Assembly: GCA_015494715.1 (NCBI GenBank)
Contig: WGAT01000040.1
Location: 1-43,998, forward strand
Direction: 5' to 3'
Source of the DNA: Campylobacterota bacterium
GTDB taxonomy: Bacteria; Campylobacterota; Campylobacteria; Campylobacterales; Nitratiruptoraceae
Length of the DNA: 43,998 nucleotides
In this document: positions 1 to 43,998 of the stretch, one piece after another
How the letters are laid out: each line of letters opens with the position of its first letter
Numbering within the stretch: the stretch's first letter is position 1
Position numbers and translations under genes: made by a program
Notes under the pieces: model-generated
Database searches by the model: none
Told to the model about the DNA's origin: nothing
What the model saw: only the letters and a program-made list of their open reading frames with translations

Positions 1-2
1 AC

Positions 3-551
3 GCTCCTTGTTTTAAAAAACTCAATTTTTGGTATGCAAGAAGAGATAACTATGTCAAAGACTATCTGCATAAAACGGCTATGAAGATAATCAATATTGC
101 AATAGAAAAAGGGATAAAAACTATTGCGATAGGCTACAACAAGGAGTGGAAGCAAAAGTGTAATTTGGGTAGAAAAAACAATGAGAAGTTCCTCTCTATC
201 CCACATTCCAAGCTTTTGCAATATATCAAATATAAAGCTATGCCACATAAGATAAAGGTCATTGAGACCGAAGAGTCTTATACTTCCAAATGCGACGCTT
301 TGGCGTTAGAGGCTATGCAAAAGCAAAAAAGGTTTTTGGGGAAAAGAGTAAAAAGAGGACTTTTTCAATTAAGTATCGGTAAACTGATAAATGCCGACGT
401 AAACGGAGCTTTGAATATCTTAAGAAAAAGCGTAGCCTGCGATTCTCTCATTCAAGAGATAGCGGGTAGAGGGCTAGTGTTCCAGCCTGTAAGGGTGCAT
501 ATACATCCTTGCGAACCTTCTCATAAGGGAAGCTACCGCTATAATCTTTGA
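3..551 (+). CDS. tnpB: RNA-guided nuclease TnpB / OrfB-family transposase, C-terminal part
   Basis: The frame is open from base 3, ahead of the first in-frame ATG at 81, and translates to WYARRDNYVKDYLHK, so the gene is cut by the window edge rather than starting at 81. The C-terminal RuvC-like pieces are clear: ETEESYTSK supplies the catalytic Glu, and INADVNGALNILRK supplies the last catalytic Asp. The first RuvC Asp would lie upstream. The usual four-Cys zinc finger between these motifs is not present: only the Cys of TSKCDALA remains, as in a known subgroup of these proteins. TnpB proteins cut DNA guided by an RNA from the element's 3' end. About 40 residues after NILRKS look poorly conserved and probably overlap that RNA. 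Activity cannot be judged without the missing half. Confidence 0.85.
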   Translation, partial: APCFKKLNFWYARRDNYVKDYLHKTAMKIINIAIEKGIKTIAIGYNKEWKQKCNLGRKNNEKFLSIPHSKLLQYIKYKAMPHKIKVIETEESYTSKCDALALEAMQKQKRFLGKRVKRGLFQLSIGKLINADVNGALNILRKSVACDSLIQEIAGRGLVFQPVRVHIHPCEPSHKGSYRYNL

Positions 552-570
552 TTTAGCGGGAGAGGTTCAC
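430..570 (+). ncRNA. candidate omega-RNA (reRNA) of TnpB
   Basis: TnpB guide RNAs are known to overlap the 3' end of tnpB and run to the element's right end, with the guide taken from the flank. Here the last coding codons carry CCTT/AAGG at 516-528 and a perfect CCGCTA/TAGCGG hairpin at 536-559 spanning the stop codon, followed by GAGGTTCAC. If this is right, the guide begins at 571 (TTTGCATAATG). The 5' limit is a guess; the call rests on position and structure only. Confidence 0.35.
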
Positions 571-643
571 TTTGCATAATGAAAAAGCGAAAATATACGA
601 TAATGAAATAGCGATGATAAAATCAAACTAAAAAGACCGGAAT

Positions 644-2317
644 ATGGGAAGAGTCGCTGTCATATTGATCCTTTTTTTCTCTTTTGCCTCGGCTAAGTGG
701 TGTATATACCATGCAATGCAAAAGAGGATATACCAAAATGAAGATAAAACTTTTTACTCCAATTTTCCCCATGGAACTATTATAAAAAGGCGGGGGTGGT
801 ACTGGTTTATCTCCGGTCCGTATGATACGAAAGACAAAACTCTCCAAATGCTTCGTTTGGCTAAGAAATTACATGCTGACGCCTATATGAAACCTTGCCG
901 TGGCCTTTGGCACAATACCAAAAAACTCCAAAGTAAATATAAAAAAGAGCAAACAAGGCAAAAAAAAAGCGCTCAAAAACCGCATACTGCCATCATATCC
1001 TCTTCCCCTATGCCCCAAAAATTCTCATTGACCCAGCAAATCTCGAAACAAGAGGATCAAAAAAAAGAAGAGGAGAAAAAAGAGCTCTACTACTCTTTGA
1101 GTTTTGAGGAGTTTTTGCATCGGCTCTTAAATTATGAGTATGGCGCCAAAAATATCGACTATCGACGAAAATTGGAAGAATTAGAGGCGGTGTTGGAGCA
1201 CAATATATACGATTGGGATATTTTTGCCAATGTGACGGCCGGATACAGCAAATTTATCGATTACGATCTTGCGACTAACAAGGAACTCACCCTCAATGGA
1301 GGAGTAGGGATCCAAAAACGGCTTTTTGATAAGGGATATTTGCTCAAAGAGCGTATTGAAGCGCTAAAAAAGCGTTTGGCCAAGCTGCGCTCTATTCGAG
1401 ATAAAGATAAACTAGCTTTATATGCGTTACAAATTTATATGGATGCGTATGCCAATCAGCAAATCAAAGATATTTATCAAAGACTCTACTTCAATCAAAA
1501 GGCTTTTTTTAGCCTCATTTCGGAGCGGTTTAAAGTAGGACTAGCTGGTAAAGTAGACTATATTGACGCCAAAAACGATTTACTCTCTATCAAACGGGCC
1601 TTTTTGGATAAAATCTATGATACGATGTATAGCGATTTTGTGATACGCAACGCTATCGGATTAGATGTGGGAAAGCCTGTTCGGCTGCAAGAGTTTGGTT
1701 TGATGGCAAGAGAGGGAAGTTTAGAGTCACTCTATCAAAAAGCCTTGGAAAAAAATCCAGATATAACCATCCAACGCTACTTGTTTGAGCTGCAAAAAGA
1801 GTATCTCCAACAAGAAAAAAACGCCCACTACCCCATACTTGAACTCTCTACAGGAGTTTCATACGAATATAAAAAAGATTTTGGCACTACTCCTCATAAA
1901 AGTGCAAAGGGACTCAATTATAATCTAGGATTAAACATGAAAATCCCTCTGTATGGCCCGGAGGTCTCTAGCGAAGCTTTACAAAAGGAGAAGATCAAGA
2001 CGCTTGTGCAAAAAAATAGTCTGCTACAAAGCATCAAAGAAAAGGCTCGCCAAATACATCGATATTACAATGAGATAGAGCGTATAGACCGCACCCTCGA
2101 AATTATACAAGAGCAACAAGCCCTTATGCAAGAGAAGCTTAAACTCGTCAAAGAGCGTTATAAAAGCGGTCTTGCTAGCTATAGGCAATACTCCGATGCC
2201 TTGGCAGAATTACTCCGTCTAAGCGAAGAGCGCTATATGCTCCAAGCGACCCGCGTGCGGGATGAGGGCATACTTGCAATCCTTCAAGGAAAGCATCTTT
2301 TTTATGGCGAGGATTAA
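644..2317 (+). CDS. TolC-family outer-membrane channel with N-terminal SPOR-like domain
   Basis: 557 residues. Signal peptide at residues 1-17 (cleavage after ASA). Residues about 18-85 resemble a SPOR domain (KWCIYHAMQ ... GWYWFISGPYDTKDKTLQMLRLAKKL), the fold that binds denuded peptidoglycan. A charged linker rich in Lys and Gln follows to about 145. Residues about 150-557 are TolC-like: long helices with two repeated halves, and short strands such as FANVTAGYSKF and LNYNLGLNMKIPLYG. TolC proteins form trimeric channels across the outer membrane and periplasm. As first gene of an operon with pelF and pelG, it is the likely export channel. The Shine-Dalgarno is weak (GACCGG). The TolC part is firm; the SPOR label is moderate. 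It may partner the adaptor encoded at 9884-10876. Confidence 0.82.
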   Translation: MGRVAVILILFFSFASAKWCIYHAMQKRIYQNEDKTFYSNFPHGTIIKRRGWYWFISGPYDTKDKTLQMLRLAKKLHADAYMKPCRGLWHNTKKLQSKYKKEQTRQKKSAQKPHTAIISSSPMPQKFSLTQQISKQEDQKKEEEKKELYYSLSFEEFLHRLLNYEYGAKNIDYRRKLEELEAVLEHNIYDWDIFANVTAGYSKFIDYDLATNKELTLNGGVGIQKRLFDKGYLLKERIEALKKRLAKLRSIRDKDKLALYALQIYMDAYANQQIKDIYQRLYFNQKAFFSLISERFKVGLAGKVDYIDAKNDLLSIKRAFLDKIYDTMYSDFVIRNAIGLDVGKPVRLQEFGLMAREGSLESLYQKALEKNPDITIQRYLFELQKEYLQQEKNAHYPILELSTGVSYEYKKDFGTTPHKSAKGLNYNLGLNMKIPLYGPEVSSEALQKEKIKTLVQKNSLLQSIKEKARQIHRYYNEIERIDRTLEIIQEQQALMQEKLKLVKERYKSGLASYRQYSDALAELLRLSEERYMLQATRVRDEGILAILQGKHLFYGED

Positions 2318-3797
2318 AGTAGTCTGGACGGGGGAGGGTACCTATCCTTATGCCACGGGTGGCGTGAGCACTTGGGCCGATTTGCTTATCAAAGAGCTCA
2401 AAAACATCGATTTTGTTTTATTGCCTATTATGATGCATCCGTATATGCAGACCAAGTATGAACTGCCTCCTAATGTGGTCGATACCATCAATGTTCCCTT
2501 ATGGGGGACGGAGGAGCCCACCGAATATATCCGCAATATCCCCTTTTCCCAAATCTACCAAGCCAAGATCAACACCCAAAAATCAAAAGATATCAGAAGA
2601 TTTGAGCCTATTTTACTAAAAGTACTCGATCATATCTATCGGGTGGATGAGGATATGGAGGGGCTTGGGGATGCGCTGTTTGAATTTTATGAGTACTTTT
2701 TGGAGTATGACTATTATGAGGTTTTCCGTAGCGAAGAGGTATGGGATATCTATAAAAGCTATGTTTTGCACTACTATTACGGCCAAGAAAATCCCCCAAG
2801 CCTTTTTGATATGATCGAGGGGCTTCGCTATCTCTTTCGCTTCTTCATCTCTTTACTGCCCCAGCTGCCCCAAGCGCCGATTTATCACTCCTCCGCCGCC
2901 GCCTTTTGCGGTTTGCCCTGTATTATCGCCAAAAAGCGCTACAAAAGCCGTTATTTGCTTACCGAGCATGGGATTTACATCAGAGAGCAGTATCTCTTTG
3001 CTTCCAGACAACAGCTGCCTTTGCGTACCAAAGAGTTTTTACTCGGGCTTATTACCACTGTCTCCAAACTCAACTACTATTTTGCCGACGTGATCTCTCC
3101 CGTGTGCAACTACAACAAACGCTGGGAGGTGCGCTGGGGCGTGCCCGAGAGCAAGATCCACACCATCTACAACGGCATCGACGTGCTCAAATTTCGCCGA
3201 TATGAAGTGGAGCGAGATCCAAGACCTACGGTGGTCATGGTGGCTAGACTTGATCCGCTCAAAGATATCGAGACCTATATCCGCTGTGCCGCCATCGTTG
3301 CCAAAAAAGTGCCCGATGTACTTTTTAAACTCTATGGTCCGGTAGTCAATGAAGAGTATTACAATAAGTGCCAAGATTTGGTACAAGAACTCAAGATAGA
3401 GAATAATTTTTCCTTTATGGGTCCCACTTCCAATCCGGCCTATGCCTATAACGAAGCCGATGTGGTGATGCTCACCAGCATATCTGAAGCCTTTCCCTTT
3501 GCCGTCATCGAGGCGATGGCTTGCGAGAAAGTGGTCGTATCCAGCGACGTGGGCGGAACCAAAGAGGTATTGGAGGGATATGGTTTTATCGTCAAGCCAA
3601 AAGATTACGAGGCTTTCTCCAAGCATGTAATCTATCTTTTGCAAAATCCACAAATCGCTCAAGAGATGGGTATAAAAGCCAGACGGGTCATCGTGGAGGG
3701 ATTTACAACCGAGGATATGGTCAATAACTATTGGCAGATGTATAAAAGACTCTATGATGAGTATGAAGCCCAATATGAGGGGATTGGATATGAGTGA
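2304..3797 (+). CDS. pelF: PelF-type glycosyltransferase (GT4)
   Basis: 497 residues from the ATG at 2304 (MARIKVVWTGEGTYPY). An in-frame ATG at 2262 would add 14 residues inside the TolC gene and is less likely. The N-terminus carries the PelF hallmark TYPYATGGVSTW. The C-terminal Rossmann half has YNGIDVLKF, VARLDPLKDIETYI and the GT4 E-x7-E motif EAFPFAVIE. PelF is the cytosolic polymerase of the Pel polysaccharide, using UDP-HexNAc sugars and working with PelG at the inner membrane. The length matches PelF of Pseudomonas (about 507). It overlaps the TolC stop by 14 bases and the pelG start by 8, which indicates translational coupling. Confidence 0.92.
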   Translation: MARIKVVWTGEGTYPYATGGVSTWADLLIKELKNIDFVLLPIMMHPYMQTKYELPPNVVDTINVPLWGTEEPTEYIRNIPFSQIYQAKINTQKSKDIRRFEPILLKVLDHIYRVDEDMEGLGDALFEFYEYFLEYDYYEVFRSEEVWDIYKSYVLHYYYGQENPPSLFDMIEGLRYLFRFFISLLPQLPQAPIYHSSAAAFCGLPCIIAKKRYKSRYLLTEHGIYIREQYLFASRQQLPLRTKEFLLGLITTVSKLNYYFADVISPVCNYNKRWEVRWGVPESKIHTIYNGIDVLKFRRYEVERDPRPTVVMVARLDPLKDIETYIRCAAIVAKKVPDVLFKLYGPVVNEEYYNKCQDLVQELKIENNFSFMGPTSNPAYAYNEADVVMLTSISEAFPFAVIEAMACEKVVVSSDVGGTKEVLEGYGFIVKPKDYEAFSKHVIYLLQNPQIAQEMGIKARRVIVEGFTTEDMVNNYWQMYKRLYDEYEAQYEGIGYE

Positions 3798-5343
3798 TCC
3801 TTTGGCCAAACTCTATCAAGAGATCACAAAAGATAGAGGAGAGCCCCTTGATATATGGGAGATAGCCGCTCTTTTGGAGGTGTACGGCATTCGGGACGTG
3901 GATGCCAAAGAGTATGGGTATGGGGATGTTTTTGAGCTGGCAAAGGCTTTGTGGCGATACAAAGATATCAAAAGCTATCCCAAGCGATCCCTCGCCGCCC
4001 AGCAGTCGCCTCCTCCTTTCAAGGTTCGGGTACGAAGAAATTTTATTAAAGGGTTGGCTTTTGCCATGCCGATGCTACTGCAAAGCGTCGCCACCATATT
4101 TTTTGGATTTGCCTTATGGTCTAATATCCATATGGACGTGACTGAAGCGACCATTATTGCTTTGAGCACCTTTTTGGCTATGATTCTCACTGGCGGGCCG
4201 GCACAGGTAATTGGCCGAAAAGGGCTGTACTATTTGAAGATGAACGAATACATTTTAGCCGCTAAAATCATAGAGCTGCTTTTTAGCATAAGTATGCTCA
4301 AAATTATCTTTATATCTTTGCTTTTTGTGCTGTTTAATTGGATATTTGGGGTTTTGGATTGGCATCTTTTTGTTATTTTTATTGTAATGTTTTTTTTATT
4401 GAGCACCCTGTTCCTCTCCGTCTCCATCTATTACGTTTTTGAGGAATACGAGAAGATTTTGTACTTTTTTTTCTATGGACTTGGATGGGTCTTTTTGCTC
4501 CACTATCTTTTAGGACTTGAGTATCTCCAAGCCCAATTTGTAGCTCTTGCCATTTTGGATGCGAGTATTATCTATTTCGCTTACAAAAAGCTTCGAGATC
4601 TTCGCGACAAAACCCAATCCGAGGGTGAGATCCTCCCTCGTCCTTCTATGCTTGTGTATACTCTTATCCCTTTTTTCGTCTACGGCTTTTTATACTTTTT
4701 ATTTTTGACGATCGATCGTTTGATCGCTTGGAACGCCAATTCGACCAATCAGGGATTTTTTTTATGGTTTGACGCCAGATACGAGGTGGGCTCCGATTTG
4801 GCTTTGTTGGTCTTTGTGATTTTGATGGGTGTAGTGGAGGTGGTGGTATACGAGTTTTTATATAAGCTCAACGACAAAGTCTTTGGATATTCCGTATTTG
4901 AGTTTGAGCGATTTAATCGCTCCTTTTTAAAATTTTACAAGAAAGTCAACACTATTTTTATTATCGTCACGCTTTTGTCGATAATAGGGGTGTATGCTTT
5001 GGTTTTGTTGCTCTTGATGTTTGTGGAAGAAAGAGCGCTCCCTTTTGGGGGGTATGGGATCTTTGTCTTTTTTGTAGGTTCTTTGGCTTTTGCTTTTTTG
5101 GCTAACGGCTTGATGAACGCACTGATACTTTTTTCTTTTTCGAGACAAAAAATAGTGGTCAAGGGAGCATTTTTTGCGGTATTGATCAATTTTGTATTGG
5201 GCATGGTACTTAGCCGTACTCTAGAGCCCTATTTTGCCGTGTTGGGACTTTTAGCCGGAAGCGTGGTCTTTTGGTATGTGACTTTTCGTTTTTTGATCAA
5301 AATGTTTGGCAAGCTCGATTATTACTACTATTCGGCATATTAA
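3790..5343 (+). CDS. pelG: PelG-type polytopic membrane transporter
   Basis: 517 residues from the ATG at 3790, which overlaps the pelF stop (ATGAGTGA) and is preceded by GAGGGGATTGG. The ATG at 3754 lies deeper in pelF and is less likely. A soluble N-terminal stretch of about 75 residues precedes roughly 12 membrane segments of MOP-exporter type. Motifs typical of PelG are visible, such as TGGPAQVIGRKGLY, LTIDRLIAW, FDARYEVGSDLALL and the C-terminal LDYYYYSAY. PelG is the inner-membrane translocation partner of PelF. The soluble N-terminal extension is longer than I expect for PelG and could stand in for contacts normally made by PelD/PelE; that is inference. Confidence 0.9.
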   Translation: MSDPLAKLYQEITKDRGEPLDIWEIAALLEVYGIRDVDAKEYGYGDVFELAKALWRYKDIKSYPKRSLAAQQSPPPFKVRVRRNFIKGLAFAMPMLLQSVATIFFGFALWSNIHMDVTEATIIALSTFLAMILTGGPAQVIGRKGLYYLKMNEYILAAKIIELLFSISMLKIIFISLLFVLFNWIFGVLDWHLFVIFIVMFFLLSTLFLSVSIYYVFEEYEKILYFFFYGLGWVFLLHYLLGLEYLQAQFVALAILDASIIYFAYKKLRDLRDKTQSEGEILPRPSMLVYTLIPFFVYGFLYFLFLTIDRLIAWNANSTNQGFFLWFDARYEVGSDLALLVFVILMGVVEVVVYEFLYKLNDKVFGYSVFEFERFNRSFLKFYKKVNTIFIIVTLLSIIGVYALVLLLLMFVEERALPFGGYGIFVFFVGSLAFAFLANGLMNALILFSFSRQKIVVKGAFFAVLINFVLGMVLSRTLEPYFAVLGLLAGSVVFWYVTFRFLIKMFGKLDYYYYSAY

Positions 5344-5352
5344 GGAGAGTGG

Positions 5353-6255
5353 ATGTATAGATTTTTATTGCCTTTTTTATTTTTTGCTTTAATGCTAGCC
5401 GGATGCGCTTCACATAATAAGGATCTGGACAAGCAGATAGAACAGGCCCAAAATATTCACATCATAACTACGACTCTTGCATCTCCCGTAATAGAAAAAC
5501 GGAGTAAAAATATATTCCAAGCATTCCCTTTTATTTTAGAAGAGTATGATGTACGAGGAAAATTTAGCGACGATTTTTACAATAGGCTCCATCTAGTCTA
5601 TACCGCACGAGCCATCGATAAAATCGATTTTTGGAAATTGCAAAAAGAGCCAAAAAGTCTTGATTTTATCTATGTCTCGCCAGTGTGGATACGGGATTTT
5701 AAAAAAGTCTCAAAAGATCTTTTTGAGGATTTATGCTACTCGTACAATATCTCCAAACAAGAGCAAAAGATATTAAAAAAGTGGGTGGCTCAAGGGGGGG
5801 TGCTGTGGTTAGAGAGCGGAACCTACTCTACCAAGTACGATATCTTCAACAAACACGGAGAGATCGCCACGGCAACGATAGACCGCCTTATACGCCAAAG
5901 CCTCCAAGGCGTTCGTTTTTGGAGCTATCCCATCCACACGCATCTTTTTGCGAGTAAAAACCTCGATCCGATCAACTATGTGCCTACCAGCCAAACCTTT
6001 GTGGTCGATAGCAACAAATCGGTTTTTAAAGATATCAAACGCCTCAAAGTGGACATACGAAACTATCTTCAAAATAATTTCGTTATTTTAAGCAAGCCTT
6101 TAGTGGTGGATAAAAAAGGCGAACCTTTGGTAACAATGGTACAATACGGCAAAGGGTATGTGGTCAGCTTGCTGCCTTTTGAGTATAAAGATGTCTATTA
6201 TGATGGAGAGCTACTACGATGGGAGCTTCTTTTTTATCTGTACGATCGTCACTGA
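5353..6255 (+). CDS. lipoprotein with class I amidotransferase-like fold
   Basis: 300 residues. Lipoprotein signal peptide with lipobox LAGC (Cys18), so the protein is membrane-anchored and faces the periplasm. The Shine-Dalgarno AAGGAGAG sits just before the ATG, 9 bases after pelG. The body reads like the DUF4159/ThuA-type glutamine-amidotransferase fold: DFIYVSPVWIRDF, then ILKKWVAQGGVLWLESG, then a C-terminal VTMVQYGKGYVVSLLPFEY. No catalytic Cys is visible in the expected place, so enzymatic activity is doubtful. I do not recognise a named family. Its place between pelG and a large membrane protein suggests a periplasmic accessory to polysaccharide synthesis or export. Confidence 0.65.
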   Translation: MYRFLLPFLFFALMLAGCASHNKDLDKQIEQAQNIHIITTTLASPVIEKRSKNIFQAFPFILEEYDVRGKFSDDFYNRLHLVYTARAIDKIDFWKLQKEPKSLDFIYVSPVWIRDFKKVSKDLFEDLCYSYNISKQEQKILKKWVAQGGVLWLESGTYSTKYDIFNKHGEIATATIDRLIRQSLQGVRFWSYPIHTHLFASKNLDPINYVPTSQTFVVDSNKSVFKDIKRLKVDIRNYLQNNFVILSKPLVVDKKGEPLVTMVQYGKGYVVSLLPFEYKDVYYDGELLRWELLFYLYDRH

Positions 6256-6267
6256 CAAGGCCGCCCC

Positions 6268-8457
6268 TTGTCTGAGGGATTTATCGATTTTTCTGTCGTC
6301 GATGCTATCGTATGGATAAATATCACGAGCTCAATACTCCTTTTTGTCGTCGCTTATCTGTACTTTGTTGCGCTTCCTCGCTGGCTTTTTCCCCAAAGGT
6401 GGACTGGAGGTGGTTTAGAAAATCTTATCTCCAACATTTTGTATATGGTAGCTTTTACGGAGCTTGCGGTCCCTTTGATGGTCTTTATGAAAATATTTTC
6501 CCTCTTTTCTTATGCGGCTCTTATTCTCTTGACAAAATTTGCTTTTTTGAGATGGTACTACAAAATCTCCGTCAAGTCCTATTTAGAAGAGATCAAGAAT
6601 CGCTTACTAATCGCCCTGTTTGACTTTTTAGATCATGCCCAAGAGATGCTTCAAAGAGCCTATAAAAGAGCCAAAAGGGGTTTTGCGTCCTTTTTTAAAG
6701 AGCTTACCCCCTACCTATTTTTTAAAAAAGCGCTCATTTTTATTACTTTTGCCTATCTTCTTTACCTCATCGGAGAGCGCTGTTTTTTATCTTTGGCCAA
6801 TCCTTTATCCGATACGAGTCAGTTTTTTGAGTGGGTAGCCAGACTCAACGACAATATTCTTTATGCCGACAACAAAACGGCTGGAGCCGACTTTTACGGC
6901 CTTTCGGTCTTTGTCTTTATCCTCAATACCCTCACCCATATCGATACGGTGGTGCTTTTCAATATTTACCCGCTTCTTTTGATCTTTTTTCTTTTTTTGG
7001 GCGTCTATTTCGTGCTCAAACGCTTTACCCTCTCCTCTTTCCTCGCTCTTTCTACGCTAATAATCTATGGGGTATTGTTAGCCTCTCCGTGGGGCGAGTA
7101 TATCGCCACGCCCATTAGCGTTACCAGCAGACCGGAAATATTGCAGTTTCTTTTTTTCAAGTTTTATACCATTCCCCAGCACTACTTTCTACACCCAGAG
7201 CTTCATTTGGAAAATGTCTCCATGACCCCTTATTTTCGCTACTTTAGCGGGATGGCGTATGAATTTTCCTCCACTCTTTTTTTGATCAACCTTTTTTACC
7301 TTATCAAGGCTTTGGATACGGGACGCAGCAGATATCTGATCAACTATACCCTCTCATTGATGCTGGTATTTATCTTTCACGGAGGGGGGGCCATCTCTTT
7401 GATCGTGCCAAGCATCCTTATCGCCTTGCACGCTTTTGTAAGTTTGAAGCTCTCTTGGAGCCTCTTGAAGCGGGGGATGCTCGCCATCCTTATCGCCGCT
7501 ATTTTTGGCAACGGCTGGATGCTCTCCGTCCTCAAATACGGCATCCCTCAAGACTTCGGTGCCGCCGCTCCCTTTTTGGATCGGCTCTTTGGTACCAAGC
7601 AGGCGATGAGCGAGATAATATCTGCGGGTATCGAAGAGGTCACCATCTCCCATCTGACGTGGCTGCACCTCTTTTTGGCGGCCTCGGCTCTGTTTTTTTT
7701 CCTCTTGGCTCGCTTTGGGAAAAAGGGGTTTTATTTTTCGAGCTTTTTACTCATTCCCCTTGGCTATTTTGTAGTTTATTTTAGTGAAAATCTTGGGCTT
7801 CCCAAGCTTGTCCACCCCTCAAGGGGCGTGGAGTATCTCTTTTTGTCCATCTCCATAGTGATCGCTTGCTATATCAGGTTTTTTGTCTGGGTACCACTTA
7901 AGATAGTTTTTAAGCAAAAAGCAAGAGCCATATTTATGGCATTTGTCTATTTGGAGCTTTTTTTGTTGGCCAATTTCGTACCCCAGTATAAAGAGAGCGA
8001 CAGATTTAAGCTCTTCATCAACGGAGTCCAATATACCGACATCCCCTACTTTTTGTACCAAATCATCAAATCCAACCGGCCCCTTACTTGGACGGTGGTC
8101 TCTTATGTGCAAGAGTATTCCAAGGTCTTAGGCAAGGGGTATATGATCAATGTCAACGAATTTTTGATAAAATACGACCCCACGGCCAGATATTTGACCA
8201 TTCCGACTCCAAAAGTGTATATCTTTGTCGAGGATATCCCAAATAACTATCGTGGAAAGGATGAATGGTATTATAGATGGCGGCCCGATATCGAAGCTAG
8301 GCTCAAAGAGTGGATAGCGATATACAGCGCACTGCACCCGAACAAAATAAAGCTTTTTGCTAAAAGCAACTTAGTAAGTGTTTACGAAATAGACAATAGC
8401 GATTATATGCGATGGCTCCAAAGGCAAAAGAATGTTTCACAATCCCCTTCTTTTTGA
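6268..8457 (+). CDS. large polytopic membrane protein, GT-C glycosyltransferase-like
   Basis: 729 residues. The only sensible start is TTG at 6268, spaced 7 bases after ACAAGG; the next in-frame Met is near residue 59. I count about 12-14 hydrophobic segments, with soluble stretches near residues 100-150 and a C-terminal soluble domain from about 590. The layout, with a loop after an early membrane helix (FFEWVARLND ... AGADFYGLSVF) and repeated aromatic helices, resembles GT-C enzymes that use polyprenyl-phosphate sugars, but I see no diagnostic DxD or ExD motif. It overlaps the next gene by 26 bases. It could alternatively be a transporter or a PelE-like scaffold. Gene certain, function uncertain. 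Confidence 0.6.
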   Translation: MSEGFIDFSVVDAIVWINITSSILLFVVAYLYFVALPRWLFPQRWTGGGLENLISNILYMVAFTELAVPLMVFMKIFSLFSYAALILLTKFAFLRWYYKISVKSYLEEIKNRLLIALFDFLDHAQEMLQRAYKRAKRGFASFFKELTPYLFFKKALIFITFAYLLYLIGERCFLSLANPLSDTSQFFEWVARLNDNILYADNKTAGADFYGLSVFVFILNTLTHIDTVVLFNIYPLLLIFFLFLGVYFVLKRFTLSSFLALSTLIIYGVLLASPWGEYIATPISVTSRPEILQFLFFKFYTIPQHYFLHPELHLENVSMTPYFRYFSGMAYEFSSTLFLINLFYLIKALDTGRSRYLINYTLSLMLVFIFHGGGAISLIVPSILIALHAFVSLKLSWSLLKRGMLAILIAAIFGNGWMLSVLKYGIPQDFGAAAPFLDRLFGTKQAMSEIISAGIEEVTISHLTWLHLFLAASALFFFLLARFGKKGFYFSSFLLIPLGYFVVYFSENLGLPKLVHPSRGVEYLFLSISIVIACYIRFFVWVPLKIVFKQKARAIFMAFVYLELFLLANFVPQYKESDRFKLFINGVQYTDIPYFLYQIIKSNRPLTWTVVSYVQEYSKVLGKGYMINVNEFLIKYDPTARYLTIPTPKVYIFVEDIPNNYRGKDEWYYRWRPDIEARLKEWIAIYSALHPNKIKLFAKSNLVSVYEIDNSDYMRWLQRQKNVSQSPSF

Positions 8458-9883
8458 AAAGATTCAAGATATCGTCTACGGCGTAGCTATAAACTTGTGG
8501 TGGGTTTTCGCTCTGTTGGCGCTTCTGTTTTTTTGGTTGACGCTTAAACTCTTTCGCTCCAAAGTCCAAAGCGAGGCGAAATTTGAAAGACAAAACAGAC
8601 TTTTGAAAGATTTTGCCAAGCTAAGCAAAACGCAGGATATGGAAAATTTCATTTTAGAATATGTGCAGAGTTTAGGAGCCGAGGGGGCGGCTTTGTATCT
8701 TCGTAGGGGAGATATCTTTATAATGCAAGCAAGAGCGCCTCAGACGATCTCGTGGGATACGAGGCTTTATCCAAAAGATATCGCGCAACAAGAAAAAAAG
8801 GGCATCTATGACGTTTTTTACCTTCTCTCGCCTCAAGAAGAGGTGGTCTTGGTGATCTATACCAAAAAAAGTGTAGATTTGGAGGAGTACGATGGTTTTT
8901 TGGAGATGATGTTGGCCCTCTACGCCCAGAGCCTCTCCCTTGCAAAAGGGCGGCATATGGCAAAAGTGTCCGATGCCTCCAAGTCCTTGCTCTCAAACGT
9001 AATGAAGCTACAATATGGGACGGAGACATTTTTGAAATTTATCGTCTCTTTACTTTTTAAAGCCGAAGGAGCTACGGGCGTCATTTTGAAAAATAGGGAA
9101 AAACCGGGCAAACAGGTTGTTTTCAAATCTCCACAAAAAGGAAAATACAGCAAAGTTTTTTATATACGAAATACCCCCTATATCCTAGAGCTTTACACAA
9201 GAGTCCCTTTGCCAAAGGAGAAGATCGCCGAGCTTGGGGCTTTTTTGGATCTTGCGGGAAGCTATTTTGAAAATATCAAAGCCAATAGCAAGATGGTGCT
9301 TAACTATATCAACTTTTTAAGACTCTCCAACCGGGCTTTGGAACTGCAAAGCCGATACTTTGCCAACCATTCCGAAAAAGTACGAATCGTCAGCGTAGAG
9401 ATCGCCAAAAATCTTTTTTTGGACGAGAAAGTCATAGATACCATCGCTTTGGGAGCGGAGCTGCACGATATTGGCATGGTGGGTAAGATAGAGCAGTTTT
9501 TAGACAGCGATAAGATTAAAGACAAAGATTTAGACCTTATTCGCTACCATCCAGTTATCGGAAGCGTCATCGTAGAGCCTATAGACAAGGTCTATCCGAT
9601 AGCTCCCATTATTCGATACCACCACGAAAGATATGACGGAAGCGGGTATCCTTACGGGTTGAGCGGCGATGAGATTCCGTTAGAAGCCCAAATCGTCGCT
9701 TTAGCCGAGTACTATGTGGGCGTCACCAGTCCAAGAGCGTACCGAAAAGCCAAAAGCCACGAAGAGGCCATTCAGGATATTCAAAATCAAAAAGATAAAC
9801 TCGTAGCCGCTTCAGTCATAGACGCTTTTTTGGAATCACACGAAAAGACGGCTAAGAAGTTGGAGCTGCTTGATATTAAGTGA
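8432..9883 (+). CDS. membrane-anchored GAF/HD-GYP protein with altered active site
   Basis: 483 residues. One membrane helix at about 20-41. A GAF-like segment lies at about 70-165 (GAEGAALYLRRGDIFIMQA), a second at about 195-285 (AEGATGVILKNREK), and an HD-GYP domain at about 295-475. HD-GYP enzymes hydrolyse cyclic di-GMP using a bi- or trinuclear metal site. Ligand positions seen: His313, His345-Asp346, His373, His397-His398, and GYP at 405-407. Two key positions differ from consensus: HDxGK reads HDIGM (Met349), and the late Asp of the VAD motif is Glu426 (ALAEYY). Activity may be reduced or lost. As last gene of the pel-like operon it probably links polymer synthesis to cyclic di-GMP, either as phosphodiesterase or as receptor. 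Confidence 0.85.
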   Translation: MFHNPLLFEKIQDIVYGVAINLWWVFALLALLFFWLTLKLFRSKVQSEAKFERQNRLLKDFAKLSKTQDMENFILEYVQSLGAEGAALYLRRGDIFIMQARAPQTISWDTRLYPKDIAQQEKKGIYDVFYLLSPQEEVVLVIYTKKSVDLEEYDGFLEMMLALYAQSLSLAKGRHMAKVSDASKSLLSNVMKLQYGTETFLKFIVSLLFKAEGATGVILKNREKPGKQVVFKSPQKGKYSKVFYIRNTPYILELYTRVPLPKEKIAELGAFLDLAGSYFENIKANSKMVLNYINFLRLSNRALELQSRYFANHSEKVRIVSVEIAKNLFLDEKVIDTIALGAELHDIGMVGKIEQFLDSDKIKDKDLDLIRYHPVIGSVIVEPIDKVYPIAPIIRYHHERYDGSGYPYGLSGDEIPLEAQIVALAEYYVGVTSPRAYRKAKSHEEAIQDIQNQKDKLVAASVIDAFLESHEKTAKKLELLDIK

Positions 9884-10876
9884 TCACTCGTTTTTTGATT
9901 TGACTTCGTAGACCGTTTTGTTTGGATTTTCTATGAAGTGCTCTTTTATGAATTTTTGCTCGTTTTTTTGTAAAAACACCGTTACGAGGGCTTTTGTCCC
10001 TTCTTGTAAGATATAGTTTTTATTGGGTATCTCCACCTCGGCGGTCATTCGGCCAAAATCTGGATCGACCACCATCACCACCCGTGAGATTTTTGCCTCC
10101 ACATGGTATGGAGGGGTGGTGAGAAAATCGACCTCGACCTTTTTGCCTTTTTTGATAAAAGGCAAAAGTCCCGGAGCGATTCCGGCTTTGACGATCACCT
10201 TGTCCAGATTGACGACGGTACCAAGTTTGCTCCCCTTGGTGACATAATCTCCGGGCTGGGTTTTTACATCGGCTATAAATCCGGATATATCGCTGCGCAC
10301 TTGACTTAAATAGAGCAAATGGCGTAGTTTCTTGAGCTCCGCGGCGGTATCGTTGATACGCTCTTTGAGGGAGTAGAGTTTTTCTTTTTTGATCTCTTCG
10401 TCTGCGTATTTGCTCTTTAAAGAGGAGGCGTAGGCATTTTTTGCGTTGTGCAACTCTTGCAAATCGCCATACCCTTTAGCTTTGAGTCGAGAGAGCTGCT
10501 CAAGATTGAGTCGGGCCATATTGACAAGGGCTAGATCCATCATATGCTGTTTGCTATGCCGGATAAAATGGGCGAACTCCTTAAGATATTGGAGCTCTTT
10601 TTGGATTCTTTGGATATCGTATTGGGTGATGGTAGTCTCGAAGCGAACTAACAGATCTCCTTTTTTGACTTTATCTCCCGAATGAATGAGCACCTCTTTG
10701 ACCCGTCCATCCATAGTGGCCAAGATATCCTCTTTTTGCGACGGGTAGACCTCTCCTTCGAGTCGGATGGTAATGCCTTCTTTGCTTTTTTTGATCTCTT
10801 TTTCTTCGGGAGTCTTGGCACATCCTCCCATAAAGAGAATCGCCGCTGCCATCCCCAGCAACGCCAATCGTCTCAT
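9884..10876 (-). CDS. lipoprotein membrane-fusion (HlyD/RND-type) adaptor
   Basis: 330 residues. Signal peptide with lipobox MGGC (Cys19). The order is typical of periplasmic adaptors: a first lipoyl half (LEGEVYPSQKEDILATMDGRVKEV), a helical hairpin with a coiled coil at about 90-195, a second lipoyl half (DISGFIADVKTQPGDYVTKGS), then a barrel domain with KGKKVEVDF. Adaptors join an inner-membrane pump to a TolC channel. No RND or ABC pump gene is adjacent; the nearest TolC is at the far end of the convergent operon (644-2317). The start overlaps the deacetylase stop (ATGA). The stop abuts that of the HD-GYP gene with no spacer. Confidence 0.88.
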   Translation of the reverse strand: MRRLALLGMAAAILFMGGCAKTPEEKEIKKSKEGITIRLEGEVYPSQKEDILATMDGRVKEVLIHSGDKVKKGDLLVRFETTITQYDIQRIQKELQYLKEFAHFIRHSKQHMMDLALVNMARLNLEQLSRLKAKGYGDLQELHNAKNAYASSLKSKYADEEIKKEKLYSLKERINDTAAELKKLRHLLYLSQVRSDISGFIADVKTQPGDYVTKGSKLGTVVNLDKVIVKAGIAPGLLPFIKKGKKVEVDFLTTPPYHVEAKISRVVMVVDPDFGRMTAEVEIPNKNYILQEGTKALVTVFLQKNEQKFIKEHFIENPNKTVYEVKSKNE

Positions 10877-11685
10877 ACTTTTCCTTTTGCGTACTCTTGT
10901 AAAATCAACTCAAATCGCTTTATACTCTCCCCCGTATTCGCAAAGGTGAGCACATAGGCCTTGTCCAATCGTACTTGGGAGAGAAATCTGCTCAACAGGT
11001 TTGGCAAAAGCTCATACGGATGTGTATAAATTATCGGTTTGATTTTTTGATTTGTTACGCAGCGAAAGAGTCTTTTTGTAATAAAAAGAGGCAGCATTCG
11101 CATATAAAAGCCACCGCTAAAGGGGATGAAGCACTTGGGGATAGGGATTTCGGTGATCTCTCCCGAGGGCGTGGCGATGACAAAGGGATGTTTTTTATCG
11201 ATGGTGTTGCCATACATATAGGTTTTAAAAGGAAAGTAGGAGGAGGAGTAGACAAAACCCATCTCTACGAGCGCTTCGTAGTAGCGCTTCTCAAATGGCA
11301 GGCTCCAGCTAGGACTTCGATACCCAAGGACTGGTGCCTCTATGATATCTTCGAGTATCTTTTTGGCCAAGGCGGTCTCTTTTTTCCATACTTCAAAAGG
11401 CTTTTGATAGACTAATTGATGATCGTACCCGTGCGAGGCTATCTCGTGGCCTTTTTGGTGCAGATTTTGAACGGCGTGGGGGAAACGGCGAGCAAAACTG
11501 CCAAGTACGAAAGCGGTCGATCGAAAGCCATAGCGCAAAGTCAGCTCATCCCATTTATCCAAAATGGCTGGGTAGTCGATGGCGAGCTCTTTTTTGGGCG
11601 TGATGCCAAAATTGGCGTCTTCTACCCTCTCCACATCGATCGTCAGCCAGATGGGATGTTGCAAATAGGTATCAGGCAGATACAT
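10873..11685 (-). CDS. polysaccharide deacetylase (NodB-type, XrtA-locus style)
   Basis: 270 residues from the ATG at 11685, chosen because GGAGGAGAG lies directly upstream; the longer frame to 11715 lacks this. NodB motifs are seen as LTIDVE (catalytic/metal Asp), SHGYDH (two metal His), YRSPSW (motif 3), and THPYEL (late His). The DVE rather than DDG form and the general order match the deacetylases of PEP-CTERM/exosortase exopolysaccharide loci. There is no signal peptide, so it probably acts in the cytosol or on a lipid-linked sugar. It overlaps the upstream flippase-like gene by 14 bases and the adaptor by 4. Confidence 0.85.
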   Translation of the reverse strand: MYLPDTYLQHPIWLTIDVERVEDANFGITPKKELAIDYPAILDKWDELTLRYGFRSTAFVLGSFARRFPHAVQNLHQKGHEIASHGYDHQLVYQKPFEVWKKETALAKKILEDIIEAPVLGYRSPSWSLPFEKRYYEALVEMGFVYSSSYFPFKTYMYGNTIDKKHPFVIATPSGEITEIPIPKCFIPFSGGFYMRMLPLFITKRLFRCVTNQKIKPIIYTHPYELLPNLLSRFLSQVRLDKAYVLTFANTGESIKRFELILQEYAKGKV

Positions 11686-12607
11686 CTCTCCTCCATAAAA
11701 AATCTTTGGTGGCAAAAAGGTACAGACTATAAAGCGTAGCGGGCAGAATGTAGAGTATTTGCAGCACCAAAGAGGCGCTTAACGCTTCTTCTTTTGGAAT
11801 GCCGTACCACCCAAGCGTTAGGATAAAAGCGGCTTGGAAAGTACAGATACCGCCGGGAGTCAAAGGAATGGCCGAAACGGCAAAAGCCAAGGTAGAGGCG
11901 ACGAATATCTGCCAAAGCTTAAGATCAAAATCGGTGGCTGTGAGGAAGAAGACGAAATTATTCAAATAATAGCTCCCCCAGACCGCCAGCGTCAAAAAAA
12001 AGAGAGTCTCCAGCCGCTTGGGCGTGAGGTTGGAGCGTATGATTTTATAGATTTTATACGCTAAGGCCCGTATTTTTGGGAAAGGGAGTAAAAAAAGGAG
12101 TTTACGGAAAAAAGAGGGGGAGTAAAACAGATAACCAAAAGAGAAAAAGAGGCCAAAGAGCAAAAGGGCTACGACAAGACCTCCTTGGCTTGGGAGTATA
12201 AAAAGGGCCGAAAAGAGGATCATCGCCGCCAAAACCAGTACGTCAAAAAGACGCTCTATAAAAAAATAGGAGGTGGAGTGAGCGATATGATGGCCTTCTT
12301 TTTGTTTCATATAGTAGATCTTTGAAAGGTCCCCAAGTTTTGCCGGAGCGAAGATATTAAGAAAAAAAGCGAGCATATTGGCCTCGAGGCTTGATATGAA
12401 AGAGTAGCGAAAATGGCTTAGATAATACCATCGCCACGAAATGACAAGATCGCTAAAAAAGACGGCAACAAAACTCAAAACCACTCCCCAAGGATTAAGA
12501 TGCTTGAGGCTTTGCAGAAGAAGCTCTAGATCGATATCCTTGAATATCCAGTAGACCAAAGCGGTCAGCAAAAGAAGCTTGAGGATTTTTATCGCCGATT
12601 TTTTCAT
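11672..12607 (-). CDS. flippase-like / lysylphosphatidylglycerol-synthase-TM family membrane protein
   Basis: 311 residues with about 8 membrane segments. The family signature is present: FAPAKLGDLSKIYYM followed by FFIERLFDVLVL, and a late PLTPGGICTFQAAF. This UPF0104/AglD-like family includes the membrane part of MprF and proteins next to glycosyltransferases; members are proposed to flip or move lipid-linked substrates. No soluble aminoacyl-transferase domain is fused, so it is not MprF itself. It starts at an ATGA overlap with the FemAB-like gene and is followed by the deacetylase, giving a membrane step beside a sugar-modifying step. Confidence 0.85.
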   Translation of the reverse strand: MKKSAIKILKLLLLTALVYWIFKDIDLELLLQSLKHLNPWGVVLSFVAVFFSDLVISWRWYYLSHFRYSFISSLEANMLAFFLNIFAPAKLGDLSKIYYMKQKEGHHIAHSTSYFFIERLFDVLVLAAMILFSALFILPSQGGLVVALLLFGLFFSFGYLFYSPSFFRKLLFLLPFPKIRALAYKIYKIIRSNLTPKRLETLFFLTLAVWGSYYLNNFVFFLTATDFDLKLWQIFVASTLAFAVSAIPLTPGGICTFQAAFILTLGWYGIPKEEALSASLVLQILYILPATLYSLYLFATKDFLWRRDVSA

Positions 12608-13494
12608 AAGTCCACGAGATACTTAGTAAGTTTTGGGCCTATGAAATCGGTAAAGATCAGAGGCAATTTACTCCATATTTTAGAAGCCAAAGCGTAGCTG
12701 GCGTAGATATCTTTTTGGGTGTCGGTGAGGATGTCGATCTTGACGGGGGAGGCACCAAAACGGGTTTTGAAAAAGTAGGTTCCTCCGTTGTAGGGGGAGC
12801 GGCCAAAATCGATGGTATGGATATCGGGCTTGGAGATGAGGTAGCGAATGAGCTCGTGATAGAGGAAATAGCCCGTACTCCCTTCGTTTTTGTGACGATA
12901 AACCCCTCCATACAAAAGGGTGGCTATGCCGTTGTCATAAAAAAAGAGCACGCCACCAACGGGCTCCTCTTTTTCGTTAAAGAGTATGAAGATATCCAGA
13001 TCTTCGCCAAAATTTTTGGCCAAATTGTAAAAAAAGGCGATGGGCATCAAAGGAGTGCCGTGGTGTTTGTAGATATCTCGCAAAATATCGTAAAAAGCTT
13101 CGATAAAGGAGTGGGCTCTTTGGAGGTGGTATCTTTGGAGCCGTTTTTCCTTATTGACGCTCCGTTTGGCCAGTTTCTTGTACCCTTTGGTGATCTCATC
13201 CAAACTCTTTCCTTCGATATCGAGGCGTAAAGTGACCGTATCGTGATCTTTGAAATCTTTGTACTCGAAGTTGAGGGTGCGGATTTGGTAATGATTATCC
13301 TTGGGCAATTCCAAAAGCTCGCGGGCCTCTTGGCTCGTTTTATCGGTGTAGTTGAGCAAAGGCAGATAGCTTAGATACTTTGTGCCAAAGCTTGGTTGGA
13401 CGATAAAGTCCATATACTCTTCAAATCCAAAGGTCTCAACGAGGCTTTTTTTCCACAATTGGATCAGTCGTGGCGTGTAACATACCCGTTTCAT
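12604..13494 (-). CDS. FemAB-like acyltransferase (GNAT fold)
   Basis: 296 residues from the ATG at 13494, which overlaps the DUF2304 stop by 4 bases; a GTG two codons upstream is possible. The double-GNAT plan of FemAB/XrtA-associated proteins is seen: an early half with FGFEEYMDFIVQPSFGTKYL, a charged linker (KRSVNKEKRLQRY), and a late half with PVGGVLFFYDNGIATLLYGG and TIDFGRSPYNGGTYFFKTRFGA. Proteins of this type transfer an acyl or aminoacyl group, and those in exopolysaccharide loci are thought to decorate the polymer. Donor and acceptor are unknown here. Confidence 0.82.
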   Translation of the reverse strand: MKRVCYTPRLIQLWKKSLVETFGFEEYMDFIVQPSFGTKYLSYLPLLNYTDKTSQEARELLELPKDNHYQIRTLNFEYKDFKDHDTVTLRLDIEGKSLDEITKGYKKLAKRSVNKEKRLQRYHLQRAHSFIEAFYDILRDIYKHHGTPLMPIAFFYNLAKNFGEDLDIFILFNEKEEPVGGVLFFYDNGIATLLYGGVYRHKNEGSTGYFLYHELIRYLISKPDIHTIDFGRSPYNGGTYFFKTRFGASPVKIDILTDTQKDIYASYALASKIWSKLPLIFTDFIGPKLTKYLVDL

Positions 13495-13817
13495 CGACAC
13501 TCTTTGGCTTCAATGATGGCGATTTCTCGTACGATTTTCGTAATGGCACGCTCGTCCATTTTGACTTTGGCGTATAGCACGGCGACGATCAAAGAGAGTA
13601 TGGCAATGGCTAAGTAAATAATCAGATCCACCCCTCGTCCGATCCCAAAAAAATGGGCTACCTTATCGGCTACCTTTGGGAACAAGATCAAATAGGCCAA
13701 AAAGATATAAAAAAAGATCACGCTCATGCGCTGATAGGTACGAAACCTGCTAGAAAAAGCGACAAGCAAAAAGACGACGCTGAGCACCACTATTAAAAAG
13801 ATTTTGATAAAGATCAT
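13491..13817 (-). CDS. DUF2304 small membrane protein
   Basis: 108 residues with three hydrophobic segments (near 3-20, 32-48 and 68-88) and a charged, helical C-terminus (KVKMDERAITKIVREIAII). Small DUF2304 proteins are regularly found directly beside DPM1-like family 2 glycosyltransferases, as here, and are presumed membrane partners of them. It overlaps both neighbours by 4 bases (ATGA). Biochemical function is unknown. Confidence 0.8.
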   Translation of the reverse strand: MIFIKIFLIVVLSVVFLLVAFSSRFRTYQRMSVIFFYIFLAYLILFPKVADKVAHFFGIGRGVDLIIYLAIAILSLIVAVLYAKVKMDERAITKIVREIAIIEAKECR

Positions 13818-14497
13818 TTGATCACCTTTGCTAAAATATATTCGACTATAATGTTAACGGAATTCATCATCGACTGGCCTTTGGAGATAGAGTACTCGCT
13901 GTATCGGATCGTACAGGGCAGCTCCATATATCGCATTTTGAGCCGTTTGATAAGGTCGATAATCTCTGAAGCGTGGCTCATACGATTTTGTGTAATGCTA
14001 AAGTCGGGAAATTTGGCTATATTGATGGCCCGAAAGCCGTTGTGGGTATCTGTGAGGGATACTCCGGTCAAGACTCTTTCCACAAAAGCGGCGACTTTGA
14101 GAAAATATTTTTTAAGGGTCGGGATATTTTCGGCTCTGCCCAAAAATCTGGAGCACAAGACGATATCGGCTTTATCTTCTCGCAATACTTGGACAAAACG
14201 CTCGATATCCTCGGCACAATGCTGGCCGTCCGCATCGAAAGTCACCACATATTTGCACCCCATCTTTTTAGCGTACTCTATCCCCGTCTCCAAAGCGGCC
14301 CCTTGACCCAGATTGACCACATGACGCAGCAGATGCACCCCCTCAAGACACGCTTGTGCGTAGCTATGGTCTTTGGAGCCGTCATCTACTACTACGATCA
14401 AATCCTTTGGCCGCACCCTTTTGAGCTCCTCAAGGGTTTGGCGTATCATCTTCTCTTCGTTGTACAGCGGTATGACTATGGCAGTTTGTGGTTTCAT
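13814..14497 (-). CDS. family 2 glycosyltransferase, polyprenyl-phosphate type
   Basis: 227 residues. The GT2 fold begins at once with AIVIPLYNEEKM, then VVDDGSKDHS (nucleotide-binding Asp) and FDADGQH (DxD metal site), and later TDTHNGFRAIN, as in dolichol/undecaprenyl-phosphate mannosyltransferases. There are no C-terminal membrane helices; the DUF2304 neighbour may supply the anchor. It probably charges a lipid carrier that later genes of the operon modify or flip. The start lies 68 bases inside the upstream tcdA gene. The Shine-Dalgarno is weak (AGAAAAGA), so expression may depend on coupling. Confidence 0.88.
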   Translation of the reverse strand: MKPQTAIVIPLYNEEKMIRQTLEELKRVRPKDLIVVVDDGSKDHSYAQACLEGVHLLRHVVNLGQGAALETGIEYAKKMGCKYVVTFDADGQHCAEDIERFVQVLREDKADIVLCSRFLGRAENIPTLKKYFLKVAAFVERVLTGVSLTDTHNGFRAINIAKFPDFSITQNRMSHASEIIDLIKRLKMRYMELPCTIRYSEYSISKGQSMMNSVNIIVEYILAKVIK

Positions 14498-15125
14498 TGA
14501 TTATCTTTTCTAACGTTTTTGCGCAAAGAGTCAGGCCAAAGGCGCCCGTAACCCCCACAAAGCTCCCCTTTTCTTGACATTTGGGAGGCTCTGGAGAAAA
14601 TATCGCCAAAAAGTCCCCTTTAAAACCGCTTCGTTTGAGCTCGCTCCTGAGCTTCTTGGCAAAAGGGTCCCCGTAGGTCTTCCAAATAGAGTCGGCCCGA
14701 ATTTGCGTGGGATCGCACTTTTTGGCGCTTCCTGTAGCACTGATAAGTTTGGGCGCGCACTTTTTGGCTAGAGCCACTTTGGCTTTGGTATCGTCTATGG
14801 CGTCGAGTATGAGATCGTATGGCGCAAAATCGAAATTTTCGACCCATTCATTATCGATTTTGGCCTCTATTTTTTTAACGCCCGGGTAGAGGCGCTCAAG
14901 GACCTCGGTTTTCTTTTGACCCAGATGCTCGCTGCCGATTTGGCGGTTTTGATTGGTGATGTCGTAGCTATCAAAATCGACGATAGTGATATCTCGCACA
15001 CCACTGCGGTACAAGCAGTCCAAAGCGAAACTGCCTACCCCTCCCACACCCAAGAGCAAGATCTTGGCCTTTTGGATCTTTACAAAATCCTCGCCAAAAA
15101 GAGTGCGGCAGCGTTCAAACCTCAT
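14430..15125 (-). CDS. tcdA: tRNA threonylcarbamoyladenosine dehydratase-like (ThiF/E1 family)
   Basis: 231 residues from the ATG at 15125, overlapping the surE stop by 4 bases (ATGA). It has the E1-like nucleotide site LLGVGGVGSFALDCLYRSG, then IVDFDSYDITNQNRQIGS, and LILDAIDDTKAKVAL. TcdA activates the carboxylate of t6A37 in tRNA with ATP to form the cyclic ct6A. The last about 22 residues (TTNCHSHTAVQ and beyond) overlap the glycosyltransferase gene and look non-conserved, so the stop may have moved downstream. An alternative is another ThiF-family enzyme. Its place in the operon seems to be packing rather than pathway. Confidence 0.85.
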   Translation of the reverse strand: MRFERCRTLFGEDFVKIQKAKILLLGVGGVGSFALDCLYRSGVRDITIVDFDSYDITNQNRQIGSEHLGQKKTEVLERLYPGVKKIEAKIDNEWVENFDFAPYDLILDAIDDTKAKVALAKKCAPKLISATGSAKKCDPTQIRADSIWKTYGDPFAKKLRSELKRSGFKGDFLAIFSPEPPKCQEKGSFVGVTGAFGLTLCAKTLEKIINETTNCHSHTAVQRREDDTPNP

Positions 15126-15898
15126 ATCCACTTCTTTAGCTTGGGGATCTCTTTGTAAGCGGTCAAGTCTGCCGTAAGGGGCGTAAGGGAGACAAAGCCC
15201 TCCTTGATCGCCTCAAAATCGCAGTCTCTTTCTTGGCTTGGTACCCACTCCAAAGGATGGAGTCCTAGCCACCAATATTCCAGACCTCGAGGGTTTCTGT
15301 GTAGATGTGCTTTGTTGAAGTAGACTCTAAAGCCAGCTTTGGTGACCTTGTAGCCTTTGAACTCTTTGGTAGGGGGGACATTGACGTTGAGACACCTCCT
15401 CTCACCTAGAGGCCACCCCTTTTCCAGGACTCTTTTGGCCAAATCCCTAGCTACGAACTTGGCTTGATCATAGCCGATACTGAGCTCCATCTCCTCGCAA
15501 TTGGAGTTGCAAACTTGACTAATGGCGATGGATGGAATACCATAGATGGCCCCCTCCATCGCTCCGGCTACGGTGCCAGAGTAGCTGATATCCTCGCCCA
15601 TATTGGCGCCTCTGTTGATGCCGCTGAGCACCAAATCCGGTTTGATCCCTTTGGGGTACAAGGAGCTAAGAGCCAGATAGACGCAGTCTGTCGGGGTGCC
15701 ATCTTCGAGTTTGTAGAAGTTATCATCTAGCTGAATAAAACGCAATGGTTTAGTGAGAGTGAGGCTGTGGCCACAGGCGCTTTTTTCGCTAGCGGGCACC
15801 ACGACTAGCACTTCGCCAAGATTTTGTACGGCTTCTATCAAAGCTTTTAATCCCAAAGACTCAAATCCGTCGTCATTGGTAATGAGTATTCTTTTCAT
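15122..15898 (-). CDS. surE: 5'/3'-nucleotidase SurE
   Basis: 258 residues, the usual length. It starts with the metal-binding ITNDDG motif (ILITNDDGFESLG), followed by the family signature SGINRGANMGEDISYSGTV, GTPTDCV, and LNVNVPP in the second half. SurE removes phosphate from nucleoside monophosphates and polyphosphate and contributes to stationary-phase survival. The gene begins one base after the AEC transporter stop, so it is in the lpxB operon. Confidence 0.95.
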   Translation of the reverse strand: MKRILITNDDGFESLGLKALIEAVQNLGEVLVVVPASEKSACGHSLTLTKPLRFIQLDDNFYKLEDGTPTDCVYLALSSLYPKGIKPDLVLSGINRGANMGEDISYSGTVAGAMEGAIYGIPSIAISQVCNSNCEEMELSIGYDQAKFVARDLAKRVLEKGWPLGERRCLNVNVPPTKEFKGYKVTKAGFRVYFNKAHLHRNPRGLEYWWLGLHPLEWVPSQERDCDFEAIKEGFVSLTPLTADLTAYKEIPKLKKWI

Positions 15899-15899
15899 T

Positions 15900-16808
15900 T
15901 TATCCTAAATAGTTAAAAATTTTTGTATAGACAAAAAGCAGCGGCACAAAAAGAGCCGTAGTGATGAATACCAAGGAGGTGACCACCAGCTCTTTACAGC
16001 GATAGAGTGCCGCCAAATTGACATTAGCCACGGCTAATGGCATCATCATCTCCATAAAGATAACCTTTTTGGCAAGCGGCTCTAAAGGCAAAGCCTGCAA
16101 TACCACAAAAGTAATAAGAGGCAGTACCACAAATTTCATCGTTACTACCGCTATGATCAGCTTTGTATCCAAAAGCTTCAAACTAATTTTAGCCAAATAA
16201 AAACCAAAAATCATCAGCTGGATCACAATCGCCGCGAAAGCTCCCATCTGTAAAAAAAGGTCGAGCTGGGGGGAAGGTTTGAAGCCCAAAAGATTGAGCC
16301 AAACGGCCAGCAGGGCAAACCAAAGGATCGGCAGTTTGATCGTGTTTTTGATCGATTGCCACGGATCGAAGCTCCCTCTGGAGTAGAAATAAGCGCCAAA
16401 GCTATAGACCATAAAAACATTAGCCAGATTGACGATGGTGGTATAGGGCAGGCTCTGGGGTCCAAAAAGAGCAAGACCCAGCGGGACGCCAAGGTTGCCC
16501 GTATTGCCGATGACGGAGGAGACGATAAAGATGGAGCGATCTTTTGGGTCAGCAAAAAGCCATTTGGCCAAAAAGAGGTTGAGTACAATCACACCCACGC
16601 CAAGTCCAAAAAAGATAAAGGGCGCCACAGCAAGATCGAAGTCGATTGGGCGCTTGAGCAGTCCCCAAAAGCTCAAAAATGGCTGAAAGATATAGACGGA
16701 GAGGACTACCAGCGTCTTTTCGTCCACCTTTTGGGTAAAAATCCTTTTAGTGATGAAGCCAAGCAGAATGAAAAGATAGACATACAAAACCGCTTGCAGA
16801 CTATCCAT
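15900..16808 (-). CDS. AEC-family (auxin efflux carrier-like) permease
   Basis: 302 residues in about 10 hydrophobic segments arranged as two fivefold halves. Motifs include GNTGNLGVPLGLALFG and, late, MMPLAVANVNLAALY, typical of the MdcF/YwkB-type AEC permeases in bacteria. These carry small organic acids or similar anions; the substrate is not visible from sequence. The start overlaps the lpxB stop by 8 bases, and the stop is one base before surE. Confidence 0.87.
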   Translation of the reverse strand: MDSLQAVLYVYLFILLGFITKRIFTQKVDEKTLVVLSVYIFQPFLSFWGLLKRPIDFDLAVAPFIFFGLGVGVIVLNLFLAKWLFADPKDRSIFIVSSVIGNTGNLGVPLGLALFGPQSLPYTTIVNLANVFMVYSFGAYFYSRGSFDPWQSIKNTIKLPILWFALLAVWLNLLGFKPSPQLDLFLQMGAFAAIVIQLMIFGFYLAKISLKLLDTKLIIAVVTMKFVVLPLITFVVLQALPLEPLAKKVIFMEMMMPLAVANVNLAALYRCKELVVTSLVFITTALFVPLLFVYTKIFNYLG

Positions 16809-17826
16809 CGAGCGCCTCGGCTACCTTTTTTGCGCTGCCGTGCTGCAAATAGGCCCGTAACCTCTTTGATCGATCCAAGAATTTTTGAGGATCGTAGTTT
16901 TTGTATGCTTGCAAAAGATTGCGGGTGTTGGCCTCTTTTTGTAAAAATTCCGGATGGATCGCTTCGTAGCCCGCCTCTTGCATCAAAATATTGGCCAACC
17001 CCACCTTGTGGATGTGGGCGAAGAGCTTGGCGATATGGTAGTCGATAGGATTGGCCTTGTAGACCAGAGCCAAAGGCGTGCCGATCAGTGCGCTCTCAAG
17101 AGTCGCCGTGCCGCTACAGATAAAGGCGAAACTGCTTCGCAAGAGTGCTGCATGGGTATCGTGGACCACCTCGAAGCCGGTGATATCGCCATAGAGGGAG
17201 AGATCCGTCAAATGTGGCGGGACTACGAGCAGAGCCTTTTGATCGATTTTTTGGCGTACTTGACGAAAAAGGGGCATGAGCGATGTGATCTCTTGTTTTC
17301 TGCTGCCGGGCAAAAAGGCTACAGGCCCCTGTGGGGTGGGGGCGGATTTGAAGCGAGTGATCTCATCCAGCAAAGGATGCCCCACATAACGGATATCATA
17401 CCCTTGGGAGTAGAAGCGGTTCTCAAAAGGCAGGATCGAAAGGGCGTGGTCCACATAGCGCTCGATTTTGGCAATGCGGCTTCTTCTCCAAGCCCACGCC
17501 TGCGGAAGAATATAGTAAAAGATCTCCTTATCGGGATAGTGCTCCTTGATCGATTTGGCCAAAGGAAGATTAAAGCCGCTGCCGTCTATCAAAAGCACCT
17601 TGTCCGTTTGGGCGGCCAACTCTACCATTTGGGATTTAAGACGCAAAAAGAAGGGAATTTTGCCAAGAGCGTCCACAAAACCCATTACCGAGAGGCTTTG
17701 CAAATCTACAAGAGGCTTGCCAAGTGATGCGTCAAATATGCCTAGAAGCGTGGCGTTTATGTATGGCAGAAGATAGGATAGGTGCAAGTTTGCGCTGCGC
17801 TCTAGGGCACTGACGAGGAGTCTCAT
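16801..17826 (-). CDS. lpxB: lipid-A-disaccharide synthase LpxB
   Basis: 341 residues from the ATG at 17826, preceded by AAAAAGGATGGC; the longer open frame to 17982 runs across the divergent greA gene and is rejected. It starts MRLLVSALERSANLHLSYLL, the campylobacterial variant of the usual AGEASGDLHG. It then has LSVMGFVDALG, ILPQAWAWRRSR, LSILPFENRFY, VAFLPGSRKQEI and CSGTATLESALIGTPLALVYK. LpxB joins lipid X to UDP-2,3-diacylglucosamine to make the lipid A disaccharide. It heads the ten-gene minus-strand run. Its promoter faces that of greA, and lpxH, another lipid A gene, is three genes away on the other strand. Confidence 0.94.
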   Translation of the reverse strand: MRLLVSALERSANLHLSYLLPYINATLLGIFDASLGKPLVDLQSLSVMGFVDALGKIPFFLRLKSQMVELAAQTDKVLLIDGSGFNLPLAKSIKEHYPDKEIFYYILPQAWAWRRSRIAKIERYVDHALSILPFENRFYSQGYDIRYVGHPLLDEITRFKSAPTPQGPVAFLPGSRKQEITSLMPLFRQVRQKIDQKALLVVPPHLTDLSLYGDITGFEVVHDTHAALLRSSFAFICSGTATLESALIGTPLALVYKANPIDYHIAKLFAHIHKVGLANILMQEAGYEAIHPEFLQKEANTRNLLQAYKNYDPQKFLDRSKRLRAYLQHGSAKKVAEALDG

Positions 17827-17840
17827 GCCATCCTTTTTGA

Positions 17841-17850
17841 TATAATTATA
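17841..17850. promoter_or_regulatory. overlapping divergent -10 boxes for lpxB and greA
   Basis: The ten bases TATAATTATA read TATAAT on the plus strand (17841-17846) and also on the minus strand (17845-17850). The two genes start only 39 bases apart (17826 and 17866). Each -10 lies at a suitable distance from a good Shine-Dalgarno. No -35 is clear, which is usual in this phylum. The two polymerases could not bind at once, so lpxB and greA transcription should compete. Confidence 0.6.
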
Positions 17851-17865
17851 ACAAAAAGGAGCACG

Positions 17866-18357
17866 ATGCAAAACAAAGAGCCGATGACGGAGTATGGATA
17901 CAAAAAAATCCAAAAGGAGTTTGAGGCGCTCAAAACCGAGCGTCCAAAAGTGGTAGAGGAGATCGAGCGGGCAAAAGAGCACGGGGATTTAAGAGAAAAT
18001 GCCGAGTACCACGCGGCCAAGGAGCGTCTGGCTTTTATCGATGCGAGGCTGACCGAGCTGAGTGACCTGCTAGCGCGCGCCCAGGTGATTGATCCCTCCA
18101 AACTGCCCCACGATAGAGTGGGCTTTGGCTCTACGGTGAAACTCCTCGATATCGAAGAGGACGAGGAGGTGGAGTATACGATCGTAGGCTCCACCGAGAG
18201 CGACCCCGAGCATGGCCTCATCTCCTACAACACGCCGTTGGCTCGTCAGCTGCTGGGCAAGGAGGAGGGGGACGAGATCACCGTGAGGCTCCCAAAAGGA
18301 GAGATAGACTTCGAGGTGCTTGAAGTCTATTACAAACCCATCGAGTTTCGCAAATGA
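17866..18357 (+). CDS. greA: transcription elongation factor GreA
   Basis: 163 residues. The N-terminal coiled coil reaches the RNA polymerase active site and carries the acidic tip GDLRENAEYHAAKE. The C-terminal FKBP-like domain ends with DEITVRLPKGEIDFEVLEV. GreA rescues backtracked polymerase by stimulating transcript cleavage. The ATG follows AAAAGGAGCACG. The next gene, argC, overlaps the stop by 4 bases. Confidence 0.97.
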   Translation: MQNKEPMTEYGYKKIQKEFEALKTERPKVVEEIERAKEHGDLRENAEYHAAKERLAFIDARLTELSDLLARAQVIDPSKLPHDRVGFGSTVKLLDIEEDEEVEYTIVGSTESDPEHGLISYNTPLARQLLGKEEGDEITVRLPKGEIDFEVLEVYYKPIEFRK

Positions 18358-19355
18358 TCCGCTGTGCTATCGTAGGGGCTTCGGGATATACGGGACTAGA
18401 ACTCGTCAAGCTCTTGCTTACTCATCCACACTTCGAGATAGCCTACCTTTTTGGCAGCTCCGAAGATCGTATAGAGCGGATCTATCCGGCCCTGAGAGGG
18501 GTCTTTGAACAAGAGATTCTCCCCACCGATATCGAGTTGGCCGCTTCGTGCGATCTGGTCTTTTTGGCATTGCCTCACAAAAGCGCAATGGAGGTGGCAA
18601 AACCGCTTTTAGAGCTGGGGGTCAAAGTAGTGGATCTCTCGGCCGATTATAGACTGAAACTCGAAAACTACGAGGCCTTCTACACTACCCATACAGACAA
18701 AGAACATCTAAAAAATGCCGTGTATGGATTGCCGGAGCTCTTTAGACAAGAGATCCACAAAGCGCAGCTCGTGGCAAATCCGGGCTGTTATCCTACAGCT
18801 ACGCTGCTAGCCCTTGCCCCTTTTGCTCCTTTTATCGAGCGGGATACCCCTCTTGTCATCGATGCCAAAAGCGGGGTGAGTGGTGCTGGCAAAAAGTGCA
18901 AAGAGACCACCCACTTCGTCCAGATCGACGAGAACCACTTCGCCTATACACCTATCACCCACCGCCACAGTATCGAGATCAAAGAGAAACTGGAAATATT
19001 GCGTCAAGAGCCTCTAGAGGTGATCTTCGTCCCGCATTTGCTGCCAGTAGATAGAGGGATGCTGGTGGATTGCTACATCCAGCTCCAAAGCGCTTTGAAT
19101 CCCGTGGAGCTGCTCAAAGATTTCTATGCCAACGAGCCCTTTGTGCGTATCGTAGAGGAGCCCGCACGGATCAAAAATGTGGCGGGGACCCACTTTTGCG
19201 ATATTTACGCTCAGGCCAAAGGCAAGGTGATCTATCTTAGCAGCGCCATAGACAATCTTTTGCGAGGGGCCTCCTCACAAGCTGTGGCCAACGCCAACTT
19301 GCTCATGGGACTGCCAGAAGAGACGGGACTGCCAAAAATCGCCTATGTTCCTTAA
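18354..19355 (+). CDS. argC: N-acetyl-gamma-glutamyl-phosphate reductase ArgC
   Basis: 333 residues. NADP site AIVGASGYTGLELVKLL at the N-terminus, LSADYRL, then the active-site cysteine in VANPGCYPTATLLAL, and KSGVSGAGK. ArgC makes N-acetylglutamate semialdehyde in arginine synthesis. It overlaps greA by 4 bases and lpxH by 11, so three unrelated functions share a transcript. It is normally about 340 residues long, so this one is complete. Confidence 0.97.
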   Translation: MIRCAIVGASGYTGLELVKLLLTHPHFEIAYLFGSSEDRIERIYPALRGVFEQEILPTDIELAASCDLVFLALPHKSAMEVAKPLLELGVKVVDLSADYRLKLENYEAFYTTHTDKEHLKNAVYGLPELFRQEIHKAQLVANPGCYPTATLLALAPFAPFIERDTPLVIDAKSGVSGAGKKCKETTHFVQIDENHFAYTPITHRHSIEIKEKLEILRQEPLEVIFVPHLLPVDRGMLVDCYIQLQSALNPVELLKDFYANEPFVRIVEEPARIKNVAGTHFCDIYAQAKGKVIYLSSAIDNLLRGASSQAVANANLLMGLPEETGLPKIAYVP

Positions 19356-20028
19356 AAAAGGGGCCATCTTCGTTGCCGACGTGCATTATCACCCTGGGCT
19401 ACGGGAGGAGTTTATCCCTTTTTTGGAGCGGCTCGAGGCTCCTCAGCTCTTTTTGATGGGGGATATTTTCGATCTGCTCGTAGGCGGGGTAGAGGCCACT
19501 TTTTCCCAAAACGCTTCCTTAATCCGAGCACTCAACGAGTGGTGTGTGGATAAAGAGTGCGTTTATCTCGAGGGCAATCACGACTTTTTATTGGCCACTC
19601 TTTTCCCCAACATACAAGTCGTCGATAGATTTGCTCAGCCCCTGCTTGTGCAAGCTGGTTCCAAACGGGTGGCTCTGGCCCATGGAGATATCCATATAGA
19701 TGGACTCTATCGCTTCTATATCGAAACTTTGCACAATCCAAAACTCATCTCTTTTTTGAATTTTCTGGATCGCTTCTTGCCAATCACCCAAACGATCCAG
19801 CGGTACAACGCCTCTAAGGATCTTTGTCGAGGGATAGCCGATTTTAAAAAGATGGCTCGCAAGCGAGCGGGGCATTATGGTAGCGATATCGATATGGTGA
19901 TAGAGGGGCATTTTCATCAGCGTCGTCGATATAATTTTGGTTATAAGGAGTATCTCAACCTCCCCGCTTTTGCCTGCACCAAAGAGGTGCTGGTATGGGA
20001 TGGGGCGTTTAATTTTGCTCGAATGTGA
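19345..20028 (+). CDS. lpxH: UDP-2,3-diacylglucosamine diphosphatase-like metallophosphoesterase
   Basis: 227 residues. All metallophosphatase blocks are visible: FVADVHYH, LMGDIFDLL, LEGNHDF, ALAHGDIHI and IEGHFHQRRR. This is the LpxH-type plan, in which UDP-diacylglucosamine is cut to lipid X, the LpxB substrate. The presence of lpxB close by supports the role. The related LpxG/LpxI route cannot be excluded for the organism as a whole. The 3' end overlaps the convergent outer-membrane gene by 20 bases. Confidence 0.85.
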   Translation: MFLKKGAIFVADVHYHPGLREEFIPFLERLEAPQLFLMGDIFDLLVGGVEATFSQNASLIRALNEWCVDKECVYLEGNHDFLLATLFPNIQVVDRFAQPLLVQAGSKRVALAHGDIHIDGLYRFYIETLHNPKLISFLNFLDRFLPITQTIQRYNASKDLCRGIADFKKMARKRAGHYGSDIDMVIEGHFHQRRRYNFGYKEYLNLPAFACTKEVLVWDGAFNFARM

Positions 20029-20896
20029 CGCCAAATCGCAACATTATCCGGTAGCTTGGCTCAAAATGGTTCTCCACGCGCCAGAGCACGGCGGGAGAGA
20101 GTTCATAAAAGAGCCACTTGCGATAAAAGATATCGTGATAATCCACGCCTACATAGTAGTAGTTGACTTTAAAGGAGCTATGCGAGTCGTTCAGAGCATA
20201 GATATCGGCGTGGGGCGTTAGGGTGGTATAGCGCCCAAGAGAGTGATAGAGCTTAAAAGAGTGCAAAAACTCCAAAGAGGCGTTGGGGCGTTGTCGATAG
20301 CGAATGTCGTTTTCAAAGGCAAAGAGGGTATGGGGAGCAAGAGGGCGTTGATAGTGGGCAAATAACAGATTATCAAATTTTCTATCCAAATAATAGGTCA
20401 GCCGTACGCCGTAATAGAGCCATCCGTCCATAAAGGAGTGGTCTTTATCCCATTCCGCAGAGACAAAAAGATCTGGCGATATTCTATGGAAACGCACCCC
20501 GGCTCTATAGGAGATATTGGTAGAGGTGAGATAACTCAATCCCGCCAAAAAGGAGCTGTTTTTGATGGAGTTTCCCACATTGTGGGCGCTTTGCGCATCG
20601 ATATCTTCATCGGGTCTATACTCTTGGAAGAAGAGATGGAGCCTCTTTTGGGTGCGGGGAAGCTCTAATCTGACTCTGATATTGACCCGAAATCTCGCCT
20701 CTTTTTTGGTCTCCAAAATCGAATCGACCGAGGTGCGTATAGAAAAGCGCTGTTTGAACGACTCGTTGCTGTCGCTTAAGAATTGATCGAGGGCTTTGAG
20801 CTGCCGGCTGATCCAATTTCTAATATGGTGATGAAGACTCTCAAGACTTTGTGCCCATAGCGCCGTGGCTATAAATAGACTAATCCAAAATCGCAT
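20009..20896 (-). CDS. predicted outer-membrane beta-barrel protein, unknown function
   Basis: 295 residues. Signal peptide MRFWISLFIATALWAQS. After a helical stretch (about 25-55), the rest alternates as amphipathic strands rich in Tyr, Phe and Arg (FRVNIRVRLEL, FLAGLSYLTSTNISYRAGV, WLYYGVRLTYYLD, VNYYYVGVDYHDI), and the chain ends with a strand (YRIMLRFGVTFEQ). This suggests a barrel of about 12 strands. I do not recognise the family. The start lies inside the end of the metF-like gene (17-base overlap), so the two are coupled. Confidence 0.7.
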   Translation of the reverse strand: MRFWISLFIATALWAQSLESLHHHIRNWISRQLKALDQFLSDSNESFKQRFSIRTSVDSILETKKEARFRVNIRVRLELPRTQKRLHLFFQEYRPDEDIDAQSAHNVGNSIKNSSFLAGLSYLTSTNISYRAGVRFHRISPDLFVSAEWDKDHSFMDGWLYYGVRLTYYLDRKFDNLLFAHYQRPLAPHTLFAFENDIRYRQRPNASLEFLHSFKLYHSLGRYTTLTPHADIYALNDSHSSFKVNYYYVGVDYHDIFYRKWLFYELSPAVLWRVENHFEPSYRIMLRFGVTFEQN

Positions 20897-21791
20897 CGGC
20901 TAACTCGAATCTATTGGCGGTCATAATATGAATTTTTGGATGAAGCTCTTTGATTTTGCCAAAAAGCTCTTTTGAAAGTTCAAATCCCACATCAAACTCC
21001 TTTTTCTCCCCATCTTTATGGGCTTTGTATAGTTCGTCTATCCAAAATCGGGGTACGTTGATGCCGGGGACGTGCGAGGCCAGAAATTGAGCCGTTTTGA
21101 GTTTGGTGATGGGGAAAAAGCCCAAAATCAGCTGGGCTTTGGCTCGCTCTCCTCCAAACTCCCCCTTTGCCTCCTCAAAAAGCTCCAAAAGGCGTATGAT
21201 GTTTTGCGGATCGAAAACTGGCTGAGTGATGATGCCCACCGCTCCGTGTTCGATCTTTTTGCGCATCTTTTTTTGTAAGGTTTTTGGGTTTTTGGCGTAG
21301 GCGTTACTTACGGCAAAAGGGTAGATCTTTTTGGGTTTGAGGCTAAACTCTTTGCCTGCGTAGTCGATGCCGGCGTTAAAACATTTAATAATGTCTAACA
21401 GCAGCGTACTATCGGCTTCAAAACACCCTTTGGTATTTGGCTGATCGCTTATTTTGGCAGGATCGCCCGTAAGGGCCAAAATCGTACGTACATCAAAGTC
21501 GTTGGCTCCTAAAAGATCGGATTGTAAAGCCAGTTTGTTGCGGTCTCGCATACTCATCGTGGCGATGACTGGCTTGTTAAAACGCTCTTGCAGTCGCAAC
21601 GCTCCAAAAAGTGCGCTGTATTTGAGCTTGGCCAAAGGATTGTCGGTCGTGCTAAAAGCGTCTACTTTTTTGTGCAGTCCCAACCGCTCTATTTTTTGGA
21701 TGATATTCTCGATGCTTGGAGCGTGGCCCGGCGTGGTCTCCAAAGAGACATATGGACCCGTGCGCAGTTTTTGGATCAGAGCCTCGATCAT
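20880..21791 (-). CDS. metF: methylenetetrahydrofolate reductase-family protein
   Basis: 303 residues from the ATG at 21791 (MIEALIQKL), which has AAAAGG six bases upstream; the longer frame to 21836 has no ribosome site. The TIM-barrel order of the MetF family is seen: YVSLETTPGHAPSIENI, PVIATMSMRDRNKLALQSDL, RTILALTGDPAKIS, FAVSNAYAKN, GAVGIITQPVFDPQNI, and PGINVPRFWIDEL. MetF reduces methylene-THF to methyl-THF with a flavin, feeding methionine synthesis. SLETTPG replaces the SFEFFPP-type motif of classical MetF, so this may be a divergent branch; the symbol is tentative. Confidence 0.75.
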   Translation of the reverse strand: MIEALIQKLRTGPYVSLETTPGHAPSIENIIQKIERLGLHKKVDAFSTTDNPLAKLKYSALFGALRLQERFNKPVIATMSMRDRNKLALQSDLLGANDFDVRTILALTGDPAKISDQPNTKGCFEADSTLLLDIIKCFNAGIDYAGKEFSLKPKKIYPFAVSNAYAKNPKTLQKKMRKKIEHGAVGIITQPVFDPQNIIRLLELFEEAKGEFGGERAKAQLILGFFPITKLKTAQFLASHVPGINVPRFWIDELYKAHKDGEKKEFDVGFELSKELFGKIKELHPKIHIMTANRFELADAILD

Positions 21792-21877
21792 ATATGGCCT
21801 TTTGTTGGATAGAATCGTATTTTTTATTTTAATCAATTTTTAGTTAAACTTTAGTAAAAAAATGCAAAAGGGTGCGG

Positions 21878-22501
21878 ATGCGACTATGCGTCTTTGATTT
21901 TGATTCAACGCTGATGGATGGAGAGACCATCGATTTTTTGGCCAAACCTTTGGGACTGGAGGAAAAAGTAGCCGAAATTACCGAGATGGCGATGCGTGGG
22001 GAACTCGACTTTTTTGAGAGTCTTATTACTCGCGTCAAATTGCTTGAAGGACTTGAGGAGCAAGAGGTTGATCGAATATGCCACAATCTCCCCTTTATGC
22101 CCGGAGCCAAAGAGACGATTAAGACACTCAAGCAAAAGGGGATCAAAGTCGTCGTTTTTAGCGGCGGTTTTCGCAACGCCACCTCGTATGCACGAGAAAT
22201 ACTTGGATTTGACGCCGATTTTAGCAATATTTTGCATACAAAAAACGGCAAATTAACCGGACTTGTGGGCGGGGAGATGATGTTTGGCTTTAGTAAAGGC
22301 GATATGCTCCAACGTTTACAAACCATTCTTGGCGTCTCTCCTGCCCAGACGATGGCCATAGGGGACGGGGCCAATGATGCGAGCATGTTTGCCCATGCGG
22401 AAAAAAAAGTGGCCTTTTGCGCCAAAGAGATACTCAAGCGGCAAGCCAATATCATTGTGGATAGAAAGGATTTAAGAGAAATTTTACACTATGTGGAGTA
22501 A
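21878..22501 (+). CDS. serB: phosphoserine phosphatase SerB
   Basis: 207 residues from the ATG at 21878, with AAAAGGG ahead; a GTG two codons earlier is less likely. HAD-family motifs: CVFDFDSTLMDGE (nucleophile and acid Asp), VVFSGGFRNAT, FSKGDML (Lys), and AIGDGANDASMF. SerB makes serine from phosphoserine. The regulatory ACT domain found in larger SerB proteins is absent, as in most short bacterial forms. The next gene starts one base after the stop. Confidence 0.94.
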   Translation: MRLCVFDFDSTLMDGETIDFLAKPLGLEEKVAEITEMAMRGELDFFESLITRVKLLEGLEEQEVDRICHNLPFMPGAKETIKTLKQKGIKVVVFSGGFRNATSYAREILGFDADFSNILHTKNGKLTGLVGGEMMFGFSKGDMLQRLQTILGVSPAQTMAIGDGANDASMFAHAEKKVAFCAKEILKRQANIIVDRKDLREILHYVE

Positions 22502-22502
22502 G

Positions 22503-23033
22503 ATGAAAGGTATGAAAAAGCTACTACTTATTCTAACTATCTTTGCTCTTGTTTTATGGGGAGCGCCAAAGGAGAAAAGGATGCAACTGCTCTCGCCGGC
22601 TTTTGAAAACGGGGGGATGATCCCTACGAAATATACCTGTGACGGGGCCGATATATCAATCCCGTTGGTATTTAAAAATATTCCCGCCGAGGCTAAAAGT
22701 ATCGCCATCGTTATGGACGATCCCGACGCCCCGATGGGCGTTTTTGTCCATTGGGTGATTTACGACATTCCTGCAACTATGGAGGGTTTGCCTGAGGGTA
22801 TACCCAACGAGCCGGTACTTGAGTATGGCATCAAACAAGGCATCAACGACTTTCGCCGTATTGGATACGGCGGTCCTTGTCCGCCAAACGGAGCCCACCG
22901 CTACTTTATCAAAGCCTACGCTCTTGATAGGGTACTTGAAGCAAAACCGGGCCTAACGAAGCATCAGCTCTTAAGGCTCATACAGCCGTTTATTCTCGAT
23001 AGTGCGGTTTTGATGGGTATCTACGCAAGATAA
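22503..23033 (+). CDS. YbhB/YbcL-type PEBP family protein, exported
   Basis: 176 residues from the ATG at 22503, which has TGGAG five bases upstream; ATGs at 22491 and 22512 are alternatives. An N-terminal signal peptide (MKKLLLILTIFALVLWGAP) precedes the PEBP fold: PTKYTCDGADISIPL, IVMDDPDAPMGVFVHWVIYDI, and GYGGPCPPNGAHRYFIKAYALD. PEBP proteins bind phospho-ligands or phospholipid head groups; the role of bacterial ones is largely unknown. A periplasmic place is predicted. Confidence 0.92.
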   Translation: MKGMKKLLLILTIFALVLWGAPKEKRMQLLSPAFENGGMIPTKYTCDGADISIPLVFKNIPAEAKSIAIVMDDPDAPMGVFVHWVIYDIPATMEGLPEGIPNEPVLEYGIKQGINDFRRIGYGGPCPPNGAHRYFIKAYALDRVLEAKPGLTKHQLLRLIQPFILDSAVLMGIYAR

Positions 23034-23040
23034 AAGGCCC

Positions 23041-23067
23041 AGATCAAAGGCGCTCGCCTTGTGATCT
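23041..23067. terminator. hairpin between convergent PEBP and methyltransferase genes
   Basis: AGATCA pairs with TGATCT and, inside, AAGGC with GCCTT around a GCTC loop, with one small bulge. Flanking GCCC and GGGC could lengthen the stem. It sits between two converging stops (23033 and 23089). There is no immediate T-run on the plus strand, but a T-rich stretch begins near 23087, inside the end of the minus gene. Confidence 0.5.
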
Positions 23068-23088
23068 AAGAGTGGGGGCTTGGCGATT

Positions 23089-23673
23089 TTAAGGCTTTTT
23101 TTGGAAGCAGAGTAAAAAGATATCAAAAGCTTTATGTTTTTGAATCGTATGGACTATCTTTGAAGATTGCAAGATAAAGCCGTGCTTTTCAAAACTTTGA
23201 ATGAGTCTACCAGGATCAAAACCAAAATGATAAACGCCTGTGCTATCGGAGTGAAAACTGCCGTCTTCACGCACAAGATCCGCTATACAGATAAAACCTT
23301 GAGGACGCAACTTGGCGGCCAACTCTTTTATGAGTGCCTCGATATCTTTAATATGATGGAAAGTCATGGAGCTAACGATCAGATCGAAAGTGTCGGATAG
23401 CTCTTCTAGCGAGGTTTGGTAGGCTTTGGTGTTGGGGGAGCCCGATTTTTTGTTAAACTGCTCTACCATTTTAGCCGATGTATCGATACCCATGATACTT
23501 TTGGCAATATCGGCAAGCTCGAAACTGACCAGTCCCGTCCCGCAGCCAAAATCCAAAATATCGTAACGGCTTTTGGGCAAACACTCTTTGATGGCGCTCG
23601 CTATCTTTTGGGCAGTTTCTCGCCGTCTTTGGTTTTTGTCCCACTCTTGGGCTCTAGCGTCAAAGCTACTCAC
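23089..23673 (-). CDS. class I SAM-dependent methyltransferase
   Basis: 194 residues from GTG at 23673 (SSFDARAQEWDKN). The longer frame to 23790 would lie mostly inside the upstream small gene, whose stop overlaps this GTG. The SAM motif is ILDFGCGTGLVSFEL, followed by MGIDTSAKMVEQF, DLIVSSMTFHHIKD and a late strand near FLLCF. The overall form is that of small-molecule or quinone-type methyltransferases; the substrate is not evident. Confidence 0.87.
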   Translation of the reverse strand: MSSFDARAQEWDKNQRRRETAQKIASAIKECLPKSRYDILDFGCGTGLVSFELADIAKSIMGIDTSAKMVEQFNKKSGSPNTKAYQTSLEELSDTFDLIVSSMTFHHIKDIEALIKELAAKLRPQGFICIADLVREDGSFHSDSTGVYHFGFDPGRLIQSFEKHGFILQSSKIVHTIQKHKAFDIFLLCFQKKP

Positions 23674-23896
23674 CTTTAAGCCCCAAGCAGTTGATGGCGA
23701 TGCCTCGGATCTTTCTGGCTTGATAGTCGAGCTTGAACCATCTATCATAAATCTCTTGAGCCGGGATATCTTTGGCCTTGGAAAAATCAAGGGTCCCGTT
23801 TTTGTCCTTGGGTATGAAAGATTCTAAAAACTCATACATCCCCAATCGCATCTGCTCGTACTTTTTGAACTCTTTCATCGCCTGATCTTTATCCAT
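23666..23896 (-). CDS. small conserved-looking cytosolic protein, unknown
   Basis: 76 residues from the ATG at 23896, preceded by AAAGGAGAAAG; the frame to 23926 lacks a ribosome site. It is charged and mostly helical (AMKEFKKYEQMRLGMYEFLESF), with IRGIAINCLGLKGE at the end. I do not recognise the family. It overlaps the methyltransferase start by 8 bases, so the pair is co-translated and may act together. Confidence 0.72.
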   Translation of the reverse strand: MDKDQAMKEFKKYEQMRLGMYEFLESFIPKDKNGTLDFSKAKDIPAQEIYDRWFKLDYQARKIRGIAINCLGLKGE

Positions 23897-23927
23897 TCTT
23901 TCTCCTTTTGCGTAGATAGTATGCAAA

Positions 23928-23957
23928 AAGTGCCCTAAAATTTCAAAAGCGGCACTT
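23928..23957. repeat. 7-bp inverted repeat in the divergent oadG intergenic region
   Basis: AAGTGCC (23928-23934) and GGCACTT (23951-23957) are perfect inverted arms 16 bases apart, between the start of the small minus-strand gene and oadG. It lies in the predicted 5' leader or promoter of the minus gene, so it could be a regulator site or a leader hairpin. Nothing further can be said. Confidence 0.35.
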
Positions 23958-23978
23958 CAAAACAATCTATAAGCTAAA

Positions 23979-24000
23979 TTGTACTAAAATTTGTACAAAT
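23979..24000. promoter_or_regulatory. palindromic candidate operator over the oadG -10 region
   Basis: TTGTAC at 23979 and GTACAA at 23993 form an inverted repeat. Within it ATTTGTACAAAT (23989-24000) is itself a perfect 12-bp palindrome. The enclosed TAAAAT (23985-23990) is a plausible -10 box for oadGAB, 30 bases before the start. A symmetric site over a -10 suggests repression; the regulator is unknown. Confidence 0.4.
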
Positions 24001-24018
24001 CCAACGTTGGAGAAGAGG

Positions 24019-24240
24019 ATGATTGGAGAAGCTATTAAGTATATGATCCTTGGTATGGGGATCGTATTTTTGTTTTTGCTCTTGATGGTCTGGATCCTTG
24101 ATCTGCAGCATAAGCTGCTTTTGAAGTATTTCCCCCAAAGCTTCGGAGACAAAAAGGAGCCGCCCATTACGAGCAGACGGGACAAACTCAAAAAAGTGGC
24201 TGCTATTACCGCGGCGCTGCATCATATGAAAAACTCATAA
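24019..24240 (+). CDS. oadG: oxaloacetate decarboxylase gamma-type subunit OadG
   Basis: 73 residues from the ATG at 24019, with TTGGAG upstream; a TTG at 24007 is rejected. One N-terminal membrane helix (MILGMGIVFLFLLLMVWIL), then a basic, Ala-rich cytosolic tail ending AAITAALHHMKNS, the usual OadG form (IAAAIA-like end with His). It links the alpha and beta subunits of sodium-pumping decarboxylases. It lies 12 bases before oadA. Confidence 0.9.
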   Translation: MIGEAIKYMILGMGIVFLFLLLMVWILDLQHKLLLKYFPQSFGDKKEPPITSRRDKLKKVAAITAALHHMKNS

Positions 24241-24252
24241 AAGAGGAAGGGT

Positions 24253-26055
24253 ATGGCACAAAAAAAGAAATTTATCGATGTGATGGACACGACCTTTCGA
24301 GACGGTTTTCAATCCGTCTTTGGTGGGCGGGTGTTGATGAAAGATTTTCTTCCCGCTCTGGATGCCGCCAAAGAGGTGGGGATCAACCACTTCGAGTTTG
24401 GCGGAGGTGCGAGATTTCAAAGCCTGTTTTTTTATCTGCGTGAAAACGCTTTTGAGATGATGGACACTTTTCGTCAAAAAGTGGGACCAGAGGCGAATTT
24501 GCAAGTCTTGGCCCGAGGTATCAATACGGTGATGCTCGATACCGGCAGCAGAGAAATGATCGATCTTTTTGCTAAGCTCTTTGCCAAACACGGTACCACG
24601 ACCGTGCGAAATTTCGATGCTCTGAACGATGTGGACAATCTGGAATATTCGGCCAAATGTATCAAAAAGCATGGGATGAAACATGAGGTGGTGATCACCA
24701 TCATGGAGCTGCCTCCAGGATGTGAAGGCGCCCACACGCCGGAATTTTATGAAAAGACTTTGCGTGAGATCCTCGATCGTGGTATCGAATTCGACAGTCT
24801 CGCTTTCAAAGACGCCAGTGGTACGAGCACGCCTCAAAAGGTGTATGAGACCATCAAGCGGGCCAGAAAACTTTTGGGCGACGATGTGCATATCCGGCTC
24901 CATACCCATGAAACCGCCGGGGTGAGCGTAGCTGGATATCTGGCCGCCTTGGAAGCGGGGGTGGACGGGATCGACCTTGCCGCCTCTCCAGTGAGCGGAG
25001 GGACGAGTCAGCCCGATATCATCACGATGCTCCATGCCGTCAAAGGCAAGCCCTACGATCTTGGCGGGCTCGATATGGAAAAAGTACTCGATTATGAAGA
25101 GACCCTCAAAGAGTGCTTGGCCGATTATTTCATTCCACCAGAAGCGACGCAAGTGAGCCCTCTTATCCCCTTTTCTCCGATGCCCGGAGGTGCTTTGACG
25201 GCAAATACGCAGATGATGCGAGACAATAAGATCTTGCACAAATATCCAGAAGTGATCAAAGCGATGCGAGAGGTGGTGGAAAAGGGCGGCTTTGGTACGA
25301 GTGTAACCCCCGTAAGCCAATTTTACTGGCAGCAAGCTTTTAACAATGTGATGTTTGGTCCGTGGAAAAAGATCGCCCCGGGCTATGGCCGTATGGTGCT
25401 TGGATACTTTGGCAAGACGCCGGTCAAACCTGATGAAGAGGTGATCAAACTGGCCAGCGAACAGCTAGGATTAGAGCCTACTACCGAAAATCCCCTCGAT
25501 ATCGCCGATCGTGACGAGACCAAGTCCATCGCCTATTGGCAAAAGCGGCTTGAAGAGGAGAAGATCGAGCCAACGGAAGAAAACATCTTTATAGCGGCTG
25601 CTTGTGGAGATAAAGGTATCGCCTTTTTGAAAGGCGAGAGCCCATTGATGGTGAGAAAAATCAGTGAAATGGAGGAAGAGAAAGTGGGAAAAACGAGCGG
25701 AATCTATACGGTTATCGTCGACGGTGAGAAATTTGTAGTCGAGATTGCCGAGGGCAACGTAGAGGTCAAACCAGAAGCCGAGGCCAAAAAAGAGCCAGAG
25801 ATCGTAGAAGAGCCAGAAGCGATGGGTGAAGCGGCTCCAGGACTCACTGAGATCAAATCGGCAGTTCCTGGAACCGTATGGAAAATCCTCGTCAATCCGG
25901 GTGATAAAGTCAAGGCGGGCGACAAGATTATGATACTAGAGTCTATGAAAATGGAGATCGACATCCCAGCGCCAAAAGATGGCGTTATCGCCCACATCGC
26001 CGTCAAAGTCAACGATACCGTCGAAGAGGGTCAGGTGCTGGCCACAATGGAGTAA
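24253..26055 (+). CDS. oadA: biotin-dependent decarboxylase/carboxylase alpha subunit (OadA / PycB type)
   Basis: 600 residues. Residues 1-300 form the carboxyltransferase barrel: MDTTFRDGFQSVF (metal Asp), FDALNDVDNL, LAFKDASGTSTP (carbamylated-Lys position) and RLHTHETAGVSVAG (metal His pair). PYC/OadA domain to about 470, a Glu/Pro/Ala linker, then a biotinyl domain with ESMKMEIDIPAP carrying the biotin Lys. It moves CO2 between oxaloacetate and biotin. Many Campylobacterota annotate this gene as pycB of a two-part pyruvate carboxylase, but the adjacent oadG and oadB fit a sodium-linked decarboxylase. Several barrel motifs are divergent (QVLARGINTVML rather than the LLRGQN form), so substrate preference is open. 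Confidence 0.9.
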   Translation: MAQKKKFIDVMDTTFRDGFQSVFGGRVLMKDFLPALDAAKEVGINHFEFGGGARFQSLFFYLRENAFEMMDTFRQKVGPEANLQVLARGINTVMLDTGSREMIDLFAKLFAKHGTTTVRNFDALNDVDNLEYSAKCIKKHGMKHEVVITIMELPPGCEGAHTPEFYEKTLREILDRGIEFDSLAFKDASGTSTPQKVYETIKRARKLLGDDVHIRLHTHETAGVSVAGYLAALEAGVDGIDLAASPVSGGTSQPDIITMLHAVKGKPYDLGGLDMEKVLDYEETLKECLADYFIPPEATQVSPLIPFSPMPGGALTANTQMMRDNKILHKYPEVIKAMREVVEKGGFGTSVTPVSQFYWQQAFNNVMFGPWKKIAPGYGRMVLGYFGKTPVKPDEEVIKLASEQLGLEPTTENPLDIADRDETKSIAYWQKRLEEEKIEPTEENIFIAAACGDKGIAFLKGESPLMVRKISEMEEEKVGKTSGIYTVIVDGEKFVVEIAEGNVEVKPEAEAKKEPEIVEEPEAMGEAAPGLTEIKSAVPGTVWKILVNPGDKVKAGDKIMILESMKMEIDIPAPKDGVIAHIAVKVNDTVEEGQVLATME

Positions 26056-26058
26056 GCG

Positions 26059-27393
26059 ATGAAAAAAAGAGTACTCACGTTTCTTTTGGCACTGAGCGTC
26101 TTTTTAGTGCCTCTGAGCGCTTTGGCCACGATAGATCATATGGCCGCCAAAGAGCCCGTACAGGTAGAAAAGAGCCAAAAAGAGACGCCAAAGGATACCG
26201 GTTTTATGGAATTGCTGGTCAATTTTTATAAGCAAACGGGTATCTACGCCTTTTTACACCCCCAAGAGGGCGTAAAAAACGCTAGGGGCGACAAGATCAG
26301 CAAGTTTCAACAAAGTGTGGGTCGGATTTTAATGATATTGATCTGTTTTGTCCTTTTTTACCTTGCTATCGCCAAAGGATTTGAGCCGCTGCTGCTGATC
26401 CCCATAGGATTTGGCGGGCTTTTGGCCAACATTCCCCTTGCCAATATTATCGGTGATGGGGGATTTATCGGTGAGCTTTTCAAAGCGGGGATCGAAAACG
26501 AGCTTTTCCCGATCCTCATTTTCATGGGGGTTGGGGCTATGACCGACTTTGGGCCTCTTTTGGCCAACCCAAAAACGGCGTTGCTTGGCGGTGCAGCGCA
26601 GTTTGGGATCTTTGGTACGCTCGTAGGCGCCGTGGCTTTGAGTCAGTGGGGAATATTTGACTTTAGTATGCAAGATGCGGCGGCGATCTCCATCATCGGT
26701 GGAGCGGACGGACCGACTACCATCTTCATTGCCAGCAAACTCGCCCCCGATCTTTTGGGTGCGATGGCTGTGGCCGCCTATAGTTATATGGCATTGGTGC
26801 CAGTAATTCAGCCACCCATCATGAGAGCCCTCACTACGCCAGAAGAGCGGCGTATCAAGATGACTACCAGACGAAAGGTGAGTCAGCTAGAAAAAATGAT
26901 CTTTCCTTTGACGGTACTAGTACTTACCATTCTCATTTTGCCAGAATCCTCTCCCCTCATCGGAGCCCTCACTTTTGGCAACTTCGTACGGGAGTCTAAA
27001 GTGGTAGAGCGCCTTTCTAAAACGATGCAAAACGAGCTCATCAACATCGTAACCATCTTTTTGGGACTAGGCGTGGGCAGTAAACTAGCGGCAGAATATT
27101 TCTTGGTACCCGAGACGCTAGGTATTTTGCTCTTAGGACTTGTAGCTTTTGCCTTGGGTACTGCCGCTGGAGTCATTATGGGCAAAATTATGAATAAATT
27201 TTCCAAAGAGCCAATCAATCCGCTTATTGGAGCGGCAGGAGTGAGTGCGGTACCTATGGCCGCTCGGGTAGCGAATCGTGTGGGTATGGAAGCAGATCCT
27301 ACCAACGTGCTTTTGATGCACGCCATGGGGCCAAATGTGGCCGGTGTGATCGGATCAGCCGTGGCCGCCGGGGTGCTGCTCTCCATATTCTAA
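26059..27393 (+). CDS. oadB: sodium-translocating decarboxylase beta subunit OadB
   Basis: 444 residues. After a hydrophobic N-terminus and a polar stretch (about 25-85), about nine membrane segments follow. The family signatures are clear: [21 protein letters not shown], which includes the sodium/proton-path Asp, and [21 protein letters not shown] near the end. OadB decarboxylates carboxybiotin and exports sodium. It begins 3 bases after oadA with GGAG upstream, completing oadGAB. Confidence 0.95.
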
Positions 27394-27414
27394 GCCTTCA
27401 CTCCTCGAAGGCTT
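27392..27414. terminator. terminator hairpin after oadB
   Basis: AAGCCTTC (27392-27399) and GAAGGCTT (27407-27414) form a perfect 8-bp stem around CACTCCTC-like loop bases, followed by TCTTTTTG. It overlaps the oadB stop and the last codons of the convergent gene, so it should stop oadB transcription and may work in both directions. Confidence 0.7.
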
Positions 27415-27742
27415 TCTTTTTGTGCTTCTCTTTTGTAAAGCTCTTTTTCCTTTTGAGCTTGCGAAGCAAATTGGCCTCCTTGGCCACCTCCTCTTTGAGC
27501 TCTTGCATACTTTTATCGCTCAGATGTAAGTTGGCGTTTTTTTCTACGAATTTTTCCAGCTCTTTTGGATATTCATTGTTGAGATAAACTTTTTGGATCT
27601 TTTCTAAAGGCTCAAAAGCTTTGTCCAAAAAATCGTGGAGCTCCTCTTTGGTATGCTCCTTATTGAAAAAATCGACGATTCGATTGAGAAACCGCTCCAG
27701 CTCACGCACATACCTACCGCGCGCCAACCGCTCTTTCTTCAC
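27398..27742 (-). CDS. small charged coiled-coil protein, unknown
   Basis: 114 residues starting at GTG 27742, with AAAGGAG five bases before. It is very rich in Lys and Glu, helical throughout, with heptad-like stretches (ELERFLNRIVDFFNKEH, ELKEEVAKEANLLRKLKRKK). There is no signal peptide or membrane helix. Family not recognised. It is divergent from the NifU-like gene and shares its short promoter region. Confidence 0.65.
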   Translation of the reverse strand: MKKERLARGRYVRELERFLNRIVDFFNKEHTKEELHDFLDKAFEPLEKIQKVYLNNEYPKELEKFVEKNANLHLSDKSMQELKEEVAKEANLLRKLKRKKSFTKEKHKKKAFEE

Positions 27743-27755
27743 ATGGCTCCTTTGT

Positions 27756-27761
27756 TATAAT
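27756..27761 (+). promoter_or_regulatory. -10 box for the NifU-like operon
   Basis: TATAAT lies 30 bases before the ATG at 27791; the ribosome site AAAAGG follows. The same AT-rich stretch (TATTATAAC on the other strand) may serve the divergent coiled-coil gene. No -35 is evident. Confidence 0.5.
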
Positions 27762-27790
27762 AGTACTCTCATTTTAACAAAAGGCAGCCG

Positions 27791-28258
27791 ATGGAACAAG
27801 AGACTCCTACGATAGATCCAAGATATCTAGAGCTGATGATCAACCCCACCAATTACGGGGAGATGAAAGAGTATGACGCCAAGGGGCTTGGCAAAAACAA
27901 AGAGACGGGTGAGATGGTGGTGATCTACCTAAAAGTTGATCCTAAAACCCAAAAAATCACCGATATAGCGTGGCAGACCAATGGATGCGGTACCACGCTC
28001 GTAAGCGGAGCGCTTTTTAGTGAGGAGTACAAAGGCAAGACCTTACAAAGCGGCGAAGAGTTTACCAAGGCCGTTTTTGAGAAGATCAAGGACAATCCCC
28101 CGCCAGATGCCGCTTGCGGCGAAGTGGTGGCCAGAGCCTTTATGGCGGCTTTAAAAGATTATGAAGCTAGGGCTCGGGGGGAAGAGAGGGAGTTCGTGGA
28201 GTATGTGACCCTTAGCTGTCCAGTTCCTACGGGAGAAGACGATGCAAAAAATTCTTGA
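27791..28258 (+). CDS. NifU/IscU-like iron-sulphur scaffold, atypical cysteines
   Basis: 155 residues. It has the IscU fold order: NPTNYGEMKEYDAKGLG, a strand pair, then the conserved TNGCGTTLVSGALFSEEYKGKTL and DAACGEVVARAFMAALKDYE. IscU uses three Cys ligands. Here Cys66 (GCG) and Cys109 match the second and third, but the first (usually ACGD) is replaced by KETGEM, with no Cys near residue 40. An extra Cys143 (LSCPVP) near the C-terminus might compensate. It may carry a cluster differently or act as a delivery protein. The next gene overlaps by 17 bases. Confidence 0.83.
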   Translation: MEQETPTIDPRYLELMINPTNYGEMKEYDAKGLGKNKETGEMVVIYLKVDPKTQKITDIAWQTNGCGTTLVSGALFSEEYKGKTLQSGEEFTKAVFEKIKDNPPPDAACGEVVARAFMAALKDYEARARGEEREFVEYVTLSCPVPTGEDDAKNS

Positions 28259-29045
28259 AGCCAAACATACCTTGTGGTTAGAGCTTTTTTTTGGAGCTTT
28301 TACCCTAGAGCCGTCACAAAAAGAGATTTTGCTCGATTTTGCGATGATAGAGTATCGACACCTCAAATGGATAGCAAAAGAGATAGTCAAAAATGGGCAA
28401 GATTTTGACTGGAGCAGAGAGGAGCCTAAAACCCAGTTTGCCGATACCAAAGAGCTTTTAGAATATCTGGCCATCAAATTGGCTGGTATGAGTTATCCCG
28501 AGGGGCCGCTCTTTGATCGTATCCGAAGCGACGAGGAGTATATGAGATTTAGGCTTCAACGATTGGCCAAGGAGTCCTCCCAACCTATCAGCGCCTTTTC
28601 GAAAGAGCTTTGTTATGAGGGATTGGAGGCAAAGAGTATACAAACACTTGTACAGTTTCTGTTCGAGGAGATCTATAAAGAGTATGAGCTCATACTTGTT
28701 TACACCTATGCCCAACTCTATACAAACGAGGCTCGCCTTGGTCTTATATTTGAAGACCTCATCTACGAATCTTTCTATCATCTGAAATCCTTTGCTCATC
28801 TAGCGGCAAAGCTTGGGATACTCTTCGTACCTCGGGAAGTGATGAAAGAGGTGTATAAGTTTGAAAGGTTGAGCACCTTTTTACAAGAGGGAATTGAAGA
28901 GGAGAGGGCGGCAAAAGAGCAGTGTAGAGCATTGAGTCAAGAGATCCAAGACGAAGAGCTTCGTAAATTCTTTGATTTTATCGACAATCAAGAGACCTAC
29001 CATATTGAGCTTATGCAAGAGGCACTGGAGGTAACGAAAAGGTAG
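28242..29045 (+). CDS. ferritin-like / rubrerythrin-type helical protein
   Basis: 267 residues, all helical. It contains ferritin-type iron ligand patterns: EYRHLKW near 36-42, LIYESFYHLKSF near 172-183, and IDNQETYHIELMQEAL near 247-262, together with paired Glu-rich helices (EEERAAKEQ). These resemble the E-x2-H pairs of di-iron four-helix bundles, perhaps duplicated. No rubredoxin domain is present. Overlap with the NifU-like gene suggests a shared task in iron handling or cluster assembly or repair. The family is a judgement from motifs. Confidence 0.65.
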   Translation: MQKILEAKHTLWLELFFGAFTLEPSQKEILLDFAMIEYRHLKWIAKEIVKNGQDFDWSREEPKTQFADTKELLEYLAIKLAGMSYPEGPLFDRIRSDEEYMRFRLQRLAKESSQPISAFSKELCYEGLEAKSIQTLVQFLFEEIYKEYELILVYTYAQLYTNEARLGLIFEDLIYESFYHLKSFAHLAAKLGILFVPREVMKEVYKFERLSTFLQEGIEEERAAKEQCRALSQEIQDEELRKFFDFIDNQETYHIELMQEALEVTKR

Positions 29046-29068
29046 CGTATTTTGGGTATAAAGAGTAT

Positions 29069-29335
29069 ATGAGACGAATAATGGCAATTTTATTGGTATC
29101 TTTGTGCTGCACTTGGGCAAAGGAGAGTTGTCTCAAAGAGGATAACAAGACCCTTGATATAGATTGCGCTATCGCCCAGATAATGAAAGCACCCCCAAAA
29201 AAGCGCCGAATTTTGATGAACAAACTAAAAAGAAAAATCTTTCAGATGAACATAGAGCTGCAATCCTCCCACTTATTGCATCTGCAAAACATCTTGGGCA
29301 ATAGACCCACGCCATCACAAGGACGCCATCGATGA
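29069..29335 (+). CDS. small exported protein, unknown
   Basis: 88 residues. A short signal peptide (MRRIMAILLVSLCCTWA) precedes a charged, helical body with two Cys (SCLKED, IDCAIAQIM) that could form a disulfide, and a Lys/Arg-rich middle (PPKKRRILMNKLKRK). A second ATG at 29081 is possible; the ribosome site is weak. The stop overlaps the next ATG (ATGA), so it is coupled to the barrel protein. Not recognised. Confidence 0.6.
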   Translation: MRRIMAILLVSLCCTWAKESCLKEDNKTLDIDCAIAQIMKAPPKKRRILMNKLKRKIFQMNIELQSSHLLHLQNILGNRPTPSQGRHR

Positions 29336-30105
29336 TGAAAAAAGTGTTCATGTTTGTTTTGCTCTCTGTGACGCTTTTGGCTCAATACGGCGATCAGGAT
29401 CTTGATGGAGTACCAGATTCGCTTGATCGCTGTCCAAACACGCCCTTTAGCGATATTGTCGATCGCTACGGATGCAGTATACAAACCCTCATCAAGCCCC
29501 GAAGATTTGAGTATTACGTAGAGTTTTTGTATGCTAAAGATAGCGATCCGATCCATTTCCAAGAGCGTGATATCCTCAGCAGTCTTACCTTGTATCAAGG
29601 AGACTTTGACTTTTCCCTTTTGGCTTTCCATTTTAACAACACTATAAAAAAGGGCTTTTCCGATATTAGCCTCAAAGTCCAATACTGCTTACACCCCGAT
29701 CCTATGTGGGATCTTTATGTAGGGGCGGGGTTGGAGCTGCCTACGGATAACTTTACGGGCAATAGAACCGACTATACCTTTTCGTTCAATAACGAGTACT
29801 TTTTGTTAGGATATAAATGGTATGGGGGAGGCTACTACACTTTCGTACAAGATCGCTACAAAAACAGACATCTCAAAGATAGTTACGGAGGTTTTGTCGG
29901 GTTTGAGCGCTATTTTGATCGCTACTCTTTTGATCTTGCTTATTTGTACAATCATAGCAAGTTTGGCTCTATTACCCATATGGCTTATACTAAAGTGGAG
30001 CGATACCTCTCGCATCACTACTATCTCTTTTTTACCTATTCCCACGCTCTGAACAATCAAACGATCGATCAAATTTTTAGTTTTGGTTTTGGCAGGCGTT
30101 ATTAG
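29332..30105 (+). CDS. outer-membrane barrel protein with thrombospondin type 3 repeat
   Basis: 257 residues. Signal peptide to about 17, then a calcium-binding TSP3-like repeat, DQDLDGVPDSLDRCPNTP, as found in the linkers of OmpA-type proteins. From about 55 on, it alternates strands rich in Tyr and Phe (FEYYVEFLYAK, YCLHPDPMWDLYVGAGLEL, NNEYFLLGYKWYGGGYYTF), ending IFSFGFGRRY. It resembles the DUF3187 or transporter-type barrels. There is no OmpA peptidoglycan domain. Function unknown. Confidence 0.68.
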   Translation: MMKKVFMFVLLSVTLLAQYGDQDLDGVPDSLDRCPNTPFSDIVDRYGCSIQTLIKPRRFEYYVEFLYAKDSDPIHFQERDILSSLTLYQGDFDFSLLAFHFNNTIKKGFSDISLKVQYCLHPDPMWDLYVGAGLELPTDNFTGNRTDYTFSFNNEYFLLGYKWYGGGYYTFVQDRYKNRHLKDSYGGFVGFERYFDRYSFDLAYLYNHSKFGSITHMAYTKVERYLSHHYYLFFTYSHALNNQTIDQIFSFGFGRRY

Positions 30106-30210
30106 TATAAATTATGCAAGAAAATTAATTAAAAGTTAACTAATTGATAACAATCGCTTAACATAGTTTATGTCATACTTGCACTACAAAAACAAAACTA
30201 AAGGAGAGAT
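30106..30210 (+). promoter_or_regulatory. probable promoter region of the repeat-protein gene
   Basis: This 105-base gap is strongly AT-rich, with GTTAAC- and TTAATTAA-type short palindromes. An extended -10 candidate TGTCATACT lies at 30171-30179. A strong ribosome site, AAAGGAGAG, precedes the GTG start. The gap is long for this window, so the downstream gene probably has its own regulation. The site calls are weak. Confidence 0.35.
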
Positions 30211-31623
30211 GTGGTGAAAAGAGGAGTGTTGATCAGTCTGGCATTGGCTTCAATTTTAGGTATGGCGCAAGCGGGTGAATATAAAATGGGCGGTGGATTT
30301 GGCGGCATGACGAGTATTCAAAATCATGCGGAAGAGGCGGGAGAGAACTTGAGCTCCTCTTCAAGCTCCATAGCGGCTAGCGCAAGCTCTTCAGCTTCTA
30401 CACAGACAAGCGGAGGTATTGAGGCGCAAGCGAGCAGTAGCAGTATAGAACCGCAACCCGTAAGTAGCAGCTCCGCTCCAACTACCATAGAACCTATTGA
30501 ACTAAACCCCCAAGAGGGCGGTATGGAAACTGGTAGCGCCAGTTCTAGCATGATGGAGCCGCCGATGCAAGAGGCCAGAAGCAGCGCGATGAGTCAAGCG
30601 AGCAGCGCCCACTCCGAAGCTATGGAGCATATGCAAGAGGCTAGAAGCAGCGCGATGAGCCAAGCGAGCAGCGCCCACTCCGAAGCTATGGAGCATATGC
30701 AAGAGGCCAGAAGCAGCGCGATGAGTCAAGCGAGCAGCGCCCACTCCGAGGCCATGGAGCATATGCAAGAGGCTAGAAGCAGTGCGATGAGTCAAGCGAG
30801 CAGCGCCCACTCCGAGGCCATGGAGCATATGCAAGAGGCCAGAAGCAGTGCGATGAGTCAAGCGAGCAGCGCCCACTCTGAGGCTATGGAGCATATGCAA
30901 GAGACTGGTGAGAATAACAGCTCTATGCCGATGATGGGACATGGAGAACATAGAGGTCTCCTCGCTCTTATTGAAAATGGCACGATTCCTAGTGATCTAC
31001 CTCCTCAAATACACAATACTTTAAAAGAGGTGAAAAAAGCCGTAAAATTTTACAAACATCCAGAGCTTTTTGAGGATCTCAACATCACCGATGTAGCCAA
31101 TCTTGATCCACAGACTCTCCAAGAGATCCAAGAAAGGGTCCAAAGAGCAAAAGAGGAGCATATCGAGCGCGTAGAACAAAAATTATTGGGCAACAGACCA
31201 AAAGCCGAACTACCTATCGCCGGAGAGTTTGTGCGTATTGGTGCGGGCCAATATGATTGGGTTTTCGTAACCGAAAGTGGCCATGTATATAAACTAGCGG
31301 GTGTGAATAGCGACGGAAAATTTAAGTATGAGCCGCTCTCAGGTGTCCAAGGCATTATCGAGCGAGACGGCAAAGTTATATTTGAGCCACAAACGCAAAA
31401 TCTTCCCGTCACTTTACCCCAAACTCCTGTGGCTGGCTATCCATTTGCAAAATATAACGATCCTCAAGAGGATGGTTTTGATTGGATCGTCGTAACCAAA
31501 AGTGGAAGAGTCTATAAATTTGAAGGGTTTGACGAGGATAGCAAGAGTTTCTTCTACACTCCAGTCGATGGCTTAAAAGCGCAGCCAAAAGGCGATGCGG
31601 TAGAAATTTTACCCGGCAGCTAA
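30211..31623 (+). CDS. secreted Ser/Ala-rich protein with five 22-residue repeats
   Basis: 470 residues. GTG start at 30211 or 30214 after AAAGGAGAG. Signal peptide to about residue 20 (LALASILGMAQA). Residues about 45-105 are Ser-rich low complexity. Residues 119-228 are five 22-residue copies beginning MQEARSSAMSQ, each built as two 11-residue units, which suggests a long amphipathic helix. After a helical linker (to about 335), two related modules follow: one near 343-392 with YDWVFVTESGHVYKLAG, one near 418-468 with FDWIVVTKSGRVYKFEG. They appear to be a duplicated small beta domain. Family not recognised; an extracellular surface or matrix protein is a reasonable guess. Confidence 0.72.
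   Translation: MVKRGVLISLALASILGMAQAGEYKMGGGFGGMTSIQNHAEEAGENLSSSSSSIAASASSSASTQTSGGIEAQASSSSIEPQPVSSSSAPTTIEPIELNPQEGGMETGSASSSMMEPPMQEARSSAMSQASSAHSEAMEHMQEARSSAMSQASSAHSEAMEHMQEARSSAMSQASSAHSEAMEHMQEARSSAMSQASSAHSEAMEHMQEARSSAMSQASSAHSEAMEHMQETGENNSSMPMMGHGEHRGLLALIENGTIPSDLPPQIHNTLKEVKKAVKFYKHPELFEDLNITDVANLDPQTLQEIQERVQRAKEEHIERVEQKLLGNRPKAELPIAGEFVRIGAGQYDWVFVTESGHVYKLAGVNSDGKFKYEPLSGVQGIIERDGKVIFEPQTQNLPVTLPQTPVAGYPFAKYNDPQEDGFDWIVVTKSGRVYKFEGFDEDSKSFFYTPVDGLKAQPKGDAVEILPGS
30565..30894 (+). repeat. five tandem 66-bp repeats in coding sequence
   Basis: Units start at 30565, 30631, 30697, 30763 and 30829; a sixth begins at 30895 but diverges after MQE. Copies are nearly identical at DNA level, differing in a few third positions (GCC/GCT, AGC/AGT). 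All keep the same 22 residues. This points to recent expansion or ongoing homogenisation and to length variation between strains. Confidence 0.95.
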
Positions 31624-32384
31624 TGGCCTCTTAGGCGTTGGCCCCTGGCCAACTCCCCAATCTCCTTTTTTATCTTCTTTTTTGCTTTTTCTAAAATATC
31701 TGCGTGTGTCGCATTGGGTATAAGAATGACTTTTTTTAAATTTTTGATGTAGGGTCGAAGCTTTTCAAAGGTAATCCGTGGCGTAGTATCGTCATATTCG
31801 GCCAAAAAAACGATGGTTGGAGCATCGCTTTGCTGGATATATTGATAGATGGGAAATGGGTGACGCACCAAAAGGCGAACGGGATAGATAGGGTAGCGAA
31901 GCCGGGCCAAATGGGTAATGGAGTGATAGGGCGTAATGAGGACTATCCCATCTACCGGGTAGTTGGCTGCTATATATGCAGCTACGCCGGTACCCAGACT
32001 GCGGCCTATTATAATCGTATGGGCAGTACGAAAATGCTCAAAGACTTTGGCCGCCCCCTGAAATATTGACTTTTGCGAAGGAGAGCCTTGGGAGTTGCCA
32101 TAACCCGGATAGTTTACAGTCACTACATTAAAGGGTAGATCCCCAAAAAGAGTCAAAGCCTCCACAGCGTTGTCGGCATTGCCCCCAAAATAAAAAAGGG
32201 TCGTATCGCTTTTTTTATCTATCACGCCTACCTCAAGGCCATCCAAAAAGAGCTTGTGCGCTTTAGGGGGGAGCTGCACCTCTTTTGGAGCCAGGTCTGG
32301 GCGAAAGATAAGCCGTTCTTGGAAAAAGTAGAGAGAGAGTCCTCCAGCAAGATAGATAAGTCCTAGAAGCAGTAACCACTTCAC
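31620..32384 (-). CDS. alpha/beta hydrolase (BEM46/ABHD13-like), membrane-anchored
   Basis: 254 residues, starting at GTG 32384 in a 4-base overlap with the nspC stop. One N-terminal membrane helix. The hydrolase triad is visible: Ser in IIGRSLGTGVAA, Asp in FLAEYDDTTP and His in PNATHADIL. VNYPGYGNSQGSPSQ is typical of this family, whose bacterial substrates are unknown. The 3' end converges on, and overlaps by 4 bases, the repeat-protein gene. Confidence 0.88.
   Translation of the reverse strand: MKWLLLLGLIYLAGGLSLYFFQERLIFRPDLAPKEVQLPPKAHKLFLDGLEVGVIDKKSDTTLFYFGGNADNAVEALTLFGDLPFNVVTVNYPGYGNSQGSPSQKSIFQGAAKVFEHFRTAHTIIIGRSLGTGVAAYIAANYPVDGIVLITPYHSITHLARLRYPIYPVRLLVRHPFPIYQYIQQSDAPTIVFLAEYDDTTPRITFEKLRPYIKNLKKVILIPNATHADILEKAKKKIKKEIGELARGQRLRGH
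31637..31653. terminator. possible hairpin at convergent gene ends
   Basis: GTTGGCC and GGCCAAC pair perfectly around CCT, inside the last codons of the minus-strand hydrolase and just after the repeat-protein stop. There is no close T-run on the plus strand (a run of T starts about 15 bases on), so terminator function is uncertain. Confidence 0.3.
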
Positions 32385-33526
32385 GAGAGTCGATGCTTGT
32401 AATCGCAGTAGTCGAAGCGGCGCACGATCTCGAGCTGGCCATCTTTGTGGAGTATGGCCAAGGAGGGGAGTCTGATACCATTGAAGGTAGTATTTTTGAC
32501 AAAAGTGTAATGGATCATATCCTCAAAAATTATCTTTTGGCCAATCCGCAAAGGCTCGTCGAAGCTATAATCACCAATAATATCTCCTGCCAGGCAGCTG
32601 TTGCCTCCTAGGCGGTAGGTGTAGGGCTTTTGGCCGGGTTCAGCCGCACCTCTGAGCTGGGGGCGATAGGGCATGGCCAAGACATCTGGCATATGGGCTT
32701 CGGCGGAGGTGTCGAGGATGGCTATATCCATGCCGTTGTGGATTATATCCACCACGCTAGCGACCAGTACGCCCGTTTGCCAGCCCACCGCCTCACCGGG
32801 CTCTAGGTAGACCTCCACATCGTATCGCTTTTTGAAATCTCGGATCGTTTGGACGAGCAGCTCTTTGTCATATCCCTCTTTGGTGATGTGATGGCCGCCA
32901 CCGAAGTTGATCCACTTGCATTTTGGGATATATTTGCCAAATTTCTCCTCGAAAGCCTCCAGTACTTTGAGGAGACTCTTGGCACTCTCCTCACACAGGG
33001 CATGAAAGTGCAGCCCCTCGATCGCCTCGTCCCAGACAAACTCCTTTTTGGTGGTGCCAAGACGGCTATAGGCTCCGCATGGATTGTACAGATCCACAGG
33101 GGCTGCGGAATATTCGGGATTGACCCGTATTCCGATACTGGTAGCAGGATTGCTCTTGTGGACGATGGTTTTGTATCGTTGCAGCTGGCTGGGAGAGTTG
33201 AAAACGATATGGTCGCTCATCTTGGCTATCAGCTCGATCTCATCCTCTTTGAAGCCGGGGGAGTAGGTGTGCACCTCGCCTCCTAGCTCCTCAAAAGCCA
33301 ATTTCGCCTCCCACAGCCCACTGGCCGTAGCGCCATACAGATACTTTCGCACAAGTTCAAAGGTGCTCCACATGGCAAAACCTTTTAAGGCCACGAGTAT
33401 CTTGGCTCCGCTTTGGTGCTGCACATCATCTAAAATCTTTAGATTTCGCTCCAGCAACGCCTCTTCACACACATAGCAAGGCGTTGGAATCTGACCGAGC
33501 ACCTTTTCGATAGCGCTATTTGCCAC
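32381..33526 (-). CDS. nspC: carboxynorspermidine decarboxylase NspC
   Basis: 381 residues from GTG at 33526, six bases after AAAAGG; the ATG at 33568 lies deep in the upstream gene. This PLP enzyme of the alanine-racemase fold shows the Lys in ILVALKGFAMWS, the phosphate loop WINFGGGHHITKEG, LEPGEAVGW, HMPDVLAMPYRPQL and the late Cys in RLGGNSCLAGD. It decarboxylates carboxynorspermidine or carboxyspermidine, the final step of the non-SAM polyamine route. The partner dehydrogenase is two genes upstream in the same operon. Confidence 0.95.
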   Translation of the reverse strand: MANSAIEKVLGQIPTPCYVCEEALLERNLKILDDVQHQSGAKILVALKGFAMWSTFELVRKYLYGATASGLWEAKLAFEELGGEVHTYSPGFKEDEIELIAKMSDHIVFNSPSQLQRYKTIVHKSNPATSIGIRVNPEYSAAPVDLYNPCGAYSRLGTTKKEFVWDEAIEGLHFHALCEESAKSLLKVLEAFEEKFGKYIPKCKWINFGGGHHITKEGYDKELLVQTIRDFKKRYDVEVYLEPGEAVGWQTGVLVASVVDIIHNGMDIAILDTSAEAHMPDVLAMPYRPQLRGAAEPGQKPYTYRLGGNSCLAGDIIGDYSFDEPLRIGQKIIFEDMIHYTFVKNTTFNGIRLPSLAILHKDGQLEIVRRFDYCDYKHRLS

Positions 33527-34307
33527 CAAACACCTTTTGTAAAAGCTTGGTAGTACGAGCGGCCGCACTGGTGCGGATCGCCTTTTCTTCCTCCTCTATC
33601 ATCTTGTAGACGCCTTGCAAAGTTTTGTTGGTCACATAGGTGCTCAGATCCTTCGCCTCCTCTTGGCCCTGACCCATTCCAAGAGCGCTCAGAGCCATTT
33701 GGGCATACTTGTTGTCGGTGTACTGCTTGCCATATTTTTTGTAGTAGCTCATCATCGTCTGGTAATATTTGGTAACGTTTTGACTCTCCATATGCTTTTT
33801 GATGATAGGAGCGATTTTTTTGGCCAATTTCTGGCCGGCGTGGGTCTCGAAATATTTGGTAATGGCGTTTGGCTCTTTGCTCAGTATGAGCTTTTTAGCG
33901 TCTTTTACTTTCATCTGTTTGATGGTATCTATCAGTACTTCAGCCGTTTGGGGTACAGCCTCCTCCGCCGCTCGGTTCATAGAGAGCTCGAACTGATCCA
34001 CATATTTGCCCATTCCCGCTTTTTTTAGAGTCGAAGCAACCGCTTGGAGATTTTTAGGCAAGCCTATTTTAACGAGAGGATTTTTATAAAAGCCGTTCTC
34101 TTTGCCAAGAGTGGAGAGGGCCTTTTGGACGCCCAGCTCCAAAGCCTGCTTGATCGCGCTGCTGTTTTGGTCATTTTGTCTCTTTTGGTTTGCAACGCTC
34201 GAGCTTGCCCCCATACCATATTCTTTAGCCATTGAGCCCAAAGTATCCATCCAGCCCGCTTGGAGCGCTACGCTCAGCACCACGGCTAGGAGTATGAGTT
34301 TTTTCAT
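33516..34307 (-). CDS. DUF4197 exported protein
   Basis: 263 residues. Signal peptide MKKLILLAVVLSVALQAG. The mature part is helical with family features: SSAIKQALELGVQKAL, NPLVKIGLPKNL, FELSMNRAAEEAVPQ, and ETHAGQKLAKKIAPIIKK. DUF4197 proteins are periplasmic with no settled function. It starts in a 4-base overlap with the dehydrogenase stop and overlaps nspC by 11 bases, so it is firmly within a polyamine operon. Confidence 0.9.
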   Translation of the reverse strand: MKKLILLAVVLSVALQAGWMDTLGSMAKEYGMGASSSVANQKRQNDQNSSAIKQALELGVQKALSTLGKENGFYKNPLVKIGLPKNLQAVASTLKKAGMGKYVDQFELSMNRAAEEAVPQTAEVLIDTIKQMKVKDAKKLILSKEPNAITKYFETHAGQKLAKKIAPIIKKHMESQNVTKYYQTMMSYYKKYGKQYTDNKYAQMALSALGMGQGQEEAKDLSTYVTNKTLQGVYKMIEEEEKAIRTSAAARTTKLLQKVFGGK

Positions 34308-35518
34308 CTGACCTCCCTTGTTTCGTTTGGATCCATCTCTAGCACATGCCAGGGCAGTCCTTGGCGACCCAGTTCCTCCATAAATGGATCTGGATCAAAC
34401 TGCTCCATATTCCATACGCCCGGCTTGTGCCATTTGCGCTCTAGCATCATCTTGGCCCCTATCATCGCCGGCACGCCCGTGGTGTAGCTCACGCATTGGC
34501 TAAAGACCTCTTTATAAGCTTCTTGATGGTCGCAGATGTTGTAGATGTAGATTTTGCGTCGTTTGCCGTCCTTGATCCCTTCGCATACTACGCCGATGTT
34601 GGTTTTGCCTTTGGTTCTGGCTCCCAGACTCGCAGGATCGGGCAGCAAAGCCTTGACCACGTGCAGTGGTACCACTTTGCACCCATCCACTTCGATGGGA
34701 TCGATGCGGGTGAGGCCGATATTGTCTAGGACTTTTAGATGGGTGAGGTAGCTTTGGCTAAATGTCATCCAAAAGCGGATCCGCTTGAGCCCTTTGATAT
34801 GTTTGACTAGCGACTCCTCCTCTTCGTGGTAGAGCAGATAGCTATCTTTTGGTCCTATTTCTGGGTAATCCCACACCATCTTGATCTCCATAGGCTCCGT
34901 TTCTATCCACTTGCCATTTTCCCAGTATCTGCCTTTGGAGTTGACCTCACGGATGTTGATCTCTGGGTTGAAATTGGTAGCGAAAGGGTAGCCGTGATCT
35001 CCGGCGTTGCAGTCGAGGATATCGATATACTCGATGGTATCAAAGTAGTGCTTTTGGGCATAAGCTACAAAGACGTTGGTCACTCCCGGATCGAAACCAC
35101 TACCCAGCAGCCCCATGATGCCCCGCTCCCTAAAAGGCTCGTCCAGAGCCCACTGGGGTCCATACTCGAATTTGGCGGTATCTGGGTGCTCGTAGTTGGC
35201 CGTATCGAGATAGTCCACTTTGGTCTCCATACAGGCCTCCATGATGGAGAGGTCTTGGTAAGGCAGAGCTACATTGATTACTAGATCGGGCTTGACCAGA
35301 TGGATAAGGTCGATTAGCTCATTGACATTGTCCGCATCCACTCTCGCTACATCGATATCGCGATTCCACTTTTGCTTAATCTCCTCACGGATCTCTTCAC
35401 ATTTACTCAAAGTTCGGCTAGCGAGTGTGATGTGTTCGAAGGTATCTGGATTAAGAGCGCACTTGTGCGCCACCACACGACCCACGCCGCCAGCTCCTAT
35501 AATGAGGACTTTTCCCAT
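34304..35518 (-). CDS. carboxynorspermidine/carboxyspermidine dehydrogenase (saccharopine dehydrogenase family)
   Basis: 404 residues. NADPH site VLIIGAGGVGRVVAHKCA, then INVALPYQDLSIMEACMETKVDYLDTANYE, LLGSGFDPGVTNVFVAYA and TTGVPAMIGAKMML. This is the CANSDH type, which condenses aspartate semialdehyde with diaminopropane or putrescine. With nspC downstream it completes the polyamine route known from Vibrio and Campylobacter. The ATG follows AAAAAAGGATCGCC. It is the first gene of a four-gene operon. Confidence 0.93.
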   Translation of the reverse strand: MGKVLIIGAGGVGRVVAHKCALNPDTFEHITLASRTLSKCEEIREEIKQKWNRDIDVARVDADNVNELIDLIHLVKPDLVINVALPYQDLSIMEACMETKVDYLDTANYEHPDTAKFEYGPQWALDEPFRERGIMGLLGSGFDPGVTNVFVAYAQKHYFDTIEYIDILDCNAGDHGYPFATNFNPEINIREVNSKGRYWENGKWIETEPMEIKMVWDYPEIGPKDSYLLYHEEEESLVKHIKGLKRIRFWMTFSQSYLTHLKVLDNIGLTRIDPIEVDGCKVVPLHVVKALLPDPASLGARTKGKTNIGVVCEGIKDGKRRKIYIYNICDHQEAYKEVFSQCVSYTTGVPAMIGAKMMLERKWHKPGVWNMEQFDPDPFMEELGRQGLPWHVLEMDPNETREVR

Positions 35519-35538
35519 GGCGATCCTTTTTTCATTTG

Positions 35539-35544
35539 ATTATA
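35539..35544 (-). promoter_or_regulatory. -10 box of the polyamine operon
   Basis: TATAAT on the minus strand, 21 bases before the dehydrogenase start at 35518. It lies just after the stop of the 54-residue gene (35551), so the polyamine genes can be transcribed separately. No clear -35. Confidence 0.5.
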
Positions 35545-35550
35545 GCAAAG

Positions 35551-35715
35551 CTAGACATAAATATCGATATGGCCCTTTTTTGGTTTTTTGCGCCGTTTTT
35601 TGTACTCTTGCATGCGCTTCTTTTTACGGGGCTGCTGTTTCCATATTTTGACGATGGGGTGAGGCTCTATCGGTTTTAAAGGCATAGAGGCTTGAAGAGT
35701 CCAATCATCGCTCAT
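35551..35715 (-). CDS. small, highly basic protein (54 residues), unknown
   Basis: Found by reading the gap. The ATG at 35715 is preceded by AAAAAAAAGGAG, and the frame ends with TAG at 35551. The protein begins MSDDWTLQASMPLKPIEPHP and continues through a Lys/Arg-rich tract (KQQPRKKKRMQEYKKRRKKP) to HIDIYV. A perfect ribosome site and its own TATAAT make it a likely real gene. The basic tail suggests nucleic acid or ribosome contact. Family not recognised. Confidence 0.72.
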   Translation of the reverse strand: MSDDWTLQASMPLKPIEPHPIVKIWKQQPRKKKRMQEYKKRRKKPKKGHIDIYV

Positions 35716-35734
35716 AAAAACTCCTTTTTTTTAG

Positions 35735-35740
35735 ATTATA
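35735..35740 (-). promoter_or_regulatory. -10 box of the 54-residue protein gene
   Basis: TATAAT on the minus strand, 20 bases upstream of the ATG at 35715, with the ribosome site between. It sits directly downstream of the cytochrome gene stop at 35748. No clear -35. Confidence 0.55.
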
Positions 35741-35747
35741 ACAAGTT

Positions 35748-36182
35748 TTAATATTTTGATCGGAGTTTTTGCATACCAAGCAAAGGTCGCCTCGTTAGGT
35801 CTGGAAAATAGCCGGGTTTGCCTTTGCCTCCGTGGCTGTGGCAGCCTACGCAGTTGCCATAAAAGAGCGTTTTCCCCTCTTGCACCCACTCAGGATGGGA
35901 GGGCTTGAGGCCTTGGAGAGTAGTCAGGTAGGCCGCTATCTTTTCGGCATCCTGGGTAGATACGGTGCGGGCTGGCATCGGGCCACTAGGGTAGTGGAAG
36001 ATATTAGAGCCATTTTCTATCACATCAAAGATGTACTCCTCCACGCAGTTGGCACATTTGGGGGAGATGGAATGGGTCTGGTGTGGAGCGGCCGGCTGTG
36101 CAGGGGTGGTGGACTTTGGTTTGGCCAAATAGCCTATCAAAAAAAGGGCGATGGGCAAAAGCAGCAGCCAGATTTTTTTCAT
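35748..36182 (-). CDS. cytochrome c-type protein, one haem motif intact and one lost
   Basis: 144 residues from the ATG at 36182, with AAAGGAAAAAG before it. N-terminal membrane anchor (about 3-20), then a Pro/Ala linker. The second domain has a proper haem site, Cys111-Val-Gly-Cys-His115, with Met137 as possible axial ligand. The first half looks like an older cytochrome domain: CANCV at 43-47 keeps both Cys but lacks the His, while GPMPARTVSTQDAEKIAAYL is typical of the Met-ligand end. It is probably a periplasm-facing electron carrier that now holds a single haem. Confidence 0.8.
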   Translation of the reverse strand: MKKIWLLLLPIALFLIGYLAKPKSTTPAQPAAPHQTHSISPKCANCVEEYIFDVIENGSNIFHYPSGPMPARTVSTQDAEKIAAYLTTLQGLKPSHPEWVQEGKTLFYGNCVGCHSHGGKGKPGYFPDLTRRPLLGMQKLRSKY

Positions 36183-36204
36183 CTTTTTCCTTTGCAACTT
36201 AGGT

Positions 36205-36236
36205 AGTATATTTTTGTATCAAAAAAAGTATATAAT
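36205..36236. promoter_or_regulatory. divergent -10 boxes for the cytochrome and trxC genes
   Basis: Minus strand: TATACT at 36205-36210, 22 bases before the cytochrome start. Plus strand: TATAAT at 36231-36236, 21 bases before the trxC start at 36258. Both have good ribosome sites downstream. No clear -35 on either strand. Confidence 0.55.
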
Positions 36237-36257
36237 GACAAGAAAAAAGGAGAGAGA

Positions 36258-36692
36258 ATGGAAACGATTAATGTGGTATGCCCAAACTGCCTAAGCGTCA
36301 ATAGACTGCCCAAAAAGGAGCACTATACTAAGGCCAATTGCGGGAAGTGTGGTTACGATCTGCTCGATACCCATCCAGTGGAGCTCAATCCTAGTAATTT
36401 TGAAGCGATGATTACCAAAAACGACATTCCGGTCGTAGTGGACTTTTGGGCTCCTTGGTGCGGTCCGTGTCGGATGATGGCACCAAACTTTGAAGCGGCC
36501 GCAAGGGAATTTCCACTCAAAGCCAGATTTGCCAAGCTCAACACCGAAGAGTATCCGCAACTCGCACAGCCTTTTGGCATACGAGGGATTCCTACAATGA
36601 TAGCATTTTTACACGGAAGAGAACTCGACAGAATATCGGGGGCTTTATCCGCACCTCAGATCGTGCAGTGGGTGAGTCGATTTGCTAGATGA
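36258..36692 (+). CDS. trxC: thioredoxin 2-type protein with N-terminal zinc motif
   Basis: 144 residues. N-terminal zinc ribbon with two Cys pairs, CPNC (8-11) and CGKC (28-31), followed by a thioredoxin domain with the active site FWAPWCGPCRMMAP and the cis-Pro loop IRGIPTMIAF. TrxC-type thioredoxins reduce disulfides in the cytosol and are linked to oxidative and zinc stress. There is no signal peptide. The ATG follows AAAAAGGAGAGAGA. Confidence 0.93.
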   Translation: METINVVCPNCLSVNRLPKKEHYTKANCGKCGYDLLDTHPVELNPSNFEAMITKNDIPVVVDFWAPWCGPCRMMAPNFEAAAREFPLKARFAKLNTEEYPQLAQPFGIRGIPTMIAFLHGRELDRISGALSAPQIVQWVSRFAR

Positions 36693-36693
36693 T

Positions 36694-36715
36694 TTTGCGG
36701 CCTTAAGGCCGCAAA
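36694..36715. terminator. bidirectional terminator between trxC and the c553 gene
   Basis: A perfect 22-base palindrome: arms TTTGCGGCC and GGCCGCAAA around TTAA. It starts just after the trxC stop and ends 3 bases before the stop of the convergent cytochrome gene. The stem is GC-rich with A/T at both edges, as in two-way terminators. Confidence 0.8.
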
Positions 36716-36718
36716 TGG

Positions 36719-37018
36719 TTATTGTTTGGAGACGTAGTCTGCCAACGCTTCGATATCTGCGTCGCTAAGAGCCGCTACTTGGGCTTTCATCAATGCACCC
36801 ATTCCATAAACGTTTCGAGTGCCAGCTTTATAGCCTTTGAGAGCTTCTACCACTTTATCTTTTGGCCAACCTTTGATCACGGCAGATTTACCAAGGGCAT
36901 GTTTTTCACCGTGAGCGCCATGGCATCCGGCACATTTTTTGAAAAGTGTAGCTCCATCAGCCGCCATAAGAGTTACCGCAGTCGCTGCTGCAAGTGTTAA
37001 AACTGCTAGTCTTTTCAT
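36719..37018 (-). CDS. small periplasmic cytochrome c (c553 type)
   Basis: 99 residues from the ATG at 37018, with AAAGGAGG upstream. Signal peptide to about 21 (LAAATAVTLMAADG). The haem site is KKCAGCHGAHGE, and the Met ligand lies in NVYGMGALM, followed by the helix DADIEALADYVSKQ. It carries one haem and acts as a soluble electron shuttle in the periplasm. It follows the haem-less relative at 37043 by 24 bases and is probably in the same transcript. Confidence 0.92.
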   Translation of the reverse strand: MKRLAVLTLAAATAVTLMAADGATLFKKCAGCHGAHGEKHALGKSAVIKGWPKDKVVEALKGYKAGTRNVYGMGALMKAQVAALSDADIEALADYVSKQ

Positions 37019-37042
37019 TTTTACCTCCTTTATCAAGATTGA

Positions 37043-37366
37043 TTAACAGCTAGGTACGTTACCGCTGTCGCTTGCGTATTCGTATGCAAAATCATACACA
37101 TGTTTGAGTTGGCTCGCTTTAAGGTACCCTTTGTGGTATTTAGGACAGAGTTTTTGGATTTCGTCTTCAAACTTTCCGTTATCATAAATCTCTTCCCACT
37201 CATCTTGAGTATGCTTGGCCGCAAACTTTGCCCCGTTAAAACCACATACCTTTTTGAGTTTCTTTTGGTAGATTTTTTGTCCTTTGTTTGCATCCGCAAA
37301 AGCCGCAGTGCTTACAAAGCTCAGACCCAAAAGAGCTGTTAGAACGATCGTCGCGATTTTTTTCAT
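37043..37366 (-). CDS. cytochrome c-like exported protein without a haem motif
   Basis: 107 residues. Signal peptide to about 25 (FVSTAAFADA). The body follows the plan of a small cytochrome c (KGQKIYQKKLKKVCGFNGAKFAAKH ..., with a final helix), but at the place of CxxCH it reads CGFNG (41-45): the second Cys and the His are gone. Other Cys are at 74 and 107 and could make disulfides. It resembles proteins that are annotated as cytochrome C in other Campylobacterota despite having no haem site. The ribosome site is AAAGGAGGCGAA. Confidence 0.75.
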   Translation of the reverse strand: MKKIATIVLTALLGLSFVSTAAFADANKGQKIYQKKLKKVCGFNGAKFAAKHTQDEWEEIYDNGKFEDEIQKLCPKYHKGYLKASQLKHVYDFAYEYASDSGNVPSC

Positions 37367-37395
37367 TTCGCCTCCTTTGATGTTTTTGTATTCAA

Positions 37396-37401
37396 ATTAT
37401 A
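37396..37401 (-). promoter_or_regulatory. -10 box of the two-gene cytochrome operon
   Basis: TATAAT on the minus strand, 30 bases upstream of the start at 37366, inside an AT-rich stretch. No clear -35. Confidence 0.5.
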
Positions 37402-37466
37402 TATTCTTATTGTGAAGAGATTGTGAGTCAAAAAAATTTATGGAGAAGCGATTACCATCAATGTAG

Positions 37467-37472
37467 TATAAT
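37467..37472 (+). promoter_or_regulatory. -10 box of the moxR-bat operon
   Basis: TATAAT on the plus strand, 24 bases before the moxR ATG at 37496. No clear -35. The next six genes are tightly joined, so this is probably the promoter of the whole operon. Confidence 0.5.
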
Positions 37473-37495
37473 TACACAAAAATCCAGAGGTGGCG

Positions 37496-38443
37496 ATGCG
37501 ACAACTAATCACTGCTATCAAAGATGAAGTCAAAAAGGTCGTCGTCGGCCAAGAGCGAATGGTAGACGGGCTGATCGTAGGGCTTTTGTGCGATGGGCAT
37601 ATCCTCTTAGAGGGGGTGCCCGGTCTTGCGAAGACCACCACGGTCAACGCTTTGGCCAAAACGCTGGGTCTTGATTTTAAAAGGGTGCAGTTCACTCCCG
37701 ATCTGCTTCCTAGCGACATCATAGGCACCGAAATCTACGATCCGGCCAAAAACGAGTTCAAGATTAAACGAGGTCCGGTCTTTACCAATTTGCTGCTGGC
37801 CGATGAGATCAACCGAGCGCCTGCCAAAGTGCAGTCGGCACTGCTAGAAGTGATGCAAGAGCGCCAAGTTACCATCGGTGACGAAACCTTTATTATAGAA
37901 AAGCCTTTTTTGGTGATGGCGACCCAAAACCCTGTGGAGCAAGAGGGGGCGTACAATCTGCCAGAGGCCCAGCTTGACCGCTTTATGATGAAGATCGTGG
38001 TAGGCTACAATACCAAAGAGGAAGAGCTTGAGATCGCCAGACGTGTGGCCAACAACGCTTTTGGCAAGATCGAGCAAGTAGCAAGCAAAGAGGAGCTAGA
38101 AAAGCTCCAAGAAGAAGTACGCTCTATCCATATGGATCCCCAGATCGAAGAATACATCATCGATTTGATCTTTGCTACTCGAGAGCCTGAGCGCTACGGC
38201 CTCAAAGAGCTGCGCCCCTACATAGCCTTTGGAGCGAGTCCAAGGGCGAGTATCGATATGTTCAAGGCCTCAAAGGCGATCGCCTATATCAAAGGCAAGG
38301 ATCACGTGACCCCTTTGGAGGTGGCCTCCATCGCCAAGGAGATTTTGCGTCATCGCATAATTTTGAGCTACGAGGCCGAAGCCGAGGGGATATCGAGTGA
38401 TACTCTTATTGACAAAGTTTTGGAGAGTGTGCCGGTACCTTGA
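37496..38443 (+). CDS. moxR: MoxR-type AAA+ ATPase
   Basis: 315 residues from the ATG at 37496, five bases after AGAGG; a GTG two codons earlier is less likely. Walker A is GVPGLAKTT, Walker B LLADEINRAP, and the sensor ATQNPVEQEG; LRPYIAFGASPRASID lies near the end. MoxR ATPases act as chaperones together with VWA-domain proteins. Here those are BatA and BatB three to four genes downstream. Confidence 0.95.
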   Translation: MRQLITAIKDEVKKVVVGQERMVDGLIVGLLCDGHILLEGVPGLAKTTTVNALAKTLGLDFKRVQFTPDLLPSDIIGTEIYDPAKNEFKIKRGPVFTNLLLADEINRAPAKVQSALLEVMQERQVTIGDETFIIEKPFLVMATQNPVEQEGAYNLPEAQLDRFMMKIVVGYNTKEEELEIARRVANNAFGKIEQVASKEELEKLQEEVRSIHMDPQIEEYIIDLIFATREPERYGLKELRPYIAFGASPRASIDMFKASKAIAYIKGKDHVTPLEVASIAKEILRHRIILSYEAEAEGISSDTLIDKVLESVPVP

Positions 38444-39273
38444 TGGAAAAAAAACTCAAAAAACTCCTCATCAAAGCCAGAAAACAGGTCTTTAGCGAGA
38501 TTCCGGGCAACAACCCAAGCCTCTTTAAAGGAGAAGGGTTCGATTTTGTGGAGCTTCGGGAGTATCAGCCAGGAGATGATGTCAAAAAGATAGACTGGCT
38601 GGTCACGGCCAAGCTGCAAAAGCCGTATGTGAAGCTCTATCGGGAGGAGCGAGAGCTCAATGTGGTGGTAGCTTTGATGCTAAACGGCAGTACCTACTTT
38701 GGCACGAAGCGCTTCAAGTATGAGGTAATGGCCGAGATCGGGGCGCTGCTTGGATATGCGGCCATCAAAAATCAGGACAACTTTAGCGCTTTGCTCTATG
38801 CCGATAGGGAGTATGAGTGGATCAGGCCCACAAAGCATCTCCAAGCCGTCCACCGCTTGGCCCAAAGCGTGCTGGGTTTCTCCCCCCTTGGCAAAAGGGC
38901 CGATTTTGAAGGACTTGCCAAACGGCTCTTTCAGATCAAAAGAAAATCGATCATTTTTATAGTGAGCGATTTTTTAGAGGCGTTCGATTTTAAAGTATTG
39001 GCCAAAAAGCACGAGATCGTAGCCATCGTAGTGCGGGATCGTTTTGAAGAGTCTCCCGAGCCTATCGGTTTTATCAATCTGCTCGACCCAGAGACAAAGG
39101 AGAGTTTGACGGTGGATCTGGAGGGCTCGACCCTCAAAGCCTATAAAAAAGAGATCAAACGGCTCGATCACCGGATGTATGAGCAGTTTCGCAAAAGCGC
39201 CATCCGCTTTACCAAAATCTACACCCACGACGAGCCTTTTGTGAAGCTTTTGAAACTTTTTGGACAGCGATGA
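38443..39273 (+). CDS. DUF58 protein of the bat operon
   Basis: 276 residues from the ATG at 38443, sharing one base with the moxR stop (TGATG). The DUF58 signature is FVELREYQPGDDVKKIDW. A VWA-like fold follows (VVVALMLNGSTYFG, RKSIIFIVSDFLEAF) without a complete metal-binding DxSxS. Such proteins always accompany MoxR and are thought to join the chaperone complex. Confidence 0.93.
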   Translation: MEKKLKKLLIKARKQVFSEIPGNNPSLFKGEGFDFVELREYQPGDDVKKIDWLVTAKLQKPYVKLYREERELNVVVALMLNGSTYFGTKRFKYEVMAEIGALLGYAAIKNQDNFSALLYADREYEWIRPTKHLQAVHRLAQSVLGFSPLGKRADFEGLAKRLFQIKRKSIIFIVSDFLEAFDFKVLAKKHEIVAIVVRDRFEESPEPIGFINLLDPETKESLTVDLEGSTLKAYKKEIKRLDHRMYEQFRKSAIRFTKIYTHDEPFVKLLKLFGQR

Positions 39274-39653
39274 TGGAGAAGCTTAAAAGTATCAAACCGC
39301 TTGTCGATATTCCAGATTACAGCTTTTATCTTTATCTGCTTTTTATCCTCGTAGCCACGACGCTGGCGGCGGTGCTGGTCTATTTGCTGCTTCGAGTGAT
39401 GTCTCGAAAAAAGACCAACAAAAAAGAGGAGATAAAAAAGCGGCTGCGCGCGCTGGATTTGGAGGATGCGAAAAAAGTGGCTTATGAAATGACTCGGTAT
39501 GGACGCTATCTTGTAAGCGACGAGAGCAGGGCGAGGCTCTATGAGGATCTGGTCAAAAAGCTTACCCCCTACAAATATAAAAAAGAGGTCCCGCCTCTGA
39601 GCGAGGAGTTAAAAAAAGAGATCAAACTCTTTTTACGGGTGCATGATGAGTAG
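39270..39653 (+). CDS. single-pass membrane protein of the bat operon
   Basis: 127 residues. One membrane helix at about 20-43 (YLYLLFILVATTLAAVLVYLLL), then a charged, helical cytosolic part (KKEEIKKRLRALDLEDAKKVAYEM). It has the position and size of the DUF4381-like gene of other bat operons, but the motif match is weak. It overlaps both neighbours (4 and 11 bases). Confidence 0.75.
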   Translation: MMEKLKSIKPLVDIPDYSFYLYLLFILVATTLAAVLVYLLLRVMSRKKTNKKEEIKKRLRALDLEDAKKVAYEMTRYGRYLVSDESRARLYEDLVKKLTPYKYKKEVPPLSEELKKEIKLFLRVHDE

Positions 39654-40563
39654 TTTTGCTTTTGAGCGGCCGTGGGTATTGGTGCTTATTGTCGTGGCGA
39701 TCGTATGTCTGATACGGTGTCGGGCCAAAGAGAGCGCTTTGATCTTTCCTCATCTTGGGATTTTAAAAAAGAGCGTGGGTAAAAAGGCTTTTTTGCCAGA
39801 ATTTTTAAAAGCTGTTGCCATCATCGGTACCATCGCAGCTTTAGCTGGGCCCGTAGCGATCGACAAGAGTGTGGAGATCAAGAAAAAGGGGTACGATATC
39901 GTCCTAGCCATCGATGCGAGCGGCTCGATGGCGGAGCGGGGCTTTGATAGACAAAATCCGGCCCTTAGGAAATTTGACGTGGTGCGGGAGCTGGTCAAAG
40001 ACTTTATCAAAAAGCGCACCAACGACAATATCGGCGTAGTGATCTTTGGCTCTTTTGCCTATATCGCTTCGCCCCTTACTTTCAACAAAAAGGTGGTGGC
40101 AAAGCTGCTCGATTATCTCGATATCGGAATAGCCGGTCAAAAGACGGCGATTTCGGACGCTTTGATAGAGAGCGTCAATATGCTCAAGCACTCCCAGGCC
40201 AAATCCAAAGTGATCGTTTTGCTCACCGACGGCATCGATACGGCGAGCCGCACGCCCGTGGACGTGGCGCTCAAGATGGCCAAAAAGTATGGGGTGCGCA
40301 TCTATACCATCGGTATCGGGGATCGCAGAGGCATAGACGAGGCCTATTTGCGCTACATCGCCCAAAAAAGCGGCGGACACTACTTTTACGCCAAAGATGC
40401 GATGGATCTTAAGAGGGTCTATGCCACTATCGACAAACTTGAAAAGAGCCAGATCAAAGCGGGGGATTTCGTCAAAAAAGAGCAGCTCTACCCGTATGTG
40501 CTTTTCGTGGCGATCCTGGCGCTTTTAGGATATATCTACATCTACTCCAAACGGGGGTTTTGA
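39643..40563 (+). CDS. batA: BatA, membrane protein with VWA domain
   Basis: 306 residues. Two N-terminal membrane helices (about 8-22 and 50-70), a VWA domain with an intact metal site (LAIDASGSMAE, and VLLTDGIDTAS), and a C-terminal helix (YVLFVAILALLGYIYIY). BatA forms periplasmic-facing complexes with BatB/C; Bat genes were named for aerotolerance in Bacteroides. The exact process is unsettled. The next gene starts at the shared TGATG. Confidence 0.92.
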   Translation: MMSSFAFERPWVLVLIVVAIVCLIRCRAKESALIFPHLGILKKSVGKKAFLPEFLKAVAIIGTIAALAGPVAIDKSVEIKKKGYDIVLAIDASGSMAERGFDRQNPALRKFDVVRELVKDFIKKRTNDNIGVVIFGSFAYIASPLTFNKKVVAKLLDYLDIGIAGQKTAISDALIESVNMLKHSQAKSKVIVLLTDGIDTASRTPVDVALKMAKKYGVRIYTIGIGDRRGIDEAYLRYIAQKSGGHYFYAKDAMDLKRVYATIDKLEKSQIKAGDFVKKEQLYPYVLFVAILALLGYIYIYSKRGF

Positions 40564-42206
40564 TGAAATTTTTGAGCTTTGAGTTTATTCCATTGATGCT
40601 GCTGCCCTCTTTGGTACTGCTCTATTTGGTGTTGACGAATAAAAGTATGATCGAGCGTCTTTTTGACTCTGAAGTTTTGGCCAAACTCAAAATCGATCAA
40701 GGTCTTTCCAAAGAGTTTCGCATTACCCTGCTTTTTTTGGCCCTGTTTGCGATGATAGTGGCGATGGCAAGGCCTGTGTATCAAAAAGGGCTCGTGGAGG
40801 TCCAAAGCTGCAAAGCCGATGTGGTGGTGGCTTTGGATATCTCTCGCTCGATGCTGGCCAAAGACTACTATCCCAACAGATTGGAATTTGGCAAGAAAAA
40901 GATCGAGGAGTTTATCCAGCGCAGCCGACATCTTCGCATCGGTCTGCTCGCCTTTGCCAAGGATGCCTTTATCGTCTCGCCCATTACCGCCGATAAAGAT
41001 GCCCTTTTGTTTTTGCTCCACAAGCTCGATACAAAATATCTCTCCCTCAAGGGTACCAATATACTGGCCGCTTTGATGAGCGCCAAGCTCCTTTTTGGCC
41101 AAAAGAGTCCTAAAAATTTGCTTTTGGTCACGGACGGAGGGGATCAAAAAGATTTCTCACAAGAGATCGCCTACGCCAAAAAAGAGGGTTTTCGGGTCAG
41201 TGTACTCGGGGTCGCTACGAAAAAGGGCGCTCCTATCGAGGTAGGCGGTCAGCTGCTCAAAGATACAAAGGGCCATATCGTCATCAGCAGGCTCAACGAG
41301 CATATCGCCGATTTGGCCAAAGCCACGGGCGGTATCTTTGTACAGGCCACCTTGGATCAAAAGGATATCGAGCGCCTCTTACGATCCTTTGGCGATCTCA
41401 AAAAAGATGTCAAAATAGAAAAAATCGTGGACCAAGTGGAGCTTTACCCATACTTTTTGGCTTTTGCGCTTCTGTTTTTGGCATTGGCCTTTTTTACCAT
41501 TCCATCACGCCTTGGCGTGGCGGTAGTCGCACTGCTCATAGGGTATCAAGCACATGCTGGACTTACCGATTTCAAGCTCATCAAAGAGGCAAAGGAGGCG
41601 TACCAAAGGGGGGCGTACAAAGAGGCGGCCGATCTGTATGGGAAAATAGCCAAGATCAAAGGCTCGGCTCAAAGCTACTACGACTGGGGGGACGCCTTGT
41701 ATAAAGCGGGGCGCTACGACGAGGCGATAAAGGTCTACAACAAAGTCCAAACGAGCGATAAGGAGCTAGAATTTCGCAAATTGCACAATCTTGGCAACAG
41801 CTACTTCAAGCTGCAAAAGTATAAAAAAGCCATTCAGATGTACCAAAAGGCGCTGCGTATCAAAAACGATCCAGATACTCAGTATAATCTAGAGCTCGCT
41901 AAAAAAATGCTGCAAAAGAAGCGGCAAAAAAAATCGAACAAACAAAATCAAGGTCCCAAAAAGCAGCCCCAAAAACCCAAAGAGCAAAAGAGCAGCCAAA
42001 AAGGGGGCAAAAAAAATCAACAAAAACAAAAAAATGGCGAGAAAAAGCCCACCAAGCAAGAGGCCGCCCAGACCAAACCCCAGCCAATCAGCGACAGGGA
42101 GGAGAAGAAATGGCTCAAAATGATCCAGCGACACGAGGGGGAGACTTTGCTCTACAAAGCTCCCATCAAAGTGCAAAAAAGAGGAAACGATGAGAATCCT
42201 TGGTAG
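40563..42206 (+). CDS. batB: BatB-BatC fusion: VWA domain plus TPR repeats
   Basis: 547 residues from the ATG at 40563. Residues 1-320 are BatB: N-terminal helices, VWA with VALDISRSMLAKDYYPNR and LLVTDGGDQ, and a membrane segment near 295-325. Residues about 340-440 are BatC-like TPR repeats (YYDWGDALYKAGRYDEAIKVY, LGNSYFKLQKYKKAIQMYQ). The rest is a very Lys/Gln-rich low-complexity tail (about 440-510) and a short end (WLKMIQRHEGETLLYK). In some bacteria these are two genes. The tail is presumed flexible. Confidence 0.92.
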   Translation: MKFLSFEFIPLMLLPSLVLLYLVLTNKSMIERLFDSEVLAKLKIDQGLSKEFRITLLFLALFAMIVAMARPVYQKGLVEVQSCKADVVVALDISRSMLAKDYYPNRLEFGKKKIEEFIQRSRHLRIGLLAFAKDAFIVSPITADKDALLFLLHKLDTKYLSLKGTNILAALMSAKLLFGQKSPKNLLLVTDGGDQKDFSQEIAYAKKEGFRVSVLGVATKKGAPIEVGGQLLKDTKGHIVISRLNEHIADLAKATGGIFVQATLDQKDIERLLRSFGDLKKDVKIEKIVDQVELYPYFLAFALLFLALAFFTIPSRLGVAVVALLIGYQAHAGLTDFKLIKEAKEAYQRGAYKEAADLYGKIAKIKGSAQSYYDWGDALYKAGRYDEAIKVYNKVQTSDKELEFRKLHNLGNSYFKLQKYKKAIQMYQKALRIKNDPDTQYNLELAKKMLQKKRQKKSNKQNQGPKKQPQKPKEQKSSQKGGKKNQQKQKNGEKKPTKQEAAQTKPQPISDREEKKWLKMIQRHEGETLLYKAPIKVQKRGNDENPW

Positions 42207-43608
42207 CATACTCTTGCTTGCCCTTTTCGTATGGGCCGATTTTCGGGTCTATTTGCAGCACAACCCCATTATCCAAGGCGAGCCTGCCAAATTGGTGCTA
42301 GAGGCCAACGGCAGCGACATAACCTTGCCCAAAATAGAGCGTATCGACTCCTATCCCGTTGCCGGCGTGACGCAAAACGAGCAGGTAGTGGAAGAAAACG
42401 GCAACCTTATAGTCAAAAAGAGCGAAATCGTCACCTTTTATCCCGATCGCAATCTTACCATCCCCTCTTTTGAGGCGGTGGTGGATGGGCAGAAATTCCA
42501 AAGCAAGCCTTTGGAGCTTGTGGTACTTCCGGCGGCTCGCGATAAGAGCGTGCAATTTACGCTCAAACTTGACAAAAAGGAAGCCTATGTGGGCGAGCCG
42601 ATAATCGCCGAACTTGTTTTAAAGCTGCGCAGAAACCTAGGTATCGTCGATTACAGCTTTACGCCACCAAAATTCGAGGGCTTTTGGGTCAAGCAGATCA
42701 AAAGCGGCCACAGCGAATATCTCGAAGAGCAGGGGCTGTATCTGGTCAAAAAGCTGCGCTATTTGCTCCTTCCCCAAAAGCCCGGGGTGCTGCACATCGC
42801 ACCGGCGATCTTTAAATATGCGATACCAGAGCATACCACCGATACCTTTGGGTTTTCCATCACGGCTCCCAGATGGAAGAGCGTCATCTCCAATAGCGCC
42901 AGCGTAGTAGCCAAACCTTTGCCAAAACCTGTGGACTTGGTAGGGGATTTTAATATCACGATCAAGGTGGACAAAACCAAAGCCAAACCAAACGAGCCTA
43001 TCAATGTGGATGTGGTGATCGAGGGTAAGGGAAATCTGGAAAATCTGGATAAAATCCCTCTTGAAATCTCGGGCGTGACGCTGTATGAGGATAAGCCAAA
43101 GGTAAAAGAGCAGGTGAAAAAGGATGGCTTGTACGCACGATTTGAACAGCATTTTTCCATTATTGCCGACCACAGCTTTGCGATACCGCCCCTTTCGATC
43201 GACTACTTTAGCCTCAAAGACAAAAAGCTCAAAAAACTCACCACCAAAAAGATAGATATCACAATCCTTTCTCAAAAAACTCCCCAAGCTGCCGCCTCCT
43301 TCACACCCTCTTCTTCCAAGCCCCTCCCCTCTCCAAAAAGTAGGGGCGATTTTTGGATAGGATTGGTCGCCGGAGCGGGAGGGACGCTGTTCGTGTTGGC
43401 TTTGGTATGGCTTATGAGGCGAATAAGGCGGCCAAAATTTGAGTTTCGAGGTAAAAAAGCGCTGCTCAACCGACTGCTGCCATATATTGCCAAAGACAAA
43501 GAGGCAGCCGCAATGGCTCAGGCTCTGTACGAAGAGATTTACGAGGGTAAAAGACACCGAATACGGACCAAAAAAATCAAAGAGCTGCTCAAAAGGCTGG
43601 AGTCATAA
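42190..43608 (+). CDS. batD: BatD, large exported membrane protein
   Basis: 472 residues. Signal peptide MRILGSILLLALFVWADF, a series of Ig-like beta domains (YLQHNPIIQGEPAKLVLEAN; ITIKVDKTKAKPNEPINVDV), one membrane helix near 395-415 (LVAGAGGTLFVLALVWLM), and a basic cytosolic tail. This is the BatD/oxygen-tolerance form. It starts 17 bases inside the end of batB and closes the operon. The stop overlaps the convergent prephenate dehydrogenase gene by 6 bases. Confidence 0.9.
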   Translation: MRILGSILLLALFVWADFRVYLQHNPIIQGEPAKLVLEANGSDITLPKIERIDSYPVAGVTQNEQVVEENGNLIVKKSEIVTFYPDRNLTIPSFEAVVDGQKFQSKPLELVVLPAARDKSVQFTLKLDKKEAYVGEPIIAELVLKLRRNLGIVDYSFTPPKFEGFWVKQIKSGHSEYLEEQGLYLVKKLRYLLLPQKPGVLHIAPAIFKYAIPEHTTDTFGFSITAPRWKSVISNSASVVAKPLPKPVDLVGDFNITIKVDKTKAKPNEPINVDVVIEGKGNLENLDKIPLEISGVTLYEDKPKVKEQVKKDGLYARFEQHFSIIADHSFAIPPLSIDYFSLKDKKLKKLTTKKIDITILSQKTPQAAASFTPSSSKPLPSPKSRGDFWIGLVAGAGGTLFVLALVWLMRRIRRPKFEFRGKKALLNRLLPYIAKDKEAAAMAQALYEEIYEGKRHRIRTKKIKELLKRLES

Positions 43609-43998
43609 GATTTTGTGCAAGGTGGTGGCGTTTTGCATCCACTCTTGGAGCTCCTCCCATCGCTCCTGCTCGATAAGCTCATAGACGATTCGTAGCTCTT
43701 TTTTGAAATCTTTCAAAGAGCGTAAAAGATTGGCTTTGTTTTGCTTGAAGATGTCGCTCCACATCGCCGGACTGCTTTTTGCCAAGCGGCTCATATCCTT
43801 AAAACCTCCCGCGGCGAGGATGAGGATGCTTTTGGGGTCTTCTTGTTTGAGGACGGTGTTGGCCAAAGCGTAACTGATGGCGTGGGGCAGATGGCTGATG
43901 TAGGCTGCGTGCAGATCGTGCTCGCGGGCGTTCATATAGACTAGCTGCATACCGATGCCAACAAAGATATTCTCTGCTCGCTCTTTATGGAGCGTGCC
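43603..43998 (-). CDS. tyrA: prephenate dehydrogenase, C-terminal part (cut by window edge)
   Basis: 131 residues are visible; the frame is open to the last base (GTLHKERAENIFVGIG precedes the first in-frame Met), so the NAD-binding half lies outside. The visible part is the helical dimer domain: LVYMNAREHDLHAAYISHLPHAISYALANTVL, with the His residues of the family, then AAGGFKDMSRLAKSSPAMWSDI. It makes 4-hydroxyphenylpyruvate or arogenate-derived tyrosine. There is no sign of a C-terminal ACT domain. Confidence 0.9.
   Translation of the reverse strand, partial: GTLHKERAENIFVGIGMQLVYMNAREHDLHAAYISHLPHAISYALANTVLKQEDPKSILILAAGGFKDMSRLAKSSPAMWSDIFKQNKANLLRSLKDFKKELRIVYELIEQERWEELQEWMQNATTLHKIL

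Follow-up and report, generated by a model that had tools for sequence, protein, structure and literature searches.

Pel is a model exopolysaccharide whose well-studied Gram-negative form couples synthesis, c-di-GMP control and export through PelA, PelB and PelC; PelD is a membrane-anchored c-di-GMP protein with a degenerate GGDEF domain. In other Campylobacterota the canonical genes follow the order pelC-D-E-F-G-A-TPR-B, and the canonical loci of related genera encode a PelD with a GGDEF domain, a PelG scoring 471 bits, a GH114-type PelA and a PelB barrel. The Gram-positive pelDEA(DA)FG loci share the PelF-PelG core with the locus described below and also have other parts changed, but they keep PelD, PelE and the PelA deacetylase and are without an outer-membrane part (PMC7112168). 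The fungal galactosaminogalactan (GAG) cluster (Sph3 GH135, Agd3, Ega3) likewise ties a GH135 hydrolase to polymer synthesis, although its synthase is Gtb3, not PelF, and there is no outer membrane. The established endo-galactosaminidases of fungal GAG and bacterial Pel belong to the families GH114, GH135 and GH166 (PMC12054363).

The locus analysed here lies in a window (the whole stretch of DNA that was analysed) of 43,998 nucleotides. It shares with canonical Pel a PelF GT4 synthase gene adjoining pelG, a membrane-anchored, enzyme-derived degenerate protein that may plausibly bind c-di-GMP, and the availability of a deacetylase and a predicted GalNAc-specific hydrolase. It differs in lacking PelA, PelB, PelC and PelD as well as any convincing PelE, in its TolC/HlyD-type export parts, in its GT-C and lipid-linked sugar genes, in the use of GH135 for GH166 and of HD-GYP for GGDEF, and in the N-terminal extension of PelG. 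Compared with the Gram-positive loci, it lacks PelD, PelA and a convincing PelE, and it has a new outer-membrane exit. Most likely, this is a system like Pel, which would secrete a galactosamine polymer via different export, processing and control parts. Our main reading, to which we give a probability of about 0.6, is that of a Pel/GAG-like galactosaminan system in which the PelF/PelG core was kept, export, processing and control were rebuilt and periplasmic side chains were added.

The six-gene operon and its distribution

Six genes occupy positions 644 to 9883 of the window:

644..2317, forward strand: TolC-family outer-membrane channel with a SPOR-like N-terminal domain after the signal peptide (PF02321, 96.9 bits)
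2262..3797, forward strand: PelF-type GT4 glycosyltransferase (NF038011, 178.4 bits, cut-off 100)
3754..5343, forward strand: PelG-like 12-TM inner-membrane protein, N-terminally extended (PF16933, 34.3 bits, cut-off 29)
5353..6255, forward strand: lipoprotein with a class I glutamine-amidotransferase-like fold (lipobox LAGC; predicted structure)
6268..8457, forward strand: polytopic GT-C-fold glycosyltransferase of 729 aa (predicted structure; no sequence family)
8432..9883, forward strand: membrane-anchored HD-GYP protein with predicted degenerate catalytic residues (PF13487, 93.7 bits)

Judged by homologue N-termini, the likely true starts of PelF and PelG are at 2304 and 3790; after this correction the channel and PelF genes overlap by 14 nt and those of PelF and PelG by 8 nt. 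Gaps of 9 nt and then 12 nt follow downstream of PelG, and the HD-GYP gene overlaps the GT-C gene by 26 nt. The preliminary description had reported this close packing, and the coordinates confirm it; all six genes run in a single direction. Its naming of pelF and pelG agrees with scores above the curated cut-offs, and its TolC-like and HD-GYP calls with the Pfam matches listed. The lipoprotein and the 729-aa protein matched no family above cut-off in Pfam or NCBIfam, and the folds guessed for them, amidotransferase and GT-C, were borne out by predicted structures. Promoter and terminator scans gave signals at chance level, and a PHROGs search returned no match.

The order channel-PelF-PelG-lipoprotein-GT-C-HD-GYP was found again in 12 of 16 Nitratiruptor genomes. 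Its Nitratiruptor loci are L031-L041 and L063-L069, several of them cut by contig ends; further loci come from vent genomes of Sulfurimonas-like and other types (L070-L076, L088-L090). The host itself is a Nitratiruptor, a heat-loving deep-sea vent genus, and one contig of this genus is near-identical (L063; PelG 94%, PelF 98%). Tabulation of pelF-pelG neighbours in Campylobacterota, which the preliminary description had proposed as a check, revealed that the six-gene order recurs across many independent contigs; misassembly or chance gene order was considered and ruled out by this repetition. PelG is present in all loci of the operon type. PelF occurs in 12 of the 16 Nitratiruptor genomes, and two of the four genomes without it are essentially complete. 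Among the genomes that have the operon, G003 and G005 are closed or nearly so. In a survey of the phylum, the lipoprotein was detected in 7 of 397 Campylobacterota genomes, representing 4 of 68 genera. A search of open-access literature turned up no description of the six-gene set under a different name.

PelF/PelG lineage and the search for the other pel genes

The operon PelF scores 178 bits against NF038011, compared with about 600 or more for canonical PelF. Phylogenetic analysis placed all 20 operon-type PelF proteins (Nitratiruptor and vent orthologues) in one clade (100/100). Its sister is an actinobacterial group (98/91), and canonical PelF of Campylobacterota falls outside. The actinobacterial sister placement is less firm than PelF monophyly, because the actinobacterial rows drew composition and long-branch warnings. 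These actinobacterial loci were found by a scan with patterns from the N-terminal extension of PelG, of about 70 aa, which is common to them. The PF16933 match of PelG, at 34.3 bits, is nearly full length and the protein has 12 hydrophobic segments; the Sulfurimonas-type orthologue, at 20.4 bits, falls under the PF16933 cut-off. Comparison of PelG with canonical PelG by hhalign gave no significant score on shallow alignments, so its identity rests on the Pfam match, and a sequence search of the PDB turned up no convincing relative. The view that PelF and PelG mark a Pel-type synthase is kept, but the deep separate lineage of PelF and the extended N-terminus of PelG indicate that the pair was not simply retained from the local canonical Pel.

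Profiles for PelA, PelB, PelC, PelD and PelE were built from the canonical Pel loci of further genera in the host's family and order, and were run on the window's genome (99.87% complete) and on four other carriers, two of which consist of only two contigs each. Canonical-Pel genomes served as positive controls and scored 87-1524 bits. By these sequence profiles, no match to PelA, PelB, PelC or PelD was found in the window's genome and the four other carriers. For PelA there was nothing in the five carriers, compared with more than 1300 bits in four controls; for PelB no full match, with one weak 16-bit TPR match in G014; and for PelD nothing in the window's genome, compared with 565-582 bits in controls. 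PelC gave nothing in the five carriers and 231-268 bits in controls G017, G019, G037 and G056, and is the weakest negative of the four, its profile having missed a fifth control (G027, no real match). PelE gave weak matches in all carriers, mostly of TPR type and at best 21 bits, compared with 439-464 bits in four controls. The PelD family PF16963 matched nowhere, controls included, and was replaced by the locus-derived profiles. Alignments by hhalign of the HD-GYP protein with PelD, of the lipoprotein with PelA and of the GT-C protein with PelE were shallow and gave no significant score; PelD- or PelE-like proteins by fold, without sequence likeness, may be present in the carriers. A canonical pel set elsewhere in the genome was rejected, since the PelA-D profiles were without match while the controls scored. 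The earlier statement that pelA to pelE are not beside pelF and pelG is extended to the genome: pelABCD were not found there, and PelE is represented by weak TPR-type matches only. Since PelA-D were searched for and not found, the system, despite having PelF and PelG, should not be filed as Pel proper on present sequence data.

The convergent operon, the proposed side sugars and the proposed hydrolase

Six further genes converge on the first operon from the opposite strand:

9884..10876, reverse strand: HlyD/RND-type periplasmic adaptor with a lipoprotein signal (TIGR01730, 101.8 bits, cut-off 94.9)
10873..11715, reverse strand: CE4 polysaccharide deacetylase without a signal peptide (PF01522, 45.2 bits; DUF3473, 61.2 bits)
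11672..12607, reverse strand: LPG_synthase_TM/flippase-like membrane protein (PF03706, 155.2 bits; TIGR00374)
12604..13500, reverse strand: FemAB/GNAT-like acyltransferase (PF13480, 37.8 bits)
13491..13817, reverse strand: DUF2304 small membrane protein (PF10066, 68.1 bits)
13814..14497, reverse strand: GT2 glycosyltransferase of the polyprenyl-phosphate sugar synthase type (L072 orthologue: PF00535, 85.7 bits)

Of the 16 Nitratiruptor genomes, the same 12 have both the FemAB gene and PelF, and the other four have neither; one such exact co-occurrence has a chance of 1/1820 if kinship is ignored, the genomes not being independent. The HlyD-type adaptor was found in 11 of the 12 operon-bearing genomes and in none of the four others. 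CE4 and GT2 genes are kept beside the six-gene operon in other loci: the GT2, FemAB, CE4 and flippase genes directly follow HD-GYP and are co-directional with it in L072, L075 and L076, and in L071 the second gene set is co-directional with two other genes between. In L090 the six genes have no second set in reach. Because of this co-occurrence and partial co-directionality in other genera, we conclude from gene content that the convergent operon (9884-14497) belongs to the pelF system, of which the six genes make up just half. The six-gene unit of the preliminary description is real, but the convergent operon had been overlooked.

DUF2304 proteins are the usual partners of polyprenyl-phosphate glycosyltransferases. 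Together with the DUF2304 and LPG_synthase_TM proteins and the GT-C protein, the GT2 enzyme completes in one locus, by family and fold, a putative three-component glycosylation set. Such sets of GT2, small membrane proteins and GT-C form periplasmic side-chain systems, and GT-C/GT2/flippase sets classically decorate O-antigens (PMC11127046). The likeness to the GtrA/GtrB/GT-C system lies in the GT2, the small membrane or flippase candidates and the GT-C found in one locus; the differences are that the set is here tied to a PelF/PelG polymer, not to O-antigen, and that the GT-C enzyme has no known sequence family (PMC11127046). The model of the 729-aa protein (pLDDT 75, first periplasmic loop weak) gave high-probability Foldseek matches that were all GT-C (OST/STT3, AftA, PglB, ArnT), at fold level only with TM-scores of about 0.3, and its sequence had no convincing relative in the PDB. 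The GT-C gene lies within the pelF operon in all complete loci, and L065 has three GT-C copies. By analogy with the three-component systems, we infer that the Pel-like chain receives periplasmic side sugars.

The CE4 gene adjoins the six-gene operon, and CE4 motifs were seen in its product by inspection. Lacking a signal peptide, the enzyme may act on a lipid-linked sugar instead of the polymer. ArnCDT-type pathways remove the acyl group from a lipid-linked N-acyl sugar before the sugar is transferred, and a cytoplasmic CE4 beside a GT-C/GT2 set recalls this step. The CE4 and FemAB proteins also resemble XrtA/PEP-CTERM EPS proteins.

In five Nitratiruptor genomes a Spherulin4/GH135 gene lies upstream of the operon, and most of its products have a signal peptide. 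In the window's genome it is unlinked (G000:C97:36030-36653, just after pnp; PF12138, 127.6 bits); in G003, 41 kb separate it from pelF. In this genus, the one tested, GH135 is present in the same 12 of 16 genomes as PelF and absent from the same four. The protein matches the solved Sph3 structure 5c5g (E 1.5e-9), and 11 members of the genus show no variation at the D-E and E positions that align with the active site of Sph3. GH135 enzymes cleave alpha-1,4-GalNAc polymers (PMC12054363). The actinobacterial sister loci contain Spherulin4-like ORFs (L085, L086) and an Agd3-like deacetylase (L082) beside PelF, a further likeness to the fungal GAG cluster. The polymer is probably GalNAc-based, with the co-occurring GH135 as best, though indirect, support, and the PelA hydrolase role appears to be filled by this unlinked, putatively secreted enzyme. 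The earlier proposal that synthesis was kept while export and control were replaced is supported, and an apparent GH135 in the hydrolase role is added to it.

Export, control and competing readings

Both outer parts of a tripartite TolC/HlyD system, the outer-membrane channel (PF02321) and the periplasmic adaptor (TIGR01730), are present. A search of the locus revealed no gene for an inner-membrane ABC/RND pump or energy source; because none is encoded there, we know of no close precedent for a polymer that PelF/PelG would push along a TolC/HlyD route. Among Nitratiruptor channel orthologues, the OEP domain was found in 12/12 and the SPOR-like domain in 8/12 (best E 5.5e-5); the L090 channel has an SH3 domain. 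In the Sulfurimonas type the channel had no detectable SPOR/SH3-like domain, and the lipoprotein orthologues of these other genera end in an OmpA peptidoglycan-binding domain (PF00691). This swapping of cell-wall-binding domains suggests that channel and lipoprotein may be parts of one outer-membrane complex. The lipoprotein model (pLDDT 80) matched GATase-like domains of glycosidases in Foldseek with probability 1.00, likewise at fold level only, and its sequence had no convincing relative in the PDB. The mixed alpha/beta domain of PtPelA has been compared to ThuA and PhzE and proposed to act in sugar binding or in PelA-PelB interaction (PMC12022489). The lipoprotein fold is of the same broad class, and we hypothesise from the model that the two could be equivalent.

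Alignment of 13 HD-GYP proteins, numbered as in PmGH (PMC4159591), showed that all retain the HD and HH histidines, and that in all of them the lysine of HDIGK (Lys225) is replaced by Met, the metal ligand Asp305 by Glu, and Asp308 is lost. Replacing K225 or D308 of PmGH by alanine has roughly the impact of removing metal ligands, and D305A keeps some activity (PMC4159591). A degenerate catalytic site is predicted for the HD-GYP protein, and this loss suggests that the protein may be a c-di-GMP receptor, like PelD; a degenerate enzyme as putative c-di-GMP receptor parallels PelD. The window's genome has 13 GGDEF domains. The proposed role of the HD-GYP protein as replaced control part stands as to family, with the predicted degeneracy added.

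From the computed gene content, conservation, PelA-D absence, co-occurrence, folds and lost HD-GYP residues, the polymer chemistry, side chains, export path and c-di-GMP control can be pictured as follows. PelF would polymerise a UDP-amino-sugar, probably UDP-GalNAc, and PelG would carry the chain across the inner membrane. The GT2 enzyme and the DUF2304/LPG-type flippase would make and flip an undecaprenyl-phosphate donor, from which the periplasmic GT-C would add side-chain sugars; the CE4 and FemAB-like enzymes would modify the donor sugar or the polymer. Trimming of the chain would fall to a secreted GH135 endo-alpha-N-acetylgalactosaminidase, which would stand in for the PelA hydrolase domain. 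The TolC-like channel, HlyD-type adaptor and amidotransferase-fold lipoprotein would replace PelB/PelC as an assembly anchored to peptidoglycan via SPOR, SH3 or OmpA domains, and the degenerate membrane HD-GYP would sense c-di-GMP as PelD does with its degenerate GGDEF. We suggest more tentatively, at somewhat less than even odds, that this is a second, independently assembled route, with a PelF/PelG lineage shared with Actinobacteria, a pump-less TolC/HlyD-type conduit, a new GT-C family decorating a cationic galactosamine biofilm polymer in the periplasm and a dead HD-GYP receptor.

The PelF and PelG scores, far below canonical PelF and just 34 bits for PelG, would also fit a pair that makes a polymer without galactosamine, or a glycan attached to the cell (capsule, S-layer, LPS decoration), with the likeness to Pel ending at the GT4/MOP pair. 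The two unassigned families and the XrtA/PEP-CTERM similarity of CE4 and FemAB point the same way. Exact co-occurrence with a hydrolase family that cuts alpha-1,4-GalNAc polymers, and the Spherulin4/Agd3-like genes beside the sister actinobacterial PelF, argue against this reading, which we consider unlikely. Ordinary Pel with PelA-E diverged past recognition, the lipoprotein being a PelA/PelC remnant, HD-GYP PelD and the channel PelB, appears very improbable: PelF and PelG are real, the ThuA/PhzE-like domain of PtPelA shares its broad fold with the lipoprotein (PMC12022489) and PelD is comparable in anchoring, degeneracy and ligand, but the families of the channel, the HD-GYP protein and the GT-C protein are unrelated ones. 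Moreover, profile comparisons with canonical PelA, PelD and PelE lacked a significant match, canonical Pel is fully recognisable in sister genera, and the PelF tree sets the operon lineage outside it.

Little credence is also given to two neighbouring systems, in which channel-PelF-PelG alone would make an exopolysaccharide and GT-C/GT2/FemAB/CE4 would modify LPS or glycoproteins. The classical O-antigen role of such sets (PMC11127046), the convergent arrangement in Nitratiruptor and the missing second set of L090 favour this separation, against which stand the GT-C gene inside the pelF operon, the second set running co-directionally behind HD-GYP in L072, L075 and L076 (in L071 after two genes), and FemAB tracking PelF across 16 genomes. 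A distinct Pel-like system, as first proposed, is supported by the kept PelF/PelG and the pelABCD not found, with the correction that the six genes are not the whole of it.

As a probable galactosaminan system whose export, processing and control were rebuilt, the locus suggests a portable PelF/PelG module that can be combined with another exit, another type of c-di-GMP receptor and another hydrolase, so that the essential and the exchangeable parts for polymer synthesis become testable. Additionally, it gives a likely role to two unassigned families, the GT-C enzyme and the amidotransferase-fold lipoprotein, and provides a candidate matrix polymer for vent Campylobacterota.

Genes accompanying the PelF operon, and other features of the window

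Across 16 Nitratiruptor genomes, a gene for a secreted hydrolase shares its presence or absence with the PelF operon, to which it is not linked in the genome that holds the window (G000).

C97:36030-36653, elsewhere in G000 (= L091:7973-8707): GH135/Sph3-like hydrolase, secreted, directly downstream of pnp

The operon-bearing loci of other Campylobacterota encode a protein that matches no known family; its gene adjoins the flippase gene and, in L088, is flanked on the other side by the HlyD adaptor.

L072:20115-21518 and L088:381-1805: protein of about 470 aa

Two further features lie in the window. In the second, a 22-residue repeat, HMQEARSSAMSQASSAHSEAME, occurs about five times, almost unchanged from copy to copy.

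3-551: IS605-type TnpB fragment with Cas12f1-like domain, at the contig edge, immediately 5' of the operon
30211-31623: repeat-bearing ORF with signal peptide

Variation among compared loci

The GT-C gene was tandemly duplicated in one Nitratiruptor locus (L031:11919-16509), both copies being broken at the identical position into ORFs of 496 and about 170 aa. Another (L065:9014-17002) holds three diverged GT-C paralogues; two of them precede the HD-GYP gene and the third follows it. The PelF proteins of L044 and L045 (570-582 aa) have an additional insert within the second half and are otherwise canonical.

Actinobacterial loci

A PelG N-terminal extension is common to the PelF/PelG-like loci of Actinobacteria (L080-L087), and Spherulin4 or Agd3-like genes are found close to some of them. 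These loci possibly represent a Gram-positive GAG-like cluster.

Follow-up and report, generated by a model that had tools for sequence, protein, structure and literature searches.

A Pel-like operon from a Campylobacterota bacterium of the Nitratiruptoraceae, which we take to be a deep-sea vent organism, closes with a gene for a membrane-anchored HD-GYP protein in which residues that support catalysis have been replaced. On the strength of its sequence, we give roughly even odds to the proposal that this protein is the cyclic di-GMP (c-di-GMP) receptor of a divergent exopolysaccharide system related to Pel. The original prediction had pointed to the altered residues and to a receptor acting in place of PelD; the observation has been confirmed and can be extended, while its interpretation is partly supported. 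The operon lies at positions 644-9883 of the window, by which is meant the whole stretch of DNA analyzed (43,998 nucleotides; contig WGAT01000040.1 of assembly GCA_015494715.1). It consists of six co-directional genes with successive spacings of -56, -44, +9, +12, and -26 nt:

644..2317, + strand: TolC-like outer membrane protein, first gene of the operon (Pfam OEP).
2262..3797, + strand: PelF-type GT4 glycosyltransferase (NCBIfam PelF NF038011, 178.4 bits, cut-off 100).
3754..5343, + strand: divergent PelG-like exporter (Pfam PelG, about 34.3 bits, cut-off 29).
5353..6255, + strand: putative lipoprotein of 300 amino acids (no family above cut-off).
6268..8457, + strand: m729, a membrane protein of 729 amino acids whose model resembles GT-C glycosyltransferases (OST/PglB, AftA).
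8432..9883, + strand: TM-GAF-GAF-HD-GYP protein with altered catalytic positions (ATG start, 483 amino acids), the putative c-di-GMP receptor.

The PelG-like exporter scores about 34.4 bits against the Pfam profile versus about 396-499 bits for the canonical PelG proteins of the order, a gap that clearly separates the window's system and canonical Pel as lineages. m729 matches no Pfam or NCBIfam family; structural matches to its model (mean pLDDT 74.9) were a chain of the human OST complex (E value 1.9e-5), PglB (1.9e-3), and AftA (3.5e-3), and the 300-residue lipoprotein has no solved-structure relative up to an E value of 1. Scanning the six genes with Pfam and NCBIfam returned no PelA (GH114-type hydrolase), PelD, or TPR-type match, and the control locus L078 displays GH114, PelD, and TPR genes. 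Judged by these predicted products, the operon is a divergent Pel-like locus and not a canonical pel operon in which one part has been swapped. The PelD_GGDEF profile (PF16963) likewise matched neither the HD-GYP protein nor anything in the 14 genomes of the genus, and the same profile does detect PelD where the order has canonical pel loci (controls L078 and L122). The possibility that a PelD is concealed in the operon was considered and rejected on these scans. The suggestion that the HD-GYP protein stands in place of PelD is therefore upheld as to the absence of PelD from all 14 genus genomes, but it requires qualification in that PelA- and TPR-type matches are missing from this divergent locus as well. 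Rfam at gathering thresholds found no family in the window, and hence no c-di-GMP riboswitch was seen.

The architecture expected for the protein, a membrane anchor followed by two GAF-like segments, was recovered. It contains a single hydrophobic segment (residues 13-43), and the basic residues that come next suggest that the C-terminal part is cytoplasmic. In the AlphaFold2 model (mean pLDDT 74.6, pTM 0.46) two alpha/beta domains with a GAF-like order of elements (about 46-176 and 197-277) precede a helical HD domain; neither GAF-like segment has a Pfam match, although the first aligns with GAF domains of solved structure (Z 11-12). Against PmGH, PA4781, and DvhD, the HD-GYP part scores Z 21-22. 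That a TM helix and GAF-like domains are joined to a modified cyclic di-GMP domain can be regarded as real, whereas the arrangement of the domains in the model is unreliable, since the PmGH match spans both domains at an rmsd of 14.7, and the active-site geometry was not taken from the model because the loops near residues 350 and 400, active-site loops included, are of low confidence. Membership of the HD-GYP superfamily is evident from Pfam HD_5 (93.7 bits, cut-off 27.2). Among NCBIfam models the HD-GYP part fits NF053512 best (response regulator c-di-GMP phosphodiesterase, NosR family), at 117.1 bits, far under the 400-bit cut-off of that model, and unlike those response regulators the protein has no Pfam match to a receiver domain. 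PmGH, the GAF-HD-GYP phosphodiesterase of Persephonella marina (PDB 4mcw/4mdz/4me4), is the best match both in sequence, among solved structures, and in structure; what the window protein has beyond it is a membrane helix, one more GAF-like domain, and a role within an operon. Three motifs are central to the comparison:

9464..9478, + strand: HDIGM, residues 345-349, with Met349 at the place of PmGH K225.
9644..9652, + strand: GYP, residues 405-407.
9701..9718, + strand: LAEYYV, residues 424-429, with Glu426 at PmGH D305 and Val429 at PmGH D308.

Positions were numbered from the alignment with PmGH and the mutational data reported for it (PMC4159591, of which a portion was available), and 16 orthologs from five families were compared with 32 other HD-GYP domains of the Campylobacterales. 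The latter are best matches rather than a random sample; repeat loci of one gene were excluded, and a GYP-like motif was required, so degenerate domains could escape. At the K225 position all 16 orthologs carry Met and none of the 32 other domains does (29 Lys, 2 Asn, 1 gap). At D305 the orthologs uniformly have Glu where all 32 others have Asp, and at D308 they have V, I, A, T, or S (16/16) where the others have D or E (32/32). Ser or Asn occupies D183 throughout the orthologs (Ser307 in the window protein), but Ser also occurs in 11 of the 32 other domains, making this loss non-diagnostic and weakening it as an argument for a receptor; E185 is replaced by Tyr in 15 orthologs and by Asn in one. 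PmGH K225, D305, D308, D183, and E185 thus correspond to Met, Glu, Val, Ser, and Tyr in the window protein. Conversely, H189, H221, D222, H250, H276, H277, Y285, and R314 are kept in 16/16 (the window protein retaining His313, His345/Asp346, His373, and His397/His398), and the K317 position is taken by Arg (12 orthologs) or Lys (4 orthologs). The HD pair, HH pair, and GYP tyrosine that define the superfamily (H221, D222, H276, H277, Y285) are accordingly present in every ortholog, whereas the HDxGK lysine and the Asp residues at D305 and D308 expected of a canonical active phosphodiesterase are gone.

The readings of HDxGK as HDIGM and of the late VAD aspartate as Glu426, within LAEYY, were therefore correct, and both substitutions are fixed (16/16); an ortholog in the same operon with canonical HDxGK and VAD motifs, which would have spoken against the idea, was not encountered (0/16). 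The accompanying statement that the remaining ligands and GYP are intact holds for the residues named above but had overlooked Val429 and Ser307, at PmGH D308 and D183. Since Met349 and Glu426 occur in 16/16 orthologs and in 0/32 other domains, they do not reflect chance. Read against PmGH, the domain has changed residues that support catalysis while retaining the apparent ligand pocket and the greater part of the metal shell. In G032 (L077) an HD-GYP gene does lie beside a canonical PelG, but its motifs read HDIGK and VAD, and it is no ortholog.

What these changes would do to activity can be gauged from PmGH, as far as the available portion of its description goes (PMC4159591). Alignment to this enzyme of known activity places the altered residues at catalytically important positions: Ala at D183, K225, or D308 lowers activity much as changing a metal ligand does, and all three positions have lost their PmGH residue in 16/16 orthologs, which argues for a receptor. 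E185A and D305A leave some activity, and D305A still hydrolyzes some c-di-GMP, a point against the receptor proposal and in favor of its main rival, a slow or 'trigger' phosphodiesterase that would hydrolyze c-di-GMP at a modified di-metal site so that turnover resets the local pool at the polysaccharide machine. This alternative ranks first among the rivals because the metal ligands are retained: six His/Asp ligands, not obviously needed by a pure receptor, are kept in 16/16, and Glu, present at D305 in all 16, can substitute for Asp as a carboxylate ligand. Moreover, Tyr or Phe at the E185 place marks a large subfamily that is expected to hold two metals even though E185 is absent (PMC4159591), and trigger phosphodiesterases are a class already described, at least in the excerpts available. 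Against slow hydrolysis stand the losses of both the Lys and D308, each of which lowers PmGH activity in the way that losing a metal ligand does; the lack of any precedent among the 32 other domains for Met at the Lys position or for small or aliphatic side chains at D308; and the nine EAL matches already encoded in the genome. We judge it rather unlikely, at about one chance in four.

The genome's complement of c-di-GMP genes bears on the same point. It has 13 GGDEF and 9 EAL matches but a single HD_5 match, the window's HD-GYP protein, and c-di-GMP degradation would not need this protein given the number of EAL matches. HD_5 matches occur in 7 of the 14 genus genomes, exactly one in each, and every one is the ortholog; this pattern, like the absence of PelD from genomes searched with a profile that detects the canonical protein, favors the receptor.

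Among the order's 398 genomes, a profile of the N-terminal region located orthologs in 16, which belong to 6 of 87 genera and to five families. The survey covers the Campylobacterales, and a search of wider genome contigs yielded two loci only; the closest contig bearing a name, with 96% identity across the HD-GYP protein, comes from a Nitratiruptor MAG. In a tree of 48 HD-GYP domains the 16 orthologs form one clade (support 100/100) on a stem of length 1.55. For the pair G000 and G004, dN/dS comes to 0.030 for the whole gene and 0.020 for its HD-GYP portion, the value being given for this pair as others are partly saturated at synonymous sites, and the gene is under purifying selection. A single, long-stemmed, and constrained clade is in keeping with a dedicated receptor. 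It could also mark a change of substrate, Met349 and Glu426 being tuned for hydrolysis of, for example, pGpG, 3'3'-cGAMP, or another phosphoester; the substitutions are fixed and not drifting, the metal shell is largely intact, a stem branch of this length hints at altered function, and V-cGAP3, one of the relatives of solved structure, is an HD-GYP enzyme specific for cGAMP. The residues that bind the guanines of c-di-GMP are nevertheless retained, and the gene has been seen in the Pel-like operon only, without a link to another nucleotide pathway, and we consider such a switch improbable.

The association with the operon is consistent. PelG of the window's type was found in 20 of the 398 genomes, 15 of which have the HD-GYP gene. 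The contigs of the other five (G010, G012, G013, G100, and G341) end inside PelG or m729; these genomes are for that reason no counter-examples and stand outside the following count. Wherever the contig extends far enough, the HD-GYP gene lies directly after m729 or its visible end (15/15 loci), which again favors a role in this system; in G293, G014, and G009 PelG is on a separate contig, and the link to the HD-GYP gene runs through m729 only. In the sixteenth genome with the gene, G088, it stands at the start of a contig and the upstream gene falls outside. No window-type locus among the 398 genomes of the order was shown to lack the HD-GYP gene. Its expected place at the end of the operon applies to the window, where it is the last of six, but not to the relative G008, where a further copy of m729 lies 3' of it.

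A receptor built on an HD-GYP domain has a precedent in DvhD of Desulfovibrio vulgaris (PDB 9rbz/9rc0, 2026), which, according to the portion of its description available, binds c-di-GMP without hydrolysis and acts like LapD (PMC13090378). Both are membrane-anchored HD-GYP proteins belonging to a surface-attachment system and have non-Asp residues at the D305 and D308 positions, and in an alignment read by eye DvhD Tyr523, Tyr621, Arg650, and Tyr652 correspond to Tyr309, Tyr406, Arg435, and Tyr437 of the window protein. The parallel is incomplete, however. DvhD controls a protease and an adhesin; it has dCache and PAS domains and shows no relationship to the window protein beyond the HD-GYP domain; and it has lost the metal ligands of the HD and HH pairs, both of which are kept in all 16 orthologs here. 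Neither K582, which binds phosphate in DvhD, nor E668, which binds the base, is matched (Leu367 and Lys454 in the same by-eye alignment), which counts against the receptor, as does the low confidence of the active-site loops in the model.

In the mechanism that we propose, c-di-GMP would bind in the old active-site cleft through Tyr406, Arg435, Tyr437, and Arg438, any bound metal helping to hold its phosphate. In PmGH, R314 and K317 contact guanine and Y285 a phosphate; all 16 orthologs retain the GYP tyrosine and the Arg that touches guanine, and all 16 have Arg or Lys as the second basic ligand. Their retention is weak evidence for binding, since changes to GYP, R314, or K317 (R314A, K317A) had little effect on PmGH turnover in the available part of that work (PMC4159591). 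Having lost the Lys as well as two Asp residues, one structural and one the candidate general acid, the domain would hydrolyze c-di-GMP poorly or not at all. Binding may instead shift the helices that connect the HD-GYP domain with the GAF-like domains and the membrane helix, thereby activating the neighboring proteins (PelF-like, PelG-like, and GT-C-like). Alternatively, the protein could bring PelF, PelG, and the GT-C protein together as a scaffold that binds no nucleotide, its GAF-like domains or protein contacts doing the work. Such a scaffold would account for the residues outside the site that are invariant across orthologs (VEP 381-383, Tyr388, and 243-249), which could be contact surfaces; a pure scaffold would not need the equally invariant cleft residues Tyr406, Arg435, and Tyr437, and we regard it as quite improbable.

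If the protein is a c-di-GMP receptor, its likeness to PelD, the c-di-GMP receptor of Pel systems in the accessible part of PMC7112168, is one of plan: both are membrane proteins that combine a GAF-type domain with a modified enzyme domain of cyclic di-GMP turnover, and both are encoded alongside PelF and PelG. The difference lies in that domain, a degenerate GGDEF with an I-site in PelD. It is conceivable, though we would put it somewhat short of an even bet, that an HD-GYP lineage was converted once into a dedicated receptor of the Pel-like system (TolC-like, PelF, PelG-like, lipoprotein, and GT-C proteins), filling the role of PelD with its metal site kept for ligand binding and not for catalysis.

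The idea of an HD-GYP receptor is by this comparison not new, because DvhD is already one (PMC13090378, as far as available). Within the open-licence literature we found no HD-GYP receptor that serves a Pel-like polysaccharide operon and keeps the bulk of its metal shell, no mention of HDIGM or of phrases for an absent PelD, and no paper combining HD-GYP, exopolysaccharide, operon, and pseudoenzyme. If the proposal is true, the window protein would be, as far as that literature shows, the first receptor of the HD-GYP type to be linked with the making of an exopolysaccharide, and would offer a testable conversion of enzyme to receptor with few diagnostic residues. The system would then use an HD-GYP domain instead of the GGDEF-type PelD under the same logic of a GAF-containing membrane receptor beside PelF and PelG. 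It would also be a warning that an HD-GYP gene need not encode a phosphodiesterase, for the sole HD-GYP protein of this genome may not be one.

Two patches in the protein encoded by the last gene of the Pel-like operon, a membrane-anchored HD-GYP protein with altered catalytic positions, are invariant among its orthologues:

9152-9178 (+), K-x-F-x-IRNTP, residues 241-249, in the second GAF-like domain
9572-9595 (+), VEP...Y, residues 381-388, in the HD domain

The VEP...Y patch was not found in the HD-GYP domains aligned with the protein for comparison, and both patches are possible partner-contact surfaces. In another family, a canonical PelG locus (L077 in genome G032, 1870-3423, - strand) has as its neighbor an HD-GYP gene whose HDIGK and VAD motifs are both intact; this gene falls outside the clade of the window protein and is unrelated to it.

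The operon and its downstream neighbors include the following:

6268-8457 (+), m729, a GT-C-like 729-aa gene, in tandem copies in some genomes (loci L035, L037, and L131)
9884-13500 (-), genes for HlyD-like, polysaccharide deacetylase, LPG_synthase_TM, and FemAB/GNAT proteins, convergent to the operon

Directly upstream of the operon, ORF 81-551 resembles by eye a TnpB-like transposon protein, of which it would be the C-terminal part.

Locus comparison found three tandem copies of m729 in G008 and two each in G003 and G100, the second copy in G100 being cut by the contig end, a possible diversification of this putative membrane glycosyltransferase. The convergent set adjoins the operon in all nine genomes of the genus that carry the HD-GYP gene (the window's own included), and may act on the operon's polymer through modification or export.
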